In this document: piece by piece, positions 1-64,000 of the stretch
Position numbering within the stretch: the stretch's first letter is position 1
Layout: each line of letters begins with the position of its first letter
From: Salipiger pentaromativorans
GTDB lineage: Bacteria > Pseudomonadota > Alphaproteobacteria > Rhodobacterales > Rhodobacteraceae
Assembly: GCF_024721115.1 (NCBI RefSeq)
Contig: NZ_JAMDHK010000017.1
Location: 1 to 64,000, forward strand
DNA length: 64,000 nt
Direction of reading: 5' to 3'
Notes under the pieces: model-generated
The model's input: only the letters and a program-made list of their open reading frames with translations
Databases searched by the model: none
Told to the model about the DNA's origin: nothing
Made by a program: the position numbers and the translations under genes

Positions 1-420
1 CATCGGCAGGTAGATGACGACGCGGTCGCCGCGCATGACGCCCTGGGAGAGCAGGACGTTGGCCATGCGGTTCACCTTGTCGTAGAGCTCACGATAGGTG
101 ATGTGCTGGGCGGGATCGCTGGGGTCGTCGGGTTCGAAGATGATGGCGGTCTGGTTGGCGCGGGTCTTGAGGTGCCGGTCGATGCAGTTATAGGCGACGT
201 TGAGCACGCCGTCCTCGTACCATTTGATATCGACCTTGCCGAAGTCGAAGCAGGTGTTCTTGATCTTGGTCGGCCGCGCCATCCAGTCGAGCCGCTGCGC
301 CTGTTCGGCCCAGAACCCGTCCGGGTCGCTCAGCGACCGCGCGTACATCTCATCGTACCGCGCCGCATCAATATGCGCGCCGGTCACAAACTCGGACGAC
401 GGGGGGTAGGTGTCGGACAT
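1..420 (-). CDS. acs: Acetyl-CoA synthetase, N-terminal part (cut by window edge)
   Basis: Reading the minus strand from the ATG at 420 gives 140 codons open to the window edge. They encode the typical start of AMP-forming acetyl-CoA synthetase: the region around FWAEQAQRLDW, then WYEDGVLNVAYNCIDRHL, the ITYRELYDKVNRMAN segment and a GDRVVIYLPM segment leading into the adenylation domain. The enzyme activates acetate to acetyl-CoA via acetyl-AMP in the cytoplasm. It is co-oriented with, and 158 nt downstream of, the Liv-type transporter genes. An acetate-type regulator and a CrbS-like sensor kinase lie further along, so the whole block looks devoted to short-chain acid use. The C-terminal two thirds is outside the window. 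Confidence 0.93.
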   Translation of the reverse strand, partial: MSDTYPPSSEFVTGAHIDAARYDEMYARSLSDPDGFWAEQAQRLDWMARPTKIKNTCFDFGKVDIKWYEDGVLNVAYNCIDRHLKTRANQTAIIFEPDDPSDPAQHITYRELYDKVNRMANVLLSQGVMRGDRVVIYLPM

Positions 421-542
421 GTGTGGTTCCTCCTCCACGAAATGCGATGCTCAAGGGAAGCGCGCTGCCGGAAGGATGGCAATAGGCATTTGGTGGAATG
501 ATTCAGCAACCAGCGCACAAATTTTACACAGACTCCCCGCCG

Positions 543-568
543 GATGCGGAGGGCGGACCCTCCGCATC
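543..568 (-). terminator. Hairpin after livF
   Basis: A perfect 11-bp stem (GATGCGGAGGG at 543-553 pairing with 558-568) with a 4-nt loop begins 10 nt after the livF stop. No T-run follows on the minus strand, so it may attenuate read-through into acs or stabilise the transcript end rather than stop transcription fully. Confidence 0.5.
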
Positions 569-578
569 GTGAGCGCTA

Positions 579-1334
579 TCAGATGGCGAGATATTCCGCC
601 CGCAGGCTCTCGTTTTCCAGCACCTCGGCGGCGGTGCCGTCGAAGACGATGGACCCGGTGTCGAGGATGATTGCCCGGTCGGCGAGCTGCAGCGCGCGAA
701 CGGCGTTCTGCTCCACGAGGATCGTGGTCATGCCCTGCTCCTTGATGTGGCGCAGGGTCTTTTCGATCTCGTCCACGATCACCGGCGCCAGCCCCTCATA
801 GGGCTCGTCCAGAAGCAGCACCTTGATGTCGCGGGCCAGTGCCCGGGCGATGGCCAGCATCTGCTGTTCGCCGCCCGAAAGCGTGACGCCCTCTTGCTTG
901 CGGCGTTCGCCGAGACGCGGAAAGAGATCGTAGAGGCGGTCGATCGACCAGCCGACGGGCGGGGCGATCTGCGCAAGTTGCAGGTTCTCCTCGACCGTCA
1001 GGCCGGGGATGATGCAGCGGTCCTCGGGCACGAGGCCCAGACCGTTCGAGGCCGCCTCGTAGGAGCTCATATTGTGCAGCGGCTTGTGATCGAGCCAGAT
1101 CTCGCCCTTCTGCACCTGGGGCGAATCCAGCCGGGCGATGGAGCGCAGCGTGGTGGTTTTGCCTGCGCCATTGCGGCCCAGCAGCGCGACGATCTCGCCC
1201 TCGTGCACATTGAAGGAGATGCCCTGCACGATATAGCTCTCGCCGTAATAGGAATGCATGTCCCAGACGGAGAGGAAGGCCGGGGCGGTCTCGGCCATGT
1301 TGGCGTTCTTGGAAAAATCCGGTCTGACGTTCAT
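579..1334 (-). CDS. livF: Branched-chain-type ABC transporter ATP-binding protein LivF
   Basis: This 251-residue protein is an ABC ATPase of the LivF subfamily. It shows a Walker A motif GRNGAGKTT, signature LSGGEQQ, Walker B VLLLDEP and the switch segment TILVEQNA typical of LivF. A GGAGG sequence stands 9 nt before the ATG at 1334. It is the last transporter gene of a Liv operon (substrate-binding protein, LivH, LivM, LivG, LivF) that runs toward acs. LivF and LivG form the cytoplasmic nucleotide-binding pair. The substrate is not shown by sequence; the acs context suggests a short-chain carboxylate or related compound rather than an amino acid. Confidence 0.9.
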   Translation of the reverse strand: MNVRPDFSKNANMAETAPAFLSVWDMHSYYGESYIVQGISFNVHEGEIVALLGRNGAGKTTTLRSIARLDSPQVQKGEIWLDHKPLHNMSSYEAASNGLGLVPEDRCIIPGLTVEENLQLAQIAPPVGWSIDRLYDLFPRLGERRKQEGVTLSGGEQQMLAIARALARDIKVLLLDEPYEGLAPVIVDEIEKTLRHIKEQGMTTILVEQNAVRALQLADRAIILDTGSIVFDGTAAEVLENESLRAEYLAI

Positions 1335-1418
1335 TTCTTCGGTCCTCCCGTCCCGGAGCGGATCCGGGACCTCCTGCGTGGAGCCCCCGGGGACAGGCCC
1401 GGGGCGCGTTGCTTGGGG

Positions 1419-2174
1419 TCAGGCATGTTCGCCCAGATAGGCTTCCTGCACCTTCGGATGGCCCTTGATGTTCTCGGGCGTGTCCTCGACCAGCGGGGTG
1501 CCCTGGGCCAGCACGGTGATCCGGTCGGCGAGCGAGAACACCACATGCATGTCGTGTTCGATGATGCACATCGTGATGTCGCGCTTTTCCTTGATCTCCT
1601 TCAGCAGGTCGATCGTGTTGTTGGTGTCGGCGCGCGCCATGCCGGCGGTCGGCTCGTCGAGCAGCAGCAGCCGCGGTTCCTGCACCAGACACATCGCCAT
1701 CTCGAGCCGCCGCTTGTCGCCGCGCGACATCGAGGCCGAGTGCATATTGCGCTTGTCCAGCATGTTCACGTCGTCGAGCATCTGTTCGGCGCGGGTGATC
1801 AGCTCGGACTCGCTCTCCACCGCTTCGATGGCGTGCAGGCGGAAGATGCCGTCCCGCTTGGCGAAGAGCGGGATCATCATGTTTTCCATCACCGTCAGAT
1901 CGCCGAAGATCTCCGGTGTCTGGAACACCCGTGAAATCCCCATCTGGTTGATCTCGAAGGGTTTGCGCCCCAGCACCGACTGCCCGTCGAACATCACCGA
2001 CCCGGTGTCGGGGATCAGCTTGCCGACGAGGCAGTTGAGCAGCGTGGATTTGCCCGCGCCGTTGGGGCCGATGATGGCGTGCACCGTGTTCTCCTGCACG
2101 GAGAGGGTCACGTCGCTCAGTGCCTTCAGCCCGCCGAAGCGCTTGTTCACGTCCTTGACGTCGAGAATGCCCAT
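1419..2174 (-). CDS. livG: Branched-chain-type ABC transporter ATP-binding protein LivG
   Basis: This 251-residue ABC ATPase has Walker A GPNGAGKST, Walker B RLLLLDEPTAG and the H-loop in MCIIEHDMHVV. The signature motif is unusual, MSRGDKRR in place of LSGGQ, resembling the relaxed signatures of UrtD-type proteins. GGAG lies 10 nt before the ATG. The gene sits between livM and livF in the same operon. It is the second nucleotide-binding subunit and would pair with LivF on the LivH/LivM pore. Confidence 0.88.
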   Translation of the reverse strand: MGILDVKDVNKRFGGLKALSDVTLSVQENTVHAIIGPNGAGKSTLLNCLVGKLIPDTGSVMFDGQSVLGRKPFEINQMGISRVFQTPEIFGDLTVMENMMIPLFAKRDGIFRLHAIEAVESESELITRAEQMLDDVNMLDKRNMHSASMSRGDKRRLEMAMCLVQEPRLLLLDEPTAGMARADTNNTIDLLKEIKEKRDITMCIIEHDMHVVFSLADRITVLAQGTPLVEDTPENIKGHPKVQEAYLGEHA

Positions 2175-2186
2175 AATCGCGTCTCC

Positions 2187-3389
2187 TTACTCGGCGGGGG
2201 TGGTGCTAGCGGATTTGGCGTCGTCCTTGGCCGGCTTGCGGCGCAGGCGTCGGGCGATGCGCTGCCCGCCCTCCACCAGCCCGCCGGGCAGGAAGATCAC
2301 GATCAGCATGAACAGCAGGCCCAGCGTCAGGTGCCAGCCCTTGCCGACGAAGGGGTGGATGAGGCCGACCACCAGATCCTCGAGCCCATCGGGCAGGAAG
2401 GAGACCCAGCCATGCACCACCTGGTCGTTGATCTTGGAGAAGATGTTCTCGAAATACTTGATGAAGCCCGCACCCAGCACCGGGCCGATCAGGGTGCCCG
2501 CACCGCCGAGGATGGTCATCAGCACCACCTCACCAGACGCCGTCCACTGCATGCGCTCGGCGCCTGCCAGCGGGTCCATGCAGGCCAGCAGCCCGCCGGC
2601 GAGCCCGGCATACATGCCCGAGATCACGAAGGCCGCCAGCGTGTAGGGGCGCGCGTTGAGGCCGGTATAGTAAAGCCGGTTCTGGTTCGACTTGATCGCG
2701 CGCAGCATCATGCCGAAGGGCGAGCGGAAGATGCGGATCGCCACGTAGAAGGAGATCAGCATGATGATCGCGGCGAGGTAGTAGCCCACGGAGAACTGGA
2801 ACTCCCAGGGGCCGAGCGTGAGCGTCTCGAAGCTGCGCATCTCCATCCCGAAGAGGTTGGTCACCGGGATGCCGCCATCGGCGGTAGCCGAGACGCCGAG
2901 GATACGCGGATCGTCCAGGGTGATCTGGAGCCCGGTCTCGCCGTTGGTGATCGGGGTCAGCACCGAATAGGCGAGGTTGTAGCTCATCTGCGCGAAGGCC
3001 AGCGTCAGGATCGAGAAATAGATGCCCGAGCGGCGCAGGCTCACATAGCCGATCACCACCGCGAAGAGGCCCGCCACGATCATCGACAGCAGGATCGCGG
3101 GGATCACGTTCATGCTCAGCAGCTTGAACATCCACACTGCCGCATAAGAGCCGACGCCGAGAAAGGCCGCGTGACCGAAGCTCAGATAGCCGGTGAGGCC
3201 GAAGAGAATGTTGAAGCCGATGGCGAGGATCCCGAAGATCACGAAACGCTGCATCAGGTCGGGGTAGCCCGCGTTGAACTGCGCCAGCCCGCTATCGGTG
3301 GGGAAGGGGTTCAGGATGAAGGGTGCGAACAGCGCCAGCACCGCGACGATCAGGAACAGGGTGACGTCTTTTTTACCAAGTCCGAGCAT
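2187..3389 (-). CDS. livM: Branched-chain-type ABC transporter permease LivM
   Basis: This 400-residue inner-membrane permease has about ten hydrophobic segments. It carries the LivM hallmarks [20 protein letters not shown] near residue 65 and the cytoplasmic coupling segment [19 protein letters not shown] near residue 225. The C-terminal tail (about residues 375-400) is basic and cytoplasmic. Its start lies 4 nt after the livH stop with GGAGG overlapping the end of livH, so the two are translationally linked. An extra soluble-looking stretch of about 50 residues (roughly 135-185) between membrane segments is typical of the acs-linked members of the family. Confidence 0.9.
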
Positions 3390-3393
3390 GCGC

Positions 3394-4425
3394 TTAGTCC
3401 TCCATCACGCCCTTGCGGCCCATGAGGCCCCGCGGGCGGGTCAGCAGAATGATGATGGCCACGAGATAGATGATGATCTGGTCGATGCCGGGCAGGATCG
3501 ACTTGATCTCATTCATCGAGGCAAAGCTCTCCAGAATACCCAGGAGGAAGCCGGCGAGCACGGCGCCCGGAAGCGAGCCCATGCCGCCGACGACCACAAC
3601 CACGAAACTCAGCACCAGGAAATCCATGCCCATGTGGTAATTCGGCGAGTTGATCGGCGCGTACATCACCCCCGCGAGCCCGGCCACGGCGGCGGCCAAC
3701 CCGAACATGATGGTAAAGCGGCGGTCGATATTGATGCCCAGCAGCCCCACGGTCTCGCGGTCGGCCATGCCGGCGCGCACCACCATGCCGAAGGTGGTGA
3801 ATTGCAGGAAGGCAAAGACGGCGCCGATGATCACCGCGGCAAAGGCGAAATACACGAGCCGCCAATAGGGGTAGATGATCGCGTTGGGATCGAAGCCCAG
3901 CAGCACGCCGAAATCGAAGGAGCCACGGAAGGCGTCGGGCGCCGGGGTCGGGATCGGGTTGGCGCCGTAGATCTGCTTGATCACCTCTTGCAGCACGATG
4001 GCGAGACCGAAGGTCACCAGGATCTGATCCGCATGCGGGCGCTTGTAGAAATGCTTGATGAGACCCCGCTCCATGATCACGCCGATGGCGATCATCACCG
4101 GGATCGAGAACAGGATCGCCAGCGGCACCGACCAGTCGATGATCGAGGCGCCGAGGCTTTCGCCGAAGAGGTCCTGCACATAGGGGACATCGACCTTGAG
4201 CGGGTTGCCGAGGAAATCGGTGCGGGTCTCGTCCACGACCTGGTGGCTGAGGGTCAGCAGCCGGTTCAGGGTGACGGCGCAGAAGGCGCCGATCATGAAC
4301 AGGGCGCCATGGGCGAAGTTCACCACGCCCAGCGTCCCGAAGATCAGGGTGAGCCCCAGGGCGATCAGCGCATAGGCCGACCCCTTGTCGAGCCCGTTCA
4401 GAATTTGAAGGATGATTGCGTCCAT
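3394..4425 (-). CDS. livH: Branched-chain-type ABC transporter permease LivH
   Basis: This 343-residue permease has the LivH signature [22 protein letters not shown] near residue 22 and the coupling segment [19 protein letters not shown] near residue 215. It has about eight membrane segments. A hydrophilic insertion of roughly 35 residues after the second membrane segment (around 58-90) makes it longer than the usual 290-300 residues. It is the partner of LivM and lies 111 nt downstream of the binding-protein gene, which suggests a cotranscribed unit with higher expression of the binding protein. Confidence 0.9.
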
Positions 4426-4536
4426 GTCCCGGCCTTTACGGTCAAAGGAAGTGGGTGCGTTCCCGGCACAGAGGCCGGGAACGCTGGGGATACGACCGCA
4501 GGAAACGAGTCTGGCGGTCGTAACTGGCGCTGGAGA

Positions 4537-5928
4537 TCAGGCGCCCGGGTTGCAGGACCCGAGCGAGCCGCCCGCGAACATCGGGTGATCGGGCTCGTAC
4601 CAGACCTGGGCCACCGGGGTGACCTCGACCACTTCCAGAAGGTCGAATTCCGAGGTCGGGTTCTCTTTCCCGCGCACGACCAGCACGTCCTTGAAGCACT
4701 GGTGGTCGGCCGAGCGGTAAAGCGTCTGGCCGTTGCCGAGCCCGTCGAAGAGATAGCCCTTGTTGGCGGGCGAGGAGATGCCGGGCAGCGAACTGTCGCC
4801 GCCTTCCAGCGCCTCGACCACCGCGCAGGGATCGAAGGAGCCCGCGCGCTGCACCGCATCCGCGTAAAGCAGCGTCTGCACATAGCAGGTGTGGGCGGCC
4901 TGGCTCGGCGGGAAGCCGTATTTGGTGCCGAAGGACTTCACGAAAGCCTTGGTGCCCTCGTCCTGCAGCGACCAGTGCCAGTTGGTGGAGCCGAGGATCC
5001 CCTTGATGTTCTCACCGGCACCGCGTGCCATCAGGCGCGAGAACAGCGGCACGACGATCTCGAAGTTGCGGCCGTTCACCTGCTTTTCACGCAGGCCGAA
5101 CTGCACGGCATTGGTGAGCGAGTTCACCATGTTGCCGCCGTAGTGGTTCAGGATCAGCACATCGGCGCCCGAGTTCAGCACCGGCGCGATATAGGACGAG
5201 AAATCGGTCTGGGCGAGCGGGGTCTTGACGGTCTCGACCGTTTCCCATCCCAGCGCCTCGGTGGCCGCCTTGATCGACTCTTCCTGGGTCCAGCCCCAGG
5301 TGTAGTCGGCGGTCAGGTGATAGGCCTTGCGGTCGCCGCCATATTGCTTGGCCAGCACCGGGGCCAGCGCTGCGCCCGACATATAGGCGTCGAAGAAGTG
5401 GCGGAAGCCGTTGGCCTTCTTGTCCTTGCCGGTGGTGTCGTTGGAGTGGGTGAGCCCGGCCATGAAGATCACGCCCGCCTCCTGGCAGAGCCCCTGAACG
5501 GCCACGGCCACGCCCGAGGACGAGCCGCCGGTGATCATGATGGCGCCGTCTTTCTCGATCATCGACTTGGCCGAGGCGCGGGCGGCGTCGGATTTGGTCT
5601 GGGTGTCGCCGGTGACGTATTCGACCTTCTTGCCGAGGATGCCGGTGCCGTCCAGCGCCTTGGAGCTGAAGGTGTTCAGCATGCCGCCGTCGCCGCCGCC
5701 GTTCAGATGCTCGACCGCCAGCTCATAGGCGCGCAGCTCGTCGGCGCCCTCGTCGGCATAGGGGCCGGTCTGCGGCACGTTGAACCCGAGCGTCACCGAG
5801 CCGCCGGTGGGCGCGTTGGTGAAGGCGCGGGCCGACGAGGCGGTAAAGATCGTCGGCAGCGCGACGCCGGCGCCGGCCACGGCACCCGTCTTCAGCACGC
5901 CACGGCGAGTCAGAGTCGTCTTGGACAT
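4537..5928 (-). CDS. Tat-exported Liv-type ABC transporter substrate-binding protein
   Basis: The protein has 463 residues from the ATG at 5928, chosen over an upstream in-frame ATG because GGAGG lies just before it and the N-terminus becomes a clean twin-arginine signal (TRRGVLKTGAVAGAG, cleavage likely after SSARA). The mature part is a periplasmic type-I binding fold of the urea/amide/branched-chain family, starting near VTLGFNVPQTGPYADEG. It is the first gene of the liv-acs block and is divergent from the ScfR-type regulator. The ligand is unknown; the neighbourhood argues for a small carboxylate or a compound that yields acetate. Confidence 0.88.
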   Translation of the reverse strand: MSKTTLTRRGVLKTGAVAGAGVALPTIFTASSARAFTNAPTGGSVTLGFNVPQTGPYADEGADELRAYELAVEHLNGGGDGGMLNTFSSKALDGTGILGKKVEYVTGDTQTKSDAARASAKSMIEKDGAIMITGGSSSGVAVAVQGLCQEAGVIFMAGLTHSNDTTGKDKKANGFRHFFDAYMSGAALAPVLAKQYGGDRKAYHLTADYTWGWTQEESIKAATEALGWETVETVKTPLAQTDFSSYIAPVLNSGADVLILNHYGGNMVNSLTNAVQFGLREKQVNGRNFEIVVPLFSRLMARGAGENIKGILGSTNWHWSLQDEGTKAFVKSFGTKYGFPPSQAAHTCYVQTLLYADAVQRAGSFDPCAVVEALEGGDSSLPGISSPANKGYLFDGLGNGQTLYRSADHQCFKDVLVVRGKENPTSEFDLLEVVEVTPVAQVWYEPDHPMFAGGSLGSCNPGA

Positions 5929-5940
5929 AAAATCCTCCCA

Positions 5941-6014
5941 TTTTGCAAAGCTGCGCGAGAGGGCTCCTCTTCCCTCTGGCGCGAGCACGAAATCGTGCAA
6001 ATCCAGTATTTGCG
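5941..6014. promoter_or_regulatory. TTTGCAAA-type sites upstream of the binding-protein gene
   Basis: A TTTTGCAAAG element at 5941-5950 and an inverted repeat TGCAAAT-N5-ATTTGCG at 5996-6014 lie just upstream of the transporter operon. Regulators of the RamB/PrpR/ScfR family are known to bind TTTGCAAA-like sequences, and such a regulator is encoded divergently here. The match is by eye. Confidence 0.4.
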
Positions 6015-6060
6015 ATGGAGTGAAAATCACGCAACAACTGCTTTTTGGTAAACAATTTTT

Positions 6061-6089
6061 TTGTCAACGACTGAACAGTATACTATAGT
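6061..6089 (+). promoter_or_regulatory. Candidate sigma-70 promoter of the ScfR-type regulator
   Basis: TTGTCA at 6061-6066 and TATAGT at 6084-6089 are separated by exactly 17 nt. They lie in the only strongly AT-rich stretch of this divergent region, 60 nt before the regulator's start codon. Confidence 0.5.
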
Positions 6090-6149
6090 CTTCTGTAAAG
6101 TGTTTTATGTCGCGCCGCAGAAAGGCGTTGAAAGGACAGGAAAAGCGTC

Positions 6150-7460
6150 ATGGCCCGCGACACGCTCACCGGCTCGCGCATTCGCGAACGCCGGGTCATC
6201 CTTGGGATGAAACAGGCGGAACTGGCGCGCCGGGCCGATATCTCTGCCTCTTATCTTAACCTCATCGAACACAACAGGCGTAGAATCGGCGGCAAGCTGC
6301 TGCTCGATATCGCCGAGATTCTGGGGGTCGAGCCCTCGGTCCTGACCGAAGGGGCCGAGGCGGCGCTGATTGCCACTCTGCGCGAGGCGGCGCTGCGCAC
6401 GCAGGCCAGCGGCGCCGAGCTGGACCGGCTCGACGAGTTTGCCGGGCGCTTCCCGGGCTGGGCCCGATTGCTGGCCGACAACCGGGCGCGGATCGACACG
6501 CTGGAACGCTCGGTCGAGGCGCTGACCGACCGCCTTGCGCATGACCCGCATCTCGCCGATGCGCTGCACGAGATGCTGACCATGGTGACGGCGATCCGCT
6601 CGACGGCCTCGATCCTCGCCGAGCCGGGGGATCTCGATCCCGATTGGCAGCGCCGCTTTCACCGCAACATCTATGAGGACAGCGCGCGGCTGGCGGAGAG
6701 CAGCCGCAGCCTGGTGTCCTATCTCGAGGCCGAGGGCAAGGCGGCGGCGGAAAGCGGCACGCCGCAGGAAGAGGTGGAGGCGCTGTTCGAGGCGGCGGAT
6801 TATCATATCGCGCTGCTCGACGCGGGGGCGGCGCCGGAACGGGCGGTGCAGGAAATGGGCGGCGCGCTGTCCTCCACCGCGCGTGCGCTGCTGCATCGCG
6901 CCTTCTCGCGCTATGCGGCCGATGCGGCGGCGATGCCGCTGGCCCAGGTGCTCGAGGCGGTGGTGGGCACCGGGACCGATCCGCTGGCGCTGGCCCGGCG
7001 GTTCGGGACCGATCCCGCCCGCGCCATGCGGCGGTTGGCTTCGCTGCCCGCCGATGCGCCCTGCGGGGCGGTCGGGCTGGCGATCTGCGATGCCTCGGGC
7101 GTTTTCACCTTCCGCAAGCCGCTGCCGGATTTCCCCATTCCGCGCTTCGGGGCCGATTGTCCGCTCTGGCCGCTGTTCCCGGCGCTCAGCCGGCCGATGT
7201 CGGTGCTGAGCCGCGTGCTCCACGCCGCCGGGCGGCAAAGCGGCGCGGTCACCGCCATCGCCTTTGCTCAGCCCGCGGGCCCGCCCGAGCTGAACCGCGA
7301 GCCGGTCTTCGAGGCGCATATGATGATCGCGCCCGCGACGCGCCGCTCTACTGACGAGGCCGAGGAGGTCGGCATCACCTGCCGCATCTGTCCGCGCATC
7401 GCCTGCCGGGCGCGGCGCGAACCCTCGTTGCTGGGGGATCCGGCGCAGCAGGGGTTTTGA
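6150..7460 (+). CDS. XRE-family short-chain fatty acid regulator (RamB/ScfR type)
   Basis: This 436-residue protein has an XRE helix-turn-helix at about residues 9-63 (IRERRVILGMKQAELARRADISASYLNLIEHNRR) and ends in a cysteine-rich motif, CRICPRIACRARREP, near 411-425. That motif marks the RamB/PrpR-like short-chain fatty acyl regulators, which control acetate and propionate assimilation genes. The middle region is long, alanine-rich and helical. It is divergent from the transporter/acs operon and shares a control region with TTTGCAAA-type sites, so it most likely regulates that operon and itself in response to acyl-CoA level. Confidence 0.85.
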   Translation: MARDTLTGSRIRERRVILGMKQAELARRADISASYLNLIEHNRRRIGGKLLLDIAEILGVEPSVLTEGAEAALIATLREAALRTQASGAELDRLDEFAGRFPGWARLLADNRARIDTLERSVEALTDRLAHDPHLADALHEMLTMVTAIRSTASILAEPGDLDPDWQRRFHRNIYEDSARLAESSRSLVSYLEAEGKAAAESGTPQEEVEALFEAADYHIALLDAGAAPERAVQEMGGALSSTARALLHRAFSRYAADAAAMPLAQVLEAVVGTGTDPLALARRFGTDPARAMRRLASLPADAPCGAVGLAICDASGVFTFRKPLPDFPIPRFGADCPLWPLFPALSRPMSVLSRVLHAAGRQSGAVTAIAFAQPAGPPELNREPVFEAHMMIAPATRRSTDEAEEVGITCRICPRIACRARREPSLLGDPAQQGF

Positions 7461-7564
7461 TCTTTTGACACCCGGCGCCGCATTGGCGATAAGTTCTTTA
7501 CTAAGGGGGAGGATAACCACGGACTCCCGGGCCGCAGGGCCCGGTGCCGGGGGAAAGGGGCGAC

Positions 7565-7939
7565 ATGTCGAAACGTGTGATGCTGATCGAGGATGAGCCG
7601 AATATCATCGAGGCGATCAGTTTCATCCTGTCGCGCGAAGGGCTCGCGGTCGAGACCCATTCCGATGGCACCACCGCCAATGAAAAGCTGCGCGCCTGCC
7701 GGCCCGATCTGCTGATCCTCGATGTGATGCTGCCGGGCAAAAGCGGCTATGACATCCTGCGCGAGCTGCGCGAGGATACCGCCACCGCCGAACTGCCGGT
7801 GCTGATGCTCACCGCCCGCGGCCAATCGCGCGACCGCGAGATGGCCGAGCGGGCAGGGGTCTCGGCTTTCATGACCAAACCCTTCTCGAACGCCGAGATG
7901 CTCGAGACGGTCCGCGCGCTCGTGGCCGGAGGCGCATGA
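7565..7939 (+). CDS. Single-domain response regulator (CheY-like)
   Basis: The protein has 124 residues from the ATG at 7565; a GTG seven codons upstream is less likely. It consists of one receiver domain with the acidic pair at residues 10-11, phospho-acceptor Asp53 in LILDVMLPG, and the conserved Lys in FMTKPFS. There is no output domain. It overlaps the next gene by ATGA and is three genes into no longer operon: regulator, small membrane protein, transporter-kinase. Known CrbS kinases pair with CrbR, which carries a LuxR-type DNA-binding domain; here that domain is missing, so the receiver may act through another protein. Confidence 0.88.
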   Translation: MSKRVMLIEDEPNIIEAISFILSREGLAVETHSDGTTANEKLRACRPDLLILDVMLPGKSGYDILRELREDTATAELPVLMLTARGQSRDREMAERAGVSAFMTKPFSNAEMLETVRALVAGGA

Positions 7940-8238
7940 GCGAGGCCGGCCCCCCGCGGCGGGGCGTGCCGCCGGTGTTTCTCGAGCGGCAGTCTTATCG
8001 CCGCCGGCGCGTCATCGACGCGGCGCGGGTGTTGCCGCTGATCGGGCTGATGCTCTGGCTGATCCCGCTGCTCTGGCGCGAAGACGGCGCGGCGGCGGTG
8101 CGGTCGTCGAGCGCCATCGTCTACCTGTTCGGGGTCTGGGCCTTTCTGGTGCTGGGCGCGGTGATCTTGTCGACGCGGCTCGCGGCGCAGGGCCGCGACG
8201 GTGGCGAGGGCGAGGCCGGCGGCGGAGAGGCGCCATGA
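7936..8238 (+). CDS. Small two-helix membrane protein in the sensor operon
   Basis: This 100-residue protein has two hydrophobic segments (about residues 33-46 and 58-80), a basic N-terminus and a Gly/Glu-rich tail. It overlaps the response regulator upstream and the transporter-kinase downstream, each by four bases. I do not recognise a named family. Small proteins at this position are common next to SSS-kinase genes in Rhodobacteraceae, and it may be an accessory subunit of the membrane sensor, but that is inference. Confidence 0.7.
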   Translation: MSEAGPPRRGVPPVFLERQSYRRRRVIDAARVLPLIGLMLWLIPLLWREDGAAAVRSSSAIVYLFGVWAFLVLGAVILSTRLAAQGRDGGEGEAGGGEAP

Positions 8239-10916
8239 CCATGCTGAACACGCTGGTCGCGGTGTGCAGCGCCTATGCGCTGTTCCTCTTCGCGGTGGCC
8301 TTCGGGGCCGAGCGCGCGGCGCTGCGCGGTCAGGCGACCTGGCTGCGCTCGCCCATGGTCTATACGCTGTCGTTGTCGATCTACTGCACCGCCTGGACCT
8401 TTTACGGCGCCGTCGGCTCGGCGGTGCGCACCGGGTTCGAATATCTCACCATCTACCTCGGCCCGTCGCTGGTGCTGATGGGCTGGTGGTGGATCCTGCG
8501 CAAGCTGGTACGCATCGGACGCAGCCAGCGCATCACCTCGGTGGCCGACCTGATCTCGTCGCGCTATGGCAAGTCCAACCTGCTGGCGGTGGGCGTCACG
8601 ATCCTCGCTGTGGTCGGCACCACGCCCTATATCGCGCTGCAACTGCAATCGGTGACGCTGAGCTTCGAGGTCTTCGGTGTGGGCGACATCGCCACCGGCG
8701 AGGAAAAGGGCCATACTGCGCTTTGGGTCGCCGCCGGGCTGGCATTGTTCACGGTGATCTTCGGCACCCGCAACCTCGACGCGAACGAGCGCCACAACGG
8801 CGTTGTCATGGCCATCGCGGTCGAGGCCGTTGTGAAACTCGCGGCGCTGCTGGCCGTCGGGATCTTTGTGGTCTGGGGCCTGTCCGGAGGGATCTCGGGG
8901 GCGCTGGAAAAGATCGACGGCTCGCCGCTCGGGCAATGGCAGATCGACGGCGGGCGCTGGGCGGGGCTGATGATGCTGTCCGCCGCCGCCTTCCTCTGTC
9001 TGCCGCGGATCTTTCAGGTGCTGGTGGTTGAAAACGACAACGAGACCCATCTGCGCACCGCAAGCTGGGCCTTCCCGCTCTATCTCGGGCTGATGAGCCT
9101 GTTTGTCGTCCCCATCGCCGTGGTGGGGCTCGAGATGCTGCCCGAGGGTTCCAACCCCGATCTCTTCGTGCTGACCGTGCCGCTGTCGCAGGGGCATGAC
9201 GGGCTGGCGGTGCTGTCCTTCCTCGGCGGTTTCAGCTCGGCCACCTCGATGGTGATCGTGGCGGCCATCGCGCTCTCGACCATGGTGTCGAACCATGTGG
9301 TGATGCCGCTCTGGCTGCGCTTCGCCGGCGGCGGCGCCAAGGTGTCGGGCGATGTGCGCCATGTGGTGCTGCTGGCGCGGCGGCTGTCGATCATCGGCGT
9401 GGTCATGCTGGGCTATCTCTATTACCGGCTGTCGGGCGGCGGTGCGGCGCTGGCCTCGATCGGGCTGGTGAGCTTTGCCGGCGTCGCGCAGGTGCTGCCG
9501 GCGATGCTGGGCGGGATCTTCTGGCGCGGTGCCTCGCGGCTGGGGGCGCTCACGGGGCTGACGCTGGGCTTCGGCTGCTGGGGCTATACACTCTTCCTGC
9601 CGAGCTTTGGCGCCGGGGTCTTCCTGCCCGAATCCTGGGTCACCGGCGGGCCCTTCGGCATCTTCTGGCTGCGGCCGCAGGCGCTGTTCGGGATCGAGGG
9701 CATGGATCCGCTGCTGCATGCGGTGTTCTGGTCGCTGGTGCTGAACACCGGCGGCTTCGTCCTCGCCTCGCTCGCCAGCTTTCCGGCGCCGCTGGAACGG
9801 TTGCAGGGGGCGCAATTCGTCAATGTCTTCGAACATTCGACCGGGCCGCGAAGCTGGACCGGCAAGGTCGCCCAGGCCGAGGATCTGATGGTCATGGCGC
9901 AGCGCATCCTGGGCGCGCGCGACGCGCAGCTTCTCTTCGAGCGCGAGGCGCAGCGGCAGGGCAAACACGGCATGCTGCCGGAACCGACGCCGGACTTCCT
10001 GGAAACGCTCGAACGCGAACTGGCGGGGTCCGTGGGGGCGGCGACGGCCCACGCGATGGTCGGGCAGATCGTCGGCGGCATGTCGGTTTCGGTCGAGGAT
10101 CTGATGGCGGTGGCGGACGAGACCGCGCAGATGATGGAATATTCCGCCCGGCTCGAGGCGCAGTCGCAGGAGCTGGCGCGCACCGCCGCGCAGCTTCGCG
10201 AGGCGAATACCAAGCTCACCCGGCTTTCCGTGCAGAAAGACGCTTTCCTGAGCCAGATCAGCCACGAGCTGCGCACGCCGATGACCTCGATCCGCGCGTT
10301 CTCCGAGATCCTGCGGGACAGCACCGGGCTCAGCCCCGCAGAGCAGAGCAAATACGCCTCGATCATCCATGACGAGGCGATCCGGCTGACCCGGCTGCTC
10401 GACGATCTGCTGGATCTGTCGGTGCTGGAGAACGGCCAGGTCAGCCTGAACCTGCGCGAGGGGCTGCTGTCGGATGTGCTCGACCGGGCGGTGGCGGCCG
10501 CGGCGGCGGACGAGCATGGCGCAAGGCTGCGGATCGCGCGCGATGCGGTGGCGGAACAGGTCTGGCTGAACACCGATCTCGACCGGCTGAGCCAGGTCTT
10601 TATCAACCTGGTCGCCAACACGCGGAAATATTGCGATGCCGCGATGCCCGAGCTTGAGATCCGCGTTTGCGCTTCCGACCGGCTGACCATCGACTTTGTC
10701 GATAACGGGTCTGGGATCTCGCCCGAGGCGCAGGACGTGATCTTCGAGAAATTCAGCCGGGTCAGCGATCAGAAGGCCGGCGGCGCCGGGCTGGGGCTGG
10801 CGATCTGCCGGCAGATCATGCGCCGGCTCGGCGGCGACATCTCCTATCTGCCGGGGCAGGGCGGGGCGGCGTTTCGGGTGGTGCTGCCGGCGGATATTGC
10901 CGTGGCGGCGCAATAG
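8235..10916 (+). CDS. CrbS-like sodium/solute-symporter histidine kinase
   Basis: This 893-residue fusion has an N-terminal SLC5-type sodium:solute symporter domain with about 12-13 membrane helices (residues 5-515), a short STAC-type linker (about 540-620), a coiled-coil (630-670), a HisKA domain with His677 in SQISHELRTP, and a HATPase (about 765-890, ending in GAGLGLAICRQIM). CrbS-family kinases sense acetate or its flux and switch on acs. This member lacks PAS and C-terminal receiver domains, and its receiver is a separate gene. Linkage to acs and the ScfR regulator supports an acetate-sensing role. Confidence 0.88.
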   Translation: MTMLNTLVAVCSAYALFLFAVAFGAERAALRGQATWLRSPMVYTLSLSIYCTAWTFYGAVGSAVRTGFEYLTIYLGPSLVLMGWWWILRKLVRIGRSQRITSVADLISSRYGKSNLLAVGVTILAVVGTTPYIALQLQSVTLSFEVFGVGDIATGEEKGHTALWVAAGLALFTVIFGTRNLDANERHNGVVMAIAVEAVVKLAALLAVGIFVVWGLSGGISGALEKIDGSPLGQWQIDGGRWAGLMMLSAAAFLCLPRIFQVLVVENDNETHLRTASWAFPLYLGLMSLFVVPIAVVGLEMLPEGSNPDLFVLTVPLSQGHDGLAVLSFLGGFSSATSMVIVAAIALSTMVSNHVVMPLWLRFAGGGAKVSGDVRHVVLLARRLSIIGVVMLGYLYYRLSGGGAALASIGLVSFAGVAQVLPAMLGGIFWRGASRLGALTGLTLGFGCWGYTLFLPSFGAGVFLPESWVTGGPFGIFWLRPQALFGIEGMDPLLHAVFWSLVLNTGGFVLASLASFPAPLERLQGAQFVNVFEHSTGPRSWTGKVAQAEDLMVMAQRILGARDAQLLFEREAQRQGKHGMLPEPTPDFLETLERELAGSVGAATAHAMVGQIVGGMSVSVEDLMAVADETAQMMEYSARLEAQSQELARTAAQLREANTKLTRLSVQKDAFLSQISHELRTPMTSIRAFSEILRDSTGLSPAEQSKYASIIHDEAIRLTRLLDDLLDLSVLENGQVSLNLREGLLSDVLDRAVAAAAADEHGARLRIARDAVAEQVWLNTDLDRLSQVFINLVANTRKYCDAAMPELEIRVCASDRLTIDFVDNGSGISPEAQDVIFEKFSRVSDQKAGGAGLGLAICRQIMRRLGGDISYLPGQGGAAFRVVLPADIAVAAQ

Positions 10917-11006
10917 GCGGGGCGAAATCTACACCGGCTAAAGCGGTTGGTAACCAAATCGGGCCATACAGATCCGGAGTCCGCCGGAGAACAGGCCAGA
11001 TCACGT

Positions 11007-12149
11007 ATGGGAGAGCCCGCAAGACAGGATGACGTTCTGGGCCAGAAGGCCAGCGCCGCCCGGCGCGCCTTCGAGGCGCGGGCGATGTCGCCGGCCAAGG
11101 CCCTGCGCCGGGCGCTGTCGCGCACGGCGGATGTGCTGTGGGATCTGGCACTGGTGACCCATGGCGTCAGCCAGGAGATGCTCGATCAGGACGGCGTGGT
11201 CGAACGGCTGCCGGCGAACACGCTTCTTGTGCTGCTCGACGGGCCGGAGGGGGCGCTTGGGCTCGCGGTGATCGACCGCGAGGTCATGACCGGGGTGATC
11301 GAGGTGCAGACGCTGTTGCAGGTCACCCAGATGCCGGTCGAGGACCGACCGCTGACCCAGACCGATGCGGCGATGACGGCGCCGCTGATCGACGGCACGA
11401 TGGAGCGGCTGGCATGCTATCTCGAAGGGCATCCGCTGCATGCGCAATTCGCCGGCTACCGGTTCGGCGCGATGGTCGAGGATGCCCGCAATGCGGGGCT
11501 GTTGCTGAACGCCGCCGGCTATCGCAGCTATCGCGTTGCGGTCGATCTGGCGCTGGGCCGGCGCAAGGGGGATCTTGTCTTGGTGTTGCCCGACCGGCCG
11601 CATGCAGAGGAGGCGGAGCTTGCCGCGCAGGTGGCGCCGGGTACGCCCGGGCCGCATGAGCAGAAGATGAAGCTGCTGCCGGTGCGGATGGAAGCGGTGC
11701 TTTGTACCCTCACCCTGCCGCTGCGGGCGGCGCAGCGGCTCCAGCCCGGCGATCTGCTGCCGCTGCCGCCCGAGGCGCTGGACGGGGTGGCCTTCCTCGC
11801 CGGTTCTGGTGCGGCGGTGGCGGGCGGGCGGCTGGGGCAGATGAACGGCATGCGCGCGGTGCGTCTGGCCTGGCCCGAGGGCGCGCCGCGATCCGAGCAG
11901 GCGCCGGAGCCGACCGAGCGGGCCGAGCCCGCGCCGCTGCCCGCATCCCCGCCCGAGGTTGCGGCGCCGGAGCAGGCGCCGGATCTCGAGGTTTCCGAGA
12001 TGTCGGAGGCGCTGCCCGAGCTTCCGCCCATGGCGTTCGATACCGGCGATTTCAGCTTCGATGCGGCCCCCATGGAAGAAGAGGCATCAGAGGACGAAAC
12101 GCTTGATTTCGATTTCGCGGCGGCGCCGCTGGACATCGAGGAGTCCTGA
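11007..12149 (+). CDS. FliM/FliN-family C-terminal domain protein
   Basis: The protein has 380 residues from the ATG at 11007; a TTG twenty codons upstream is possible. The body resembles FliM: an N-terminal CheC-like part (residues 30-190) and a SpoA/FliN-like domain (about 215-300, with LTLPLRAAQRLQPGDLLPLP). A Pro/Glu/Ala-rich acidic tail of about 80 residues follows. Such proteins form the flagellar C-ring or type III secretion switch. No flagellar gene lies nearby, and the gene is alone between the sensor operon and convergent sulfur genes, so its present role is uncertain. Confidence 0.7.
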   Translation: MGEPARQDDVLGQKASAARRAFEARAMSPAKALRRALSRTADVLWDLALVTHGVSQEMLDQDGVVERLPANTLLVLLDGPEGALGLAVIDREVMTGVIEVQTLLQVTQMPVEDRPLTQTDAAMTAPLIDGTMERLACYLEGHPLHAQFAGYRFGAMVEDARNAGLLLNAAGYRSYRVAVDLALGRRKGDLVLVLPDRPHAEEAELAAQVAPGTPGPHEQKMKLLPVRMEAVLCTLTLPLRAAQRLQPGDLLPLPPEALDGVAFLAGSGAAVAGGRLGQMNGMRAVRLAWPEGAPRSEQAPEPTERAEPAPLPASPPEVAAPEQAPDLEVSEMSEALPELPPMAFDTGDFSFDAAPMEEEASEDETLDFDFAAAPLDIEES

Positions 12150-12165
12150 GCCGCGCGGGGCGGGT

Positions 12166-12597
12166 TCAGCCGCGCTCTTGCGCCAGCGCGTCGAGGGTGG
12201 GGCGCAGCCCGTCGAGCTGATAGCCCGCTTTCGCGGCGGTGGCGAGGATGGCGTCGGTCTCGCGGTGCCCGGCCTGTCCCAGCGCCCAGACGATTGTGCT
12301 GCGGGTGCCGGAGTTGCAATAGGCCAGCACCGGCCCGCCGGCGCCGGCGGTCAGCTCCGCCTGCCGCGCCACCTCGTCGAGCGTCAGGCCGTGATGCGTG
12401 ACCGGGAGATAGGCAAACGCCATCCCCGCGGCGCGCACGGCCTCTTCCATCGCCGGGCTCTGATGCGAGGGCGGCACCTCGGCATCGGGGCGGTTGCAGA
12501 TCACAAGCGAAATGCCCGCCTCTGCGAGAGCGGGCACTTCCTCCACCGCGATTTGCGGGGACACGAGATAGCCGGGGGTGAGTTCGATCATTGCCAT
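12166..12597 (-). CDS. TIGR01244/DUF442 sulfurtransferase-phosphatase domain protein
   Basis: The protein has 143 residues from the ATG at 12597 (another ATG two codons on). It is a dual-specificity-phosphatase-like DUF442 domain with the active-site loop YCNSGTRS near residue 95. In many bacteria this domain is fused to a persulfide dioxygenase as Blh, part of the BigR sulfide-detoxification regulon. Here it is a free-standing protein at the end of the operon that begins with the dioxygenase. It may transfer or handle persulfide sulfur. Its start lies about 10 nt after the preceding gene's stop. Confidence 0.83.
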   Translation of the reverse strand: MAMIELTPGYLVSPQIAVEEVPALAEAGISLVICNRPDAEVPPSHQSPAMEEAVRAAGMAFAYLPVTHHGLTLDEVARQAELTAGAGGPVLAYCNSGTRSTIVWALGQAGHRETDAILATAAKAGYQLDGLRPTLDALAQERG

Positions 12598-12607
12598 GAT
12601 GGCAGGA

Positions 12608-13045
12608 TCACTCGGCAGGCACCATCTTGTCCAGACGTGTCCGTACAAAAGGTGCCAGCGCCATGCCGGTCAGCATCGCCGCGACGAAGATATAAATCCC
12701 CGTGCCGCCATAGCTGAGCGAGGCGATGGACGGCCCCGGGCAGATGCCCGCCAGGCCCCAGCCCGCGCCGAACATCACCGAACCGATGACCAGCTTGCGG
12801 TCGATCTTGTTGGAGGGCTTTGGCGGCAGCGGGGTGCCCAGAGCCGAAGTGGTCCGCTTGTTGGCGAAGAACCAGGCGATGAACATCGGGATCATGGCGC
12901 CGCCCATCACGAAGGCAAGCGTCGGATCCCAGGCGCCGAACACGTCGAGCCAGCCCTGCACCTTGGTGGTGTCGGTCATGCCCGAGACGAAGAGGCCGGC
13001 CCCGAAAAAGCCGCCGGCGATGAAGGCGAAGATCAGCCGTTTCAT
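12608..13045 (-). CDS. YeeE/YedE-type sulfur transport protein (PmpB-like, DUF6691)
   Basis: This 145-residue membrane protein has four hydrophobic segments and the conserved Cys-containing motif GWGLAGICPGPSIASL near residue 90, characteristic of YeeE/YedE half-transporters that handle thiosulfate or persulfide. It lies one base from the end of the partner gene; the pair matches the PmpA/PmpB arrangement in which two short proteins replace a single long YeeE. Confidence 0.85.
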   Translation of the reverse strand: MKRLIFAFIAGGFFGAGLFVSGMTDTTKVQGWLDVFGAWDPTLAFVMGGAMIPMFIAWFFANKRTTSALGTPLPPKPSNKIDRKLVIGSVMFGAGWGLAGICPGPSIASLSYGGTGIYIFVAAMLTGMALAPFVRTRLDKMVPAE

Positions 13046-13046
13046 A

Positions 13047-13472
13047 TCAGATCACCCCCAGGAGATGGCGGAAGATGACGACGCCGACGCCGCCCGCGAG
13101 AATGTAGCAGACCGTCGCCACGATGCCCCGCACCGACAGGCGCGAGATGCCGCAGACCCCGTGCCCCGAGGTGCAGCCATTGGCGATGCGTGTGCCAACC
13201 CCCACCAGAAGCCCGGCGGCCACCAGCACATAGAGGTTGTCGGTGATATGCGGGTTCACTTCGCGATAGACCGGGTACAGCAGGATCGGCAGCAGCACGA
13301 CCCCCGCCAGAAACACCAGTTTTTCCCATTTCGTATCGCCCGCCGAGCCGTCCACCAGCGAGCCGATGATGCCGGAGGCGCCCATGATCCGCCCGTTCAC
13401 GAGCAGATAGAAAGCCCCTCCGGTGCCGATCAGCAAGCCGCCGATCAGGCCCCAGATCCAATCCTGTTCCAT
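13047..13472 (-). CDS. YeeE/YedE-type sulfur transport protein (PmpA-like)
   Basis: This 141-residue integral membrane protein has four hydrophobic helices and the Cys motif GTRIANGCTSGHGVCGISRL near residue 95. It is the first of the paired YeeE/YedE half-proteins, downstream of the metallo-beta-lactamase gene. Together they are predicted to move reduced sulfur (thiosulfate or persulfide) across the inner membrane, linking to the dioxygenase that oxidises persulfide. Confidence 0.87.
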   Translation of the reverse strand: MEQDWIWGLIGGLLIGTGGAFYLLVNGRIMGASGIIGSLVDGSAGDTKWEKLVFLAGVVLLPILLYPVYREVNPHITDNLYVLVAAGLLVGVGTRIANGCTSGHGVCGISRLSVRGIVATVCYILAGGVGVVIFRHLLGVI

Positions 13473-13550
13473 TGTGTGCGCGTTCCCTTAATCCTGTTGG
13501 GGTGGTCGTGATTGCGCCCCCGGTTCGCGTGCGGGGGCGCTGTCAGGTGC

Positions 13551-14417
13551 TCAGAGCTTGTTCACCGGCACCTTGAGGAAGACGTCGCCCTGTTCGTCTG
13601 CGGGCGGCATCTGGCCCGCGCGCATGTTCACTTGCAGCGACGGGATGATCAGTTTCGGCATCGCCAGCGTGGCGTCGCGTGTGTCGCGCATATGCACGAA
13701 TTCATCTTTCGACTTGCCGGCGCCGACGTGGATGTTGGCGGCCTTCTGCTCGCCCACGGTGGTTTCCCAGGCGTATTCGTCGCGGCCCGGGGCCTTGTAG
13801 TCATGGCCCACGAAGATGCGGGTCTCGTCCGGCAGGGCGAGGATCTTCTGGATCGAGTTGAACAGCGTCTCCGACGAGCCGCCGGGGAAATCGCAGCGCG
13901 CGGTGCCGAAATCGGGCATGAACAGCGTGTCGCCGACAAAGGCGGCGTCGCCGATGACATAGGTCAGGCAGGCAGGGGTGTGGCCCGGCGTGTGCAGCAC
14001 ATCGCCGCGGAGCTGGCCGATGTGAAAGCTGTCGCCCTCCTGAAAGAGCTGGTCGAACTGCGAACCGTCGCGCTGGAACTCGGTGCCTTCGTTGAAGACC
14101 TTGCCGAAGGTGTCCTGCACGATCTTGATGCGGTCGCCGATACCGATCTTGCCGCCGACGGCCTCCTGGATATAGGGCGCGGCGCTGAGGTGGTCGGCGT
14201 GGACATGGCTTTCCAGCAGCCATTCGACCTTGTAGCCCTTCTCTTTCACGAAGGCGATGACCGCGTCGGCGGAGCGGGTATCGGTGCGGCCCGAGGAATA
14301 ATCGAAATCCAGAACGGAATCGATGATCGCGCAGGACGAGCCTTCGGGATCGCGAACGACATAAGAGATGGTGTTGGTGGCGTCGTCGAAAAACGCGGTG
14401 ACTTCAGGTGACATCAT
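13551..14417 (-). CDS. Metallo-beta-lactamase-fold persulfide dioxygenase-like enzyme
   Basis: The protein has 288 residues from the ATG at 14417 (the adjacent ATG at 14414 is equally possible; GGAGG stands just upstream). Metal-binding motifs are clear: HVHADH near residue 70, TPGH near 143, DFGTARCDFPGG near 189 and the late His in FVGHDY. This is the ETHE1/PDO or Blh beta-lactamase-like group, which oxidises glutathione persulfide to sulfite. It heads the sulfur operon, behind a SqrR/BigR-like operator. Confidence 0.88.
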   Translation of the reverse strand: MMSPEVTAFFDDATNTISYVVRDPEGSSCAIIDSVLDFDYSSGRTDTRSADAVIAFVKEKGYKVEWLLESHVHADHLSAAPYIQEAVGGKIGIGDRIKIVQDTFGKVFNEGTEFQRDGSQFDQLFQEGDSFHIGQLRGDVLHTPGHTPACLTYVIGDAAFVGDTLFMPDFGTARCDFPGGSSETLFNSIQKILALPDETRIFVGHDYKAPGRDEYAWETTVGEQKAANIHVGAGKSKDEFVHMRDTRDATLAMPKLIIPSLQVNMRAGQMPPADEQGDVFLKVPVNKL

Positions 14418-14443
14418 GGCGGTATCCTCCAGTTTCCGTAATC

Positions 14444-14463
14444 ATATACGTAAAGGTGAATAT
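14444..14463. promoter_or_regulatory. SqrR/BigR-like operator
   Basis: An AT-rich inverted repeat ATATAC-N8-GAATAT lies 26 nt upstream of the persulfide dioxygenase start. It differs by one base from a perfect ATATTC-N8-GAATAT, which agrees with the ATTC-N8-GAAT pattern known for the persulfide-sensing repressors SqrR/BigR. No such repressor gene is in the window. Confidence 0.6.
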
Positions 14464-14484
14464 GTAATCAAGGATTCGTTGCGC

Positions 14485-14498
14485 TTGACCTGCGTCAA
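14485..14498. promoter_or_regulatory. FNR/FnrL-type box
   Basis: TTGAC-CTGC-GTCAA is a perfect 5-4-5 palindrome of the FNR/CRP class, very close to FnrL boxes of Rhodobacteraceae. It lies about 60 nt upstream of the DksA-like gene and between it and the divergent sulfur operon, so it could serve either side. Confidence 0.5.
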
Positions 14499-14558
14499 GG
14501 CGGCGGGCCGCTGCCGGTTGCATCGTTCCGGGTGGATTGGCGCGCGCGAGGACGACTC

Positions 14559-14885
14559 ATGTCATACGAAAAATACAGATCCGTGCTAATGAAACGGTTG
14601 GAGGAGCTGGGTGCGCGGCTTGAGGGAATCGAGGATTCGCTCGATGCGCCGCGTCCCAAGGACTGGGAGGAGAGCGCGGTCGAACGCGAAGGGGACGAGG
14701 TTCTGGAGAGCCTCGGCGCCAGCGGCCAGGCCGAGATCGCCCGGATCAAGGCAGCGTTGCAGCGCATGGACGAAGGCGAATACGGCTATTGTCTGAACTG
14801 CGGCGACGCGATTTCCGAAGCCCGGCTCGAGGTGCTCCCCGAGGCGCCGCTCTGCGCCGCCTGTGCTGGCGGCGCCAAACGTTAG
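14559..14885 (+). CDS. TraR/DksA C4-type zinc-finger protein
   Basis: This 108-residue protein has a coiled-coil N-terminal half and a C4 zinc finger formed by CLNC and CAAC near residues 79-103. It belongs to the short TraR/DksA family that binds the RNA polymerase secondary channel or acts as a zinc protein of unknown role. The ATG at 14559 was chosen because the protein then begins at the family-typical MSYEKY. A small coiled-coil protein follows 35 nt downstream. Confidence 0.85.
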   Translation: MSYEKYRSVLMKRLEELGARLEGIEDSLDAPRPKDWEESAVEREGDEVLESLGASGQAEIARIKAALQRMDEGEYGYCLNCGDAISEARLEVLPEAPLCAACAGGAKR

Positions 14886-14920
14886 GCCGGGGTTCTCCCG
14901 GCCCCGATGAGAGGAGGACC

Positions 14921-15151
14921 ATGCAGATGATCGAAGCCCTGAAAACCCGGATTGCCGAACTCGAGGCCGAACTGGCCCGGGCGGCAAGCGTTGGTGGCGG
15001 AACCGCCTATGAAGAGCTGATGGACGATCTCGAACGCCATGTGGAAGAGCTCGAGGCGCGCGGCGGCGATGTGCCGAAAAGCGCCCTGGCGTTGGTGCGC
15101 CCGGCAGGAGACGACGAGGTCGAGGACCAGTTCGACAATATGCCGATCTGA
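14921..15151 (+). CDS. Small coiled-coil protein downstream of the DksA-like gene
   Basis: This 76-residue protein starts at an ATG preceded by GAGGAGG. Residues 3-55 are a predicted coiled coil (IEALKTRIAELEAELARA and DLERHVEELEAR), and the tail is acidic (DDEVEDQFDNMPI). I do not recognise a named family. Co-orientation and short spacing suggest cotranscription with the zinc-finger gene. Confidence 0.65.
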   Translation: MQMIEALKTRIAELEAELARAASVGGGTAYEELMDDLERHVEELEARGGDVPKSALALVRPAGDDEVEDQFDNMPI

Positions 15152-15272
15152 GGCCGTCCGGCTTCCATTCTTGCCATATCCGCGTGTTTCACGTCTAATA
15201 CCGCAAAATCGCGCGTAAAAAGCGCGAAAACCTGAGGTGTCGGCCCTGTGGCCGGCTTGCGGGGGCGGGCAG

Positions 15273-17261
15273 ATGGCAGAGGCGCGGGACGCGGTCGAAT
15301 ATTCCTTGCAGGACGGGGTCGTCTGGCTCGCCGTGGCGTCCGCGCTGACGCCGGCGGTGCGCAAGGAGGTGATGACGGCGCTCGACCGAGCCGCCGAAGA
15401 CGCCGGCGCCCGCGCGGTGGTGATCCAGGGGCAGGGCGCAGGGTTTCCCGCCGGCGCCGATCTTGCCGAGCCCGGCACGGCGCTTCCCGGCCCGACCATT
15501 TCCGATCTTTGCGCCCGGATCGAGGCGTTTGCGCTGCCGGTGGTGGCCGCGCTGCACGGGCTCGTGCCGGGCGGCGGGCTGGAGATCGCCCTGGCCGCGC
15601 ATTACCGTGTGGCCCATGGCGCGGCGCGGCTGGGGTTTCCGGAGGTCAAGCTCGGCCTGATCCCGGGCGCCGGGGGAACGCAGCGGGTGCCGCGCATGAT
15701 CGGCGCCGGGGCGGCGCTCGACATGATGCTCGGCGGCGCGATGATCCCGGTCGGCCGGCCTCCGGCGCGCGGCCTGGTCGATGTCGTGGTCGAGGGCGAT
15801 CTGCGGGCCGGAACCGAGGCATTCGTGGCCGCGCTGCTGGCCGAGGGGAAGGGCCCGCGCCGCAGTTCGGAGATGCGGCAGGGGTTTGCCGATGCCGTCG
15901 GGTATCAGCAGGAGGTCGCGCGCCGCCGTTCCAGCCTGGCGCAGCAGCCCGAGCTGGCGCCGCGCGAGATCGTCGCGGCGGTGGAGGCGGCGATGCTTCT
16001 GCCCTTCGAGGCGGGGCTCGCCTTTGAAAGCGATGCCTATGAAACCTGCCTGGGCTCGGACCAGTCCCGCGCGCTGCGTGGCGTGTTCCTGGCCGAGCGG
16101 CGGGCACCGCGCTTCGGCGTGCCCGCGACCGTTCCGCTTCCCGATCTCAAACGGGTGACGGTGCTGGGAGGCGGGCCGCTGGCGGCGCAGATCGTGTTTG
16201 CCGCGCTGAACGCCGGGCTCGGGGTGAACTGGGGCACGCGCGATCCGGTCCGGCTGCGCAGCGGGGTGCCGCAGGTGCGCGATGCCTTCCGGCAGCGGGT
16301 TGCGCGCGGCGGGCTGACGGAAGCACAGGTGCAGGAGCGCATGGCGCTGCTGCGCGTGGGAGACAGTGCCGAGATGACCGGCGAGTCCGACATGATCCTG
16401 CACGCGGCGCGGGGGCAGGGCAACGTGCCCGCCCCGCACGATGTGGTGCGGGCGGTGGCATTCCCGGGCCGTGTCGAGGCGCTGGGTTTGCGTTTCGCGC
16501 AGCCGGTTTATTCGGCCCGGCTGATCGAGGTGATCTCGGGGCCATCGGTGACGCCCGAGCAGCTCGCGGCGGCGCTGGCGCTGGCGAGGGCGCTGGGCAA
16601 GGTGGCGGTCAGGGTGCGCTCCACCGGCAAAAGCCTGGGCGGGCGGCTCATGGTGGCCTGTCAGCGGGCGGCCGATGCGCTGGTGGATGCGGGGCAGGAT
16701 CCTTACGAGATCGACCGCGCCTTCCGCGACTGGGGCTGGTCCCGCCCGCCGTTTCAGAGCCGCGACCAGATCGGTCTGAACGATTTTGCCGAGCAGCCCC
16801 GGGCCGAGGGCGCGCAGAACTGGTCCGCGCTGCTGGTCGAGCAGGGCCGGACCGGGCGGGCCGCCGGAAAGGGTGTCTATGACTGGTCGTCCGATCCTGG
16901 GCATCCCGGCGAGGACGCGGCCCTGCGCGCTCTGGTCGAGGGCGTCCGCGCGCCTGCGGCGCCGATGCCGCACGACCTGATTCGCAAGCTGGTTCTGGGC
17001 GCGATGGCCAATGAGGGGCTGCGCATGCTGTCCTCGGGCATGGCGGTGCGCAGCTCGGACATCGACTTGGTGTCGGTGCTGGCGCTCGATCTGCCGCGCT
17101 GGCGGGGCGGGCCCATGCATCTGGCCGGGGTCATGGGGCTGCTGTCGGTACGGCGCGCGCTGGAGGGGTTCGACCATCCCGACCGCGCCTTCTGGACGCC
17201 CGAGCCGCAATTCGCCGAGCAGATCAAGAATGGCGGCGGCTTCGACGATCTGACCGGCTGA
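15273..17261 (+). CDS. FadJ-like enoyl-CoA hydratase / degenerate 3-hydroxyacyl-CoA dehydrogenase
   Basis: The protein has 662 residues from the ATG at 15273. The N-terminal crotonase domain (about 1-185) keeps both catalytic glutamates (in GGGLEIAL and Glu124 in FPEVKLG) and the oxyanion-hole glycines (HGLVPGGG, GAGGTQR). From about 290 a 3-hydroxyacyl-CoA dehydrogenase-like Rossmann domain begins with LGGGPLA, and the family's catalytic His motif (HFFxP) reads RFAQP with Arg407 in place of His. The C-terminal helical domains are present. The hydratase half should work; the dehydrogenase half probably does not. It stands alone, without a thiolase partner. Confidence 0.82.
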   Translation: MAEARDAVEYSLQDGVVWLAVASALTPAVRKEVMTALDRAAEDAGARAVVIQGQGAGFPAGADLAEPGTALPGPTISDLCARIEAFALPVVAALHGLVPGGGLEIALAAHYRVAHGAARLGFPEVKLGLIPGAGGTQRVPRMIGAGAALDMMLGGAMIPVGRPPARGLVDVVVEGDLRAGTEAFVAALLAEGKGPRRSSEMRQGFADAVGYQQEVARRRSSLAQQPELAPREIVAAVEAAMLLPFEAGLAFESDAYETCLGSDQSRALRGVFLAERRAPRFGVPATVPLPDLKRVTVLGGGPLAAQIVFAALNAGLGVNWGTRDPVRLRSGVPQVRDAFRQRVARGGLTEAQVQERMALLRVGDSAEMTGESDMILHAARGQGNVPAPHDVVRAVAFPGRVEALGLRFAQPVYSARLIEVISGPSVTPEQLAAALALARALGKVAVRVRSTGKSLGGRLMVACQRAADALVDAGQDPYEIDRAFRDWGWSRPPFQSRDQIGLNDFAEQPRAEGAQNWSALLVEQGRTGRAAGKGVYDWSSDPGHPGEDAALRALVEGVRAPAAPMPHDLIRKLVLGAMANEGLRMLSSGMAVRSSDIDLVSVLALDLPRWRGGPMHLAGVMGLLSVRRALEGFDHPDRAFWTPEPQFAEQIKNGGGFDDLTG

Positions 17262-17275
17262 CACGCCGGCCGGCC

Positions 17276-17294
17276 GCGAAACCGCCGGTTTCGC
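17276..17294. terminator. Hairpin between convergent genes
   Basis: GCGAAACC and GGTTTCGC form a perfect 8-bp stem with a 3-nt loop, 15 nt after the FadJ-like stop and 16 nt before the stop of the convergent gene. It probably ends transcription from both sides. Confidence 0.5.
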
Positions 17295-17309
17295 CGCGCG
17301 CCGCGTGTC

Positions 17310-18563
17310 CTAGCTGGAGCGCAGCAGCAGGAAGCATGTCTCCCACGCGCCTTCGGCCAGATCGGATTTGCGGATCCAGAACTGGAGCTTGCCCATATCG
17401 CCCCACATCCACAGGAAAGAGCTGTTGAGCTCCAGCAGCAGCGTTGCGTCCTCGCGCAGCGCCTCGCTCACGGGGTTGATGTTTCCGTCGGCATCGACGC
17501 CGCAGAACATGTCATGGCCCTTCGGCGGGTATTTGAGCCGCGCGAGATCGCGCCAAAGTCCGGCACGAACGGTGTCGGGCAGGGCGGCAAAATCCGCATC
17601 CGAGCCGGTGATCATAGATTCATAGGCGCGTTGCGTGGCCCTGCCGTGATACCAGTAATAGGCGACATCCATATGCCCGCCCTTGCCGGGGCGATCATTG
17701 TGGCTGCCGACAAAACCTGACCTGATTTTCAACTCGTCAAGGACCGCCTTGATCTCGTCGAGGTCGTCCATCAGCGCCGCGCCGTTTTGCGGGCCGATGG
17801 CGGTGTTGAGGTCGCTGCGGTCCACGCGATCCAGCCAGGCGCCGATTTTCGTCTCGATCAACGGGCGCTTGTCGCGAAGCGCCTTCTCTTTCGCGGGCGT
17901 GTTCTCTTTTTTCGCATAGACGGTCTTCAACAGCCGTTCCTGGCTTGCGACCCCGGCCAGCACCTCGCGGCAGATGATCTCGACCGTGCGCCACAGGATC
18001 TCGGCCGGATCGGCGGGTACGTCGAAATCCGGCCGATAGGGAGAGTAGGTCGGTCCCGCTGCCCAATGCCGATGGACCTGATCCCGAAGAGTCTCCGATG
18101 TCGCGTCCAGTGCGCTGAACGCCACCGCGATTCTGTCGAATGTGCTGGGCGGGGTCTGTGGGTTTCCGCCGGGATAGTGATATTGCCAGTTCGTCCCGAA
18201 AACGGGATCCGCATCGGCGGGCAGCGGGGTGTCGTCTTGCGATGCCTGCGGAAAATACAATACGGCACAGGGCCAGTGGATCTCGCCGAAGTCCGCATGA
18301 GTTTTCGTTCTGTCCGGCTGGTCGAACCGGGTGTCGGCAAAGAACGCAAGATGGCCCTCTTGCGGGCTTCCGGGAAGACGTGCGGCCTGTGCCACCATCG
18401 ACAGGTCGAGCTGCGCGAGGAAATGCAACGGCTTGCCATCGTCTCCCCTCGGCCAAGCGACGCCCGCGCCCAGCCGCGGCAGCCCGCCATACCAGGAGCG
18501 GACCGCCGGCCATTCGGAGTCTGCGGTACGACCGGTCGGGGAGATAAGCGAAATCTGAGCCAT
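17310..18563 (-). CDS. DUF1963 (YwqG-like) domain protein
   Basis: The protein has 417 residues from the ATG at 18563; an ATG 15 codons further up is also possible. The N-terminal 140 residues look like DUF1963: WYGGLPRLGAGVAWPRGDDGKPLHFLAQLDLS, then HLAFFADTR and a C-terminal GDMGKLQFWIRKSDL typical of YwqG proteins. The middle (about residues 185-330) is unusually long and charged, with KKENTPAKEKALRDKR. DUF1963 proteins are cytoplasmic and of unknown function. It is convergent with the FadJ-like gene and has no evident operon partner. Confidence 0.75.
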   Translation of the reverse strand: MAQISLISPTGRTADSEWPAVRSWYGGLPRLGAGVAWPRGDDGKPLHFLAQLDLSMVAQAARLPGSPQEGHLAFFADTRFDQPDRTKTHADFGEIHWPCAVLYFPQASQDDTPLPADADPVFGTNWQYHYPGGNPQTPPSTFDRIAVAFSALDATSETLRDQVHRHWAAGPTYSPYRPDFDVPADPAEILWRTVEIICREVLAGVASQERLLKTVYAKKENTPAKEKALRDKRPLIETKIGAWLDRVDRSDLNTAIGPQNGAALMDDLDEIKAVLDELKIRSGFVGSHNDRPGKGGHMDVAYYWYHGRATQRAYESMITGSDADFAALPDTVRAGLWRDLARLKYPPKGHDMFCGVDADGNINPVSEALREDATLLLELNSSFLWMWGDMGKLQFWIRKSDLAEGAWETCFLLLRSS

Positions 18564-18765
18564 GGTTAGTGTCCCGTTCGAAACCTGAAACAACACCTCA
18601 ACCGACATGGAACCCGCGACAGCGAAGCGTGTGGAGTTGGAGGGGCTTCTTTATCGAACATGCGGCCTCGGCACAGCCACGCGTTGTGCCCGGTTTCCGG
18701 TATGGGTCGCTCACACATACCGTCGGTCGGCGAAAGAGGCGCGCGCGCGGTGGGCGGCGCGGGGC

Positions 18766-18981
18766 TTAGCCCAGGAAGATGCCGATGATCACCATCATCA
18801 GGCCAAGCACCGACAGCATCAGCGCGCCCATGTTCAGCGGCACCGCCTTGCGCACCACCTCACGCAGCGCCTCGTCCGAAAGGCCCGCCCGGCGCGCGCG
18901 CCAGACCTTGGCGATGCTCCAGAACAGACCGCCGAGTCCCAGCGCCGAAACCAACGCGCCCAGCCAGATCAGCCATTCCAT
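18766..18981 (-). CDS. Small two-helix inner-membrane protein
   Basis: The 71-residue protein starting at 18981 has an N-terminal membrane helix (MEWLIWLGALVSALGLGGLF), a cytoplasmic basic stretch and a second helix at the C-terminus (MLSVLGLMMVIIGIFLG). The segment KVWRARRAGLSDEALREVV between them is conserved-looking. It is common in Rhodobacteraceae as a hypothetical protein. It is divergent from the DUF2312 gene. Function unknown. Confidence 0.75.
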   Translation of the reverse strand: MEWLIWLGALVSALGLGGLFWSIAKVWRARRAGLSDEALREVVRKAVPLNMGALMLSVLGLMMVIIGIFLG

Positions 18982-19107
18982 CGGGTCCGTCCCCCATTCG
19001 CTGCAAACGGGGCTTCGCGTAATCCATCGGCGGTGCTGCCGCAACCCCTTGATGGGAACGCGCCGCTTGGGATACTCAAAGCGCGATACCGGCAGGAGAT
19101 AAAAACG

Positions 19108-19368
19108 ATGCAAGACGAAGGATCGAGCAACAGCTACGGCGTTGCCGCGGGCGAGCTGCGCAGCTTCATAGAGCGCTTCGAGCGGCTCGAGATGGAGAAG
19201 AAGGAAATCGCCGACCAGCAGAAAGAGGTGATGGCCGAGGCCAAGGGGCGCGGCTACGACACCAAGGTCATGCGCAAGGTCATCGCCCTGCGCAAGCGCG
19301 ACAAGGACGACATCGCCGAGGAAGAGGCGGTGCTTGAGATGTACAAGGCCGCGCTGGGAATGGAATAA
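19108..19368 (+). CDS. DUF2312 domain protein (GapR-like)
   Basis: This 86-residue protein starts after AGGAG and has the hallmark LRSFIERFERLEMEKKEIADQQKEVMAEAKGRGYD and KVIALRKRDKDD. That family (DUF2312) includes Caulobacter GapR, which forms a DNA-encircling clamp on overtwisted DNA and supports replication and chromosome segregation. Length fits the family exactly. It is monocistronic with a strong intrinsic terminator after it. Confidence 0.9.
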   Translation: MQDEGSSNSYGVAAGELRSFIERFERLEMEKKEIADQQKEVMAEAKGRGYDTKVMRKVIALRKRDKDDIAEEEAVLEMYKAALGME

Positions 19369-19422
19369 CGCCAAGCGGGCGCGAGCGCCGTTCGGCAGAG
19401 GGCTCCTGGCCCTTGCGACGCG

Positions 19423-19455
19423 GGCGGTCCGGTCTTCCGGGCCGCCTTTGCTTTT
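19423..19455 (+). terminator. Intrinsic terminator after DUF2312 gene
   Basis: A 10-bp GC stem (one G-U pair) with a TCTT loop at 19423-19446 is followed by TTTGCTTTT. It is the clearest rho-independent terminator in the window. Confidence 0.8.
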
Positions 19456-19482
19456 GCGGGCAAAGCGGCGCCGCCGGGCAGT

Positions 19483-20364
19483 CTAGGGGGTGATCAGCTT
19501 GACGCCGGGCATCTGGCCGATCTGCCAGACATCCTCGTCGTACAGCTCTGTCAGCATGTCGACATAGGTGTCGTCCCATCCCGGCAGGTCCAGCTCTTCC
19601 TCGATCGCGTCGTCCAGCGCGTATTTGTCGAGGAACGCCGTCATCACCCGGCGTTTCTGCGCCTCGTTGACCGTCGGGTTCTCTTTCAGGAAGATGCGAA
19701 AGCGCGTCATGCCCTCGGCGCTGATGATCTCGGAGAAGATGTCGAAGGAGCCGATGATCTTGCGGGTCATCTCGATCCCCGCCATCTCGCGCAGGATCTC
19801 GCCCCAGATCAGCGGGGTATCCTCGTTGCACCAGACGGTGATCGGCATCGACGGCAGTTCGGCCTGGATCCGGCGGATCATGTCGGACCAGCGCAGATGC
19901 ATCGGATCGACACCGCAGAGCAGCTCTTCGAAACTCTGGACCGGAGAGGCCCGGAGCAGCGCCGGCAGGAAGGTCGCAAAATCCCGCAGCCCGACGAAAA
20001 GTTCGATCTCGTCACCCGGAAACAACCGCTGCATCGCCGCCAGCCGTTGTTCCAGCCTGCGGTAGAGCCGCCCGCCCACCAGCACCAGCTTGGGCACCGA
20101 CAACAGTTTCTCGTGGCTCAGGATGAGCCGATCCACTTTGTCCGGATCGTCGTCCAGGATCGCGTCGAGCAACACCTCGCGCGCCTCGGCGGCAGGCTGG
20201 TTGTCGCCGAGATTGTTGATCGCGTCGGACAGCAGGTTGCGGTAGCGGCTGGGCCCCGGGATCGACACGCCGTCCTTGCGGAAGTCGTCGGCGTTGCGCA
20301 ACAGCCCCTTCAGCAGCCGGTCTTCGTCTGTACAATGGACCCCGATGTGAAGACTGATCTGCAT
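19483..20364 (-). CDS. Conserved hypothetical protein (sulfotransferase-like annotation not supported)
   Basis: The protein has 293 residues from the ATG at 20364. It begins MQISLHIGVHCTDEDRLLKGLLRN and contains YRNLLSDAIN, PKLVLVGGRLY, ELFVGLRDFATFLPALL and a C-terminal acidic stretch. Beta-alpha alternation suggests an alpha/beta fold, and the overall shape recalls Rhodobacteraceae proteins that handle glycan or surface components, but I cannot place it in a family. It lies head-to-head with the iron permease gene, 84 nt apart, sharing a divergent promoter region. Confidence 0.75.
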   Translation of the reverse strand: MQISLHIGVHCTDEDRLLKGLLRNADDFRKDGVSIPGPSRYRNLLSDAINNLGDNQPAAEAREVLLDAILDDDPDKVDRLILSHEKLLSVPKLVLVGGRLYRRLEQRLAAMQRLFPGDEIELFVGLRDFATFLPALLRASPVQSFEELLCGVDPMHLRWSDMIRRIQAELPSMPITVWCNEDTPLIWGEILREMAGIEMTRKIIGSFDIFSEIISAEGMTRFRIFLKENPTVNEAQKRRVMTAFLDKYALDDAIEEELDLPGWDDTYVDMLTELYDEDVWQIGQMPGVKLITP

Positions 20365-20448
20365 CGCCCGCTCTTTTGATTGGCCTGCCGCTGCACTATA
20401 AGCGCTTTCGCCGCGAGGAAAACCGCAATCACCCGAGAGGACAGCGAT

Positions 20449-22107
20449 ATGAGCCTGGCAGACCACAGCTCCCGCAGGCCGGTATCGGGCCTGCGCTGGC
20501 CAAGCCCCTGGTCGGCGGGGGCGGCGCTGATCGCCGCCGTTGTGGTGGCGCCGATCCTTGCGGTGATCTGGATCGCGCTGTTTCCGGCGCAGAATATCTG
20601 GCCGCATCTCGTCTCGACCACGCTGCCGCGCTACGTGACCAACACGCTGGTGCTGATGTTCGGGGTCGGCGGGCTGGCCGGGGCGGTGGGCTCGGGCGCC
20701 GCCTGGCTGATCTCGCGCTACGAGTTTCCGGGGCGGCGCTGGCTGGAATGGCTGCTGCTGCTGCCGCTGGCGATTCCGGCCTATGTGGGCGCCTATGCGC
20801 TGGTGGATTTCCTGGAATACGCGGGCCCCGTGCAGACGACGCTGCGTCAGCTCTTCGGCTGGCAGACCGCGCGCGACTACTGGTTCCCCGAGATCCGCTC
20901 GATGGGGGCGGCCATCGTCGTTCTGGCCGCGGCGCTGTTCCCCTATGTCTATCTGCTGGCGCGCAACGCCTTCCGCGAGCAGTCGGGCTCTTCGGAGGAG
21001 GTCGCGCAATCGCTTGGGGCAGGGGCGTTTGGCCGGTTCTGGCGCGTTGGCCTGCCGCTGGCGCGGCCCGCCATCGCCGCCGGCATGGCCATCGTGATGA
21101 TGGAATCGGTCAATGATTTCGGCACGGTCGATTATTTCGCCGTGCAGACCCTGACCACCGGCATCTTCTCGGTCTGGCTGCAAAGCAACAACGCGGGCGG
21201 GGCGGCGCAGATCGCGTCCACCGTGCTGGCGCTGGTCATCCTGCTGGTGCTTCTCGAGAAAAGCTCGCGCCGCCGGATGCGGTTTTTCAACCTCTCCACG
21301 CGCCACCGCCCGGTGGCGCGCAAGGCGTTGCCGGCGCGCTCGGGCTGGCTGGCGACGCTGGCCTGCCTTCTGCCCTTCGCCATGGGCTTCGTGCTGCCCG
21401 CCGGGGTGATCCTGACCCATGCGCTGCGCAACGCGGCCAACTGGGCCGAGCCCGCGCTTTGGGAGGCGGGGCTACACACGCTTCTGGTCTGCGGTCTTGC
21501 GGCGGTGCTGACGGTGCTGGGCGGGGTTTTCCTGGTCTATGGCGTGCGCCTTTCCGGCAAGCAATTGCCGAGGCTCCTGCTGCCGGTCACCACCATCGGC
21601 TACGCCGCGCCGGGCGCGGTGCTGGGGGTGGGGATCCTGATCCCGCTCGCCGGGTTCGACCATGCACTGGCGGATACGGTCGAGGCGGTGACGGGGTTCG
21701 ACATCGGGTTGATCCTCACAGGATCGGCCTTTGCGCTGGTGCTGGCCTATTTCGTGCGGTTCTTTGCCATCGCGCAGGGCGCGGCGGATGCGGCGATGGG
21801 GCGGGTCTCGCCCAATCTGGCGCTGGCGGCGCGGTCGCTGGGGCGCAATCAGGGCCAGACGCTGGCCGAGGTCTATTACCCGCTGATCCGCGCCTCCATC
21901 GCCTCGGCGCTGCTTCTGGTCTTTGTCGATTGCGTCAAGGAGCTTCCGGCGACGCTGCTGCTGCGCCCGTTCAACTACGAGACGCTGGCGACGCGGGTGC
22001 ATGAGCAGGCGTCGTTGGAAAATCTGGGCGACGCGGCGCCGGCGGCAATGCTGGTGATCGCGGTGGGGCTGGCGGCGGTGGGGCTTCTGGCGCGGGCGAA
22101 CCGCTAG
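20449..22107 (+). CDS. Fe3+-type ABC transporter permease (FbpB/SfuB-like)
   Basis: The protein has 552 residues from the ATG at 20449, preceded by GAGAGGA. It is a fused double permease with twelve hydrophobic helices and two EAA coupling loops (EVAQSLGAGAFGRFWRVGLPLARPAI near residue 180 and LAARSLGRNQGQTLAEVYYPLIRASI near 465), as in FbpB/SfuB ferric-ion importers. Neither a ferric-binding protein nor a FbpC ATPase lies next to it, so the rest of the system must be elsewhere. A tRNA gene follows. Confidence 0.87.
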   Translation: MSLADHSSRRPVSGLRWPSPWSAGAALIAAVVVAPILAVIWIALFPAQNIWPHLVSTTLPRYVTNTLVLMFGVGGLAGAVGSGAAWLISRYEFPGRRWLEWLLLLPLAIPAYVGAYALVDFLEYAGPVQTTLRQLFGWQTARDYWFPEIRSMGAAIVVLAAALFPYVYLLARNAFREQSGSSEEVAQSLGAGAFGRFWRVGLPLARPAIAAGMAIVMMESVNDFGTVDYFAVQTLTTGIFSVWLQSNNAGGAAQIASTVLALVILLVLLEKSSRRRMRFFNLSTRHRPVARKALPARSGWLATLACLLPFAMGFVLPAGVILTHALRNAANWAEPALWEAGLHTLLVCGLAAVLTVLGGVFLVYGVRLSGKQLPRLLLPVTTIGYAAPGAVLGVGILIPLAGFDHALADTVEAVTGFDIGLILTGSAFALVLAYFVRFFAIAQGAADAAMGRVSPNLALAARSLGRNQGQTLAEVYYPLIRASIASALLLVFVDCVKELPATLLLRPFNYETLATRVHEQASLENLGDAAPAAMLVIAVGLAAVGLLARANR

Positions 22108-22156
22108 ATAGCGCTTGCACAGGACGGGGCCGCTGTCATATCCCTTGCGCCACGGT

Positions 22157-22232
22157 GCCCCTATAGCTCAGCTGGTAGAGCAACTGATTTGTAATCAGTA
22201 GGTCCGCGGTTCGAGTCCGTGTGGGGGCACCA
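22157..22232 (+). tRNA. tRNA-Thr (anticodon TGT)
   Basis: A 76-nt cloverleaf includes an encoded CCA. The acceptor stem GCCCCTA pairs with TGGGGGC (one G-T pair), the D-arm is AGCTCAGCTGGTAGAGC, the anticodon stem ACTGA/TCAGT holds the loop TTTGTAA with anticodon TGT at 22190-22192, and the T-arm contains GGTTCGAGTCC. It reads ACA threonine codons. Confidence 0.97.
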
Positions 22233-22274
22233 GCTTTGATCGGCCTAACGCGCGACTGCGGTGCCTACCGTTCC

Positions 22275-23171
22275 CTAGCTCTGCTCCGGCTCCAGCGCGA
22301 AGAAGGCGTTGCTCAGCGGCACCGAGGTGGTCCGTAGGGCAAAGACATAATCCGAGCGTTCGCGGCTCATCTCCCGGCAGGGGAGCTGCCGCAGACCCGC
22401 CTGCCGGCTGGCGCCCTTGCTCCACATAAACCCCACGCCAAGATCGTGGCTGACCGCATCCAGCACGCCGTCGCGCGTGTCCATCACGATCGACGGGCGG
22501 GGCGCGATCCCGGCGCTGCGGAAGCCCTCGTCGACCACCCGCTGCGTCGAGCTGCCGGCGGTGCGGAAAATCAGCCGGTCCGCCGCCAGCTCGGCACAGC
22601 CGACCATCGGCCGCCCCGCCAGCGGGTGCTGCGGGTGGACAATGGCCACAACCGACTGGCTCTGGATCTTGCGGCGGCGAAAGCGGTCCTGTTTCGGCGG
22701 CTCGGGCAGCACCGCGACATCCACGCGCCCCTCGCCCACCGCCTCGACGATCCGGCCCCAGCTGCCCATCTCGATCTTCACCTCGACCCCCGGAAAGCGG
22801 CTTCGGAAGGCCCGGATCAGCGCCATGCCCGGCAGCGGCTGGCCGAGGCCCACGCGCAATTCGCCATCCGCCATCGTCCGGTGGCGGCGCAGGGTTTCCG
22901 CGATCTTCAGACTGCCGTCCTCGATCTCGCGCGCCGTGCTGTAGATCTGCCGGCAGAGCGCCGTGGGGATCATGTCATTGGCGCTGCGCCGGAACAGCTC
23001 TGCTCCCAGCGCGCGTTCCAGATCGCGCACCTGCTGGCTGACGGTGGCCTGCGACACGGCCATGCGCCGCGCCGCGGCCGAGAAACTGCCGGTTTCCGTG
23101 ACCGCGTTCAGCGCCCGGAGGCGCGAGAAGGTCAGCGCCGAGACGGGATTTTTCGGGGGCAAGCCTTTCAT
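22275..23171 (-). CDS. LysR-family transcriptional regulator
   Basis: This 298-residue protein has an N-terminal winged helix-turn-helix (residues 12-70, FSRLRALNAVTETGSFSAAARRMAVSQATVSQQVRDLE) and a periplasmic-binding-like effector domain. A GAGGA sequence precedes the ATG. It is divergent from the Ugp-type transporter operon with 85 nt between start codons, so it is the likely regulator of that operon. A long inverted repeat spans the shared control region and overlaps its own ribosome-binding site. Confidence 0.9.
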   Translation of the reverse strand: MKGLPPKNPVSALTFSRLRALNAVTETGSFSAAARRMAVSQATVSQQVRDLERALGAELFRRSANDMIPTALCRQIYSTAREIEDGSLKIAETLRRHRTMADGELRVGLGQPLPGMALIRAFRSRFPGVEVKIEMGSWGRIVEAVGEGRVDVAVLPEPPKQDRFRRRKIQSQSVVAIVHPQHPLAGRPMVGCAELAADRLIFRTAGSSTQRVVDEGFRSAGIAPRPSIVMDTRDGVLDAVSHDLGVGFMWSKGASRQAGLRQLPCREMSRERSDYVFALRTTSVPLSNAFFALEPEQS

Positions 23172-23238
23172 GCGGTCCTCATAGGCATTGCCTGTAACTG
23201 TAACATGACTGTCGCAGAGACTTCCTATGAGGGCCGCA
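23171..23238. promoter_or_regulatory. Long inverted repeat in the LysR/transporter divergent region
   Basis: TGCGGTCCTCATAGG at 23171-23185 and CCTATGAGGGCCGCA at 23224-23238 are complementary at 14 of 15 positions, 38 nt apart. The left arm overlaps the LysR ribosome-binding site. The right arm lies just before the ATPase start. It may be an operator or a mutual-control element. Confidence 0.45.
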
Positions 23239-23256
23239 TCCTATGCGAGAGGCCCC

Positions 23257-24396
23257 ATGGCGACCCTGGAATTGAAAGACATCACCAAATCCTTTGGCGA
23301 CACCGATATTCTGCGCGGCGTCAGCCTGGAGATCGCGGATGGCGAGTTTCTGTCGCTGGTGGGGCCGTCCGGCTGCGGTAAGTCCACCCTGCTGCGAATC
23401 CTCGCGGGGCTGGAAAGCCAGAGCGCGGGTTCGGTCCATATCGGTGAGGCCTGCGTGGACGGGCGGCGCGCGGCCGACCGCGACCTCGCCATGGTGTTTC
23501 AGAGCTATGCGCTTTACCCGCATCTGACCGTGGCCGAGAACATCGCCGTGCCGCTGACCATGCGCCGGCTGCGCCGCGCCGACCGCCTTCCGCTGATGGG
23601 CGCGCTGATGCCGGGCGTCCGCCGCCGCCGCGCCGACATCGTGCGCACCGTGCGCGAGGCCGCCGAGATTCTGGACATCGCGGCGCTGCTCGACCGCAAG
23701 CCGGGGCAGCTTTCGGGCGGGCAGCGTCAGCGCGTGGCGCTTGGCCGGGCGCTGGTGCGCGATCCGGCGGCTTTCCTGCTGGACGAGCCGCTGTCGAATC
23801 TCGATGCCAAGATGCGCGTCCATATGCGGGCCGAGATCGCGCAGCTCAACCGCCGCCTCGGCGCCACCTTCGTCTATGTGACCCACGACCAGGCCGAGGC
23901 GATGACCATGTCCGACCGCATCGCGGTGATGATGGACGGGGAATTGCTTCAGGTCGGCACGCCGGACGAGCTTTACGACGATCCGGCCGACATCCGGGTT
24001 GCGCGGTTTATCGGCTCGCCCGCGATCAACCTGCTGCCGGTCGAGACGGACGGCGCCGGGGTGATCCGGCTGACTGGACGCGCGACCGTGCTGCGCGCCG
24101 GGCCCGTGCCGGTTGCCTATCTTGGCATTCGGCCCGAGGCACTGGAACCCTGCGACCGCGATCCGCTGCTCTCGGGCCGGGCGCGGCTGGTCGAGAATCT
24201 CGGATCCGACCTCTTCGTCCAGCTCGACGTGCCCGAGATGCCCGAGACGGTGACGGTGCGTCTGCCCTCCGACGCCCGTGGCAAGATCGCCGCCGGAGAT
24301 CTGATGCACCTGAGGGTGCGTCCGGACCGGGTGCGCGGCTTCGACAGCATGGGCCTTGCCGCCCCGTTCGGCGCCGAGGCCCTCGCCGATGCCTGA
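23257..24396 (+). CDS. UgpC/MalK-type ABC transporter ATPase
   Basis: The protein has 379 residues from the ATG at 23257 (ten codons inside a longer frame). Motifs: Walker A GPSGCGKST, signature LSGGQRQR, Walker B FLLDEPLSN, H-loop VTHDQAEA, then a C-terminal TOBE domain (about 285-370) as in MalK/UgpC. An insertion of roughly 18 basic residues (about 100-125, LRRADRLPLMGALMPGVRRRR) lies before the signature. The stop overlaps the next gene's ATG. It energises the permease pair encoded downstream; substrate probably a glycerol-phosphate type compound or sugar. Confidence 0.9.
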   Translation: MATLELKDITKSFGDTDILRGVSLEIADGEFLSLVGPSGCGKSTLLRILAGLESQSAGSVHIGEACVDGRRAADRDLAMVFQSYALYPHLTVAENIAVPLTMRRLRRADRLPLMGALMPGVRRRRADIVRTVREAAEILDIAALLDRKPGQLSGGQRQRVALGRALVRDPAAFLLDEPLSNLDAKMRVHMRAEIAQLNRRLGATFVYVTHDQAEAMTMSDRIAVMMDGELLQVGTPDELYDDPADIRVARFIGSPAINLLPVETDGAGVIRLTGRATVLRAGPVPVAYLGIRPEALEPCDRDPLLSGRARLVENLGSDLFVQLDVPEMPETVTVRLPSDARGKIAAGDLMHLRVRPDRVRGFDSMGLAAPFGAEALADA

Positions 24397-25336
24397 CACC
24401 CCGCGCCTCAACCGTCCGGAACACCGGCAGGCCCGCGCCGGGAGTGCGCTGATCGCGCCGGCCGTCCTGCTGCTGCTTGTGATCCTCATCCTGCCCGTCG
24501 CCGTCGCCGCCATCCTGTCCTTCAGCGATTACACGCTGGGTCGCAGCGGCATCGGCTGGGTGGGGCTGAAGAACTATGCCGACATCTTCACCCGGTCGAG
24601 CTATCGCAAGATGATCACCGCCACGGTGCTGTACGTGCTGGTGACGGTCCCGGTTTCGGTGGCGCTCGGCCTCGGGGCGGCGCTGTTGATCCGGTCGGTC
24701 AGGATCGGCGCCAGCTTCTACCGGACCGTCTATTTCCTGCCCGTCATGGCCTCGCTTCTGGCCATGGCCATCGTGTGGGAATTCGCGCTGCACCCCTCGC
24801 TGGGTCTGGTGAACCGCACGCTGGCGCAAGGCTGCGGCACATGGCTGGAGGGCTGGCCCTGGTTCGCCCGGGGCTGCGCCGAGGGGTTCCCGCTATGGCT
24901 CTCGGATCGCGATTATGCGCTCTGGACGCTGGCCTTTATCGGCATCTGGCAGAGCTTCGGCTTCAACATGGTGCTTTACCTCGCCGGCCTGACCTCGGTC
25001 CCGCGTGACCTTTACGCCGCGGCCGAAATGGACGGGGTGCGCAGCGGCTGGGCGCGCTTCCGCCTGATCACCTGGCCGATGCTGGGCCCGACCACGGTCT
25101 TTGTCGTCACCATCTCCACCATCCGCTCCTTTCAGGTCTTCGACACGGTCGAGGCGCTGACCCACGGCGGTCCGGCCAAGTCCACCTATGTGATGATCTA
25201 CGCGATCTACGAAAAGGGCATCGCCCAGAACCTCGTCGGCATGGGGGCGGCCATCACGGTGCTATTCCTCGGCTTCGTGATGCTGATCTCGGTCGCGCAG
25301 CGGCGCTTTGTCGAACGGAAGGTGCATTACGCATGA
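24389..25336 (+). CDS. UgpA/MalF-type ABC transporter permease
   Basis: The protein has 315 residues from the ATG at 24389, which overlaps the ATPase stop. Six or more membrane helices are visible, plus the EAA loop (DLYAAAEMDGVRSGWARFRLITWPML near residue 210). A periplasmic segment of about 30 residues between helices carries two cysteines (QGCGTWLEGWPWFARGCAE), suggesting a disulfide. It is the first of the two pore subunits. Confidence 0.9.
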   Translation: MPDTPRLNRPEHRQARAGSALIAPAVLLLLVILILPVAVAAILSFSDYTLGRSGIGWVGLKNYADIFTRSSYRKMITATVLYVLVTVPVSVALGLGAALLIRSVRIGASFYRTVYFLPVMASLLAMAIVWEFALHPSLGLVNRTLAQGCGTWLEGWPWFARGCAEGFPLWLSDRDYALWTLAFIGIWQSFGFNMVLYLAGLTSVPRDLYAAAEMDGVRSGWARFRLITWPMLGPTTVFVVTISTIRSFQVFDTVEALTHGGPAKSTYVMIYAIYEKGIAQNLVGMGAAITVLFLGFVMLISVAQRRFVERKVHYA

Positions 25337-26226
25337 CCCATCGCTTCTCGGCCCGTCAGACCCTAATCCACGCCATCCTGATCCTCGGCGCCCTGATCGT
25401 GCTGCTGCCCTTCTACGTCATGCTCGCCACGGCGCTGAAATCTCCGGTCGAGATCGCCTCGGGCACCGGCGGGCTCTTTGGCGCGCAGGCGCCCATGGTG
25501 AGCGAGGATTGTCTGATGCAGGGCGGCGCCGAGGCCGCCTGCCTGACACGCCCCGTCCTCGACAACTTCCGGCAGGCTTTCACCAAGGCGCCGCTCTGGC
25601 GCTACATGCTGAACGGGGTGATCGTGACCGCCGCGATCTTCCTGTTGCAGACGCTGATCGCGGTGCCCGCGGCCTACGCGCTGGCCAAGCTGAAGTTCTG
25701 GGGCCGCGACGCCGCCTTCGCGCTGGTGATGTTCTGCCTGCTGATCCCGGTCCACGCCATCGCGCTGCCGCTCTATCTGATGCTGGCGCATCTCGGCCTC
25801 ACCAACAGCTATGCGGCGCTGATCCTGCCCTGGATCGTCTCGGCCTTCGGCATCTTCCTGATGCGGCAGTTCTTCCTCACCGTGCCCGACGATCTGATCG
25901 ACGCCGCCCGCATGGACGGCATGGGCGAATTCGCGATCATCTGGCGCGTCATGCTGCCCACCGCCATTCCCGCTTTGCTGGCTTTCGCCATCTTCTCGGT
26001 GGTGGCGCATTGGAACGATTATTTCTGGCCGCGCATCGTTATCACCGGAGACCGCAGCCTCTTCACCCCGCCGCTCGGCCTGCGCGAGTTCAAGGGCGAT
26101 CTCGACGGCACGTTCTATGGCCCCATGATGGCCACGGCGCTGGTCATCGTCACCCCGCTCGTCGCGGCCTTCCTGGTGGCCCAACGACGCTTCATCGACG
26201 GCATCACCCTCACCGGCATGAAGTGA
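25333..26226 (+). CDS. UgpE/MalG-type ABC transporter permease
   Basis: This 297-residue permease overlaps the previous gene by ATGA. It has six hydrophobic helices and the EAA loop DLIDAARMDGMGEFAIIWRVMLPTAIPALL near residue 195. As in its partner, an early periplasmic loop holds two cysteines (SEDCLMQGGAEAACLTRP). It forms the second half of the pore. Confidence 0.9.
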   Translation: MTHRFSARQTLIHAILILGALIVLLPFYVMLATALKSPVEIASGTGGLFGAQAPMVSEDCLMQGGAEAACLTRPVLDNFRQAFTKAPLWRYMLNGVIVTAAIFLLQTLIAVPAAYALAKLKFWGRDAAFALVMFCLLIPVHAIALPLYLMLAHLGLTNSYAALILPWIVSAFGIFLMRQFFLTVPDDLIDAARMDGMGEFAIIWRVMLPTAIPALLAFAIFSVVAHWNDYFWPRIVITGDRSLFTPPLGLREFKGDLDGTFYGPMMATALVIVTPLVAAFLVAQRRFIDGITLTGMK

Positions 26227-26261
26227 CCATCCTCCCCTCCCGACCAAACAAGGACTCCCCC

Positions 26262-27500
26262 ATGAAACGCCTTCTTTCCACGGCCGCCGCCGTGTCCCTT
26301 CTGGCGCCCGCCGCCCATGCGACCGAGATCGAGGTCGCCTATGCCTATGCCTCGCTGTTCGACCCGACCTTCGCGCAGATCATGCAGGCCTTCGAGCAGG
26401 CCCATCCCGACATTCAGGTGACCTTCCGCGCCACCTACGAGGATTACGAGGATGCCACCAACACCATCCTGCGCGAAGCGGTGGCGGGCACCGTGCCGGA
26501 TGTCTCGTTTCAGGCGCTGAACCGCCAGCAGATCCTTGTCGAGCGCGGCATCGCCCAGCCGCTCGATCCCTTCATCGCCGGTGAGGACGGTTTCGAGACC
26601 GAGGGCTATCACAAGGCCATGCTCGACCTGTCGCGCTTCGATGGCGCGATCTACGGGCTGCCCTTCTCGGTCTCCACGCCCATCGGTTTCTACAACATGG
26701 ACCTGCTGCGCGGCGCCGGCATCGAAGAGGTGCCCACGACCTGGGACGCGGTCATTGCCGCCTGCAAGGCGGTCAACGCCGCCGGGCATGAGGCGCTTTA
26801 CTGGCACTGGGACATCTCGGGCAACTGGATGCTGCAAACCGAGATGTGGAGCCAGGGTGTGCCGATGATCCGCGACGGCAAGCTCAACATGGACAATCCC
26901 GAGGGGCTGCGCGCGCTGGAAACCGCGCAAAGCATCTTCAGCGACTGCGAAATGAAGAACACCGGCGGCGGCGACGCCTCCAAGGCCTTCGCTGCGGGCG
27001 AGCTCGGCATGTTCTTCAGTTCCACCGCCTATGTGAGCTTTGTGGACCGCGCCAAGCTCGGCGAGTGGGACTTCGTGACCGCCCCCTATCCGGGTCTCGA
27101 CGGTGCGCCGCAGGCGCTGCCCGCCGGTGGCAACGCCGCGATGATGACCTCCGCCTCCGACGACCCCGAGGTGCGCGCCGCCGCCTGGGAGTTCATCAAG
27201 TTCACCACCTCGGGCGAAGGCGCTGCCGCCGTGGCGCTGACCACCGGCTATGTGCCGCCGAACCAGAAGGCGAACGCGCTGCTGATGGAGGATTTCTACG
27301 CGCAGAACCCCAACAAGATGACGGCCGTCGATCAACTGCCGCTGCTGTCGGAATGGTTCGCCTATCCCGGCGATAACGGGTTGGCGGTGACGCAGATCAT
27401 CCATGACAGCCTCGAGGCGATCCTCGTGGGCGATGCCGACGACATGGAAGAGCTGCGCGACGAGATGGTCGAGGAGGTCAACGCGCTGCTGCCGCGCTGA
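26262..27500 (+). CDS. UgpB-type extracellular substrate-binding protein
   Basis: The protein has 412 residues with a Sec signal peptide (MKRLLSTAAAVSLLAPAAHA) and AAGGA-like ribosome-binding site. The mature protein is a family-1 solute-binding fold, with NTILREAVAGTVPDVSF, YGLPFSVSTPIGFYN and a C-terminal ATAYE-like AAWEFIKFTTSGE. Such proteins bind glycerol-3-phosphate, glycerophosphodiesters or oligosaccharides in the periplasm. The two hydrolases that follow in the operon favour a glycerophosphodiester. Confidence 0.9.
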   Translation: MKRLLSTAAAVSLLAPAAHATEIEVAYAYASLFDPTFAQIMQAFEQAHPDIQVTFRATYEDYEDATNTILREAVAGTVPDVSFQALNRQQILVERGIAQPLDPFIAGEDGFETEGYHKAMLDLSRFDGAIYGLPFSVSTPIGFYNMDLLRGAGIEEVPTTWDAVIAACKAVNAAGHEALYWHWDISGNWMLQTEMWSQGVPMIRDGKLNMDNPEGLRALETAQSIFSDCEMKNTGGGDASKAFAAGELGMFFSSTAYVSFVDRAKLGEWDFVTAPYPGLDGAPQALPAGGNAAMMTSASDDPEVRAAAWEFIKFTTSGEGAAAVALTTGYVPPNQKANALLMEDFYAQNPNKMTAVDQLPLLSEWFAYPGDNGLAVTQIIHDSLEAILVGDADDMEELRDEMVEEVNALLPR

Positions 27501-27511
27501 CCCCTTTCCCC

Positions 27512-27539
27512 GGCGCGGCGGCTGCTCCTCCGCCGCGCC
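27512..27539 (+). terminator. Intercistronic hairpin after the binding-protein gene
   Basis: GGCGCGGCGG and CCGCCGCGCC form a perfect 10-bp stem with an 8-nt loop, followed by CTCTTTCC. It is placed to keep the binding-protein part of the transcript abundant while letting some transcription reach the two hydrolase genes. Confidence 0.6.
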
Positions 27540-27559
27540 CTCTTTCCAAAGGATATGCC

Positions 27560-28414
27560 ATGATCCCCGCTCTTCGCTTCGCCATCCTGACCGATCTGCA
27601 TTTCGTGCCCGAGGGGCAGACGCTTTACGGCTTCGATCCGCGCGCCTGCCTGGCGCGGGCACTGGCCTTTCTGAAAACCCTGCCACGGGTCGATTTCCTG
27701 CTGATCGCCGGGGATCTCGCCGACCGGGGGGAGCCGGGCGCCTATGACAGTCTGCGCAAGGCGCTGGCGGATCTGCCCGTTCCGGTGATTTTTATGCTGG
27801 GCAACCACGACAGCCGGGGAGCCTTTCGCGCCGCCTTCCCGGATGCGCCGAATGACGGCAACGGCTTTGTGCAGGGACTGCATGTCTACGATCAGGCGAG
27901 CCTGATCACCCTCGATACGCTCGACGAGGACGAACCGGGCCATCACGGGCGGCTCTGCGCGCAGCGGCTCGCCTTTCTCGAAACCGCGCTGCGCGAGGCG
28001 CCTGCCGACAGGCCCGTGCTGCTCTTTCAACACCATCCGCCGATGGATCTGTCGATCCCGCCGATGGATGCGATCCGGCTGCGCGACGAGGATGCCGAGC
28101 TGGCGGCTTTTGCCCGCGCCGGGCGGCGGCCCGATTATCTGTTCATGGGGCACATCCACCGCCCGATCACCGGCCTGTGGCGAGGCATTCCCTATCATGT
28201 CCAGCGGGCGCTGATGCATCAGGTGCACCACGCATTCGACCAGCCGGGACGGATCATGGGCGCGGTGGAAGCGCCGGATCTGGCCTATGTCACCGTTGCC
28301 GGCGGCGATCTTCTGATCCACGACTGTTCCTTCACCTATGACGGGCCGGTGTTCGATCTGGAATCCCCCGAAGCCGCCGCCGTCGCCACCCCTGCCGATC
28401 TTGCGGCCCATTGA
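27560..28414 (+). CDS. GpdQ-like cyclic/glycerophosphodiester metallophosphodiesterase
   Basis: This 284-residue calcineurin-like enzyme shows the complete dinuclear metal set: LTDLHF, GDLADRG, GNHD, FQHHPP and MGHIHR. The closest described groups are glycerophosphodiesterase GpdQ and the CpdA/Icc cAMP phosphodiesterases. It lacks a signal peptide, so it acts in the cytoplasm on an imported diester. It follows the binding-protein gene and overlaps the HAD phosphatase gene (TGATG), which would act next. Confidence 0.85.
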   Translation: MIPALRFAILTDLHFVPEGQTLYGFDPRACLARALAFLKTLPRVDFLLIAGDLADRGEPGAYDSLRKALADLPVPVIFMLGNHDSRGAFRAAFPDAPNDGNGFVQGLHVYDQASLITLDTLDEDEPGHHGRLCAQRLAFLETALREAPADRPVLLFQHHPPMDLSIPPMDAIRLRDEDAELAAFARAGRRPDYLFMGHIHRPITGLWRGIPYHVQRALMHQVHHAFDQPGRIMGAVEAPDLAYVTVAGGDLLIHDCSFTYDGPVFDLESPEAAAVATPADLAAH

Positions 28415-29190
28415 TGCGGCTCGACGATTACGACGCCATCCTCTGCGATCTCGACGGCTGCCTGATTTCGGGCGATGTCGTGCTGCCGGGGGCGGAGGCG
28501 CTGCTGGCGCGCGCCGGAGCGCGCCTGACGGTGCTGAGCAACAATTCCACCGACACCGCCGACACGCTGAGCGCCCGGCTGGACGCTTTGGGGCTGGCGG
28601 TGCCGCCCGACCGCATCGTCTTGGCGGGGATCGCGGCGGTGGCGCATCTGGCGGCCTCTCCCGGCGCGCGGGTGCGGATGTTCGCAAGCCCGGCGCTCCG
28701 GGGGCATGCGGTGGCGACCGGGCTGGCCGAGGACAGCGCGGCGCCGACCCATGTGCTTCTGGCCAGGGATCTGGGCTATGGCTATGCCGAGCTGCACGAG
28801 ACGCTTCGCCTGCTGTCCGGGGGCGCCCGGCTGGTCGTGGCCAACCCCGATGCCAGCCATCCGGGCCCCGACGGCCTGCCGGTGCCCGAGACCGGCAGCT
28901 TCCTCGCCGCGATCCTCAGCGTGCTGCCGGATCTGGCCTATGACGTCATCGGCAAACCGGAACCGGGTCTCTATCGCCGGGCGCTGAGCCGCTATGCGAG
29001 GCCGCCGCGCAAGGTTCTGGCCATCGGCGACAACCCCCTGACCGATGCGGAGGGGGCCGCGCGCCTCGGGTGCGATTTTGTGCTGGTCGGCCCGCAGGCG
29101 CCCCGCTGGCGGGATCTGGAAGCCTATCTGGCCAGCGCAACGGCCCCGCGTTCAACGCAATCCGCTGTGCAGCGGGTCCGGGGTGGCTGA
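28414..29190 (+). CDS. HAD-superfamily (NagD/PGP-like, class IIA) phosphatase
   Basis: The protein has 258 residues starting at the ATG that overlaps the upstream stop. HAD motif I is DLDGCL, motif II VLSNNST, motif III/IV GKPEPGLYRRAL and IGDNPLTDAEGA. The class IIA cap is present (about residues 75-185). NagD/PGP relatives remove phosphate from glycerol-phosphate, phosphoglycolate or nucleotides. Its position suggests dephosphorylation of the product released by the phosphodiesterase. Confidence 0.85.
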   Translation: MRLDDYDAILCDLDGCLISGDVVLPGAEALLARAGARLTVLSNNSTDTADTLSARLDALGLAVPPDRIVLAGIAAVAHLAASPGARVRMFASPALRGHAVATGLAEDSAAPTHVLLARDLGYGYAELHETLRLLSGGARLVVANPDASHPGPDGLPVPETGSFLAAILSVLPDLAYDVIGKPEPGLYRRALSRYARPPRKVLAIGDNPLTDAEGAARLGCDFVLVGPQAPRWRDLEAYLASATAPRSTQSAVQRVRGG

Positions 29191-29252
29191 CGGGTGCCCC
29201 TGCGACCGTCTCCGCCGCAGATCCCGGTGCGGGGCAGGGGCCCCAGAGCGGC

Positions 29253-30779
29253 CTACCAGTCGTCCCCGTCGAGGAAGGCCCGCGCCGAGCGCATGATTGC
29301 CGCGCGCTCTTCGGGATCCTTCTTCGCGAGGTTGCCATAGATCAGCGACATGCGCCGGTTGTCGCGCAGCTTGTCCTCGTTCTCGATCAGGAAGTTCCAA
29401 TAGAGGTAGTTGAAGGGGCAGGCGTCGGGGCCGGTCTTCTGTTTCAGATCGTAGCGGCACCTGCCGCAGTAATCTGACATCCGGTCGATATAGGCGCCAG
29501 AGGCCGCATAGGGTTTCGAGCCCAGGCGTCCGCCATCCGCATGCATCACCATGCCATGCACATTCGGCAGTTCGACCCAGTCGAAGGCATCCGCATAGAC
29601 CGCGAGATACCATTCCTCGATCTGACGCGGTGCGATCCCGGCCAGCAGCGCGAAATTGCCAGTGACCATGAGCCGCTGGATATGATGCGCATAGGCGTTG
29701 CGCCGCGTGGTGCCGATGACCTCGGCCATGCAGCGCATGTCGGTCTCTCCGCCCCAGTACATCCAGGGCAGATCGCGCCCGGCGTTCAGAAAGTTGCTGT
29801 CGGCATAGCCCGGCATTTCGGTCCAGTAGATGCCGCGCACGAATTCGCGCCAGCCGAGGATCTGGCGGACAAAGCCCTCGACCGCGTTCAGCGGCGCCTG
29901 CCCGTCGCGCCACGCCGCCTCGGCGCGTTCGCAGACCTCGGCGGCGGTCAGCAATCCGATGTTGAGATAGGGCGAGATCAGCCCGTGGAAGAGGAAATCC
30001 TCTCCCGCCTTCATGGCGTCCTGATAATCGCCGAAACAGGGCAGGGCGTCGGAGATGAAATGGCGCAGGGCGCGCAGCGCATCCGCCCGCGTCACCGCCC
30101 AGCCGAACCCGTCGAGATCGCCGAAATTCCCGCCGAAGCGGTCGGCAACCAGCGTCAGAACCTCCTGCGTGACCGCATCGGGGCGAAAGCGCATCCGGTG
30201 CGGCAGGTCGAGTCCTTTGGGCAGGCGCTTGCGGTTCTGCTTGTCGAAATTCCAGGTGCCGCCCGCCGGGCCGTCACCTTCCATCAGCAGACCGCTGCGG
30301 CGGCGCATCTCGCGGTAGAAATACTCCATCCGTCCGGTCTTGTTGCCCGCCGTCAGCGCGGCGAAATCGCTCCGCGAGCAATAGAAGCGGTCGTCGTCGC
30401 GGATCTCGACCGGCAGGTCGAGGTCGCTTTCCCAGTCGCCCATCCTCTCCCAGACGCGCCACTCGCCCGGTTCGGTGGCGATGATCCGCTCCGGGCGGTG
30501 CCGCGCCACGGCACGGGCCAGCTCGCCCGACAGGCTGTGGCTGTTCTCGGGGTCGTCCAGCGGGACATAATCCACCGTCACGCCGCGCTCGCGCAGCTCC
30601 GCCGCGAAATGGCGCATCGCGGACAGGATCAGCGCGATCTTCTGCGGGTGATGCGGCACATAGGTGGTCTCGTCCCCGACCTCGGCCATCAGCACCACAT
30701 CGCCCTCGGCCAGATCGGCCAGCGAGGCGAGGCCGTGCGTCAGCTGGTCGCCCAGGACGGGTCGCAGGGTGCCCGTCAT
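29253..30779 (-). CDS. phrB: PhrB-type iron-sulfur (6-4) photolyase / cryptochrome-like protein
   Basis: The protein has 508 residues from the ATG at 30779. The N-terminal alpha/beta antenna domain (TLRPVLGDQL) is followed by the helical FAD domain. Four cysteines at 350, 438, 441 and 454 (in DMRCMAE, YCGRC and DACPFN) match the numbering I recall for the [4Fe-4S] ligands of Agrobacterium PhrB, which also supports this start. Members repair (6-4) photoproducts with blue light and bind dimethyl-ribityllumazine. A broken DUF2256 gene overlaps it upstream. It probably belongs to a light or photo-oxidative stress response. Confidence 0.92.
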   Translation of the reverse strand: MTGTLRPVLGDQLTHGLASLADLAEGDVVLMAEVGDETTYVPHHPQKIALILSAMRHFAAELRERGVTVDYVPLDDPENSHSLSGELARAVARHRPERIIATEPGEWRVWERMGDWESDLDLPVEIRDDDRFYCSRSDFAALTAGNKTGRMEYFYREMRRRSGLLMEGDGPAGGTWNFDKQNRKRLPKGLDLPHRMRFRPDAVTQEVLTLVADRFGGNFGDLDGFGWAVTRADALRALRHFISDALPCFGDYQDAMKAGEDFLFHGLISPYLNIGLLTAAEVCERAEAAWRDGQAPLNAVEGFVRQILGWREFVRGIYWTEMPGYADSNFLNAGRDLPWMYWGGETDMRCMAEVIGTTRRNAYAHHIQRLMVTGNFALLAGIAPRQIEEWYLAVYADAFDWVELPNVHGMVMHADGGRLGSKPYAASGAYIDRMSDYCGRCRYDLKQKTGPDACPFNYLYWNFLIENEDKLRDNRRMSLIYGNLAKKDPEERAAIMRSARAFLDGDDW

Positions 30780-30928
30780 CGCGCGCCCTTCGCCGTTCGC
30801 CGGCAGCGCTCGGAGCACTATTTCACCGCCTCCCAGTCGCGCGCCCATTTGCGGCGCCAGAGGAAGGGGCGCCCGCAGCAGGCGCAGGTCTTTGAGGGCA
30901 GCTCGGATTTGCGGCGCATGCGGGTCAT
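30776..30928 (-). pseudogene. DUF2256 gene interrupted by an in-frame amber codon
   Basis: The minus strand from the ATG at 30928 reads [18 protein letters not shown] then [18 protein letters not shown], a textbook DUF2256 start. A TAG at 30820-30818 follows where the family has Tyr in VKYCSERCR. The frame continues as CSERCRRTAKGAR to a TGA that overlaps the photolyase ATG, so only one base differs from an intact gene. DUF2256 is a tiny CxxC...CxxxC zinc-binding protein often coupled to photolyase genes. As read, only 36 residues would be made, lacking the last two metal-binding cysteines. Confidence 0.8.
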
Positions 30929-31005
30929 GGGCGGGAAGATCCGCGAAGAGGGTGCAACTTTCCGGCGTACCATCCCGTATCTTCCGCAAAGAACGGAGGA
31001 CCGAT

Positions 31006-31407
31006 ATGCAGATCCTGACGCTTTACGGGGCCACGCTGGCGCTGTTTCTCATCATCGACGTGATCGGCATCAGCACGATCATCAAGCCGGTGTTCGAACG
31101 CCATGTCGGCGACATGCTCGCCGACCCGCTGCGGCTGGGGCCGGCGGCGGCCTTCTACCTCTTCTATATCGCGGGGCTGCTGTATTTCGTTTCGGTTCCG
31201 GCACTCAATGCGGGCCGTCCGGCGCAGGCGCTGCTGGGCGGGGCGTTGCTGGGGCTCATGTGCTACGGCACCTATGAGTTCACCAATCTCGCCACGCTGC
31301 GCGGCTGGTCGTTTCAGCAGGTGCTGATCGACACAATCTGGGGCGGGCTGCTGACCGGAGGTTCGGCCTGGGCGGGGGTCTGGATCGCGCAGAAACTGCA
31401 TGGCTGA
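31006..31407 (+). CDS. DUF2177 membrane protein
   Basis: This 133-residue protein has four hydrophobic helices, with [26 protein letters not shown] near the start, a [18 protein letters not shown] helix and [14 protein letters not shown], all typical of DUF2177. AACGGAGGA precedes the ATG. DUF2177 genes are often seen beside ECF-sigma stress loci and photolyase genes. The function is unknown. It is divergent from the DUF2256/photolyase pair. Confidence 0.88.
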
Positions 31408-31413
31408 GGCGGG

Positions 31414-32115
31414 TCAGGCCGAGCGGGGCCGCAGTGCCAGCGCGGCCAGAAGGACAAGCAGCGCGGCGCAAAGCGCGATCACCGGCAGGTTGCGCACCGG
31501 CAGGTTGGCGAGGATCACGCCGCCAAAGGCCCAGCCCACGGCGGCGGCATAGCTCAGCGCGCGCGGCCGGTGCCACAGCACCAGCGCCGCGATGGCGCCC
31601 AGCCCGGCGAGCAGCAGCAGCGCGGCGGCTTGCGGGCTCATCACGCCATAGCCGCTGAGCGTCGCGGCCACCGCCACGGCGCCCGCCGCCGTCAGCCACC
31701 CGGCGTAGAGCCCCACCGGCGCCCCGGCCCAGGGGCTGCGCGGCGCGCGCAGCAGGGCGTCGGTCGCGGCGGCGGCCATGAAGATGATCATCACCGTGGC
31801 CGCCAGCGGCGCGCTGTTCGCCACCGCGATCCAGAACACGCCCAGACCCAGGCTCACCGCCAGCGGCAGGCGCATCGCCTGCCACTCCGCATCGCGCCGG
31901 TGACGCCAGAGCCCGTAGCCCGCCCCCGCGATGAGCAGCAGAAAGATCGGCCCCCAGATCGCGAAGGCGGCGGGCAGGGGCTGCGCGGGCCAGAAGGCAT
32001 GCACCAGCGGGAACTGTACCGGAGACAGCCCCGCGAACCCGCCGCTCAACCCCGGCGAAAGCGCAAAGCCCAGGCTCAGCACCAGCACCAGCAGGGCGCG
32101 CCCCGCGCCCCTCAT
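31414..32115 (-). CDS. TspO/MBR-like tryptophan-rich membrane protein
   Basis: This 233-residue protein has about seven hydrophobic helices and the TspO-like motif FAIWGPIFLLLIAGAGYGLW near residue 50. It belongs to the longer, divergent branch of tryptophan-rich sensory proteins found near stress and carotenoid genes. It overlaps the SDR stop by ATGA and is the last gene of the five-gene lipid operon. Porphyrin or lipid binding is known for TspO; here the role is inference. Confidence 0.7.
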   Translation of the reverse strand: MRGAGRALLVLVLSLGFALSPGLSGGFAGLSPVQFPLVHAFWPAQPLPAAFAIWGPIFLLLIAGAGYGLWRHRRDAEWQAMRLPLAVSLGLGVFWIAVANSAPLAATVMIIFMAAAATDALLRAPRSPWAGAPVGLYAGWLTAAGAVAVAATLSGYGVMSPQAAALLLLAGLGAIAALVLWHRPRALSYAAAVGWAFGGVILANLPVRNLPVIALCAALLVLLAALALRPRSA

Positions 32116-32849
32116 CGCACCAGCCGCGCGGTCAGGCGCAGCGACAGCCCGTAGGACATCGACCGCAGCAGTTTCAGCGGCCAGGTGAGACGGCGGGGGA
32201 AATGCACCTCGAAGCGCCGCCCGTCCAGCCCGCGCAGGATCCGCCTCGCGGCCTCGTCGGGTTGCAGAAGGCCGGGCATGGCGAAATCGTTCCTCTCGGT
32301 CAGCCGCGTGTCGACGAAACCGGGGCTGATGAGGCGCACCGCGACCCGTGGCGCCAGCTCGGCCCGCAGGGTTTCGGCGAGGTTGATCACCCCGGCCTTG
32401 CTGGCGGAATAGATCTGGCCCTGCGGCAGCCCGACATAGCCCGCCACCGATCCGGTCAGCACAAGATCGCCGCCGTCACGCAGCAGCGGCGCGGCGGTCC
32501 GGGCGAAGTGGAAGGCGCCGGTCAGGTTCACAGTGACGATCCGGGCGGCGGTCTCCGGGTCGATCTCGGTCACCTTGCCGGGGTCGTAGAGCGCCGCCAG
32601 CGTGATCGCCTTGTCGAGCGGCCCGCCCTCGGCGATGCGCGCGGCGGCACGGGCAAGGCTCGTCAGATCCGCGACATCGACGGGCACCACCTCGGCGCGG
32701 CCGATCTCGTCTGCCAGCGCCAGAAGCGCCTCTTCCGACCGGGCCGACAGCACCAGCCGCGCGCCGCGCGCCGCATAGGCCCGCGCCAGAGCCGCGCCGA
32801 TCCCCTGCGAGGCGCCGGTGATCCAGATCCGTTCCGTAGGATCAGGCAT
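32112..32849 (-). CDS. Short-chain dehydrogenase/reductase
   Basis: The protein has 245 residues from the ATG at 32849, which overlaps the Cfa stop. It carries the SDR signature ITGASQGIGAALA for NAD(P) binding, catalytic Ser in VLTGSVAGYVG, YSASK for Tyr-x3-Lys, and the PGFVDT segment. It is the fourth gene of the oxidoreductase-DUF1365-Cfa-SDR-TspO operon and probably reduces or oxidises a lipid intermediate. An SDR occupies the same kind of position in other DUF1365/Cfa operons. Confidence 0.85.
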   Translation of the reverse strand: MPDPTERIWITGASQGIGAALARAYAARGARLVLSARSEEALLALADEIGRAEVVPVDVADLTSLARAAARIAEGGPLDKAITLAALYDPGKVTEIDPETAARIVTVNLTGAFHFARTAAPLLRDGGDLVLTGSVAGYVGLPQGQIYSASKAGVINLAETLRAELAPRVAVRLISPGFVDTRLTERNDFAMPGLLQPDEAARRILRGLDGRRFEVHFPRRLTWPLKLLRSMSYGLSLRLTARLVR

Positions 32850-34014
32850 GCGCCAGCCGGTATTGATAGACATCCGTGCGGCCGGATTCGAAACCGGCGA
32901 TGCAGGCGGCCAGATAAAACCGCCAGACCCGGATGAAACCGTCGTCGAAACCCAGCCCGCGCACCTCGGGCAGCCGCGCCTCGAACCGGCTCAGCCAGTC
33001 GCGCAGGGTGCGGGCGTAGTCGAGACCGAACCCGTGTGCGTCCTCGATCCGCAGCCCGGCCTTGCCCGCCAGCTCGCGAAAGACATCGGGCGAGGGCAGC
33101 ATGCCGCCCGGAAAGATGAAGCTGCGGATCATGTCGCCGCCCGCGCGGTAACGGTCGAAATAGCGGTCGCCCACGGTGATGGTCTGCACCATGGCGCGGC
33201 CCTTGTCCGACAGCACATGCGCCAGCTTTTCGAAATAGACCGGCCAGAAGCGTTCGCCCACCGCCTCGAACATCTCGATCGAGACCACATGATCGAAGCG
33301 CCCGTATTCGTCGCGGTAATCCTGCAGGGCGATCTCGGCATTGCGGCCCAGTCGGTCGCGGGCAAAGCGCGCCTGTTCATGCGACAGCGTCAGCCCCTTG
33401 GGCGCGAAATCCCCGCGTTGCAGGGCGCGTTCGGCAAAGCCGCCCCAGCCGCAGCCGATTTCCAGCACCCGGCCCGAGCGGCTTTCCAGCCCGTCGATGA
33501 TCCGGTCGTATTTGCGGGTCTGCGCCGCCGCGAGCGGATCGGGGGCCGCCGCATCCTCTGGCGCGTAGATCGCCGAGGAATAGGTCATCGTCTCGTCGAG
33601 CCAGAGCCCGTAGAACGCATTGCCCAGGTCGTAATGGGCCGAGATATTGCGCCGCGACCCGCGCCTGGTGTTGCGGTTGAACAGATACAGCGCGCGGATC
33701 ATCAGCGCCTGCAGCGGGCGACCGTACAGGAACGGCTCCAGCGCCGCTTCGTTGCGCAGCCCGAAGATCAGGAAGGCGGTCAGATCGCTGCTGTCGCACC
33801 AGCCGTCGCGATAGGCTTCGGTCAGGCCGATGTCGCCCCGCGCGGCGGCGGCCACAGCCGTGCGCCAGTCGCTGATGGTGAGATCCGCCTCGGGGCCGGG
33901 AGTCTTTCCCTCGTAGACTCTGATCTTGCCGTCGGGTGTGGTCAGGGTCAGCCGCCCGCAGGAGATCCGGTCGAGGCAGTGCAGCAGCTTGGTTTCGATC
34001 TGGCGTTCAAACAT
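32842..34014 (-). CDS. cfa: Cyclopropane/UfaA-type fatty acid methyltransferase
   Basis: This 390-residue SAM-dependent enzyme has motif I VLEIGCGWGGFAE near residue 180, the HYDLGN(A)FY segment near 128 and the FPGGMLPS segment near 298, all characteristic of the Cfa family. Beside a DUF1365 gene and an FAD oxidoreductase it matches the UfaA1/UfaM set that methylates unsaturated phospholipid acyl chains, giving methyl-branched or furan fatty acids rather than simple cyclopropanes. It overlaps DUF1365 by 8 nt. Expression is likely tied to the divergent ECF sigma factor. Confidence 0.88.
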   Translation of the reverse strand: MFERQIETKLLHCLDRISCGRLTLTTPDGKIRVYEGKTPGPEADLTISDWRTAVAAAARGDIGLTEAYRDGWCDSSDLTAFLIFGLRNEAALEPFLYGRPLQALMIRALYLFNRNTRRGSRRNISAHYDLGNAFYGLWLDETMTYSSAIYAPEDAAAPDPLAAAQTRKYDRIIDGLESRSGRVLEIGCGWGGFAERALQRGDFAPKGLTLSHEQARFARDRLGRNAEIALQDYRDEYGRFDHVVSIEMFEAVGERFWPVYFEKLAHVLSDKGRAMVQTITVGDRYFDRYRAGGDMIRSFIFPGGMLPSPDVFRELAGKAGLRIEDAHGFGLDYARTLRDWLSRFEARLPEVRGLGFDDGFIRVWRFYLAACIAGFESGRTDVYQYRLAHA

Positions 34015-34795
34015 CCTGTCTCACCCCGTCATTCGCCTCGGACACCGTCTGGGCGAGTTGCCTGGGTTTAGAATTAAATCGAACCCCGCGCAGAGCAAGT
34101 TTCAATGCCTGCCAATGGATCAGCGCAATCACCTTTTGCGCCTGAAACGCATGGCGCCACTGCGCCCGCGCCAGCCGCCCCGCCGTCAGCGGGCGCGCCG
34201 GGCCTGCCATAGAGGTTTGCAGCTTCACCTCGCCGCCCTCGCCGATCCAGTCGACCCAGGCGCCAAACCTGTCGGGGCCGGGATCGAAGCGGAACACATA
34301 GCGCCCCTCGCGCGGCAGGAAGGGCGAGACGTGAAAGATCTTCTCCCCCGAAATCCGGTCCGACCGCCCGATGGGCCGGTTGTCCGCGTGGCGGCAGAGG
34401 TAGAAATGCCGCTCGCCGAAGGTGTTGGAGACCTCGGCCAGCACCGCCCGCAGCCCCCGGCTGTCGCGCGCCAGCCAGAAGCTCACCGGGTTGAAGCCGT
34501 AGCCGGGGCTGCGCGGCAGGGTCACCAGCGTGACCTCGCAATGGCCGAGCCCCGCCGGATCGAGCTGCCCGGCGATAAAGCGGCTCAGCGGCTGCCCGTC
34601 GCGGTGGCCGTAATCGCGGGGACGGACCGACCAGAGCCCGCGCGCGTCGGGGCGGATCGGCAGCGCGCCCGCCTCGAACCGGGCGACCGGCAGGGCGAGG
34701 CAGGTCACGCTGTAGCGGAAGTCGCGCCGCACATCGCCCGAACGGGCATGCCAGACCCGGCAGTCCAGCAGCGCGCCATTCCAAAGGTCGGTCAT
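34007..34795 (-). CDS. DUF1365 domain protein
   Basis: The protein has 262 residues from the ATG at 34795, which overlaps the FAD oxidoreductase stop by ATGA. DUF1365 hallmarks are present: VWHARSGDVRRDFRYSVTCLAL, SPGYGFNPVSFWL, EVSNTFGERHFYL and KIFHVSPFLPREGRYVF. The family is uncharacterised biochemically but nearly always sits between an amine-oxidase-like FAD protein and Cfa, and is thought to help make modified fatty acids. Confidence 0.9.
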   Translation of the reverse strand: MTDLWNGALLDCRVWHARSGDVRRDFRYSVTCLALPVARFEAGALPIRPDARGLWSVRPRDYGHRDGQPLSRFIAGQLDPAGLGHCEVTLVTLPRSPGYGFNPVSFWLARDSRGLRAVLAEVSNTFGERHFYLCRHADNRPIGRSDRISGEKIFHVSPFLPREGRYVFRFDPGPDRFGAWVDWIGEGGEVKLQTSMAGPARPLTAGRLARAQWRHAFQAQKVIALIHWQALKLALRGVRFNSKPRQLAQTVSEANDGVRQDV

Positions 34796-36105
34796 TCCGC
34801 CGCCTCGAGCCATTGCGAGGGCGCGGGCCGTGGCGGCGCCTCCGCCGCCCAGGGGTCGGCGCCGAGCGGCCAGTCGATCCCCATGGCCTGCGCCACCCTC
34901 AGGGCCGACAGCACGCCATCCTCGTGAAAGCCGTAGCGCGTCCAGGCCCCGGCGTAGTAAACGCCGCCGCGGCCCTGCAGCGCCGGCAGGCGCGCCTGCG
35001 CCGCTAGCGTCGCGGCATCGAATTGCGGGTGATGCAGCACCGCCTCGTCATGGATGTCGCGCGGCTCGGTCTCGGGGTTCAGCGTCACGATCAGCGGGCG
35101 GTCGGTGTCGAGCGGTTGCAGCCGGTTCATCCAGTACGACAGGCTGATGGGCCGGTCGCTCAGCAGCTGCGGCGCCTGCGTGACATAGTTCCACGACGAC
35201 CAGATGCGGCGACGTTTCGGCATCAGCGCGGTGTCGGAATGCAGCACCATGCGGTTGGCCTCGGTGCGGAAGGCGCAAAGCATGGCCCGTTCCTGCGCAT
35301 CGGGCCGGTCGAGCAGGCGCAGGGCCTGCGGCGCATGCGTGGCCAGAACCACCCGGTCGAAGCGCTCGGGACCGCGCGGCCCCACCACCGTCACCCCGGT
35401 GCCGTCGCGCAGGACGCGCTGCACCGGGCTCGACAGCCGGACCTCGGCTTTGGTGGCGCGCAGAAGCGCCTCGACATAGCGCGCCGAGCCGCCGCGCACG
35501 GTCAGCCACTCGGGCTGGTCGTTCACCGTCAGCAGCCCGTGATTGTCGAAGAAGCGCACGAAAGAGGCGGCGGGAAAATCCAGCATGTCACGGGTCGGCG
35601 TCGACCAGATCGCGCCCGAGATCGGCATCAGAAAGCGGTCGCGGAATGCGCTGCCCAGCCCCAGCCGGTCGATCAGCGCGCCGATCGAGCCCGCGTCCTC
35701 CGCATGCGCGGGCGCCTGGCGGAAAAACCGCAGGATGTCGCGGATCATGCGCCAGTGTCCGGGATCGGTGAGCAGGCGCGGCTGGGCGAACATGTCGCGG
35801 AGCGTCGTGGTGCCGAATTCCAGCGCCCCGCCGCCGAAACTGGCCGCAAAGCTCATGTCGCTCGGCGCGAGATCCACGCCCAGATGCTCCAGCAGGGGGA
35901 TGAACAGCGGATAGGTGCGGCGGTTGCAGACGATAAAGCCGGTATCGACCGCGACATCGCCCACCTGCGCCGTGCGGGCATGACCGCCGGGGCGCGCCCC
36001 GGCCTCGAAAAGCGTCACCTCGTGATGCGGTGCCAGCAGCCATGCCGTTGCCAGCCCGGAAATGCCGCTTCCGATCACGGCGGTTTTATTGCCCCTGGTT
36101 GTCAC
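34792..36105 (-). CDS. FAD-dependent amine-oxidase-like oxidoreductase (lipid operon, UfaD-type context)
   Basis: This 437-residue flavoprotein has the FAD-binding GSGISGLATAWLL at residues 11-25, the GG doublet ARPGGHARTA and a C-terminal GVYYAGAWTRYGFHEDG that closes the FAD site. Homologues precede DUF1365 and Cfa in proteobacteria and mycobacteria (the Rv0449c type). In Rhodobacter a member of such an operon takes part in furan fatty acid formation by desaturating methylated acyl chains. It is the first gene of a five-gene overlapping operon and is divergent from the sigK-like gene by 100 nt. Confidence 0.87.
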   Translation of the reverse strand: MTTRGNKTAVIGSGISGLATAWLLAPHHEVTLFEAGARPGGHARTAQVGDVAVDTGFIVCNRRTYPLFIPLLEHLGVDLAPSDMSFAASFGGGALEFGTTTLRDMFAQPRLLTDPGHWRMIRDILRFFRQAPAHAEDAGSIGALIDRLGLGSAFRDRFLMPISGAIWSTPTRDMLDFPAASFVRFFDNHGLLTVNDQPEWLTVRGGSARYVEALLRATKAEVRLSSPVQRVLRDGTGVTVVGPRGPERFDRVVLATHAPQALRLLDRPDAQERAMLCAFRTEANRMVLHSDTALMPKRRRIWSSWNYVTQAPQLLSDRPISLSYWMNRLQPLDTDRPLIVTLNPETEPRDIHDEAVLHHPQFDAATLAAQARLPALQGRGGVYYAGAWTRYGFHEDGVLSALRVAQAMGIDWPLGADPWAAEAPPRPAPSQWLEAAE

Positions 36106-36127
36106 CCTAACCTCGCTCTGCCATTGT

Positions 36128-36160
36128 CACATCCGAAGTTACGAAGGCCGCGCCGAAAGA
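36128..36160 (+). promoter_or_regulatory. Candidate autoregulated ECF (SigK-like) promoter
   Basis: CACATCC at 36128-36134 and CCGAAAGA at 36153-36160 are 18 nt apart, upstream of the sigma gene. I recall CCATCC and CCGAATCG as the mycobacterial SigK -35 and -10 elements; both resemble these. Found by eye, untested. Confidence 0.35.
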
Positions 36161-36205
36161 GTTGCGCGCGCCTGCAGAAAAACATCGCGGATCTGTTCAC
36201 GCCCC

Positions 36206-36751
36206 ATGACCGACGAGACCGAAGAGCTTTCGGCCCTGCTGGCCCGCGTGGCGCTGCGCGACCGCCGTGCCTTTCAGCGGCTCTACGATGCCGCCGCGCC
36301 GCGGCTCTTCGCGATCTGCCTGCGCATGCTCAAGGACCGTTCCGAGGCCGAAGACGCCTTGCAGGAGGTGTTTGTGCGGATCTGGCACAATGCCGGGCGC
36401 TACCGGCCCGAGCGCGGCAACGCCATGGCCTGGCTGAACACGGTGGCGCGCAATCACGCCATCGACCGGCTGCGCAGCGCCCGCCGTGGCGCGTTGGGGA
36501 TCGAGGTCGCCGAGGTCGTGGCCGATCCCGGCCCCGGCCCCGAGGCCAGCGCGATCAGCCGCTCGGAAACCCGCCGGATCGAGGATTGCATGTCCACGCT
36601 CATGCCCGACCGGGCCGAGGCGGTGCGGCTGGCCTATCTCGACGGGGCGAGCTATCTTGAACTCTCGGAACGCTACGCGATCCCGCTCAACACGCTCCGC
36701 AGCTGGCTGCGCCGCAGCCTGCTGCAACTTCGCCGGTGCCTGACGCCATGA
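36206..36751 (+). CDS. sigK: ECF sigma factor of the SigK type
   Basis: The protein has 181 residues from the ATG at 36206. Sigma-2 spans about residues 25-95 (LKDRSEAEDALQEVFVRIWHNA, then NTVARNHAIDRLRS) and sigma-4 about 125-178 with the helix-turn-helix YLELSERYAIPLNTLRSWLRRSL. Cys128 (EDCMSTL) and Cys178 (LRRCLTP) are 50 apart. I recall a regulatory disulfide between Cys133 and Cys183 in mycobacterial SigK, the same spacing and surroundings. It overlaps the anti-sigma gene by ATGA. Confidence 0.85.
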   Translation: MTDETEELSALLARVALRDRRAFQRLYDAAAPRLFAICLRMLKDRSEAEDALQEVFVRIWHNAGRYRPERGNAMAWLNTVARNHAIDRLRSARRGALGIEVAEVVADPGPGPEASAISRSETRRIEDCMSTLMPDRAEAVRLAYLDGASYLELSERYAIPLNTLRSWLRRSLLQLRRCLTP

Positions 36752-37419
36752 CCGGATTGACCGAAGACGATATTGCGCTCGCCGGAGAATACGCGCTGGG
36801 CGCGCTGCCGCCCGAAGAGCGGGCGGCGCTGTCCCGCCGCGCCGAGACCGACCCGGCCTTTGCCGCCGAGGTCGCCGCCTGGGAAACCGCGCTCGACCCG
36901 CTCAATGCCGAGCTGCCCCCTGTCGCGCCGCCTCCGGCCGCGTGGCGCGGGCTTGAAAAGCGGCTGTTCCCGACCGCCGAACGGCCCGCCTCGCCCTGGC
37001 GCTGGCTGGCCGCCGCCTCGGGCCTGTCGGCAGCGGTTCTGGCGGCAGTGCTGTGGCTCGGGCAACCGGCGCCGCCGCGCCCCGAGGCGCTGTGGATTTC
37101 CGACATGGCCTCGGAAGACGGGTCGGTGCGGGTGGCGGCGCTCTACGATGCGGCACGCGGCGAGATGCGTGTGTCCATGGGCGGCGCCGGGCCGGGCGCG
37201 AACCGGGATTTCGAGCTCTGGCTGCTGGGCCCCGATGGCGGCGCCGTCTCGCTCGGCCTGCTGCCGCGCGACGGGCAGGCCGCCATGGCCATCCCCGAGG
37301 GGCTGCGCGGCGCCATGGCCGCCGCGACCCTCGCCATCACCGACGAGCCCGAGGGCGGTGCCCCGGGCGGTGTGGCCACCGGCCCGGTGATCGCCACGGC
37401 TGTGTTGCGCCGGATCTAG
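36748..37419 (+). CDS. rskA: Membrane anti-sigma factor of the RskA type
   Basis: The protein has 223 residues. The N-terminal sigma-binding part (about 1-90, LTEDDIALAGEYALGALPPEERAALSRRAETD) has no zinc-binding HxxxCxxC, so it is not ChrR-like. One membrane helix follows (about 92-112), then a periplasmic RskA domain (ISDMASEDGSVRVAALYDA ... DFELWLLGP). RskA proteins hold SigK at the membrane and release it after regulated proteolysis. It overlaps the sigma gene. Confidence 0.87.
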   Translation: MTGLTEDDIALAGEYALGALPPEERAALSRRAETDPAFAAEVAAWETALDPLNAELPPVAPPPAAWRGLEKRLFPTAERPASPWRWLAAASGLSAAVLAAVLWLGQPAPPRPEALWISDMASEDGSVRVAALYDAARGEMRVSMGGAGPGANRDFELWLLGPDGGAVSLGLLPRDGQAAMAIPEGLRGAMAAATLAITDEPEGGAPGGVATGPVIATAVLRRI

Positions 37420-37451
37420 CAGGCAGCTTTCGAGCGCCTGTCGAACGCCCG

Positions 37452-37997
37452 TCAGGCGGATGGCGGCGGCACGTCCAGCGCAAGCCAGCGCGCCCGGGAC
37501 ATCCGGTACTCCCGGCAGGGGTGGCTGCATGCCTCGGCGTGGAAGAACCGCCGCCGGGTGTCCGGCGCCGGGACAAAGCCCAGACGGCGGAGCAGGGCGG
37601 CGGAGTTCGTGTTGTCCTCGCGGCAGGATGCGATCAGATCGGGGGCAGGGGTGCGGAAATAGAGCGGCAGGAGGTGGCGCAGCGCGCGGCTCATATGCCC
37701 CTGGCCCTGATACGGGGTGTCGAGCCAGTACCACAGGGTTGCCCCGAGGCTCAGGCAGCCGATCAGCGCGCCCCCGGCCTCCAGCGCGCGCACGTTCTGC
37801 GCGGGGTCGGCGGCGTAATCGAGCAGTTCCCGCGCGTCCGCCTCGGTGAAGGGCGCCCGGATCGCCGCCAGCCAGCGGGCGATGCCGGGGGTGCCGAGCT
37901 GGTGCATCAGCGCCGGGCCGTCCGCCGCCGTCAGCGGGCGCAGCCGGACCGCGCCGGCGCTCAGCGTTTCGGGCAGGAGAGGCGGCGCGATCGGCAT
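37452..37997 (-). CDS. GNAT-family acetyltransferase
   Basis: The protein has 181 residues from the ATG at 37997; three upstream in-frame ATGs (38021, 38045, 38087) are possible and none has a clear ribosome-binding site. It is a RimJ/RimL-like GNAT: VRLRPLTAADGPALMHQL at the start, WYWLDTPYQGQGHMSRAL as the acetyl-CoA-binding loop and NTNSAALLRRLGFVPA. The C-terminal CSHPCREYRMSRARW has two extra cysteines. Substrate unknown. It is convergent with the anti-sigma gene. Confidence 0.8.
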   Translation of the reverse strand: MPIAPPLLPETLSAGAVRLRPLTAADGPALMHQLGTPGIARWLAAIRAPFTEADARELLDYAADPAQNVRALEAGGALIGCLSLGATLWYWLDTPYQGQGHMSRALRHLLPLYFRTPAPDLIASCREDNTNSAALLRRLGFVPAPDTRRRFFHAEACSHPCREYRMSRARWLALDVPPPSA

Positions 37998-38309
37998 GGC
38001 AGAGCGTCGTCGATGCGGCATGTGCGATTCGCTGCGGGGCGGCATTCCGGCTGTGCCGTCGCAGCATGAGATGGCGGGGCGAAACACATTTTTACGTCCT
38101 TCCTCGGACGGCGTAACAGAGGTTTACGATTTCCCCGTCCTTGGGAAAGTCTCGGTCAGAAATTCATGTATTTCAAAGGTTTTTTATTGCGTGCCCGAGG
38201 CGCGGAACTAGCCTGTTGCGACCGGCGACCACCGCATGGGGCACAGATGACCAGCCTTCCCGAGCCAGCCAGAAGAGACCGCCAGGCGCCCCGAGGCGCC
38301 CTGCGGCGC
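37998..38309. other. Intergenic stretch without a recognised gene
   Basis: The part next to the GNAT gene may belong to a longer GNAT N-terminus. The middle (about 38085-38200) is relatively AT-rich and likely holds the GNAT promoter. The right end has three GGCGCC palindromes spaced exactly 10 bp (38285, 38295, 38305), which can form a hairpin after the next minus-strand gene. I see no other gene. Confidence 0.5.
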
Positions 38310-38310
38310 C
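38285..38310 (-). terminator. Triple GGCGCC hairpin element
   Basis: Three GGCGCC palindromes at 10-bp steps overlap the stop of the 38310-38582 gene. Any two can pair as a 6-bp stem with a 4-nt loop. A pyrimidine-rich stretch follows on the minus strand, so a weak terminator is plausible. Confidence 0.35.
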
Positions 38311-38582
38311 TAGTGCCGGGCGGTGCTTTTCTGCGGGCCGGGAAACTGCTCCCAGATCGCCGAGAGGTCGCTGGCAAGCCTGTGATGGACCTGCCGGAGC
38401 AGCCGCAGGCGCTGCTCGTCGGGCAGCGCGTCGAGCGCCAGCCGGGCCGCGCGCAGGTCTTCGGGCGCGGCGCTGCGGCAGGCGCGCTCTGCCGCTTCCG
38501 TCGTGGGATCGGTCGCGCCGAGCTCGCTGCGGCAAAGCGCGGCGAGCGTCTCGAAGAAGCGTTTGTCGGTGGGGTCGAACAT
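38310..38582 (-). CDS. Small helical hypothetical protein
   Basis: This 90-residue protein starts at 38582 after GGGAGG. It is all-helical and charged (FDPTDKRFFETLAALCRSELGATDPT, then LRAARLALDALPDEQRLRLLRQVHHRLASDL). I recognise no family. It is divergent from the coiled-coil/WD40 operon, 45 nt away. Confidence 0.65.
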   Translation of the reverse strand: MFDPTDKRFFETLAALCRSELGATDPTTEAAERACRSAAPEDLRAARLALDALPDEQRLRLLRQVHHRLASDLSAIWEQFPGPQKSTARH

Positions 38583-38627
38583 GCGGGGCCTCCCGTGGAT
38601 CACGCGCTGCAAGGATAGGGGGAGGAC

Positions 38628-38909
38628 ATGACAGATCAACCGCAGACCATCGAAGAGATCCTGAAAGCGCGGCTTGCCGTCACGCAGGAGATCTCTGCCG
38701 TGACCGCCGAGCAGCTTCGTCTGATGCAGCTCATCGGCGGCATGTCGGTGCTCGAGATGGGCGGAAAGGACCCGGAGCGGGTCGGGGAAGAGATGGCGCG
38801 CCACCGCGCCGCGCTGGCGCGCTGCGAAGAGGAGATCGCGGCGCTCGAGGGCCGGATGGCCGCGCTGGACGGCAGGCTGGAACGCCGGATTGAGGGAGGA
38901 GAGACATGA
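38628..38909 (+). CDS. Coiled-coil hypothetical protein in the WD40 operon
   Basis: This 93-residue protein follows AGGGGGAGGAC. A helix at residues 8-45 and a coiled coil at 52-90 (ARHRAALARCEEEIAALEGRMAALDGRLERR) are the only features. Its stop overlaps the WD40 gene's ATG, so the two products may interact. No family recognised. Confidence 0.7.
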   Translation: MTDQPQTIEEILKARLAVTQEISAVTAEQLRLMQLIGGMSVLEMGGKDPERVGEEMARHRAALARCEEEIAALEGRMAALDGRLERRIEGGET

Positions 38910-40030
38910 TCGAGACAAAACCGCCGCAGGCGGTGTCGCTGTTCGAGCTGATCGGGCGGGAATGGCGCCTTGACGAAGCGGTCACTGGGGTGAGCTTCAA
39001 CGCCAAGGGATCGGCGCTGGCCTGTTCGCTGGCGAACGGCGCCCTGGCGCTGTTGTCGGTTGCCGATGCTGAACACCCCGAGCAGCGCATCCGCATGGAG
39101 TTGGAGACCGGGCGCAGCACGATCCGCCCGCGCGAAAAGCCGCTGCCGGCGCCGGTGCTGACCGATCCGCTGCGCGCGGAGGTCGACATCTGTGCCTATG
39201 ACGATCAGGGCTTTGCCGTGGCCGGGCCGGAGGAGGAGCTGTGGCGGGTGACCGCGCGCGGGCAAAGCGTGCGGCTGGAAAAGACCGGCGTCGCGCCGGT
39301 CTCGGCGCTCTGCGCGCTGCCGGGCGGTCGTCTGGCCGTGGCGCGGGCGGGGCATCTGGCCGTGTTCGATCCCGGCGCGCGCGACCCTGCGGCAAGCTGC
39401 GGCCTGCCCGGGACGGTCACCCGCCTTGCCGCCTCGGCGGATGGCCGGCTTCTGGCCGCCTGCGGGGCGGGCCGCTTTGCGGTGCTGAGGAGCGAGACGC
39501 TCGAACCGGTGCTGACGCTCGATGTGCCGGGCGAGGTGGTGGCGCTGAGCTGGTCGCCGGACAAGCGCTGGCTGGTGGCGGGTTGCGAGGATCGGGCGCT
39601 GACACTGCTCGATCTGACGGCGGGCAAGGCCGACCGGATCGTGGATTTTCCCGCCCCGGTGCGCTCGGTCGGGTTCAACGCCTGCCCCGGTGCGCTGGTC
39701 GCCTCTGGGGCCTTCCGGCTGGTCGGCTGGCAGGGTCCGGATCTGCCCTTTGGCGATCACGAGGGCACGCCGCTCGAAACCGGGCGCGCGGGCATGACGC
39801 TGATCGAGCGCGTGGCGCCGCATCCGACGCGCGATCTTTGCGCGGCGGGCTATGCCAACGGGCTGGTGGTGCTGGCCCCGGTGGGCAAACGCGACGAGCT
39901 GATGCTGATCGAGGGGCAGGGCGCGCCGGTGAGCGCATTGGCCTGGTCGCCGGATGGTGCGCATCTGGCCGTGGGCTTTGCCGACGGTCGCGCCGCGCTC
40001 GTCACCTTTCCGAAGATCATGTTCAAGTGA
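38906..40030 (+). CDS. WD40-repeat beta-propeller protein
   Basis: The 374-residue protein has about seven WD40-like blades, seen as VTGVSFNAKGSALACSLANGALALLS, VTRLAASADGRLLAACGAG, VVALSWSPDKRWLVAGCEDRALTLLDL and VSALAWSPDGAHLAVGFADGRAALVTF. No signal peptide or catalytic motif is seen, so a cytoplasmic scaffold is likely. It is the middle gene of a three-gene operon: coiled-coil protein, WD40 protein, small acidic protein. Confidence 0.83.
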   Translation: MIETKPPQAVSLFELIGREWRLDEAVTGVSFNAKGSALACSLANGALALLSVADAEHPEQRIRMELETGRSTIRPREKPLPAPVLTDPLRAEVDICAYDDQGFAVAGPEEELWRVTARGQSVRLEKTGVAPVSALCALPGGRLAVARAGHLAVFDPGARDPAASCGLPGTVTRLAASADGRLLAACGAGRFAVLRSETLEPVLTLDVPGEVVALSWSPDKRWLVAGCEDRALTLLDLTAGKADRIVDFPAPVRSVGFNACPGALVASGAFRLVGWQGPDLPFGDHEGTPLETGRAGMTLIERVAPHPTRDLCAAGYANGLVVLAPVGKRDELMLIEGQGAPVSALAWSPDGAHLAVGFADGRAALVTFPKIMFK

Positions 40031-40059
40031 CTGAACGACAAGAAGACTGGGAGGATATC

Positions 40060-40239
40060 ATGAAACCGGAACTTTCCACCGAAGAGCAAAGCAAGGACCG
40101 TTTCTTCGCCGAACTGGCGGAGGTCTCGAAAGAGATGGTCGAGGCGCATGGCAAGGATTTCGCCATGGGCGCTCTGGTGCTGGCCGCGCGCTGGATCGCC
40201 GAGGGCAAATTCGGCAAGGCCGAAGAGAACATCCATTGA
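40060..40239 (+). CDS. Small hypothetical protein downstream of WD40
   Basis: This 59-residue protein has GGGAGG before the ATG and is 29 nt after the WD40 stop. It is helical with an acidic N-terminal half (ELSTEEQSKDRFFAELAEVSKEMVE) and a short hydrophobic patch (FAMGALVLAARWIAE). No family recognised; likely cotranscribed with the WD40 gene. Confidence 0.65.
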   Translation: MKPELSTEEQSKDRFFAELAEVSKEMVEAHGKDFAMGALVLAARWIAEGKFGKAEENIH

Positions 40240-40260
40240 TGCGCGGCGGCGCGATGCGGC

Positions 40261-41229
40261 CTAGTGCCGTGTCGCGCCGCGGGCGGGGCGCGGTTGCGCG
40301 GGCTGGTGCAAGCTCTGGATCTGGCTGAGCAGCACCGTGCTGAGCGGCGCGGCCAATGCCGCGAGCCCGTCCCCCGTCATGGCAGAGCGCGCCGCCTCGT
40401 CCGCGGCGCGGTCCAACGCCTCGGTCAGTCCGGGGCGGATCAACTGGGCATAGGCGCAAAGCTCATGAATGCGGAAGGTCGAGAAATAGACGCTGTCGTC
40501 GTTCTGCAGCACCGTGCCCGGCGTGCCGGCCGGAGCGGGCAGCGACAGCGCGTTGCTGTGCACGGCGGCGCCGAGGATCGCCAGAACCTGCTGGCGCCAC
40601 TGGGCGTATTCGGTGTCGGCGGAATAATCGAGCCCGACATCGTAGAGCTTTTCGGTGATCGCGCGGAAGGCGCGGCCACCGGCGATATGGCGGCGCCAGA
40701 ACTCGTTGGCCTCGCCCACGTCGCGGCAGGCGGTGAACCGCGCGGCGAGCTTGCGGCGGGCCAGCAGCACCAGCATCATGTCCACGTCTTCCGAGACCGA
40801 GCGCGCGATCTGCATCGCGGGCATGGGCAGATCGGTCAGCGCCAGCAGCCGCAGCGCGGTGACCTGGTCGATGAGCCGGGCCGAGACGGCGGCCAGCCCG
40901 TGCCATTGCGCGGGATCCAGCCCCTCGGTCTGCTGCTGCCGGCCAAGGGCCGCGGCGGCGTGCAGGGTCTTTACCCAGATCACGCATTGGTCGAAGAGAA
41001 ACATCAGATCGACCTGCGCGCTGCTCGGCGCGCCATCGGGGCGGGGCAGGGCGCGAAAGCCGGGCAGGCTGCGCACGGTCAGCGCCCAGGTCCGGTCGAA
41101 ATCCAGCCCCTGCGCGGACCAGAGCTGACGCACCCGCGCCAGAAGCTGGGGCGAGAGGCCGGGATAGGACAGCTCCGGCGGGGCCTGGCGCAACGTGGTG
41201 ACGGCGCCGATCAGGTCATCATGGCTCAT
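40261..41229 (-). CDS. Conserved hypothetical helical protein divergent from rpoN
   Basis: The protein has 322 residues from the ATG at 41229. It is mainly helical, with FDQCVIWVKTLHAAAALGRQ, ARSVSEDVDMMLVLLARRKLAARFTACRD, REFWRRH-like NEFWRRHIAGGRAF and RIHELCAYAQLIRPGL. This recalls the DUF5677-type HEPN-like helical proteins, but I am not sure. It stands head-to-head with the extra rpoN, 122 nt away, and convergent with the WD40 operon. Function unknown. Confidence 0.7.
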   Translation of the reverse strand: MSHDDLIGAVTTLRQAPPELSYPGLSPQLLARVRQLWSAQGLDFDRTWALTVRSLPGFRALPRPDGAPSSAQVDLMFLFDQCVIWVKTLHAAAALGRQQQTEGLDPAQWHGLAAVSARLIDQVTALRLLALTDLPMPAMQIARSVSEDVDMMLVLLARRKLAARFTACRDVGEANEFWRRHIAGGRAFRAITEKLYDVGLDYSADTEYAQWRQQVLAILGAAVHSNALSLPAPAGTPGTVLQNDDSVYFSTFRIHELCAYAQLIRPGLTEALDRAADEAARSAMTGDGLAALAAPLSTVLLSQIQSLHQPAQPRPARGATRH

Positions 41230-41351
41230 GGATATGCTCCGCAGCGGCGGGATCCTGGAAGGATAGCGCGCCCGGGGGAAACCGGGCCAGCAATTTTTCA
41301 TCCCAAATGCGTCCGATCGTTCAGATCGCGCCGGCTTGGAGGGGCGGCGGC

Positions 41352-42605
41352 ATGACCCCGGGCATCGGTCTTGTCACCGCGCAGCGGCAGAGTTTCGTGC
41401 TTCAGCACTCGATGACCCTGCTGCGCATGTCGACGGCGGAGCTGACGGATTTCCTGCAGGAAACCGCCGCGCGCAATCCGCTGCTGCGGGTCGCCCGGCC
41501 GCGGCGGCTGTTCATCGGCAACGCGGCCACCGATGTGCTCGAAGCGGTGGCGGAGGCCGAGGCCTCCAGCCTCTATGCCCATGTGTCGGGCGAGCTGTCG
41601 GGGCTGCTGTCGAAAGGCGGGCTGCTGGCGCGGGCGGTCACCGCGCTGATGGAAGAGCTGGAACCGAGCGGCTGGTTCGGCGGCGATCTTGCGCAGATCG
41701 CGCAGCGGATCGGCATCGGCGTGCCGGTTCTGGCGCAGGTGCTGGCAGAAGTGCAGCGGCGGGTCACGCCGGCGGGGCTGTTCGCCCGCGATCTTGCCGA
41801 ATGTCTGCGCCTCCAGCTCGAGGAGCAGGAGGCCCTGACTCCCGATCTCGAGGCTCTGCTGCCGCATCTCGGGGTTCTGGAACGCGGAACGCCTGCCGAT
41901 CTTGCCCGCGCGGCGGGGCTGGCGCCCGAGGCCGTGCGCGCGGGGCTCGCGCGGCTGCGCGGGCTCGATCCCAAGCCCGGCGCGCGGTTCGTGACCGACC
42001 CGACGCTGGGGCGCGAGCCCGACGCGGTGGTCGAGCGCGGCGCGCAGGGCTGGGAGGTCCGGCTTTTGCGCGAGGCGCAACCGGCGCTGGCCGTGGTGCC
42101 GCTGCCAGGCCGGGGGCAGACGCAGGATTTGGCCGAGGCGCAGCGCCAGGCGCGGATGCTGAAACAGGCGCTGGCGCTGCGGGTCTCGGCGATGCGGCAG
42201 GTGCTGCGCGCGCTGGTTGCCCGGCAGCAGGGCTATTTCGATCATGGCGCCGAGGCGCTGGCACCACTCACCATGGCGGCGCTGGCCGAGGCGACCGGAT
42301 TCCATGCCAGCACCGTGAGCCGGGTGCTGAACGGTTACCTTCTCGAAACGCCGCAGGGGATGATCGCCGCGCGCATGTTGTGTGCGGGGGCGGCCTCGAA
42401 AGGCACCGGCGCGCATTCCCGGGCGCAGGTCGTGGCAAGGCTGCGCGCGCATCTGGGCGCCGAGGATTCCGCCGCGCCGCTTTCCGATGCGCGGCTGGCC
42501 GAGATCCTACTCTCCGAGGGCATCACCGTCTCGCGCCGCATGGTGGCCAAATACCGGCAGCAGGCGGGCTTTGCTCCTGCTGCGCTGCGGCGCAGACGCG
42601 CCTGA
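41352..42605 (+). CDS. rpoN: RNA polymerase sigma-54 factor (extra copy beside the monooxygenase)
   Basis: The protein has 417 residues from the ATG at 41352, following GGAGGGGCGGCGGC. Region I (QRQSFVLQHSMTLLRMSTAELTDFLQ) is present, then the core-binding region, the helix-turn-helix (HASTVSRVLNGYLLETPQG) and the RpoN box SRRMVAKYRQ near residue 400, slightly off the canonical ARRTVAKYRE. The acidic region II is short. Rhodobacteraceae may carry several rpoN copies with dedicated promoters. Location right before the monooxygenase operon suggests it serves that operon. Confidence 0.9.
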   Translation: MTPGIGLVTAQRQSFVLQHSMTLLRMSTAELTDFLQETAARNPLLRVARPRRLFIGNAATDVLEAVAEAEASSLYAHVSGELSGLLSKGGLLARAVTALMEELEPSGWFGGDLAQIAQRIGIGVPVLAQVLAEVQRRVTPAGLFARDLAECLRLQLEEQEALTPDLEALLPHLGVLERGTPADLARAAGLAPEAVRAGLARLRGLDPKPGARFVTDPTLGREPDAVVERGAQGWEVRLLREAQPALAVVPLPGRGQTQDLAEAQRQARMLKQALALRVSAMRQVLRALVARQQGYFDHGAEALAPLTMAALAEATGFHASTVSRVLNGYLLETPQGMIAARMLCAGAASKGTGAHSRAQVVARLRAHLGAEDSAAPLSDARLAEILLSEGITVSRRMVAKYRQQAGFAPAALRRRRA

Positions 42606-42639
42606 TTTTCCACAGTTTTTCTGCGATGCAGCGTGTCCG

Positions 42640-42727
42640 GGACAGCGCCCGGTGTAACATTGCGCGCTGTCCATCTGTAATGCCCGGCGCAACGGTTTCA
42701 CGGGCGGTGTAACGCTTCGTAACGCTG
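42640..42727. promoter_or_regulatory. Repeats upstream of the monooxygenase operon (possible activator sites)
   Basis: A perfect 9-bp inverted repeat GGACAGCGC/GCGCTGTCC (42640-42648 and 42664-42672, 15 nt apart) encloses GTGTAACATTG. A GTGTAACGCT block follows at 42707, with the 8-mer GTAACGCT repeated exactly 10 bp on (42709-42716, 42719-42726). They lie 130-220 nt before the candidate -24/-12 element, the usual place for enhancer sites. Confidence 0.45.
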
Positions 42728-42854
42728 CGACAGGCTGCCACAGTGGGCGCTAACAGGCCGGCGATTGCAGCGTCGAAAAAAAGTTAAAAAAGAATGAAGG
42801 TTTTTCAGCGGATTGCGCCGGGTCCGCCGCAAAACGGCGCGATTTCCTCCGTTC

Positions 42855-42870
42855 TGGAACAGCGCGTGCC
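42855..42870 (+). promoter_or_regulatory. Candidate sigma-54 (-24/-12) promoter
   Basis: TGGAAC-N5-GTGCC keeps the two invariant doublets: GG at 42856-42857 and GC at 42868-42869, 12 nt apart. Transcription would begin near 42881, about 50 nt before a small ORF and 260 nt before the large-subunit gene. The match to TGGCAC-N5-TTGCW is partial. Confidence 0.4.
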
Positions 42871-42930
42871 TATTCGTTTGGCACAAGACGAACAGCCCGC
42901 AAACGGGATGTCCCAAGAACGAAGGAGAAG

Positions 42931-43125
42931 ATGCCGCAGCGCGTCACGGACACAGGACCGGTCCCCATTCCGGTCTCTCAGGTCCCCCCAACGACCGCCC
43001 GTGACGCGCGGGGCTCTGCAACCTTTGCCGTGACCGACGCCCGCGACCATTCCGGTTGCCGGGCCATCAAACGGCGGCACATGCCGCCAGACCCTGCGGC
43101 CGGGACCCCCGGTCGCCGAGCTTGA
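42931..43125 (+). CDS. Possible 64-residue leader ORF before prmA
   Basis: GAAGGAGAAG stands directly before the ATG, a better ribosome-binding site than most genes here. The predicted product is short, basic and Pro/Arg-rich without a family match. The stop lies 15 nt before prmA, and the prmA ribosome-binding site is in between. It could be a leader peptide coupling translation to prmA, or chance coding in high-GC DNA. Confidence 0.35.
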   Translation: MPQRVTDTGPVPIPVSQVPPTTARDARGSATFAVTDARDHSGCRAIKRRHMPPDPAAGTPGRRA

Positions 43126-43140
43126 AAGGAGGCTCATGGC

Positions 43141-44805
43141 ATGACTTTGACGTTGAACAAGATCACGTCTCAGCGTGGCATTTCGGTCGGGGAGGCCACC
43201 AAGAAGATCTCGGATCTCGGTTGGAACCCCACCTTTGTCCAGGAAGCAAGCACCTTCCCCACGGACTACAAGATCACCAAGGCCCCGCGCGATCCGATGA
43301 AGCAGGTTCTGCGCTCCTACTTCCCGATGCAGGAAGAAAAGGACAACCGGGTCTACGGTGCGCTCGACGCGGCGCTGCGCGGCGACATGTTCCGCAACGT
43401 GGAACCGCGCTGGGTGGAATGGATGAAGCTCTTCCTGGCGATCATCCCGTTCCCCGAGATCTCGGCTGCCCGGTCGATGGCCATGGTCGCCCGCCTTGCT
43501 CCCGGCGAAGACCTGCGCACCGGCTTCACCATGCAGATGGTTGACGAGTTCCGCCACTCCACCATTCAGATGAACCTGAAGAAGTGGTACATGGAGAACT
43601 ATATCGACCCGGCGGGCTTCGACATCACCGAAGAAGCCTTCGGCAAGTGCTACGCCACCACCATCGGCCGTCAGTTCGGCGAGGGCTTCATCACCGGTGA
43701 CGTGATGACCTCGGCCTGCATGTACCTGACGGTGGTTGCCGAGACCGCCTTCACCAACACGCTCTTCGTGGCCATGCCGTCGGAAGCCGCCCGCAACGGC
43801 GACTACGCGCTGCCCACGGTGTTCCTGTCGGTGCAGTCGGACGAAAGCCGCCATATCGGCAACGGCCACTCGATGCTGATGGCCGCGCTGAAGGAGCCGG
43901 AGAACCACCTGCTTCTGGAGCGTGACCTGCGCTACGCCTTCTGGCAGAACCACGCCATCGTCGATGCCGCCATCGGCACCTTCATCGAATACGGCACCAC
44001 CAACCGCGACAAGGACAAGGAATCCTATGCGGAGATGTGGCACCGCTGGATCTTTGAAGACTACTACCGGACCTACATGCTGCCGCTCGAGAAATACGGC
44101 GTGAAGGTGCATCACGACGACGTCCAGGAAGCCTGGAAGCGGATCACCGAAAAGAACTACGTCCACAAGGTCGCCCAGTTCTTCGCGGTCGGCTGGCCGG
44201 TGAACTTCTGGCGGATCGAGGCTCAGACCGAGAAGGACTTCGAGTGGTTCGAGCACAAGTATCCGGGCTGGTACGCCGAGTTCGGCGAGTTCTGGAAGTG
44301 GTACGACAAGCTGTCGCGCCCGGGCGAGAAGGTGCTCGTGTTCAACGAAGAGGTTGGCTACGTCTACCCGCACCGCTGCTGGTCGTGCCTGGTGCCCTGC
44401 CTCATCCGCGAGGACATGGTGGTCGATGAGATCGACGGCAAGCTGCACACCTTCGCGCATGAGCTGGACCGCTGGACCGCCGTCGAGGCATTCGCCGACG
44501 AGTACCAGGGCCGTCCGACGCCGGCGATGGGCAAGTTCTCGGGCAAGCGCGAATGGGAAACGGTCTATGACGGCTGGGATCTGGCCGACGCGATCGTCGA
44601 TCTGAACTTCGTCCGCGAGGACGGTCAGACCCTCGTGCCGCAGCCGCACCTGCGCTTCGACGACAAGGACATGTGGAAGCTCGAGCACGTCCGCGGCCAT
44701 ACGCTGGCCTCGCCGCTCAACGCTCTGCGCGCCATGTCGCCGGCAGACCGCGAGGCGCATATCGCCGAGTACCGCAAGGGCTTCACCATCAATCCTTGCA
44801 ACTGA
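43141..44805 (+). CDS. prmA: Propane-monooxygenase-type di-iron hydroxylase, large subunit
   Basis: The 554-residue alpha subunit belongs to the soluble di-iron monooxygenases close to PrmA/MimA. Iron ligands are clear: Glu106 (FPEISAAR), Glu136 and His139 (VDEFRHS), Glu201 (VVAETAF), Glu235 and His238 (SDESRHIG). It hydroxylates small alkanes, ketones or phenols with O2 in the cytoplasm together with the small subunit, coupling protein and reductase encoded downstream. Late in the protein HRCWSC is kept, but the second Cys pair I recall from MimA is absent. AAAGGAGG precedes the start. Confidence 0.93.
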   Translation: MTLTLNKITSQRGISVGEATKKISDLGWNPTFVQEASTFPTDYKITKAPRDPMKQVLRSYFPMQEEKDNRVYGALDAALRGDMFRNVEPRWVEWMKLFLAIIPFPEISAARSMAMVARLAPGEDLRTGFTMQMVDEFRHSTIQMNLKKWYMENYIDPAGFDITEEAFGKCYATTIGRQFGEGFITGDVMTSACMYLTVVAETAFTNTLFVAMPSEAARNGDYALPTVFLSVQSDESRHIGNGHSMLMAALKEPENHLLLERDLRYAFWQNHAIVDAAIGTFIEYGTTNRDKDKESYAEMWHRWIFEDYYRTYMLPLEKYGVKVHHDDVQEAWKRITEKNYVHKVAQFFAVGWPVNFWRIEAQTEKDFEWFEHKYPGWYAEFGEFWKWYDKLSRPGEKVLVFNEEVGYVYPHRCWSCLVPCLIREDMVVDEIDGKLHTFAHELDRWTAVEAFADEYQGRPTPAMGKFSGKREWETVYDGWDLADAIVDLNFVREDGQTLVPQPHLRFDDKDMWKLEHVRGHTLASPLNALRAMSPADREAHIAEYRKGFTINPCN

Positions 44806-44811
44806 AACTCG

Positions 44812-44836
44812 GGGGAGGCCGGCTGCCGGCCTCCCC
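44812..44836 (+). repeat. Intercistronic hairpin prmA-prmB
   Basis: GGGGAGGCCGG and CCGGCCTCCCC pair perfectly over 11 bp with a 3-nt loop, 7 nt after prmA. No T-run follows. It likely protects the prmA message and lowers downstream read-through. Confidence 0.6.
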
Positions 44837-44884
44837 ACGCGACCCGCGCCGGGGAGAGGCGCGGACACCAGGGAGAAGATAAAA

Positions 44885-45943
44885 ATGGCGGACATCCATA
44901 CCGTCCGATTGGAGCCCGTGGGCGTGGAATTCGAAGTCGAAGAAGGGGAAACCATTCTCGACGCCGCATTCCGGCAGGGCATCGCGCTGCCACACGGTTG
45001 CAAGGAGGGGCAATGCTCTGCCTGCAAATGCGTGCAGCTCGACGGCGAATCCGAAATGCTGAAATATTCCACCTTCGCGCTGAACGACAGCGAGAAGGAT
45101 AGCGGTCACGTCCTGATGTGCCGCACGCTGGCCTACAGCGACATCGAGATCGAACTTCTGAACTACGACGAGGAGGTGCTCTCCAAGTCCATTCCGGTAA
45201 AGCAATATTCCGGCAAGATCGTCGATTTCCAGAAGCTGACCCACGACATCCGGGGCGTGCAGATCGAACTGGATGCGCCTTTGAAATTCTGGGCGGGCCA
45301 ATATGTCGACATCACAGTCAGGACGGAAAAAGGGGAGGAGATTACACGCTCGTTCTCCATGGCAAATCCGCCGAGCGAAACCCAGAAACTCTCCTTCATC
45401 ATCAAGAAATACCCCGACGGACGATTCTCGAACGAGCTCGACGACGGCGGAATCCGAGCCGGAGCAGAGGTCTCTGTCGAAGGACCCTACGGAATGTGCT
45501 TCCGCCGGGAAGAACGCGAAGGACCCGTGATCCTCGTGGGCGCCGGGTCGGGCATGTCGCCGGTCTGGTCGATCCTCAACGATCAGGTGACCTGCGGCGA
45601 GGACCGTCCGATCTATTTCTTCTACGGCGCGCGCACTCAGGACGACCTGTTCAAGCTCGACGACATCGGGGCCGTGACCGAGGCGCATCCGAATGTGCAG
45701 TTCATCCCTGTGCTCAGCCACGAGGACGAGGCCAACGGCTGGACGGGCGAGCGCGGCTTTGTGCATGAATGCGTGGACCGGACCCTCAAGGCGCTTGGGA
45801 TCGACGGCGAGGGCGATGTCTATGCCTGTGGCCCGCCGCCGATGATCGACGCGCTGACCCCGGTGCTCTTCATGCACGATTTCGACACGGATCGCATCTT
45901 CTACGACAGATTCACCCCCACTTCCGGTTCTTCGGGCCACTGA
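44885..45943 (+). CDS. prmB: Monooxygenase reductase component ([2Fe-2S]/FAD/NADH)
   Basis: The 352-residue protein has an N-terminal plant-type ferredoxin domain with cluster ligands Cys39, Cys44, Cys47 and Cys79 (GCKEGQCSACKC, LMCR). An FAD domain follows (RSFSMANPP near 150), then an NAD(H)-binding domain (GAGSGMSPVW near 218, CGPPPM near 315). It passes electrons from NADH to the di-iron hydroxylase. The order hydroxylase large subunit, reductase, small subunit, coupling protein is that of prmABCD/mimABCD. Confidence 0.93.
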   Translation: MADIHTVRLEPVGVEFEVEEGETILDAAFRQGIALPHGCKEGQCSACKCVQLDGESEMLKYSTFALNDSEKDSGHVLMCRTLAYSDIEIELLNYDEEVLSKSIPVKQYSGKIVDFQKLTHDIRGVQIELDAPLKFWAGQYVDITVRTEKGEEITRSFSMANPPSETQKLSFIIKKYPDGRFSNELDDGGIRAGAEVSVEGPYGMCFRREEREGPVILVGAGSGMSPVWSILNDQVTCGEDRPIYFFYGARTQDDLFKLDDIGAVTEAHPNVQFIPVLSHEDEANGWTGERGFVHECVDRTLKALGIDGEGDVYACGPPPMIDALTPVLFMHDFDTDRIFYDRFTPTSGSSGH

Positions 45944-45994
45944 GACCGGCCCGAACGCAAGTGACGTGAAAACCAAGAGAAAAGGGAGGCTACC

Positions 45995-47059
45995 ATGGTA
46001 GCAACATCAAGCTCGGTCGGATCCGGGGCGGCGGGCTCCGCCACCTTCGTCGGCTCCAAAAGCCGCAAGTACAACTACTTCGAGCCGCGCGGTAAGCGGG
46101 CGACCCATTACGAGGACGTCACCGTCGATGTGCAGCCCGATCCCGAGCGCTACCTGATCCAGAACTGGATCATCGAGTTCGAGGGCGGCAAGGGCGGCGG
46201 CGCCTACAAGAAGGACAACACCCACGCGCAATCGTCGAACTGGCACGCCTTCCGCGCGCCGGACCAGGAATGGGAACGCACCCATTACCAGCGTCAGTCG
46301 CGCATCGAGACCATGGTGCAGGCGGTCATCGCCAATGCCCGCAAGGCCGGCGCGCCGGCGGCGTTCGATGCCAACTGGGCGAAGATCCTGCAAAAGCATC
46401 TGGGTGCGTGGAAACACGCGGAATTCGGCCTTGGCACCTCGCTCATGCAGGCGCAGCGCTATGGCTACACCCAGATGATCAACAACGCCACGCTGACCAA
46501 CTCGTCCTACAAGATGCGGCTGGCGCAGGACATCACACTCTATCTCGCCGAGATCGGCATGGATATCGAGGGCTGGGACGACGAGCTCGGCAAGAAGACC
46601 TGGCTGGAAGATCCGATCTGGCAACCCTGCCGCGAGGCCATCGAGACGATCATGGGCTGCGAGGATTATCTCGAGCAGTATTTCGCCATCAACATCATCT
46701 TCGAACCGCTGGTGGGCGAGCTGATCCGTTCGGGCTTCTTCATGCAGGCGGCGGCGGCGAACAACGATTTCATCACGCCCCCGGTGATCTCGGCGGCCGA
46801 GGCCGATTACGAGCGCAATCTCGCGAACACGATCGACCTGATCTACCTGCTGGCCAATGACGAGACCTATGGCGCCCAGAACAAGGCGCTGTTCCAGGCC
46901 TGGGTCAAGAAGCATGGCGATCTGGCCGACAAGGCCGCCGCCGCGCTGCAACCGATCTGGTCGCAGCCCCATTCCAAGCCGGTCTCCTTCGAGGATGTGA
47001 AGGCGGTGTCGCACGAGCGCATCGGCCAGATCCTCGGCGAACTCGGCCTCAGCCGCTAA
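45995..47059 (+). CDS. prmC: Propane-monooxygenase-type hydroxylase, small subunit
   Basis: The 354-residue beta subunit has the family's early YFEPRGKRATHYEDVTVDVQPDP, then KHLGAWKHAEFGLGTSLMQAQRYG and NIIFEPLVGELIRSGFF. It adopts the same helical fold as the large subunit but lacks the iron-ligand Glu/His motifs, as expected for a structural partner. GGGAGG lies before the ATG. The N-terminal 20 residues are Ser/Gly-rich. Confidence 0.92.
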   Translation: MVATSSSVGSGAAGSATFVGSKSRKYNYFEPRGKRATHYEDVTVDVQPDPERYLIQNWIIEFEGGKGGGAYKKDNTHAQSSNWHAFRAPDQEWERTHYQRQSRIETMVQAVIANARKAGAPAAFDANWAKILQKHLGAWKHAEFGLGTSLMQAQRYGYTQMINNATLTNSSYKMRLAQDITLYLAEIGMDIEGWDDELGKKTWLEDPIWQPCREAIETIMGCEDYLEQYFAINIIFEPLVGELIRSGFFMQAAAANNDFITPPVISAAEADYERNLANTIDLIYLLANDETYGAQNKALFQAWVKKHGDLADKAAAALQPIWSQPHSKPVSFEDVKAVSHERIGQILGELGLSR

Positions 47060-47082
47060 CGACAGGGAAGAGGAGACAGATC

Positions 47083-47457
47083 ATGTCAACAGCCGCACGC
47101 GACGCCTCGAAGAAGAACATCTTCAAGTCGATGAAGGACATCGACCTCAGCAGCCGTGAAATCTCGCACGAATGCGGGGTCACCATGAACGACAGCGTCG
47201 AGGCCCGCGCCATCGCCGAGTTCATGGAAGAGAACAACCCCAATGTGACGGTCACCTACAACCCGGCGACCATCCGCATCGACGGCGAGGGCAAGCTGAT
47301 CTTCAAGATGGACGAGATCACTGAGTTCCTGGGCCGCGAGATGACCGCCGAGATCTTCGAGGTGAACACCTCCACCCATTACGGGCGGATGGTCCGCATC
47401 GACGACAACACCGTGATCCTCTTCGGGGACATGGACGAGGTCATGGAATACATCTGA
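47083..47457 (+). CDS. prmD: Monooxygenase coupling/effector protein (MmoB/DmpM family)
   Basis: This 124-residue cofactorless protein has DSVEARAIAEFMEENNPNVTVTYNPATIRIDGEGKL, the core of MmoB/DmpM effector proteins that bind the hydroxylase and speed the reaction. A basic N-terminal stretch (AARDASKKNIFKSMKD) precedes the fold. It is 23 nt after prmC and followed by a hairpin. Confidence 0.92.
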   Translation: MSTAARDASKKNIFKSMKDIDLSSREISHECGVTMNDSVEARAIAEFMEENNPNVTVTYNPATIRIDGEGKLIFKMDEITEFLGREMTAEIFEVNTSTHYGRMVRIDDNTVILFGDMDEVMEYI

Positions 47458-47476
47458 TCGGCTCCCCCCGATCTTG

Positions 47477-47500
47477 CCGGGGCCGTCTTGGCGGCCCCGG
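47477..47500 (+). repeat. Intercistronic hairpin prmD-amidohydrolase
   Basis: CCGGGGCCG and CGGCCCCGG pair perfectly over 9 bp with a 6-nt loop. It separates the four monooxygenase genes from the accessory genes. Confidence 0.55.
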
Positions 47501-47544
47501 AGCTTCCACAAAGCCATACCGACAGCGACATCAGGGAGGACACC

Positions 47545-48567
47545 ATGTACAAGACACCGGACGGCAAGGAGATCTTCGTTCTCGACGGCCATACCCATTT
47601 CTGGGACGGCAGCCCCGAGAACCAGGCCAATATCCACGGCAAGCAGTTCATCGACTGCTTCTACGCCTATCACACCGGCTTCAGCCCGAAAGAGGTGCTC
47701 TGGCCCAAGGAAAAGTTCGAGAAATACACCGAGGACGACATCTATCGCGACCTGTTCATCGACGGGCCGGACGATATGGCGATCATCCAGTCGACCTATC
47801 TGTCGGATTTCTACAAGAACGGCTTTTCCTCGATCGAGCGCAGCTCGGCCATGGCGGCGCGGCATCCCGAACGCTTCATCGTCAACGGCACCTTCGATCC
47901 GCGCGACGGCGAGAAGGCGCTGGAATACATCCACTACATGAAGGAAGAGTTCGATATTCAGGGCGTGAAGATGTACACGGCCGAATGGAACGGCGCTTCC
48001 AAGGGCTGGCGGCTGAACGACCCGGATGCCTACAAATGCTTCGAGCTTTGCGACAAGCTCGGGATCCGGAACATCCACGTTCACAAGGGCCCGACCATCA
48101 AGCCGCTCAGCCTCGACGCCTTCGACGTCACCGACGTGGACGACGCGGCGACCGATTTCCAGAACCTCAACTGGATCGTGGAGCATTGCGGCCTGCCGCG
48201 TCTCGACGATTTCACCTGGATCGCGACGCAGGAATCCAATGTCTATGGCGGGCTCGCCGTGGCGCTGCCGCTGATCTACAACCGCCCGCGTCACTTCGCC
48301 GAGATCATGACCGAGCTGCTGTTCTGGATCGGACCGGACAAGATCCTCTTCGGCTCGGATTACGGCATCTGGACGCCGCAATGGCTGGTCGAGCGGCTGT
48401 GGAACTTCGAACTGCCGGAAGAGGTGGTCGCGGGCCGCGGCGTGGTGCTGGACGACGAGGCCAAGGAAAAGATCCTCGGTCTGAACGCCGCCAAGCTCTA
48501 CGGCATCGACGTGGAGGCCAAGAAAAAGCAGCTTGCCGGCGCCCCGGTTCAGATCGCGGCGGAGTAA
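47545..48567 (+). CDS. Amidohydrolase of the monooxygenase cluster
   Basis: The protein has 340 residues from the ATG at 47545, preceded by AGGGAGGAC. Metal ligands are the DGHTHFWDG motif near residue 12, His in IRNIHVHKGP near 178, His in WIVEHCG near 215 and Asp in LFGSDYGIW near 274. It is an ACMSD/amidohydrolase-2 TIM barrel, a constant neighbour of mimABCD/prmABCD operons. Its reaction there is unproven. Assembly help and hydrolysis of a product have both been considered. Confidence 0.9.
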   Translation: MYKTPDGKEIFVLDGHTHFWDGSPENQANIHGKQFIDCFYAYHTGFSPKEVLWPKEKFEKYTEDDIYRDLFIDGPDDMAIIQSTYLSDFYKNGFSSIERSSAMAARHPERFIVNGTFDPRDGEKALEYIHYMKEEFDIQGVKMYTAEWNGASKGWRLNDPDAYKCFELCDKLGIRNIHVHKGPTIKPLSLDAFDVTDVDDAATDFQNLNWIVEHCGLPRLDDFTWIATQESNVYGGLAVALPLIYNRPRHFAEIMTELLFWIGPDKILFGSDYGIWTPQWLVERLWNFELPEEVVAGRGVVLDDEAKEKILGLNAAKLYGIDVEAKKKQLAGAPVQIAAE

Positions 48568-48571
48568 GGTC

Positions 48572-49375
48572 ATGCTGACGGACATCATCAAGGCGGATCT
48601 CGAGACGGAAGTCTGGGAATGCCTCGAGATGGTGACCGACCCGGAGCTCGACGAACCCATCACCGATATGGGCTTCGTCGAGCGCGTGGAGGTCATCGAC
48701 GCCCGTCGGGTGGAAGTCGAGTTTCGGCTTCCCACCTACTGGTGCTCGCCGAATTTCGCGTTTCTCATGGCCTTCGGCATCCGCCGCGAGATCGGTGCGC
48801 TGTCCTGGGTGCGCGAGGCGCAGGTTTGGCTCAACGACCATTGCTTCGGCGATCAGGTGAATGCGGGCGTGAACAGCGGCCGGGCCTTCAGCGATGTCTT
48901 TGCGGAATATTGCAACGGCGCCGATCTGGAGGAGGTCGTCGAGACCTTCATCGCCAAGGCCTTCGACCGGCGTCAGGAGGTCATGCTTCTCGGGCTCCGG
49001 AAACGCGGCCTGACGGCGGAGGAGATCGTGACGATGCGTCTCGGTGCCTTCGACCGCATCGTGTTCGGAGACGAGGACGAGATCTGGCAGAAGCCCCGGT
49101 ATCGCGATCTGCTTCTCACCCAAGGTTTGGCGGAAACCCCGGAGGATCTGGCGTTTCCGACTTGGGACAAGCAGCCCATCGCCGCCGAGGCTCTGGACGG
49201 GCATCTGGCCCGCCAGAGAAACCTGAGGATCAACATGGAATTCAACGGGGCGATGTGCCGGGGACTGGCACAGACCCGCTACAAGGAGGTGGAGTTCGGA
49301 GAGGACGGACCCACGCTCGTGGATTTCATGATGGGACGGGTGCCGCCGCGCGAAGACGCGGTCGCGCGCAAGTAA
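48572..49375 (+). CDS. DUF59 (MIP18-like) protein of the monooxygenase cluster
   Basis: The protein has 267 residues from the ATG at 48572. Its N-terminal 100 residues are a DUF59/PaaD-like metal-sulfur assembly domain (MVTDPELDEPITDMGFVERVEV, then PTYWCSPNF). The remaining 165 residues are specific to monooxygenase clusters (EEIVTMRLGAFDRIVFGDEDEIW, MEFNGAMCRGLAQTRYKEVEFG). It begins 5 nt after the amidohydrolase stop. A role in metal or cluster insertion into the hydroxylase or reductase is inference. Confidence 0.85.
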   Translation: MLTDIIKADLETEVWECLEMVTDPELDEPITDMGFVERVEVIDARRVEVEFRLPTYWCSPNFAFLMAFGIRREIGALSWVREAQVWLNDHCFGDQVNAGVNSGRAFSDVFAEYCNGADLEEVVETFIAKAFDRRQEVMLLGLRKRGLTAEEIVTMRLGAFDRIVFGDEDEIWQKPRYRDLLLTQGLAETPEDLAFPTWDKQPIAAEALDGHLARQRNLRINMEFNGAMCRGLAQTRYKEVEFGEDGPTLVDFMMGRVPPREDAVARK

Positions 49376-49401
49376 CGAACGGAAAAACACTTTTGGGAGG
49401 A

Positions 49402-49424
49402 CGCCGGGGGATACCCCTTCGGCG
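49402..49424 (+). repeat. Intercistronic hairpin before the chaperonin gene
   Basis: CGCCG-GGGG and CCCC-TT-CGGCG fold into a stem interrupted by a TT bulge with an ATA loop, 26 nt after the DUF59 stop and just before the chaperonin ribosome-binding site. Confidence 0.45.
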
Positions 49425-49436
49425 AAGGAGGAAGAC

Positions 49437-51068
49437 ATGGCCAAACTGCTTGTACACGGTAAATTCGCCCGCAAGGCGCTGGCGCGCGGGGTTGCGCGGC
49501 TGGCGGCGGCGGTGGAACCCACGCTGGGGCCCAAGGGGCTCAACGCGATGGTGGACCGCCCGGTGGGCACGCCGCTCATCACCCGCGACGGGGTGAGCAT
49601 CGCGTCCGAAATCGAGCTGACCGACCGCTTCGAGAACATGGGGGCGCAGGTCGTCCGCGAGGTCTCGATGCAGACCAACGAGGTCGCCGGCGACGGCACC
49701 ACCACGGCCATCGTGCTGGCCAACGCGCTGATCCAGCGCGGCGTGGCGCTGACCGACAATGGCGTGAAGCCGGTCGATCTGTGCAAGGGCATCGACATGG
49801 CGGTGGAACGCATCATCAACGCCATCGACGAAAGCTCGCGCGATTGCGATGCGCATCCGGAATATCTCGAAGCGGTGGCGCGGGTCTCGGCGACCGATCC
49901 GGAACTGGGCGATCTGGTGGCCGAAGCCTATCGCCGGGTGGGCCGGGAAGGCGTCATCACCGCCGATTTCGGGGTCACCATCGAGACGACCATGGACGTG
50001 ATGGAGGGCATGTCCTTCGAACGCGGCTATATCTCGCATCACATGGTCACCGACCGCGAGCATATGGAGGCGGTGCTGCGTCATCCGCTCATCCTGATGA
50101 CGGATCAGAAGATCCTGCAACCGTCGGTGCTCGACAAGGCGATCTCGATCGCCGAGGGCGAGGGGCGGCCGCTGCTGATCATCGCCGAGGAGATCGCGCC
50201 CGAGGTGGTTATCCGCCTGCTGGAGAACGGCGGCGCGGGCAAGTTCCTGATCGTGCACCCGCCGGAATACGGCCACTGGCGCACGGCGATGATGGACGAT
50301 CTGGCGATCATCACCGGCGGCGAGGTGCTGGCCCGCGATCTCGGCAAGAAGATCGAGAACGTGACCCGCGAGCAGCTCGGCGGCGCCGAGATGGTCCGCG
50401 CGACCGCCTCTGCGACCAGTGTGCTGCGTGGCGAAGGCGCGCCGGAGGCCGTCAGCGCCCGCCGCAACCAGGTGCAGCGCATGTACGATGTGGCGCCGCC
50501 GAACATCGAGCAGGACAAGCTGCGCGAGCGGCTGGCCAAACTCTCGGGCGGCAGCGCGATCATCTATGCCGGTGGCTTCACTCCGGTGGAGCAGAAGCGC
50601 AAGATCCAGCTTATCGAGGATGCGCTCTGCGCCGTGCGGGCTGCGGCCGAGGACGGGGTTGTCGCGGGGGGCGGCACGGCGCTGGCACAGGCCGCGCCGG
50701 TGCTTGAGAACCTCTCGGCCATCGGCGACATCGGCAAGGGGATCGACCTCGTGCGCTCGGTGCTGACCCAGCCGCTGCGCCGGCTTTCCGCCAACGCGGG
50801 CGCCGATGCGGAACAGGTGGTCGAGGCGGTGACCTCGAGCGCCGCGGGGCATGGCTATGACGCGGCGACGGGCGCCTATGGCGACATGTTCGCCGCCGGC
50901 ATCATCGACCCGGCGCGCGTGCCGGCTTCGGCGCTGGTCAACGCGGCTTCGGTCGCCACGCTGATCCTGACCACCGAGACCCTGGTGGGTGATCTCGACG
51001 AGGGCGAGGCCGATCCGACCGAAGGCCCGGCCCGTGGTGGCGGTGCCGAACTGCTCGGCCGTCCCTGA
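49437..51068 (+). CDS. GroEL-like chaperonin dedicated to the monooxygenase (MimG-like)
   Basis: This 543-residue Hsp60 protein has the ATPase motif GDGTTTA near residue 86, the GG hinges and IEDAL...EEGVVAGGGTAL-like segment (IEDALCAVRAAAEDGVVAGGG near 390). It lacks the GGM-repeat tail and diverges from housekeeping GroEL in the apical domain. In mycobacteria MimG is needed to fold the MimA-type hydroxylase. No groES is nearby, so it may share the housekeeping co-chaperonin. GGAGG precedes the ATG. Confidence 0.9.
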   Translation: MAKLLVHGKFARKALARGVARLAAAVEPTLGPKGLNAMVDRPVGTPLITRDGVSIASEIELTDRFENMGAQVVREVSMQTNEVAGDGTTTAIVLANALIQRGVALTDNGVKPVDLCKGIDMAVERIINAIDESSRDCDAHPEYLEAVARVSATDPELGDLVAEAYRRVGREGVITADFGVTIETTMDVMEGMSFERGYISHHMVTDREHMEAVLRHPLILMTDQKILQPSVLDKAISIAEGEGRPLLIIAEEIAPEVVIRLLENGGAGKFLIVHPPEYGHWRTAMMDDLAIITGGEVLARDLGKKIENVTREQLGGAEMVRATASATSVLRGEGAPEAVSARRNQVQRMYDVAPPNIEQDKLRERLAKLSGGSAIIYAGGFTPVEQKRKIQLIEDALCAVRAAAEDGVVAGGGTALAQAAPVLENLSAIGDIGKGIDLVRSVLTQPLRRLSANAGADAEQVVEAVTSSAAGHGYDAATGAYGDMFAAGIIDPARVPASALVNAASVATLILTTETLVGDLDEGEADPTEGPARGGGAELLGRP

Positions 51069-51079
51069 CCCCTGTCGCC

Positions 51080-51114
51080 GCCGCGCGCCGGGGAGGGCGC
51101 GCGGCTCTTCTTCC
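51080..51114 (+). terminator. Hairpin between chaperonin and alcohol dehydrogenase genes
   Basis: GCCGCGCGCC and GGCGCGCGGC form a perfect 10-bp stem with a 6-nt loop, followed by TCTTCTTCC. It may terminate partly, making the dehydrogenase less abundant than the upstream proteins. Confidence 0.5.
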
Positions 51115-51131
51115 GAGAAAGGAGGCCGCAG

Positions 51132-52175
<1,044 letters not shown>

Positions 52176-52192
52176 GTGCAGAGCAGGCCCGG

Positions 52193-52216
52193 GCCGGGGC
52201 GGGATACCGCCCCGGC
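52193..52216 (+). repeat. Intercistronic hairpin after the alcohol dehydrogenase gene
   Basis: GCCGGGGCGG and CCGCCCCGGC pair perfectly over 10 bp with a GATA loop, 17 nt after the dehydrogenase stop. No T-run follows. Confidence 0.5.
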
Positions 52217-52239
52217 AACGAAGACAGAGGGAGGAGGCG

Positions 52240-52674
52240 ATGAAACATCAGCAAGCGAGCGCGCTCAGCGGCGCGCCGGTGCCGGGGCGGCAGCCCCACG
52301 GGCTGGCGATCGGATCGGGCTTTGTGGCGGGGGCGTCCTGGGCGATGGAGCTGGCGCATCTGACGCCGGAATGCATGGCCAGCCTGATCCTGCTGGCCCG
52401 CGATCTCTACCCGCATGACGCGGTGCCCGACGAATTTTATGCGGTCGCGCTGCGCGACTACGACCGCCCGCGCGAGGTCGGGGCGGTCGGAACGGGGGTC
52501 GAGGCGCTGGATCTCGCGGCGCGCGGGCAGGGCTACGGCCGCTACCTCGACATGCCCGCCGACCGGCGGGCGGCGGTCCTGCGCGAGATGCCCGACAGCC
52601 CGTTCCTGCAACGCCTGCGGCTCGGGCTGGTGACGGGGCTCTATGCGCAGCCGCTGCTGCGTCCGCTGCTCTGA
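52240..52674 (+). CDS. Truncated gluconate-2-dehydrogenase-subunit-3-like paralogue
   Basis: The 144-residue protein aligns with the subunit encoded at 53251-53775: ARDLYPHDAVPDEFY against ARDIYPHDRIPDENY, GYGRYLD against GFGSYLD, and LRLGLVTGLYAQPL against IRGGLVTGLYNQKS. The twin-arginine motif of the second copy is missing here. The last 25 or so residues (the SHGGYIHRGFDDIAWL end) are also gone. It may be a decaying duplicate or a cytoplasmic variant. GGGAGGAGG stands before the ATG. Confidence 0.7.
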   Translation: MKHQQASALSGAPVPGRQPHGLAIGSGFVAGASWAMELAHLTPECMASLILLARDLYPHDAVPDEFYAVALRDYDRPREVGAVGTGVEALDLAARGQGYGRYLDMPADRRAAVLREMPDSPFLQRLRLGLVTGLYAQPLLRPLL

Positions 52675-52718
52675 TCCGTCGCCCGGCGCGCCCATCACTC
52701 TCAGCCGGCCCGGGGGGG

Positions 52719-52740
52719 GGGTAGTATATCCCTACTACCC
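52719..52740. promoter_or_regulatory. Inverted repeat before the VOC/GMC genes
   Basis: GGGTAGTA-N6-TACTACCC is a perfect 8-bp inverted repeat in an otherwise G-rich stretch, 61 nt before the next start codon. Its shape is that of an operator for a dimeric regulator, possibly a LuxR-type response regulator. No binding protein can be named. Confidence 0.5.
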
Positions 52741-52800
52741 GCGCCCGGGCGCGCCGGGGCTAGGCTGAGATCATCACGAACAAACCTCTTGGGGGATATT

Positions 52801-53196
52801 TTGGCCAAAGCCATCCACAGCATGATCCGTGTTCTCGACGAGGACCGCTCCGTCGCCTTCTATCGCAAGGCGTTTGGGCTGGAGATCGCAGATCGTCTCG
52901 ATTTCAGCGACTTCACCCTGATTTATCTCAGCAATTCCGAATCCGGGTTCGAGCTCGAGCTGACCGTGAACAAGGGCCGGGCCGAGCCCTATGACCGTGG
53001 CGACGGCTACGGGCATTTCGCGGTTTCGGTTGCCGATCTCGATGCCGAGCACGCGCGTTTCGAAGCCGAGGGGCTGAACCCCCGCAAGCTCGTGAGCTTC
53101 GCCCCCGACGGCAAGCTCGTGGGGCGCTTCTTCTTCGTCGCGGACCCGGACGGGTACGAGATCGAGGTGCTGGAACGGAGCGGCCGTTTCAAGTGA
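52801..53196 (+). CDS. VOC-family glyoxalase/dioxygenase-like protein
   Basis: The protein has 131 residues from a TTG start with GGGGGA 5 nt before it. The vicinal-oxygen-chelate fold is clear (HSMIRVLDEDRSVAFYRKAFG, then GYGHFAVSVADLDAEHARFEAEG, ending DPDGYEIEVLE), with His and Glu metal ligands as in lactoylglutathione lyase. In this setting it may detoxify methylglyoxal or another carbonyl made during alcohol or ketone metabolism. It is followed by the exported oxidoreductase genes. Confidence 0.82.
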   Translation: MAKAIHSMIRVLDEDRSVAFYRKAFGLEIADRLDFSDFTLIYLSNSESGFELELTVNKGRAEPYDRGDGYGHFAVSVADLDAEHARFEAEGLNPRKLVSFAPDGKLVGRFFFVADPDGYEIEVLERSGRFK

Positions 53197-53250
53197 TCGC
53201 ACCGGCGGGGGTCGGGCGCCCCCGCCGTCATTGTCCAAGGGAGGAGAACC

Positions 53251-53775
53251 ATGGAAACCACCGCAAGCTGCCGGGGCCTGACCCGGCGCCAGCTTTTGTC
53301 GCGCGCCAGCGCGGCGGGCGCGTCCTTTGTCGTGGGGGCCGGCTTTGTCGCCGCGCCCGATGCGGCCTGGGCCGCCGAAACGGCCCATCTGGACGCCCGC
53401 GTCTTCGCGACGCTGGTGCAGATGGCGCGGGACATCTACCCGCATGACCGCATCCCCGACGAAAACTACGTTCTCGCTGTCAAGGGCTATGACAGTGCCG
53501 AGGCGGCGCCGGGCATCACCGCAGGGATCGCGGCGCTGGACGCCGCAGCCCAGGGCAAGGGCTTTGGATCCTATCTCGATGCCGGATGGGAACGCGACCG
53601 CGTCGATATCCTGCGCGGCATGGAGCAGAACGCCTTCTTCCAGCAGATCCGGGGCGGGCTCGTCACCGGGCTCTACAACCAGAAATCGGTCTGGCCGCTC
53701 TTCGGATACGAGGGCGAGAGCTACAGCCACGGCGGGTACATCCATCGCGGCTTCGACGACATCGCGTGGCTCTGA
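53251..53775 (+). CDS. Tat-exported small subunit of a GMC oxidoreductase (gluconate 2-dehydrogenase subunit 3 type)
   Basis: This 174-residue protein has a twin-arginine signal (LTRRQLLSRASAAGASFVVGAGF) cleaved near AWA-AET. The mature part is of the gluconate-2-dehydrogenase subunit 3 family. Such subunits carry the folded flavoprotein partner through the Tat pore. The partner is the GMC oxidoreductase 15 nt downstream. AGGGAGGAG precedes the start. Confidence 0.88.
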   Translation: METTASCRGLTRRQLLSRASAAGASFVVGAGFVAAPDAAWAAETAHLDARVFATLVQMARDIYPHDRIPDENYVLAVKGYDSAEAAPGITAGIAALDAAAQGKGFGSYLDAGWERDRVDILRGMEQNAFFQQIRGGLVTGLYNQKSVWPLFGYEGESYSHGGYIHRGFDDIAWL

Positions 53776-53790
53776 GGGGAGGAACGATCC

Positions 53791-55362
53791 ATGGCTGCAC
53801 CTTTTGAACTGAGCGACGACAGTGTCGTCGTCATCATCGGCACCGGCGCGGGCGGCGGCGTTCTGGCCAACGAGCTGGCCCAGAAAGGCATCAGCGTCGT
53901 CTCGCTGGAAGCGGGCGGGCGTTATCTGCCCGAGGATTACATCAACGACGAATGGGAGAGCTTTGGCCAGCTCGCCTGGACCGACGCGCGCAGCACCAGC
54001 GGCGACTGGCGGGTGGCCACCGATTTTCCGGGCCTGCCCACCTGGATCGTCAAGGCCGTCGGCGGCTCGACCGTGCACTGGGCGGGGGCGAGCCTCCGGT
54101 TCCAGGACCACGAGTGGAAGACCGCCACGACCTACGGCAACATCCAGGGCGCCAATCTGCTCGACTGGCCGATCGACAGCGCCGAAATGGCGCCGTGGTA
54201 CGAAAAGGCCGAGAAGAAGCTGAACGTGACCCGGACCAACGGGCTTCCCGGGCTGCCGGGGAACAACAACTTCAAGGTTCTGGAGGCCGGGGCCAAGGCG
54301 CTTGGCTATACCGAAGTGCACACCGGCCGGATGGCGATCAACTCGACCGAGAACCAGGACCGGATGATGTGCCAGCAGACCGGGTTCTGTTTCCAGGGCT
54401 GCAAATGGGGCGCCAAATGGTCCTCGGCCTATACCGACATCGAGCAGGGCGAGGCCACCGGCAACCTCGAAGTGCGCATCAAATGCCACGCGGCGCGCAT
54501 CCTGCACAACGATGCGGGCAAGGTGACCGGCGTGGAATATTTCGACGCCGACGGCAATCTGCAGATGCAGGCCGCGCGGGCGGTCTGCGTCGCGGGCAAT
54601 TCCATCGAGAGCCCGCGCCTGCTGCTCAACTCGGCCTCGTCGATGTTCCCGGACGGGCTGGCCAACAGCTCGGGCCAGGTGGGGCGGAACTATATGCGCC
54701 ACACCACGGGTTCGGTCTATGCGGTGTTCGACAAGCCGGTGCGCATGTGGCGCGGCACCACCATGGCGGGGATCGTTCAGGACGAGGCGCGGCACGATCC
54801 GTCGCGCGGCTTTGTCGGCGGGTTCGAGCTGGAGACGGTGTCTGTCGGGCTTCCTTTCGCGGCGGCCTTCCTCGATCCCGGCGGCTGGGGGCGCGAATTC
54901 ACCTCGGCGCTCGATGGTTACGAGAACATGGCCGGGATGTGGATCGTGGGCGAGGACATGCCGCAGGAGACCAACCGGATCACGCTCAACACCGAGCTGC
55001 TCGATCAGCACGGCCTGCCGGCGGCGAATGTGCATTACGACGATCACCCCAACGATGTGGCGATGCGCAACTATGCTTATCAGCAGGGGCAGGCGATCTA
55101 TGACGCGGTGGGCGCGACCCGCACCTTCCCGACGCCGCCTTACCCGTCGACGCACAACCTCGGCACCAACCGGATGTCCGAGAATCCGCGCGACGGGGTG
55201 GTCGACCGCAACGGGCGGACCCATGACATTCCGAACCTCTTCGTCTCGGACGGGTCGCAGTTCACCACCGGCGCGGCGGAGAACCCGACGCTGACCATCG
55301 TGGCGCTGGCGATCCGGCAGGCGGATTTCATCGCGCGCGAAATGTCCGCCGGCGCGCTCTGA
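53791..55362 (+). CDS. GMC-family FAD oxidoreductase (alcohol/polyol dehydrogenase type)
   Basis: This 523-residue flavoprotein has the FAD motif IIGTGAGGGVLANEL at residues 14-28. WKTATTYG and GWCFQGCKWG-like FCFQGCKWGAKWS segments follow, and the GMC C-terminal active-site region is HNLGTNRMSENP ... GAAENPTLTIVALA. It lacks its own signal and probably leaves with the Tat subunit. Related gluconate, sorbitol and alcohol dehydrogenases pass electrons to a cytochrome c subunit, which is not encoded here. Confidence 0.9.
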   Translation: MAAPFELSDDSVVVIIGTGAGGGVLANELAQKGISVVSLEAGGRYLPEDYINDEWESFGQLAWTDARSTSGDWRVATDFPGLPTWIVKAVGGSTVHWAGASLRFQDHEWKTATTYGNIQGANLLDWPIDSAEMAPWYEKAEKKLNVTRTNGLPGLPGNNNFKVLEAGAKALGYTEVHTGRMAINSTENQDRMMCQQTGFCFQGCKWGAKWSSAYTDIEQGEATGNLEVRIKCHAARILHNDAGKVTGVEYFDADGNLQMQAARAVCVAGNSIESPRLLLNSASSMFPDGLANSSGQVGRNYMRHTTGSVYAVFDKPVRMWRGTTMAGIVQDEARHDPSRGFVGGFELETVSVGLPFAAAFLDPGGWGREFTSALDGYENMAGMWIVGEDMPQETNRITLNTELLDQHGLPAANVHYDDHPNDVAMRNYAYQQGQAIYDAVGATRTFPTPPYPSTHNLGTNRMSENPRDGVVDRNGRTHDIPNLFVSDGSQFTTGAAENPTLTIVALAIRQADFIAREMSAGAL

Positions 55363-55392
55363 ACAGCGGTTTCCGGGCATCTGGCGGCGGGG

Positions 55393-55414
55393 CGGGGCGG
55401 CAAGCTCCGCCCCG
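55393..55414 (+). terminator. Terminator-like hairpin after the GMC gene
   Basis: CGGGGCGG and CCGCCCCG form a perfect 8-bp stem with a 6-nt loop, 30 nt after the GMC stop. It is the likely end of the monooxygenase-linked transcript. Confidence 0.5.
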
Positions 55415-55578
55415 TTGCGTTCCACGAGGCCGGATCGAGATTTGCGCAAGGGTCCATCACCGTGATGTTCCCGCGCACCGCTTTGGCGGTCAGCAGTGCC
55501 GGTAGGCTTTACAAGACCTTGGGAACGGGCTCTTTTGGCTGGAACGCAATCGGCAGAAATTTCGGGCGGACCTCAGCC

Positions 55579-58500
55579 ATGGCCATTACGGCAAGCATTC
55601 ATCACCTGACGCATTACAAATACGACCGCCCGGTTTCGTTGGCGCCGCAGATCATCCGGCTGCGCCCGGCGCCGCATTCGCGCACGCGGGTGATTTCGCA
55701 TTCGCTCAAAGTCAGCCCCACGGGGCATTTCGTGAACCACCAGCAGGACCCTTATGGCAACTGGCTGGCGCGGTTCGTCTTTCCCGAGCCGGTGACCGAG
55801 TTCAAGATCGAGGTCGATCTGGTCGCCGACATGACGGTCTACAACCCGTTCGACTTCTTCGTCGATGAAGAGGCCCAGAAATGGCCCTTCGAATACCCCG
55901 AGGAATTTCGCAGCGATCTCGACATCTACCGCAAGCCCGAAGCCGCCGGGCCGCGGCTGCAAGCCTATCTCGACCAGCTTCCGAAGAAGGCCGAGAACAC
56001 CGTCAATTTCCTAGTCGATCTCAACGCCAAGCTGCAACAGCATATCGGCTATGTGATCCGCATGGAGCCCGGGGTGCAGACCCCGGAGGAGACGCTCCAG
56101 CATGTGCGGGGTTCCTGCCGGGATACTTCCTGGCTGCTGGTGCAGATCCTGCGGCATCTGGGCTTTGCCGCGCGGTTTACCTCCGGCTATCTCATCCAGC
56201 TCAAGCCGGACCTCGTGTCGCTCGACGGGCCGGCGGGCACCGATCACGATTTCACCGACCTGCACGCCTGGTGCGAGGTGTTCCTGCCCGGCGCCGGCTG
56301 GATCGGGCTCGACCCGACCTCTGGTCTGCTGACCGGCGAAAGCCACATCCCGCTGGCCGCAACCCCGCATTACCGCAACGCTGCGCCGATCACCGGCATG
56401 GCGAGCTTTGCCGAGGTCGATTTCAATTTCGACATGTCGGTGACGCGGGTTTCCGAGCATCCGCGCATCACCAAGCCCTTTTCCGAAGAGGCCTGGCAGG
56501 CGCTCGACACGCTCGGCAACAAGGTGGACGAGGTCATCAAGGCGCAGGACATGCGGCTGACCATGGGCGGCGAGCCGACCTTTGTGTCGATCGACGATTT
56601 CGAAAGCGCCGAGTGGAACACCGCCGCCGTGGGGCCGCAGAAACGCGGGCTGGCGGACGAGCTGATCCGGCGACTGCGCGACCGTTTCGCGCCGGGCGGG
56701 TTCCTGCATTACGGGCAGGGCAAGTGGTATCCGGGCGAGACGCTGCCGCGCTGGACTTTCTCGCTTTACTGGCGCCGCGACGGCAAGCCGATCTGGAAGA
56801 ATTCGGATCTGGTGGCCAAGGAAAACGCCAAGGGTGCCACCGCCGAGGATGCCGACCGCTTCCTCTCGGGCTTTGCGCAGAATCTCGGGCTCGACGGCGA
56901 TTTCGTGCATCCGACCTACGAGGATCCGGTCGAGTGGATCATGAAGGAAGCGGATCTGCCCGCCAACGTGACGCCCGAGGACAGCAAGCTCAAGGATCCC
57001 GAGACCCGCGCCCGCATCGCCCGCGTCTTCTCGCGCGGGCTCGAGAACCCGGCGGGCTATGTGCTGCCGATCCAGCGCTGGCAGAGCAAGGCGCAGCCCT
57101 CGACCCGCTGGCGCTCGGAGCACTGGAAGACCCGGCGCGGGCATCTCTTCCTCATTCCCGGTGACAGCCCGGTAGGCTTCCGCCTGCCGCTGGGCGCGCT
57201 GCCCTATATCGCGCCCTCGGCCTATCCCTATGTCTATCCGACAGACCCCACCGTCCCGCGCGAGGCGCTGCCCGATTTCCACGCCGACCGCGAGGAGAAG
57301 CGCAAGGCGTTGATGGATGAGCTGGAGCGCATCGCCCAGGAGGAGGCGCGGATCGCCAGGGAACAGGCCGATCTGCTGCCCGAGGTCACCGAGGGCCGCG
57401 ATCAGCCGGTCTCGGCCGCGCGCGATGCCGGGCGCCGTCAGAAGATCATGGAGCAGGGCGTGGACCCGGAAGGCGGGCAGGTGCGCACCGCCATCGCCAT
57501 CGAGCCGCGCGACGGCCGGCTCTGCCTCTTCATGCCGCCGGTGGAAGAGCTGGAGGATTATCTCGAACTGCTCGCAACGGCGGAGGAGACCGCCGAGGAA
57601 CTGGGCCTGCCGATCCATATCGAGGGCTACACGCCGCCGCATGACAGCCGCATGAACGTGATCCGCGTCGCGCCCGATCCGGGCGTGATCGAGGTGAACA
57701 TCCACCCCGCGCATGATTGGGAAGACTGCAAGGCCATCACCCAGGGCGTCTATGAGGAGGCACGGCTGTGCCGGCTCGGCGCCGACAAGTTCATGATCGA
57801 CGGCAAGCATACCGGCACCGGCGGCGGCAACCATGTGGTGGTGGGCGGCGAGACGGTGCTCGACAGCCCGTTCCTGCGGCGCCCCGACCTCATGCGCTCG
57901 ATGATCCTTTACTGGCTGCGGCACCCCTCGCTCAGCTATCTGTTCTCGGGCCTCTTCATTGGCCCGACCAGCCAGGCGCCCCGGATCGACGAGGCGCGGC
58001 ATGACAGCCTTTACGAGCTGGAAATCGCGCTGTCGCATTTCCCGCGCCCCGAAGACGGCGAGCCGCCGCAGCCCTGGCTCACCGACCGGCTGCTGCGCAA
58101 CATGCTGATCGACGTGACCGGCAACACCCACCGGGCGGAGATCTGCATCGACAAGCTGTTCTCGCCCGACGGGCCCACGGGCCGTCTGGGTCTGGTGGAG
58201 TTCCGCGGTTTCGAGATGCCGCCGGACGCCAAGATGTCTCTCGCCCAGCAGGTGCTGATCCGGGCGCTGCTGGCGCGGTTCTGGAAGGAGCCGGTGCAGG
58301 GCCGTCCGGTGCGCTGGGGCACCGCGCTGCACGACCGCTTCATGCTGCCCTATTTCGTCTGGCAGGATTTCCTCGAAGTGCTGCGCGACCTGCGCGGCCA
58401 CGGGTTCGAGTTCCGCTCCGACTGGTACGAGGCGCAGAAGGAATTCCGCTTTCCCTTCGCCGGCGAGGTCGAATACGAGGGCGTGCATCTGCAACTCAAC

Positions 58501-58998
58501 CAGGCGCTGGAGCCCTGGCATGTGCTGGGCGAGCGCGGCGCCATCGGCGGCACCGTGCGCTACACCGACAGCTCGGTCGAGCGCATGCAGGTCCAGCTCA
58601 CCGCCATGGATCCCGACCGCTATATCGTCACCTGCAACAAACGCCCGGTGCCGCTGGCGCAGACCGATGCGAGCGGCGTCAAGGTGGGCGGTGTGCGCTT
58701 CAAGGCGTGGCAGCCCGCCGACGCGCTGCATCCGACGCTGCCGGTCAACGCGCCGCTGGTCTTCGACATCTTCGACACCTGGACCGGCCACGCGCTGGGC
58801 GGCTGTACCTATCATGTCGCGCATCCGGGCGGGCGCAACTACGACACCTTCCCGGTCAACACCAACGAGGCCGACGCCCGCCGTCTGGCGCGGTTCGAGA
58901 AGCTGGGGCACAACCCGGGATCTTACTGGCCCGCGCCCGAAACGCCGCATCCGGAATTTCCGATGACCCTCGACCTGCGCCGCGCGCCGGGTCTTTGA
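55579..58998 (+). CDS. Transglutaminase-like / DUF2126 fusion protein
   Basis: The protein has 1139 residues from the ATG at 55579. The N-terminal 290 residues are a transglutaminase-like cysteine protease domain with the catalytic triad in [24 protein letters not shown] and GLDPTSGLL. The rest is DUF2126, with [46 protein letters not shown] and [18 protein letters not shown], a domain related to glutamine-synthetase/GCS2-type amidoligases. It lies directly upstream of the ATP-grasp/alpha-E gene and most likely belongs to the same peptide-tag or amide-forming system. Confidence 0.9.
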
Positions 58999-59023
58999 GC
59001 CGGTGCAGGATGGGCCCGATACC

Positions 59024-61408
59024 ATGGCGCCGGATATGCTCTCGCGTCTGCTTGCCGGTTACAGCCCGCTCACGGGGGTTGCCGACGAGCTGAAGCGCCC
59101 GGACGGATCGCTTCGCCCGGTCTGGGAACCGCTGATGCGCTACCTCTCCGAGCAGAGCGCCGAGACGCTGGCGCGCGCCTTTGCGCGCGGCGATCAGTAT
59201 CTGCACGATACCGGGGTGTATTTCCGGCAATATACCGGTACGGGATCGACCCTGCGCGACTGGCCTCTGAGCCATGTGCCCGTGGTGATCGGCGAGACGG
59301 AATGGGCGGGGCTGGCCGACGGCATCGCGCAGCGCGCCGAGCTGCTCGAGCGGGTCATGGCCGATCTTTACGGGCCGGGGAATCTGGTGCGCGACGGCTT
59401 TCTGCCTGCCGATCTGGTGGCGCAGAACCCCGAATGGCTGCGCCCGGTGGTGAATATCCGGCCGCGTTCGGGCAAGTTCCTGCATTTCCTCGCCTTCGAG
59501 ATCGGCCGCTCGCCGGATGGGAGCTGGTTCGTGCTGGGCGACCGCACCCAGGCGCCCTCGGGCGCCGGGTTCTCGCTGGAAAACCGCATGGCCTCGAGCC
59601 GGGTCTTCCACGATCTCTTCCCCAAGGCCAATGTCGAGCGGCTGGCGGGGTTCTTCCGCAGCTTCCGCGATGCGATGAACGGTCTGCGCGACGACCCCGA
59701 GGGGCGGGTCGCGATCCTGACGCCGGGCCAGCACACCGACACCTATTACGAACACGCCTATATCGCCCGTTACCTCGGGTTCTCGCTGCTGGAATGCGAG
59801 GACCTGAAGGTGCAGGACGGCAAGCTCTCGGTGCGCACGATCAACGGGCCCGAGCCCGTCAGCGTGCTGTGGCGCCGGCTGGATTCGCGCTTTGCCGATC
59901 CGCTGGAGCTGGACGAGACCTCGGCGCTGGGTACGCCGGGCATGGTCTCGGCGCTGCGCGCGGGCGCGATGGACATGGTGAACTGTCTCGGTTCCGGGGT
60001 GCTCGAGGCGCGGGCGCTGATGGCCTTCCTGCCGCGCATCTGCGAGCATCTGATGGGGGCGCCGCTGCGGCTGCCCAATATCGCCACCTGGTGGTGCGGC
60101 CAGCCCAACGAACGCGCCTATGTGCTGAACAATCTCGAACGGATGATGATCGGACCGGCGCAATCGACCAAGCTGCCCTTCGACATCGACGCCACCACCG
60201 CGCTGGGCGGCAAGTTCCGCGGCACCGCCCACACCTCCGTCGCCGAGTGGATCGAGCGCGAGGGTGCCTCGCTGGTGGGGCAGGAGGCGGTGACGCTCTC
60301 GACCACGCCGGCGATGATCGACGGCAAGCTGGTGCCGCGTCCGATGGTGGTGCGGGTCTTTGCCGCGCGCACGCCCGAGGGCTGGGCGGTGATGCCCGGC
60401 GGCTACGCCCGGATCGGGCGGTCGGGGGATCCGACGGCGCTGGCGATGCAGGCGGGCGGTTCCGTGGCCGATGTCTGGGTCATGGCCGACCAGCCAGTCG
60501 CGCCGGACACGCTGCGCAAGACACCGGCAGGCCCGTTCCTGCGGCGCCTGCCCGGGTTGCTGCCGGCCCGCGCTGCGGACAATCTCTACTGGCTCGGCCG
60601 TTATGTGGAGCGCGCCGAAGGCGGCGTGCGGGTGCTGCGCGCCTATCATCTGCGGCTGGAGGAATATGGCCGCCGCACCGTGCCGCTGGTCGATAGTCTC
60701 GGCCAGTTCCTCGACAATTTCGGGCTCGACCCCGAAGAGCCGATCCCGGGCGCGCTGCTGGGGCAGTTCGACGCCGCGGTCACCTGCGCGAGCAAGGTGC
60801 GCGACCGGTTTTCCACCGATGGCTGGAACGCGCTCAACGATCTGTCGGCCACCGCCCACGATCTGGCGACGCGGGTGCAGCACGGCGACGACGCAGCCCG
60901 CGCCATGGGGGTGCTGCTGCGCAAGACCGCCGGGTTCTCTGGGCTTGTGCACGACAACATGTTCCGCTTCCTCGGCTGGCGCTTCCTGACGCTGGGCCGC
61001 GCGCTGGAACGGGCCGACCAGATCGCCGCCGTGCTGGCCGCCTTCGCCGGTCCGGAGGTTCCGGCGGGCGGGTTCGACGCGGCGGTCGAGATCGGCGACA
61101 GCGTGATGACGCATCGCCGCCGCTATACGGTCGAGACCAACCGCGACACGGTGATCGACCTGCTGGCGCTCGACCGCGACAACCCGCGCTCGATGCTGTT
61201 CCAGCTCGACCGTCTGCGCGAGGAAGAGACCCGGCTGGCCGGGCTGGCGGGGATGCCGCAACTGGGAGAGGCCTCGCGCCATATCCTGAGGTTGCAGACC
61301 GCGCTGGCGGTGGCCACACCGGAAGAAACCACCACCGAGCGGCTGGGCGAGCTGCGTGCCGAGCTGGCCGCGATCTCCGAAGCGCTGACCGCGCAATATC
61401 TGAGCTGA
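59024..61408 (+). CDS. Circularly permuted ATP-grasp / alpha-E domain fusion
   Basis: The protein has 794 residues from the ATG at 59024 (GTG at 59003 possible). The first 480 residues are the circularly permuted ATP-grasp type 2 domain (DUF404/407: DVYFRQYTGTG-like GVYFRQYTGT, ILTPGQHTDTYYEHAYIARYLGF, MGAPLRLPNIATWWCG). The last 310 are the alpha-E helical domain (ADNLYWLGRYVERAEGGVRVLRAY). In many bacteria these two are separate genes. Together with the two transglutaminase genes they form a conserved but uncharacterised ATP-dependent peptide-ligase system. Confidence 0.9.
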   Translation: MAPDMLSRLLAGYSPLTGVADELKRPDGSLRPVWEPLMRYLSEQSAETLARAFARGDQYLHDTGVYFRQYTGTGSTLRDWPLSHVPVVIGETEWAGLADGIAQRAELLERVMADLYGPGNLVRDGFLPADLVAQNPEWLRPVVNIRPRSGKFLHFLAFEIGRSPDGSWFVLGDRTQAPSGAGFSLENRMASSRVFHDLFPKANVERLAGFFRSFRDAMNGLRDDPEGRVAILTPGQHTDTYYEHAYIARYLGFSLLECEDLKVQDGKLSVRTINGPEPVSVLWRRLDSRFADPLELDETSALGTPGMVSALRAGAMDMVNCLGSGVLEARALMAFLPRICEHLMGAPLRLPNIATWWCGQPNERAYVLNNLERMMIGPAQSTKLPFDIDATTALGGKFRGTAHTSVAEWIEREGASLVGQEAVTLSTTPAMIDGKLVPRPMVVRVFAARTPEGWAVMPGGYARIGRSGDPTALAMQAGGSVADVWVMADQPVAPDTLRKTPAGPFLRRLPGLLPARAADNLYWLGRYVERAEGGVRVLRAYHLRLEEYGRRTVPLVDSLGQFLDNFGLDPEEPIPGALLGQFDAAVTCASKVRDRFSTDGWNALNDLSATAHDLATRVQHGDDAARAMGVLLRKTAGFSGLVHDNMFRFLGWRFLTLGRALERADQIAAVLAAFAGPEVPAGGFDAAVEIGDSVMTHRRRYTVETNRDTVIDLLALDRDNPRSMLFQLDRLREEETRLAGLAGMPQLGEASRHILRLQTALAVATPEETTTERLGELRAELAAISEALTAQYLS

Positions 61409-61414
61409 CCGCCG

Positions 61415-62293
61415 ATGAGCCAGGTTTACGACATCACGCTGAAAATCGCGTATCTCTACGAAAGTCCCGCCGCGGCGAGCCACACGCTGCTGCGCATGCT
61501 GCCGCGCAACCTGCCCGAGCAGCAATTGCTCTACGGGGTGGTGACCACCAATCCCGCCCCGGATTATCGGTTGGACGCCATCGACTTCTTTGGCAATCCC
61601 ACGACCGAAGTCAGTCACGAGCAGCGGCTTTCCGAGATCGAGTTCCTGTTCGAAGGGCGGGTGCTGCGGCACGGCCCGGCGGGCGGGCTCGACCTGTCCT
61701 GCGCGCTGGCGTCGCTGCCGCGGGAGGTGGCGCAGATCCAGAGCATCGCGCCCGACAGCCCGCATCACTTCCTCGGCGCCTCGCCGCGCCTGCCCGCCGA
61801 GCCGGAAATCGCCGCTTTCGCGCGGAGTTGCGTAGAACCCGGCATGTCGGCGCTGGCGGCGGCGGAGGCGGTGAGCCTTGCGCTGCACGAGGCGTTCGAT
61901 TTCGACCCCGAGGCGACCGAGGTCACGACCACCCCCATCGAGGCGTTCCGCGCAAGGCGGGGGGTCTGTCAGGACATCAGCCATGTGATGATCACCGCGC
62001 TTCGGGCGCTGGGGATTCCGGCGGGCTATGTGTCGGGCTTCCTGCGCACAATCCCGCCCAAGGGCCAGGAACGGCTCGAAGGGGCGGACGCGATGCATGC
62101 CTGGGTGCGCGCCTGGTGCGGCGGCGAGACCGGATGGGTCGAGTTCGACCCGACCAACGCGATCCGCGCGGGCACCGATCACGTCACCGTGGCGGTGGGC
62201 CGGGATTACTCCGATGTGGCCCCCGCCAAGGGCTCGCTGCGCTCCGAAGGCTCGCACGAGACGACGCATCAGGTGGATGTGGTGCCGATCTGA
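61415..62293 (+). CDS. Transglutaminase-like cysteine protease
   Basis: This 292-residue protein has an N-terminal beta-domain and a transglutaminase core with Cys in RRGVCQDISHV (near residue 188), His in AMHAWVRAWCG and Asp in WVEFDPTNAI. It starts 6 nt after the ATP-grasp/alpha-E stop. Members usually accompany that gene and are thought to cleave, or transfer to, the peptide made by it. Confidence 0.9.
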   Translation: MSQVYDITLKIAYLYESPAAASHTLLRMLPRNLPEQQLLYGVVTTNPAPDYRLDAIDFFGNPTTEVSHEQRLSEIEFLFEGRVLRHGPAGGLDLSCALASLPREVAQIQSIAPDSPHHFLGASPRLPAEPEIAAFARSCVEPGMSALAAAEAVSLALHEAFDFDPEATEVTTTPIEAFRARRGVCQDISHVMITALRALGIPAGYVSGFLRTIPPKGQERLEGADAMHAWVRAWCGGETGWVEFDPTNAIRAGTDHVTVAVGRDYSDVAPAKGSLRSEGSHETTHQVDVVPI

Positions 62294-62391
62294 GGCATGT
62301 CCCGCGGCCGGCGGGACGGATTTACCAATGCTCAACCTGTTTCCGCCTAGACTGCCCGCAGGCGCGGGGCGCGCGGTTCAGGGCAGGGCAT

Positions 62392-63381
62392 ATGAGACGG
62401 ATCGACGAAAAGCTGGCCAAGATCCTCGCGGATAATTACGCGCCGCGCGATTTCATCGTCACCTTCGCCAAGGATGCCGATCTGCTGCGGGGATGCTCGG
62501 CCACCGGGGCCGACGCGCAGGGCCGGCCACGCCCGCTGGCCGCCTACCGCGCCGATGTGAAGCGGGTGATCGAAAGCGATCTGGCCGACATCGTGCTCAC
62601 CTCGCTCTCCACTGCCGAGATGCTGGCCGAGGATGGTGTCTATGCCCGCTCGAACGCGACTCCGGCGGTGCGGCTCAACGATCCGACCGACATGTGGCGC
62701 GTGCGCGGCGGTGCCTATCCGGCACATCCGGCGCTGCCCTTCCGCTCGTCGCGGCTGGATGCGGTCAAGCCGGTGGCCAATCTGGGCCTCTACGGCATGA
62801 CCTTCTACAACGATCCGGCGCAGGATCATGCCACGCTGCGCGCCTATTCCGATTTCCGCGATCTCGCCACGGCAGTGGGCATCCGGCATTTTCTACAGGT
62901 CTCGGATCCGCAATTTCCCATCGCCACCGGCGAGGCCGATTATGCCGCCTACCGCAACGACATCCTGATCCGCAGCCTTGCGGGCATCGCCCGCCGCGAA
63001 CGCCCGATCTTTATCGAGACCGAGTATCTCGGCCCCGCCGCGATGGAGGAGCTGGCGGGCTGGCATCCGGGGCGCCTTGTCATCGGCATCACCGGATGCC
63101 CCACCGGCACCACCCGCGATTGTCTCGAACGGCTGGCACAGGCGGAAAAATACGGCGCGCGGCTGGCGGGGTTCAGCCGTGAAAGTTTCGCCTGCGAAGA
63201 TCCGGTGCTGATGCTCACCGCCATGCGCCGCGTGATCCGCGAGGGGATGGGATCTTTCGAGGCGGTCAGGGCTTATCATGGCGATCTGCAACGCTCCGGA
63301 CAGGTGCCGAACCGGCCGCTTCAGGAGGATGCGGAGCTGACCAGCCCCTTGCTCAAGGCCCATGCCGCCCGCGCCGCCTGA
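62392..63381 (+). CDS. Conserved hypothetical protein, possible TIM-barrel enzyme
   Basis: The protein has 329 residues from the ATG at 62392, after AGGGCAGG. Beta-alpha alternation, VANLGLYGMTFYNDPAQDHATLRAYSDFRDLATAVGIRHFLQV, PIFIETEYLGPAAMEELAGW and VIGITGCPTGTTRDCLERLAQAEKYG suggest an aldolase-like (beta/alpha)8 barrel. I cannot name the family. It lies 98 nt after the transglutaminase gene, co-oriented. It could be part of the same unit or independent. Confidence 0.72.
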   Translation: MRRIDEKLAKILADNYAPRDFIVTFAKDADLLRGCSATGADAQGRPRPLAAYRADVKRVIESDLADIVLTSLSTAEMLAEDGVYARSNATPAVRLNDPTDMWRVRGGAYPAHPALPFRSSRLDAVKPVANLGLYGMTFYNDPAQDHATLRAYSDFRDLATAVGIRHFLQVSDPQFPIATGEADYAAYRNDILIRSLAGIARRERPIFIETEYLGPAAMEELAGWHPGRLVIGITGCPTGTTRDCLERLAQAEKYGARLAGFSRESFACEDPVLMLTAMRRVIREGMGSFEAVRAYHGDLQRSGQVPNRPLQEDAELTSPLLKAHAARAA

Positions 63382-63447
63382 GCGCTTTGCCCTTTCCGCC
63401 GCCGCCGGTCCGGTGCATGACGGGGCAGGGCGCAGGGGAGGCCGGGT

Positions 63448-64000
63448 GTGGAACCGAGCTGGACATTCTGGATCGCGGCAGGCGCCGCCACCTTCTTCGT
63501 GGGCATGTCCAAGGGCGGGCTGCCCATGGTGGCCATGCTGGGGGTGCCGATCCTGTCGGTCTTCATCCCTCCCGCCGCCGCGGCGGGGTTGTTGCTGCCC
63601 ATGTATATCCTGGCGGATGTCTATGCGGTGTGGCTGTTCCGGGGCCAGTATTCGGCGCGCAACCTCAAGATCCTGATCCCGGCCGCGGCCATCGGCATCT
63701 GGGTGGCCTTTCTGCTGGTGTCGCGCGTGCCGGTCGAGGCGAGCAAGCTGGTGGTGGCGCTGATCGGGGTAAGCTATCTTGCCAGCGCGCTGCGCAAACG
63801 GCTGTCGGGCGATTACAGATCCCGCCCGGCGGATGTGCCGAGGGGGCTTTTCTGGGGCGCGCTCTCGGGGTTCACCAGCTATATCAGCCACGCCGGAGGG
63901 CCGCCCTTTCAGGCCTATACCCTGCCGCAGAAACTGCCCAAGATGACCTTTGCCGGCACCGCCACGATCACCTTCGCCTGCATCAACTGGATGAAACTGC
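63448..64000 (+). CDS. TauE/SafE-family membrane exporter, N-terminal part (cut by window edge)
   Basis: A GTG start at 63448 follows GGGGAGG. The 184 codons seen encode at least five hydrophobic helices and the TauE/SafE features AAGAATFFVGMSKGGLPMVAMLGVPILS and GFTSYISHAGGPPFQAYTLPQKL. This family exports sulfite, sulfoacetate or other organic acids, or acts as a 4-toluenesulfonate-type uptake factor. The substrate cannot be told. The C-terminal part is outside the window. Confidence 0.87.
   Translation, partial: MEPSWTFWIAAGAATFFVGMSKGGLPMVAMLGVPILSVFIPPAAAAGLLLPMYILADVYAVWLFRGQYSARNLKILIPAAAIGIWVAFLLVSRVPVEASKLVVALIGVSYLASALRKRLSGDYRSRPADVPRGLFWGALSGFTSYISHAGGPPFQAYTLPQKLPKMTFAGTATITFACINWMKL

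What the first reader, a model, noticed from the sequence alone, without database searches (positions are those of the whole stretch)
31414..37419. Alphaproteobacterial counterpart of the mycobacterial sigK-rskA locus, with a conserved redox cysteine pair
The ECF sigma factor has Cys128 and Cys178 at the start and end of sigma-4, in EDCMSTL and LRRCLTP. From memory, mycobacterial SigK has a regulatory Cys133-Cys183 disulfide with identical spacing in similar surroundings, and its locus holds an amine oxidase, DUF1365 and the UfaA1 methyltransferase. All three are divergent from the sigma gene here. The anti-sigma factor is RskA-like, with no zinc motif, unlike the ChrR partner of the singlet-oxygen sigma factor that sits beside a similar lipid operon in Rhodobacter sphaeroides. 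This suggests a redox-gated, membrane-tethered switch for fatty acid modification outside actinobacteria.
Basis: partly seen in the sequence, partly recalled or inferred. Interest (0 to 1): 0.75.

Follow-up and report, generated by a model that had tools for sequence, protein, structure and literature searches.

The report
SigK-type switch on furan-lipid operon
An alphaproteobacterium, probably a Salipiger, carries a SigK-RskA regulator pair, a kind best known from tuberculosis bacteria, where most of its relatives use a different, light-stress regulator for genes predicted to make protective furan lipids; the pair itself is a known type, but the apparent swap suggests what SigK might sense.

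Summary
The sigma factor (36206-36751) has Cys128 and Cys178, aligned with SigK Cys133 and Cys183. The overlapping anti-sigma gene has an RskA_C domain and no Cys or His. Divergent from it lie amine-oxidase, DUF1365 and CMAS genes, best read as ufaD-ufaO-ufaM of the furan fatty acid pathway. What I did not find in the papers searched is a regulator replacement. In the window's UfaD clade, 20 of 35 ufaD genes have a G(A/C)AAC-N16-18-CGT promoter, shared with 45 of 50 fasciclin genes in SigK-RskA loci; in the sister Rhodobacterales clade 13 of 26 have RpoE-type TGATC-TAA sites. ChrR over its cut-off was found in 0 of 34 against 17 of 17 genomes tested. SigK-ufa linkage needs 5 changes on the sigma tree, so it probably arose repeatedly. 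The two sigma systems share targets (furan lipids, fasciclin), so photo-oxidative lipid damage is a testable candidate for SigK's unknown signal. Regulation, redox gating, lipid product and signal are inferred.

The parts
36206..36751 (+). SigK-like ECF sigma factor, 181 aa, Cys128 and Cys178
   Evidence: tree
36748..37419 (+). RskA-type anti-sigma factor, 223 aa, overlaps the sigma gene; N-terminal LAGEYALGAL, one hydrophobic stretch (read by eye), RskA_C domain, no Cys/His
   Evidence: N-terminal motif compared by eye with the published AS19-1 consensus
36138..36166 (-). predicted SigK-class promoter of the ufaD operon, CGCAAC-N17-CGTAAC
   Evidence: the pattern has 8 matches in the whole genome against 1 for the reversed control
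34792..36105 (-). ufaD-like flavin amine-oxidase-family protein (predicted methyl-acyl desaturase)
   Evidence: clade; function by homology and gene order to PMC7380195
34007..34795 (-). ufaO-like DUF1365 protein; the only match to it in the genome at E<=1e-10
32842..34014 (-). ufaM-like CMAS-family SAM methyltransferase
   Evidence: below the cut-offs of the three curated cyclopropane synthase models that matched
32112..32873 (-). short-chain dehydrogenase, overlaps ufaM and the next gene
31414..32115 (-). 233-aa hydrophobic protein, no Pfam match; its Paracoccus counterpart is annotated tryptophan-rich sensory protein
30953..30981 (+). second predicted SigK-class promoter, TGCAAC-N17-CGTATC, upstream of DUF2177
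   Evidence: 18 of 33 clade-A relatives have the motif there
31006..31407 (+). DUF2177 membrane protein, predicted second target
29253..30779 (-). DPRP-family photolyase/cryptochrome-like protein beside the operon (start codon chosen by eye); no motif upstream in relatives (0 of 12)

Best explanation
The locus is a SigK-RskA-type sigma/anti-sigma pair that controls the divergent furan-fatty-acid operon ufaD-ufaO-ufaM-SDR-(membrane protein). In this clade (found in Salipiger, Paracoccus, Defluviimonas, Mangrovicoccus, Sinirhodobacter, Thioclava) SigK-type control has taken the place that RpoE-ChrR holds in other Rhodobacterales. Proposed working: RskA, anchored in the membrane, holds the sigma factor through its cytoplasmic N-terminus; on envelope or photo-oxidative lipid stress RskA is cut or changes shape, the sigma factor is freed and starts transcription at (T/C)G(A/C)AAC-N17-CGT promoters upstream of ufaD and DUF2177; the products make furan fatty acids that scavenge reactive oxygen in the membrane. 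The Cys128-Cys178 pair sets how sigma-4 engages RskA. Shown here: family membership, cysteine conservation, promoter class, ChrR/SigK distribution, gene content. Inferred from homology: enzyme functions, RskA release, which sigma reads the promoters. Hypothesis: the signal.
For: Kinship. Cysteines: 109 of 109 with RskA. Promoter: seen by eye in clade A, then counted in 20 of 35 ufaD upstreams (window included) against 0.36 in shuffles, with TGATC-TAA in 0 of 35; sister Rhodobacterales 1 of 26 and 13 of 26, other taxa 0 of 18 and 0 of 18. The motif was defined on ufaD, so the independent tests are fasciclin genes in RskA-linked loci, 45 of 50 against 1.15, and DUF2177, 18 of 33 in clade A against 0.73, 0 of 22 in the other loci. 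Of the 34 clade-A loci, 13 of 13 with the sigma next door have the motif before ufaD or before a fasciclin gene that leads into ufaD; 10 of 21 without it next door do. ChrR over its cut-off: 0 of 34 clade-A genomes, 17 of 17 sister-clade genomes. SigK-like sigma somewhere in 32 of 35 clade-A genomes. UfaD tree: clade A 38 rows, support 100; sister clade 53 rows, support 100.
Against: No expression data. The own genome has a second SigK-like pair (C4:150373, 52% identity) that could read the same promoters. 11 of 21 clade-A loci without a neighbouring sigma lack the motif. Outside clade A only 1 of 7 ufaD genes linked to a SigK-like sigma has the motif (Rhizobium L144). The clade pattern is phylogenetically confounded: one replacement or one operon transfer would give it. 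The window's own ufaD promoter is a weak match (CGCAAC, CGTAAC). Sigma genes themselves mostly lack the motif (6 of 99 against 2.0 in shuffles; clade A 0 of 13), so no autoregulation is visible, unlike M. tuberculosis. The window's genome has two partial, below-cut-off ChrR-profile matches (39.3 and 27.9 bits).
Confidence: 0.72

Rival explanations
1. The pair next door is incidental: the operon is read by the second SigK-like sigma of the genome, or by both.
For: Paralogue C4:150373; 10 of 21 clade-A operons without a neighbouring sigma still carry the motif; G088 has the operon and, at E<=1e-30, only one SigK-like gene, on another contig.
Against: The motif is present in 13 of 13 loci with the sigma adjacent, and the ufa-linked sigmas of the window's clade group together (15 rows, support 98), as expected for a dedicated regulator.
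Confidence: 0.2
2. The cysteine pair is structural (a fixed part of sigma-4 or of activation by RskA) and not a redox sensor.
For: It is conserved in 109 of 109 RskA-linked sigmas whatever the neighbouring targets. Changing both cysteines to serine abrogated activation in M. smegmatis, and the Yersinia C181S form had minimal activity in E. coli (PMC7509140).
Against: That paper also reports, from Shukla et al. 2014, that the oxidised form stabilises the SigK-RskA complex and a reducing agent releases SigK.
Confidence: 0.45
3. The operon makes another modified lipid (methyl-branched or cyclopropane) rather than a furan fatty acid.
For: CMAS-family enzymes have several products (family knowledge); I saw no product reported for this clade; clade A is a separate UfaD clade from other Rhodobacterales.
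Against: The order ufaD-ufaO-ufaM matches R. palustris RPA2571-2569, whose three genes suffice for furan fatty acid synthesis in an R. sphaeroides mutant (PMC7380195, passages); the methyltransferase falls below the cyclopropane synthase cut-offs.
Confidence: 0.2
4. An ECF11 RpoE-ChrR pair, the usual controller in Rhodobacterales.
For: Same operon position as in R. sphaeroides; sister-clade loci have an ECF11-like sigma there and ChrR in the genome.
Against: SigK match about twice the score, tree, no ChrR over cut-off in the genome, no Cys or His in the anti-sigma, no TGATC-TAA site.
Confidence: 0.01

Closest known systems
Mycobacterium tuberculosis SigK-RskA (PMC7509140 passages; 4nqw)
   Same: Sigma family, Cys pair 50 residues apart, membrane RskA that does not rely on zinc; sigK expression runs from the Rv0449c promoter, an amine oxidase gene (its identity is recalled)
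   Different: There sigK is autoregulated via that promoter; here sigma and operon are divergent and no motif precedes the sigma. The ufa link probably arose separately.
Rhodobacter sphaeroides RpoE-ChrR (ECF11) with RSP1087-1091
   Same: Its regulon holds ufaD, ufaO, a symporter, an SDR, the RSP_2144 methyltransferase and a fasciclin gene, RSP_1409 (PMC7074977 Table 1)
   Different: Distant sigma branch, zinc/cupin anti-sigma, TGATC promoter; ChrR over cut-off in 0 of 34 clade-A genomes
R. capsulatus RCAP_rcc00699/698, published as RpoE-ChrR but SigK/RskA-like
   Same: Rhodobacteraceae SigK-like pair, induced by singlet oxygen, next to an operon with cryB
   Different: R. capsulatus is reported to lack RSP1087-1091 homologues, so no furan-lipid link there
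mpt83-sigK-rskA cassette of Yersinia and others (PMC7509140 passages)
   Same: Same kind of sigma/anti-sigma pair, cysteine requirement
   Different: mpt83 (fasciclin) as partner; no fasciclin match in the window's genome
Streptomyces sp. NBC_00069, Caballeronia sp. NK8 and Burkholderia anthina plasmid loci
   Same: sigK-like gene and anti-sigma with FAD oxidoreductase, DUF1365 and CMAS genes
   Different: DUF1295 genes, lipocalin genes in the two Burkholderiales; other sigma clades; no clade-A promoter motif before ufaD

Membership tests
SigK-RskA pairs (ECF18/19) | Sigma sequence nearest SigK | tested here: met
   nearest among solved structures; on the SigK side of the tree
SigK-RskA pairs (ECF18/19) | Cys pair at SigK 133/183 positions | tested here: met
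   conserved 109 of 109
SigK-RskA pairs (ECF18/19) | Adjacent anti-sigma with RskA_C domain and no zinc ligands | tested here: met
SigK-RskA pairs (ECF18/19) | Disulfide alters anti-sigma binding | not testable with these tools
   needs protein chemistry
mpt83-sigK-rskA cassette | Fasciclin gene beside the pair | tested here: not met
   no fasciclin match in the genome; present in five Paracoccus relatives and pPZ02. Not filed here.
RpoE-ChrR (ECF11) | ChrR-type zinc/cupin anti-sigma | tested here: not met
RpoE-ChrR (ECF11) | TGATC-TAA promoter at ufaD | tested here: not met
Furan fatty acid operon | ufaD, ufaO, ufaM homologues in order | tested here: met
   families; order as in R. palustris RPA2571-2569
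Furan fatty acid operon | Furan fatty acid produced | not testable with these tools
   needs lipid analysis

The most novel reading that the evidence does not exclude
SigK-RskA and RpoE-ChrR, distant sigma factors with unlike anti-sigma sensors, have converged on one regulon (furan fatty acids and fasciclin proteins, with methionine sulfoxide reductase or photolyase genes often nearby). They answer the same stress, so the still unknown signal of SigK, the mycobacterial one included, is photo-oxidative or peroxide damage to membrane lipids.
Probability: 0.35. Interest if true: 0.78.

Novelty: new variant of a known kind. Interest (0 to 1): 0.55.

Why it matters
The signal that starts the SigK-RskA cascade is called still unknown in PMC7509140 and its stimuli obscure in PMC9861118. 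If SigK-type control has replaced the singlet-oxygen regulator RpoE-ChrR on the same operon in environmental alphaproteobacteria, that signal can be sought there with simple light and sensitizer experiments. Hints in print: the R. capsulatus SigK-like pair is induced by singlet oxygen, and the fasciclin genes mpk83 and mpk70 of M. kansasii, putative SigK targets, rise with light.

Tried and rejected
The ECF11 reading was rejected. A promoter before ufaM was considered (12 of 33 clade-A loci match) and rejected: the matches lie within about 170 bases before ufaM and most read as variants of one conserved coding stretch of ufaO (my reading). The motif match at C4:150799 lies inside the paralogue's sigma gene. 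Autoregulation of sigma genes: 6 of 99 against 2.0 in shuffles, clade A 0 of 13. MsrB genes as direct targets: 1 of 12 against 0.3. Looking upstream of ufaD in 25 of the clade-A loci, I saw no common substitute regulator where the sigma is missing (by eye on mechanical open frames). Solved-structure searches gave no match for UfaO, none of weight for the anti-sigma, and LkcE for UfaD. No structure prediction was run.

Limits. Loci from the genome search carry about 1.5 kb on each side, so ufa neighbours further off were not seen for L004-L032 (unless refetched) and L169-L196. Both trees are quick IQ-TREE runs with SH-aLRT support only; on the sigma tree the set I named as outgroup was not one side of a branch (2 rows on the wrong side). 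In one search, 11 short-flank fasciclin rows and 19 of the 33 sigmas with neither RskA nor the pair were left out.
Full report
What is there. At 36206-36751 lies an ECF sigma factor of 181 aa and at 36748-37419, overlapping, its anti-sigma factor. Divergently on the minus strand run an amine-oxidase-family gene, a DUF1365 gene, a CMAS methyltransferase, an SDR and a hydrophobic protein. Next to them are DUF2177 (31006-31407, +) and a DPRP photolyase/cryptochrome-like gene (29253-30779, -).

Kinship. The sigma factor matches SigK 4nqw with 115 bits and R. sphaeroides RpoE with 59.5, 39.8% against 26.9% identity over the aligned parts, with C128 and C178 on SigK C133 and C183. The anti-sigma has the RskA_C domain and neither Cys nor His. 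On a quick tree of 115 sigmas, RpoE, eleven ufa-linked sigmas without an RskA hit and one very long-branched row (L166_13239) lie on one side of the root branch (support 87); the window's sigma lies with SigK and the RskA-linked sigmas on the other. It sits among 15 ufa-linked sigmas of Salipiger, Paracoccus and kin (support 98).

Cysteines. After removing identical sequences, 109 of 109 sigmas with an RskA hit within 1.5 kb have both cysteines (the window's own included); of 34 without such a hit, 1 has them, and most have Ala at the first position. The sample was drawn by similarity to the window's sigma. This agrees with PMC7509140 (section 11 read; otherwise passages): 94% in ECF18, 56% in ECF19, under 2% elsewhere. 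That paper places M. tuberculosis SigK in ECF18 and the Yersinia one in ECF19, whereas PMC7406223 (passages) uses AS19-1 for M. tuberculosis RskA, so I write ECF18/19.

The operon. UfaD (RSP1091), UfaO (RSP1090, with DUF1365) and UfaM make methyl-furan fatty acids in R. sphaeroides, and R. palustris RPA2571, 2570 and 2569 suffice for the pathway in an R. sphaeroides mutant (PMC7380195, passages). The window has the same three families in that order. DUF1365 has a single match in the genome at E<=1e-10. On a quick UfaD tree of 115 rows the window's clade (A, 38 rows, support 100) and other Rhodobacterales (53 rows, support 100) are separate.

Regulator replacement. Beside ufaD, sister-clade loci have a sigma with a weak match to the window's. 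In 13 of the 34 clade-A loci a SigK-like pair sits there. ChrR (TIGR02451 over cut-off) is in 17 of 17 sister-clade genomes and 0 of 34 clade-A genomes tested. A SigK-like sigma is somewhere in 32 of 35 clade-A genomes; of the three without, two (L074, L091) also lack the motif at ufaD and one (L066, a MAG) has it. In the family sample of 198 genomes, comparing by eye the positions that print (both lists are cut), I saw a SigK-like sigma next to DUF1365 only in the window's genome.

Promoters. Clade-A ufaD upstreams share (T/C/A)G(A/C)AAC-N16-18-CGT in 20 of 35 (window included), shuffles giving 0.36; TGATC-N17-20-TAA occurs in 0 of 35. In 26 sister-clade Rhodobacterales the counts are 1 and 13, in 18 loci of other taxa 0 and 0. 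I first saw the motif by eye in the clade-A sequences, so counts on ufaD describe rather than test. Independent sets: fasciclin genes in RskA-linked loci 45 of 50 (shuffles 1.15); DUF2177 in clade A 18 of 33 (0.73), other loci 0 of 22. As a positive control, the non-clade-A sigma genes have TGATC-TAA upstream in 12 of 29 (0.33). Many sequences are close relatives, so these are not independent events. In five Paracoccus loci a fasciclin gene leads into ufaD and carries the motif. Outside clade A, 1 of 7 ufaD genes linked to a SigK-like sigma has the motif, so this promoter type is seen here only in alphaproteobacteria. In the window's genome a stricter pattern has 8 matches (reversed control 1): before ufaD, before DUF2177, before a DUF7282 exported protein gene on another contig, inside the paralogue's sigma gene, and four not assigned.

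Repeated recruitment. SigK-like pairs sit with ufaD-DUF1365-CMAS in Streptomyces, Caballeronia, Burkholderia, a Rhizobium plasmid and two unnamed Pseudomonadota (L203, L204). Others sit with fasciclin, MsrB, or neither. Merging all ufa-linked rows, the label needs at least 5 changes on the sigma tree, also when only loci with long flanks count as unlinked. Many forks there are weakly supported.

Meaning. The R. sphaeroides RpoE regulon holds the ufa genes and a fasciclin gene, RSP_1409 (PMC7074977 Table 1). The SigK group has the same pair of targets: here by promoter, and in M. tuberculosis by published SigK control of mpt83 and mpt70 and of the Rv0449c promoter. The R. capsulatus SigK-like pair rises 3.7 and 3.4 log2 units on photo-oxidative stress. 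In M. kansasii mpk83 and mpk70 rise about 6- and 3-fold with light. In R. sphaeroides furan fatty acid synthesis is itself needed to activate RpoE on singlet oxygen (PMC6852236, passages). So the candidate signal is oxidative damage to membrane lipids, relayed to RskA. This last step is hypothesis.

What is new. Searches of the held library listed no paper that I recognised as linking SigK-RskA to furan fatty acids; I saw listings, and passages of seven papers, not every paper. Veyrier 2008 and Dufour 2008 were not held, and the first may discuss SigK-linked lipid genes. The sigma type, the cysteines and the enzymes are known; the regulator replacement and the shared regulon appear to be new.

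Noticed in passing
L066 (PALD01000025.1): A contig filed as a Cytophagaceae MAG carries a UfaD nearly identical to that of Salipiger thiooxidans (L094), so the bin is probably mislabelled or contaminated.
   Followed up: partly
L203 6402 and 17038: A ufa cluster of another Pseudomonadota genome is flanked by two SigK-like sigma genes; for the second, the cysteine pair was not seen at the aligned positions and no RskA hit lay in reach.
   Followed up: no
L063 8693 and 9591: In Salipiger bermudensis HTCC2601 the ufaD match falls in two overlapping open frames, so the gene may be frameshifted or the sequence in error.
   Followed up: no
L149 (G000:C4:150373-150909): A second SigK-RskA pair in the window's own genome, with no fasciclin, MsrB or ufa match within the fetched 15 kb; its targets are unknown.
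   Followed up: partly
G000:C3:88511-88539 (L224): A motif match lies before a 137-aa exported DUF7282 protein, a possible further target.
   Followed up: partly
window 31006-31407 (DUF2177): DUF2177, of unknown function, often lies near ufa operons in both clades and has its own SigK-class promoter in 18 of 33 clade-A loci; it may belong to the same response.
   Followed up: partly
PMC7509140 and PMC7406223: The two papers number the ECF group of M. tuberculosis SigK differently (ECF18 against group 19).
   Followed up: no
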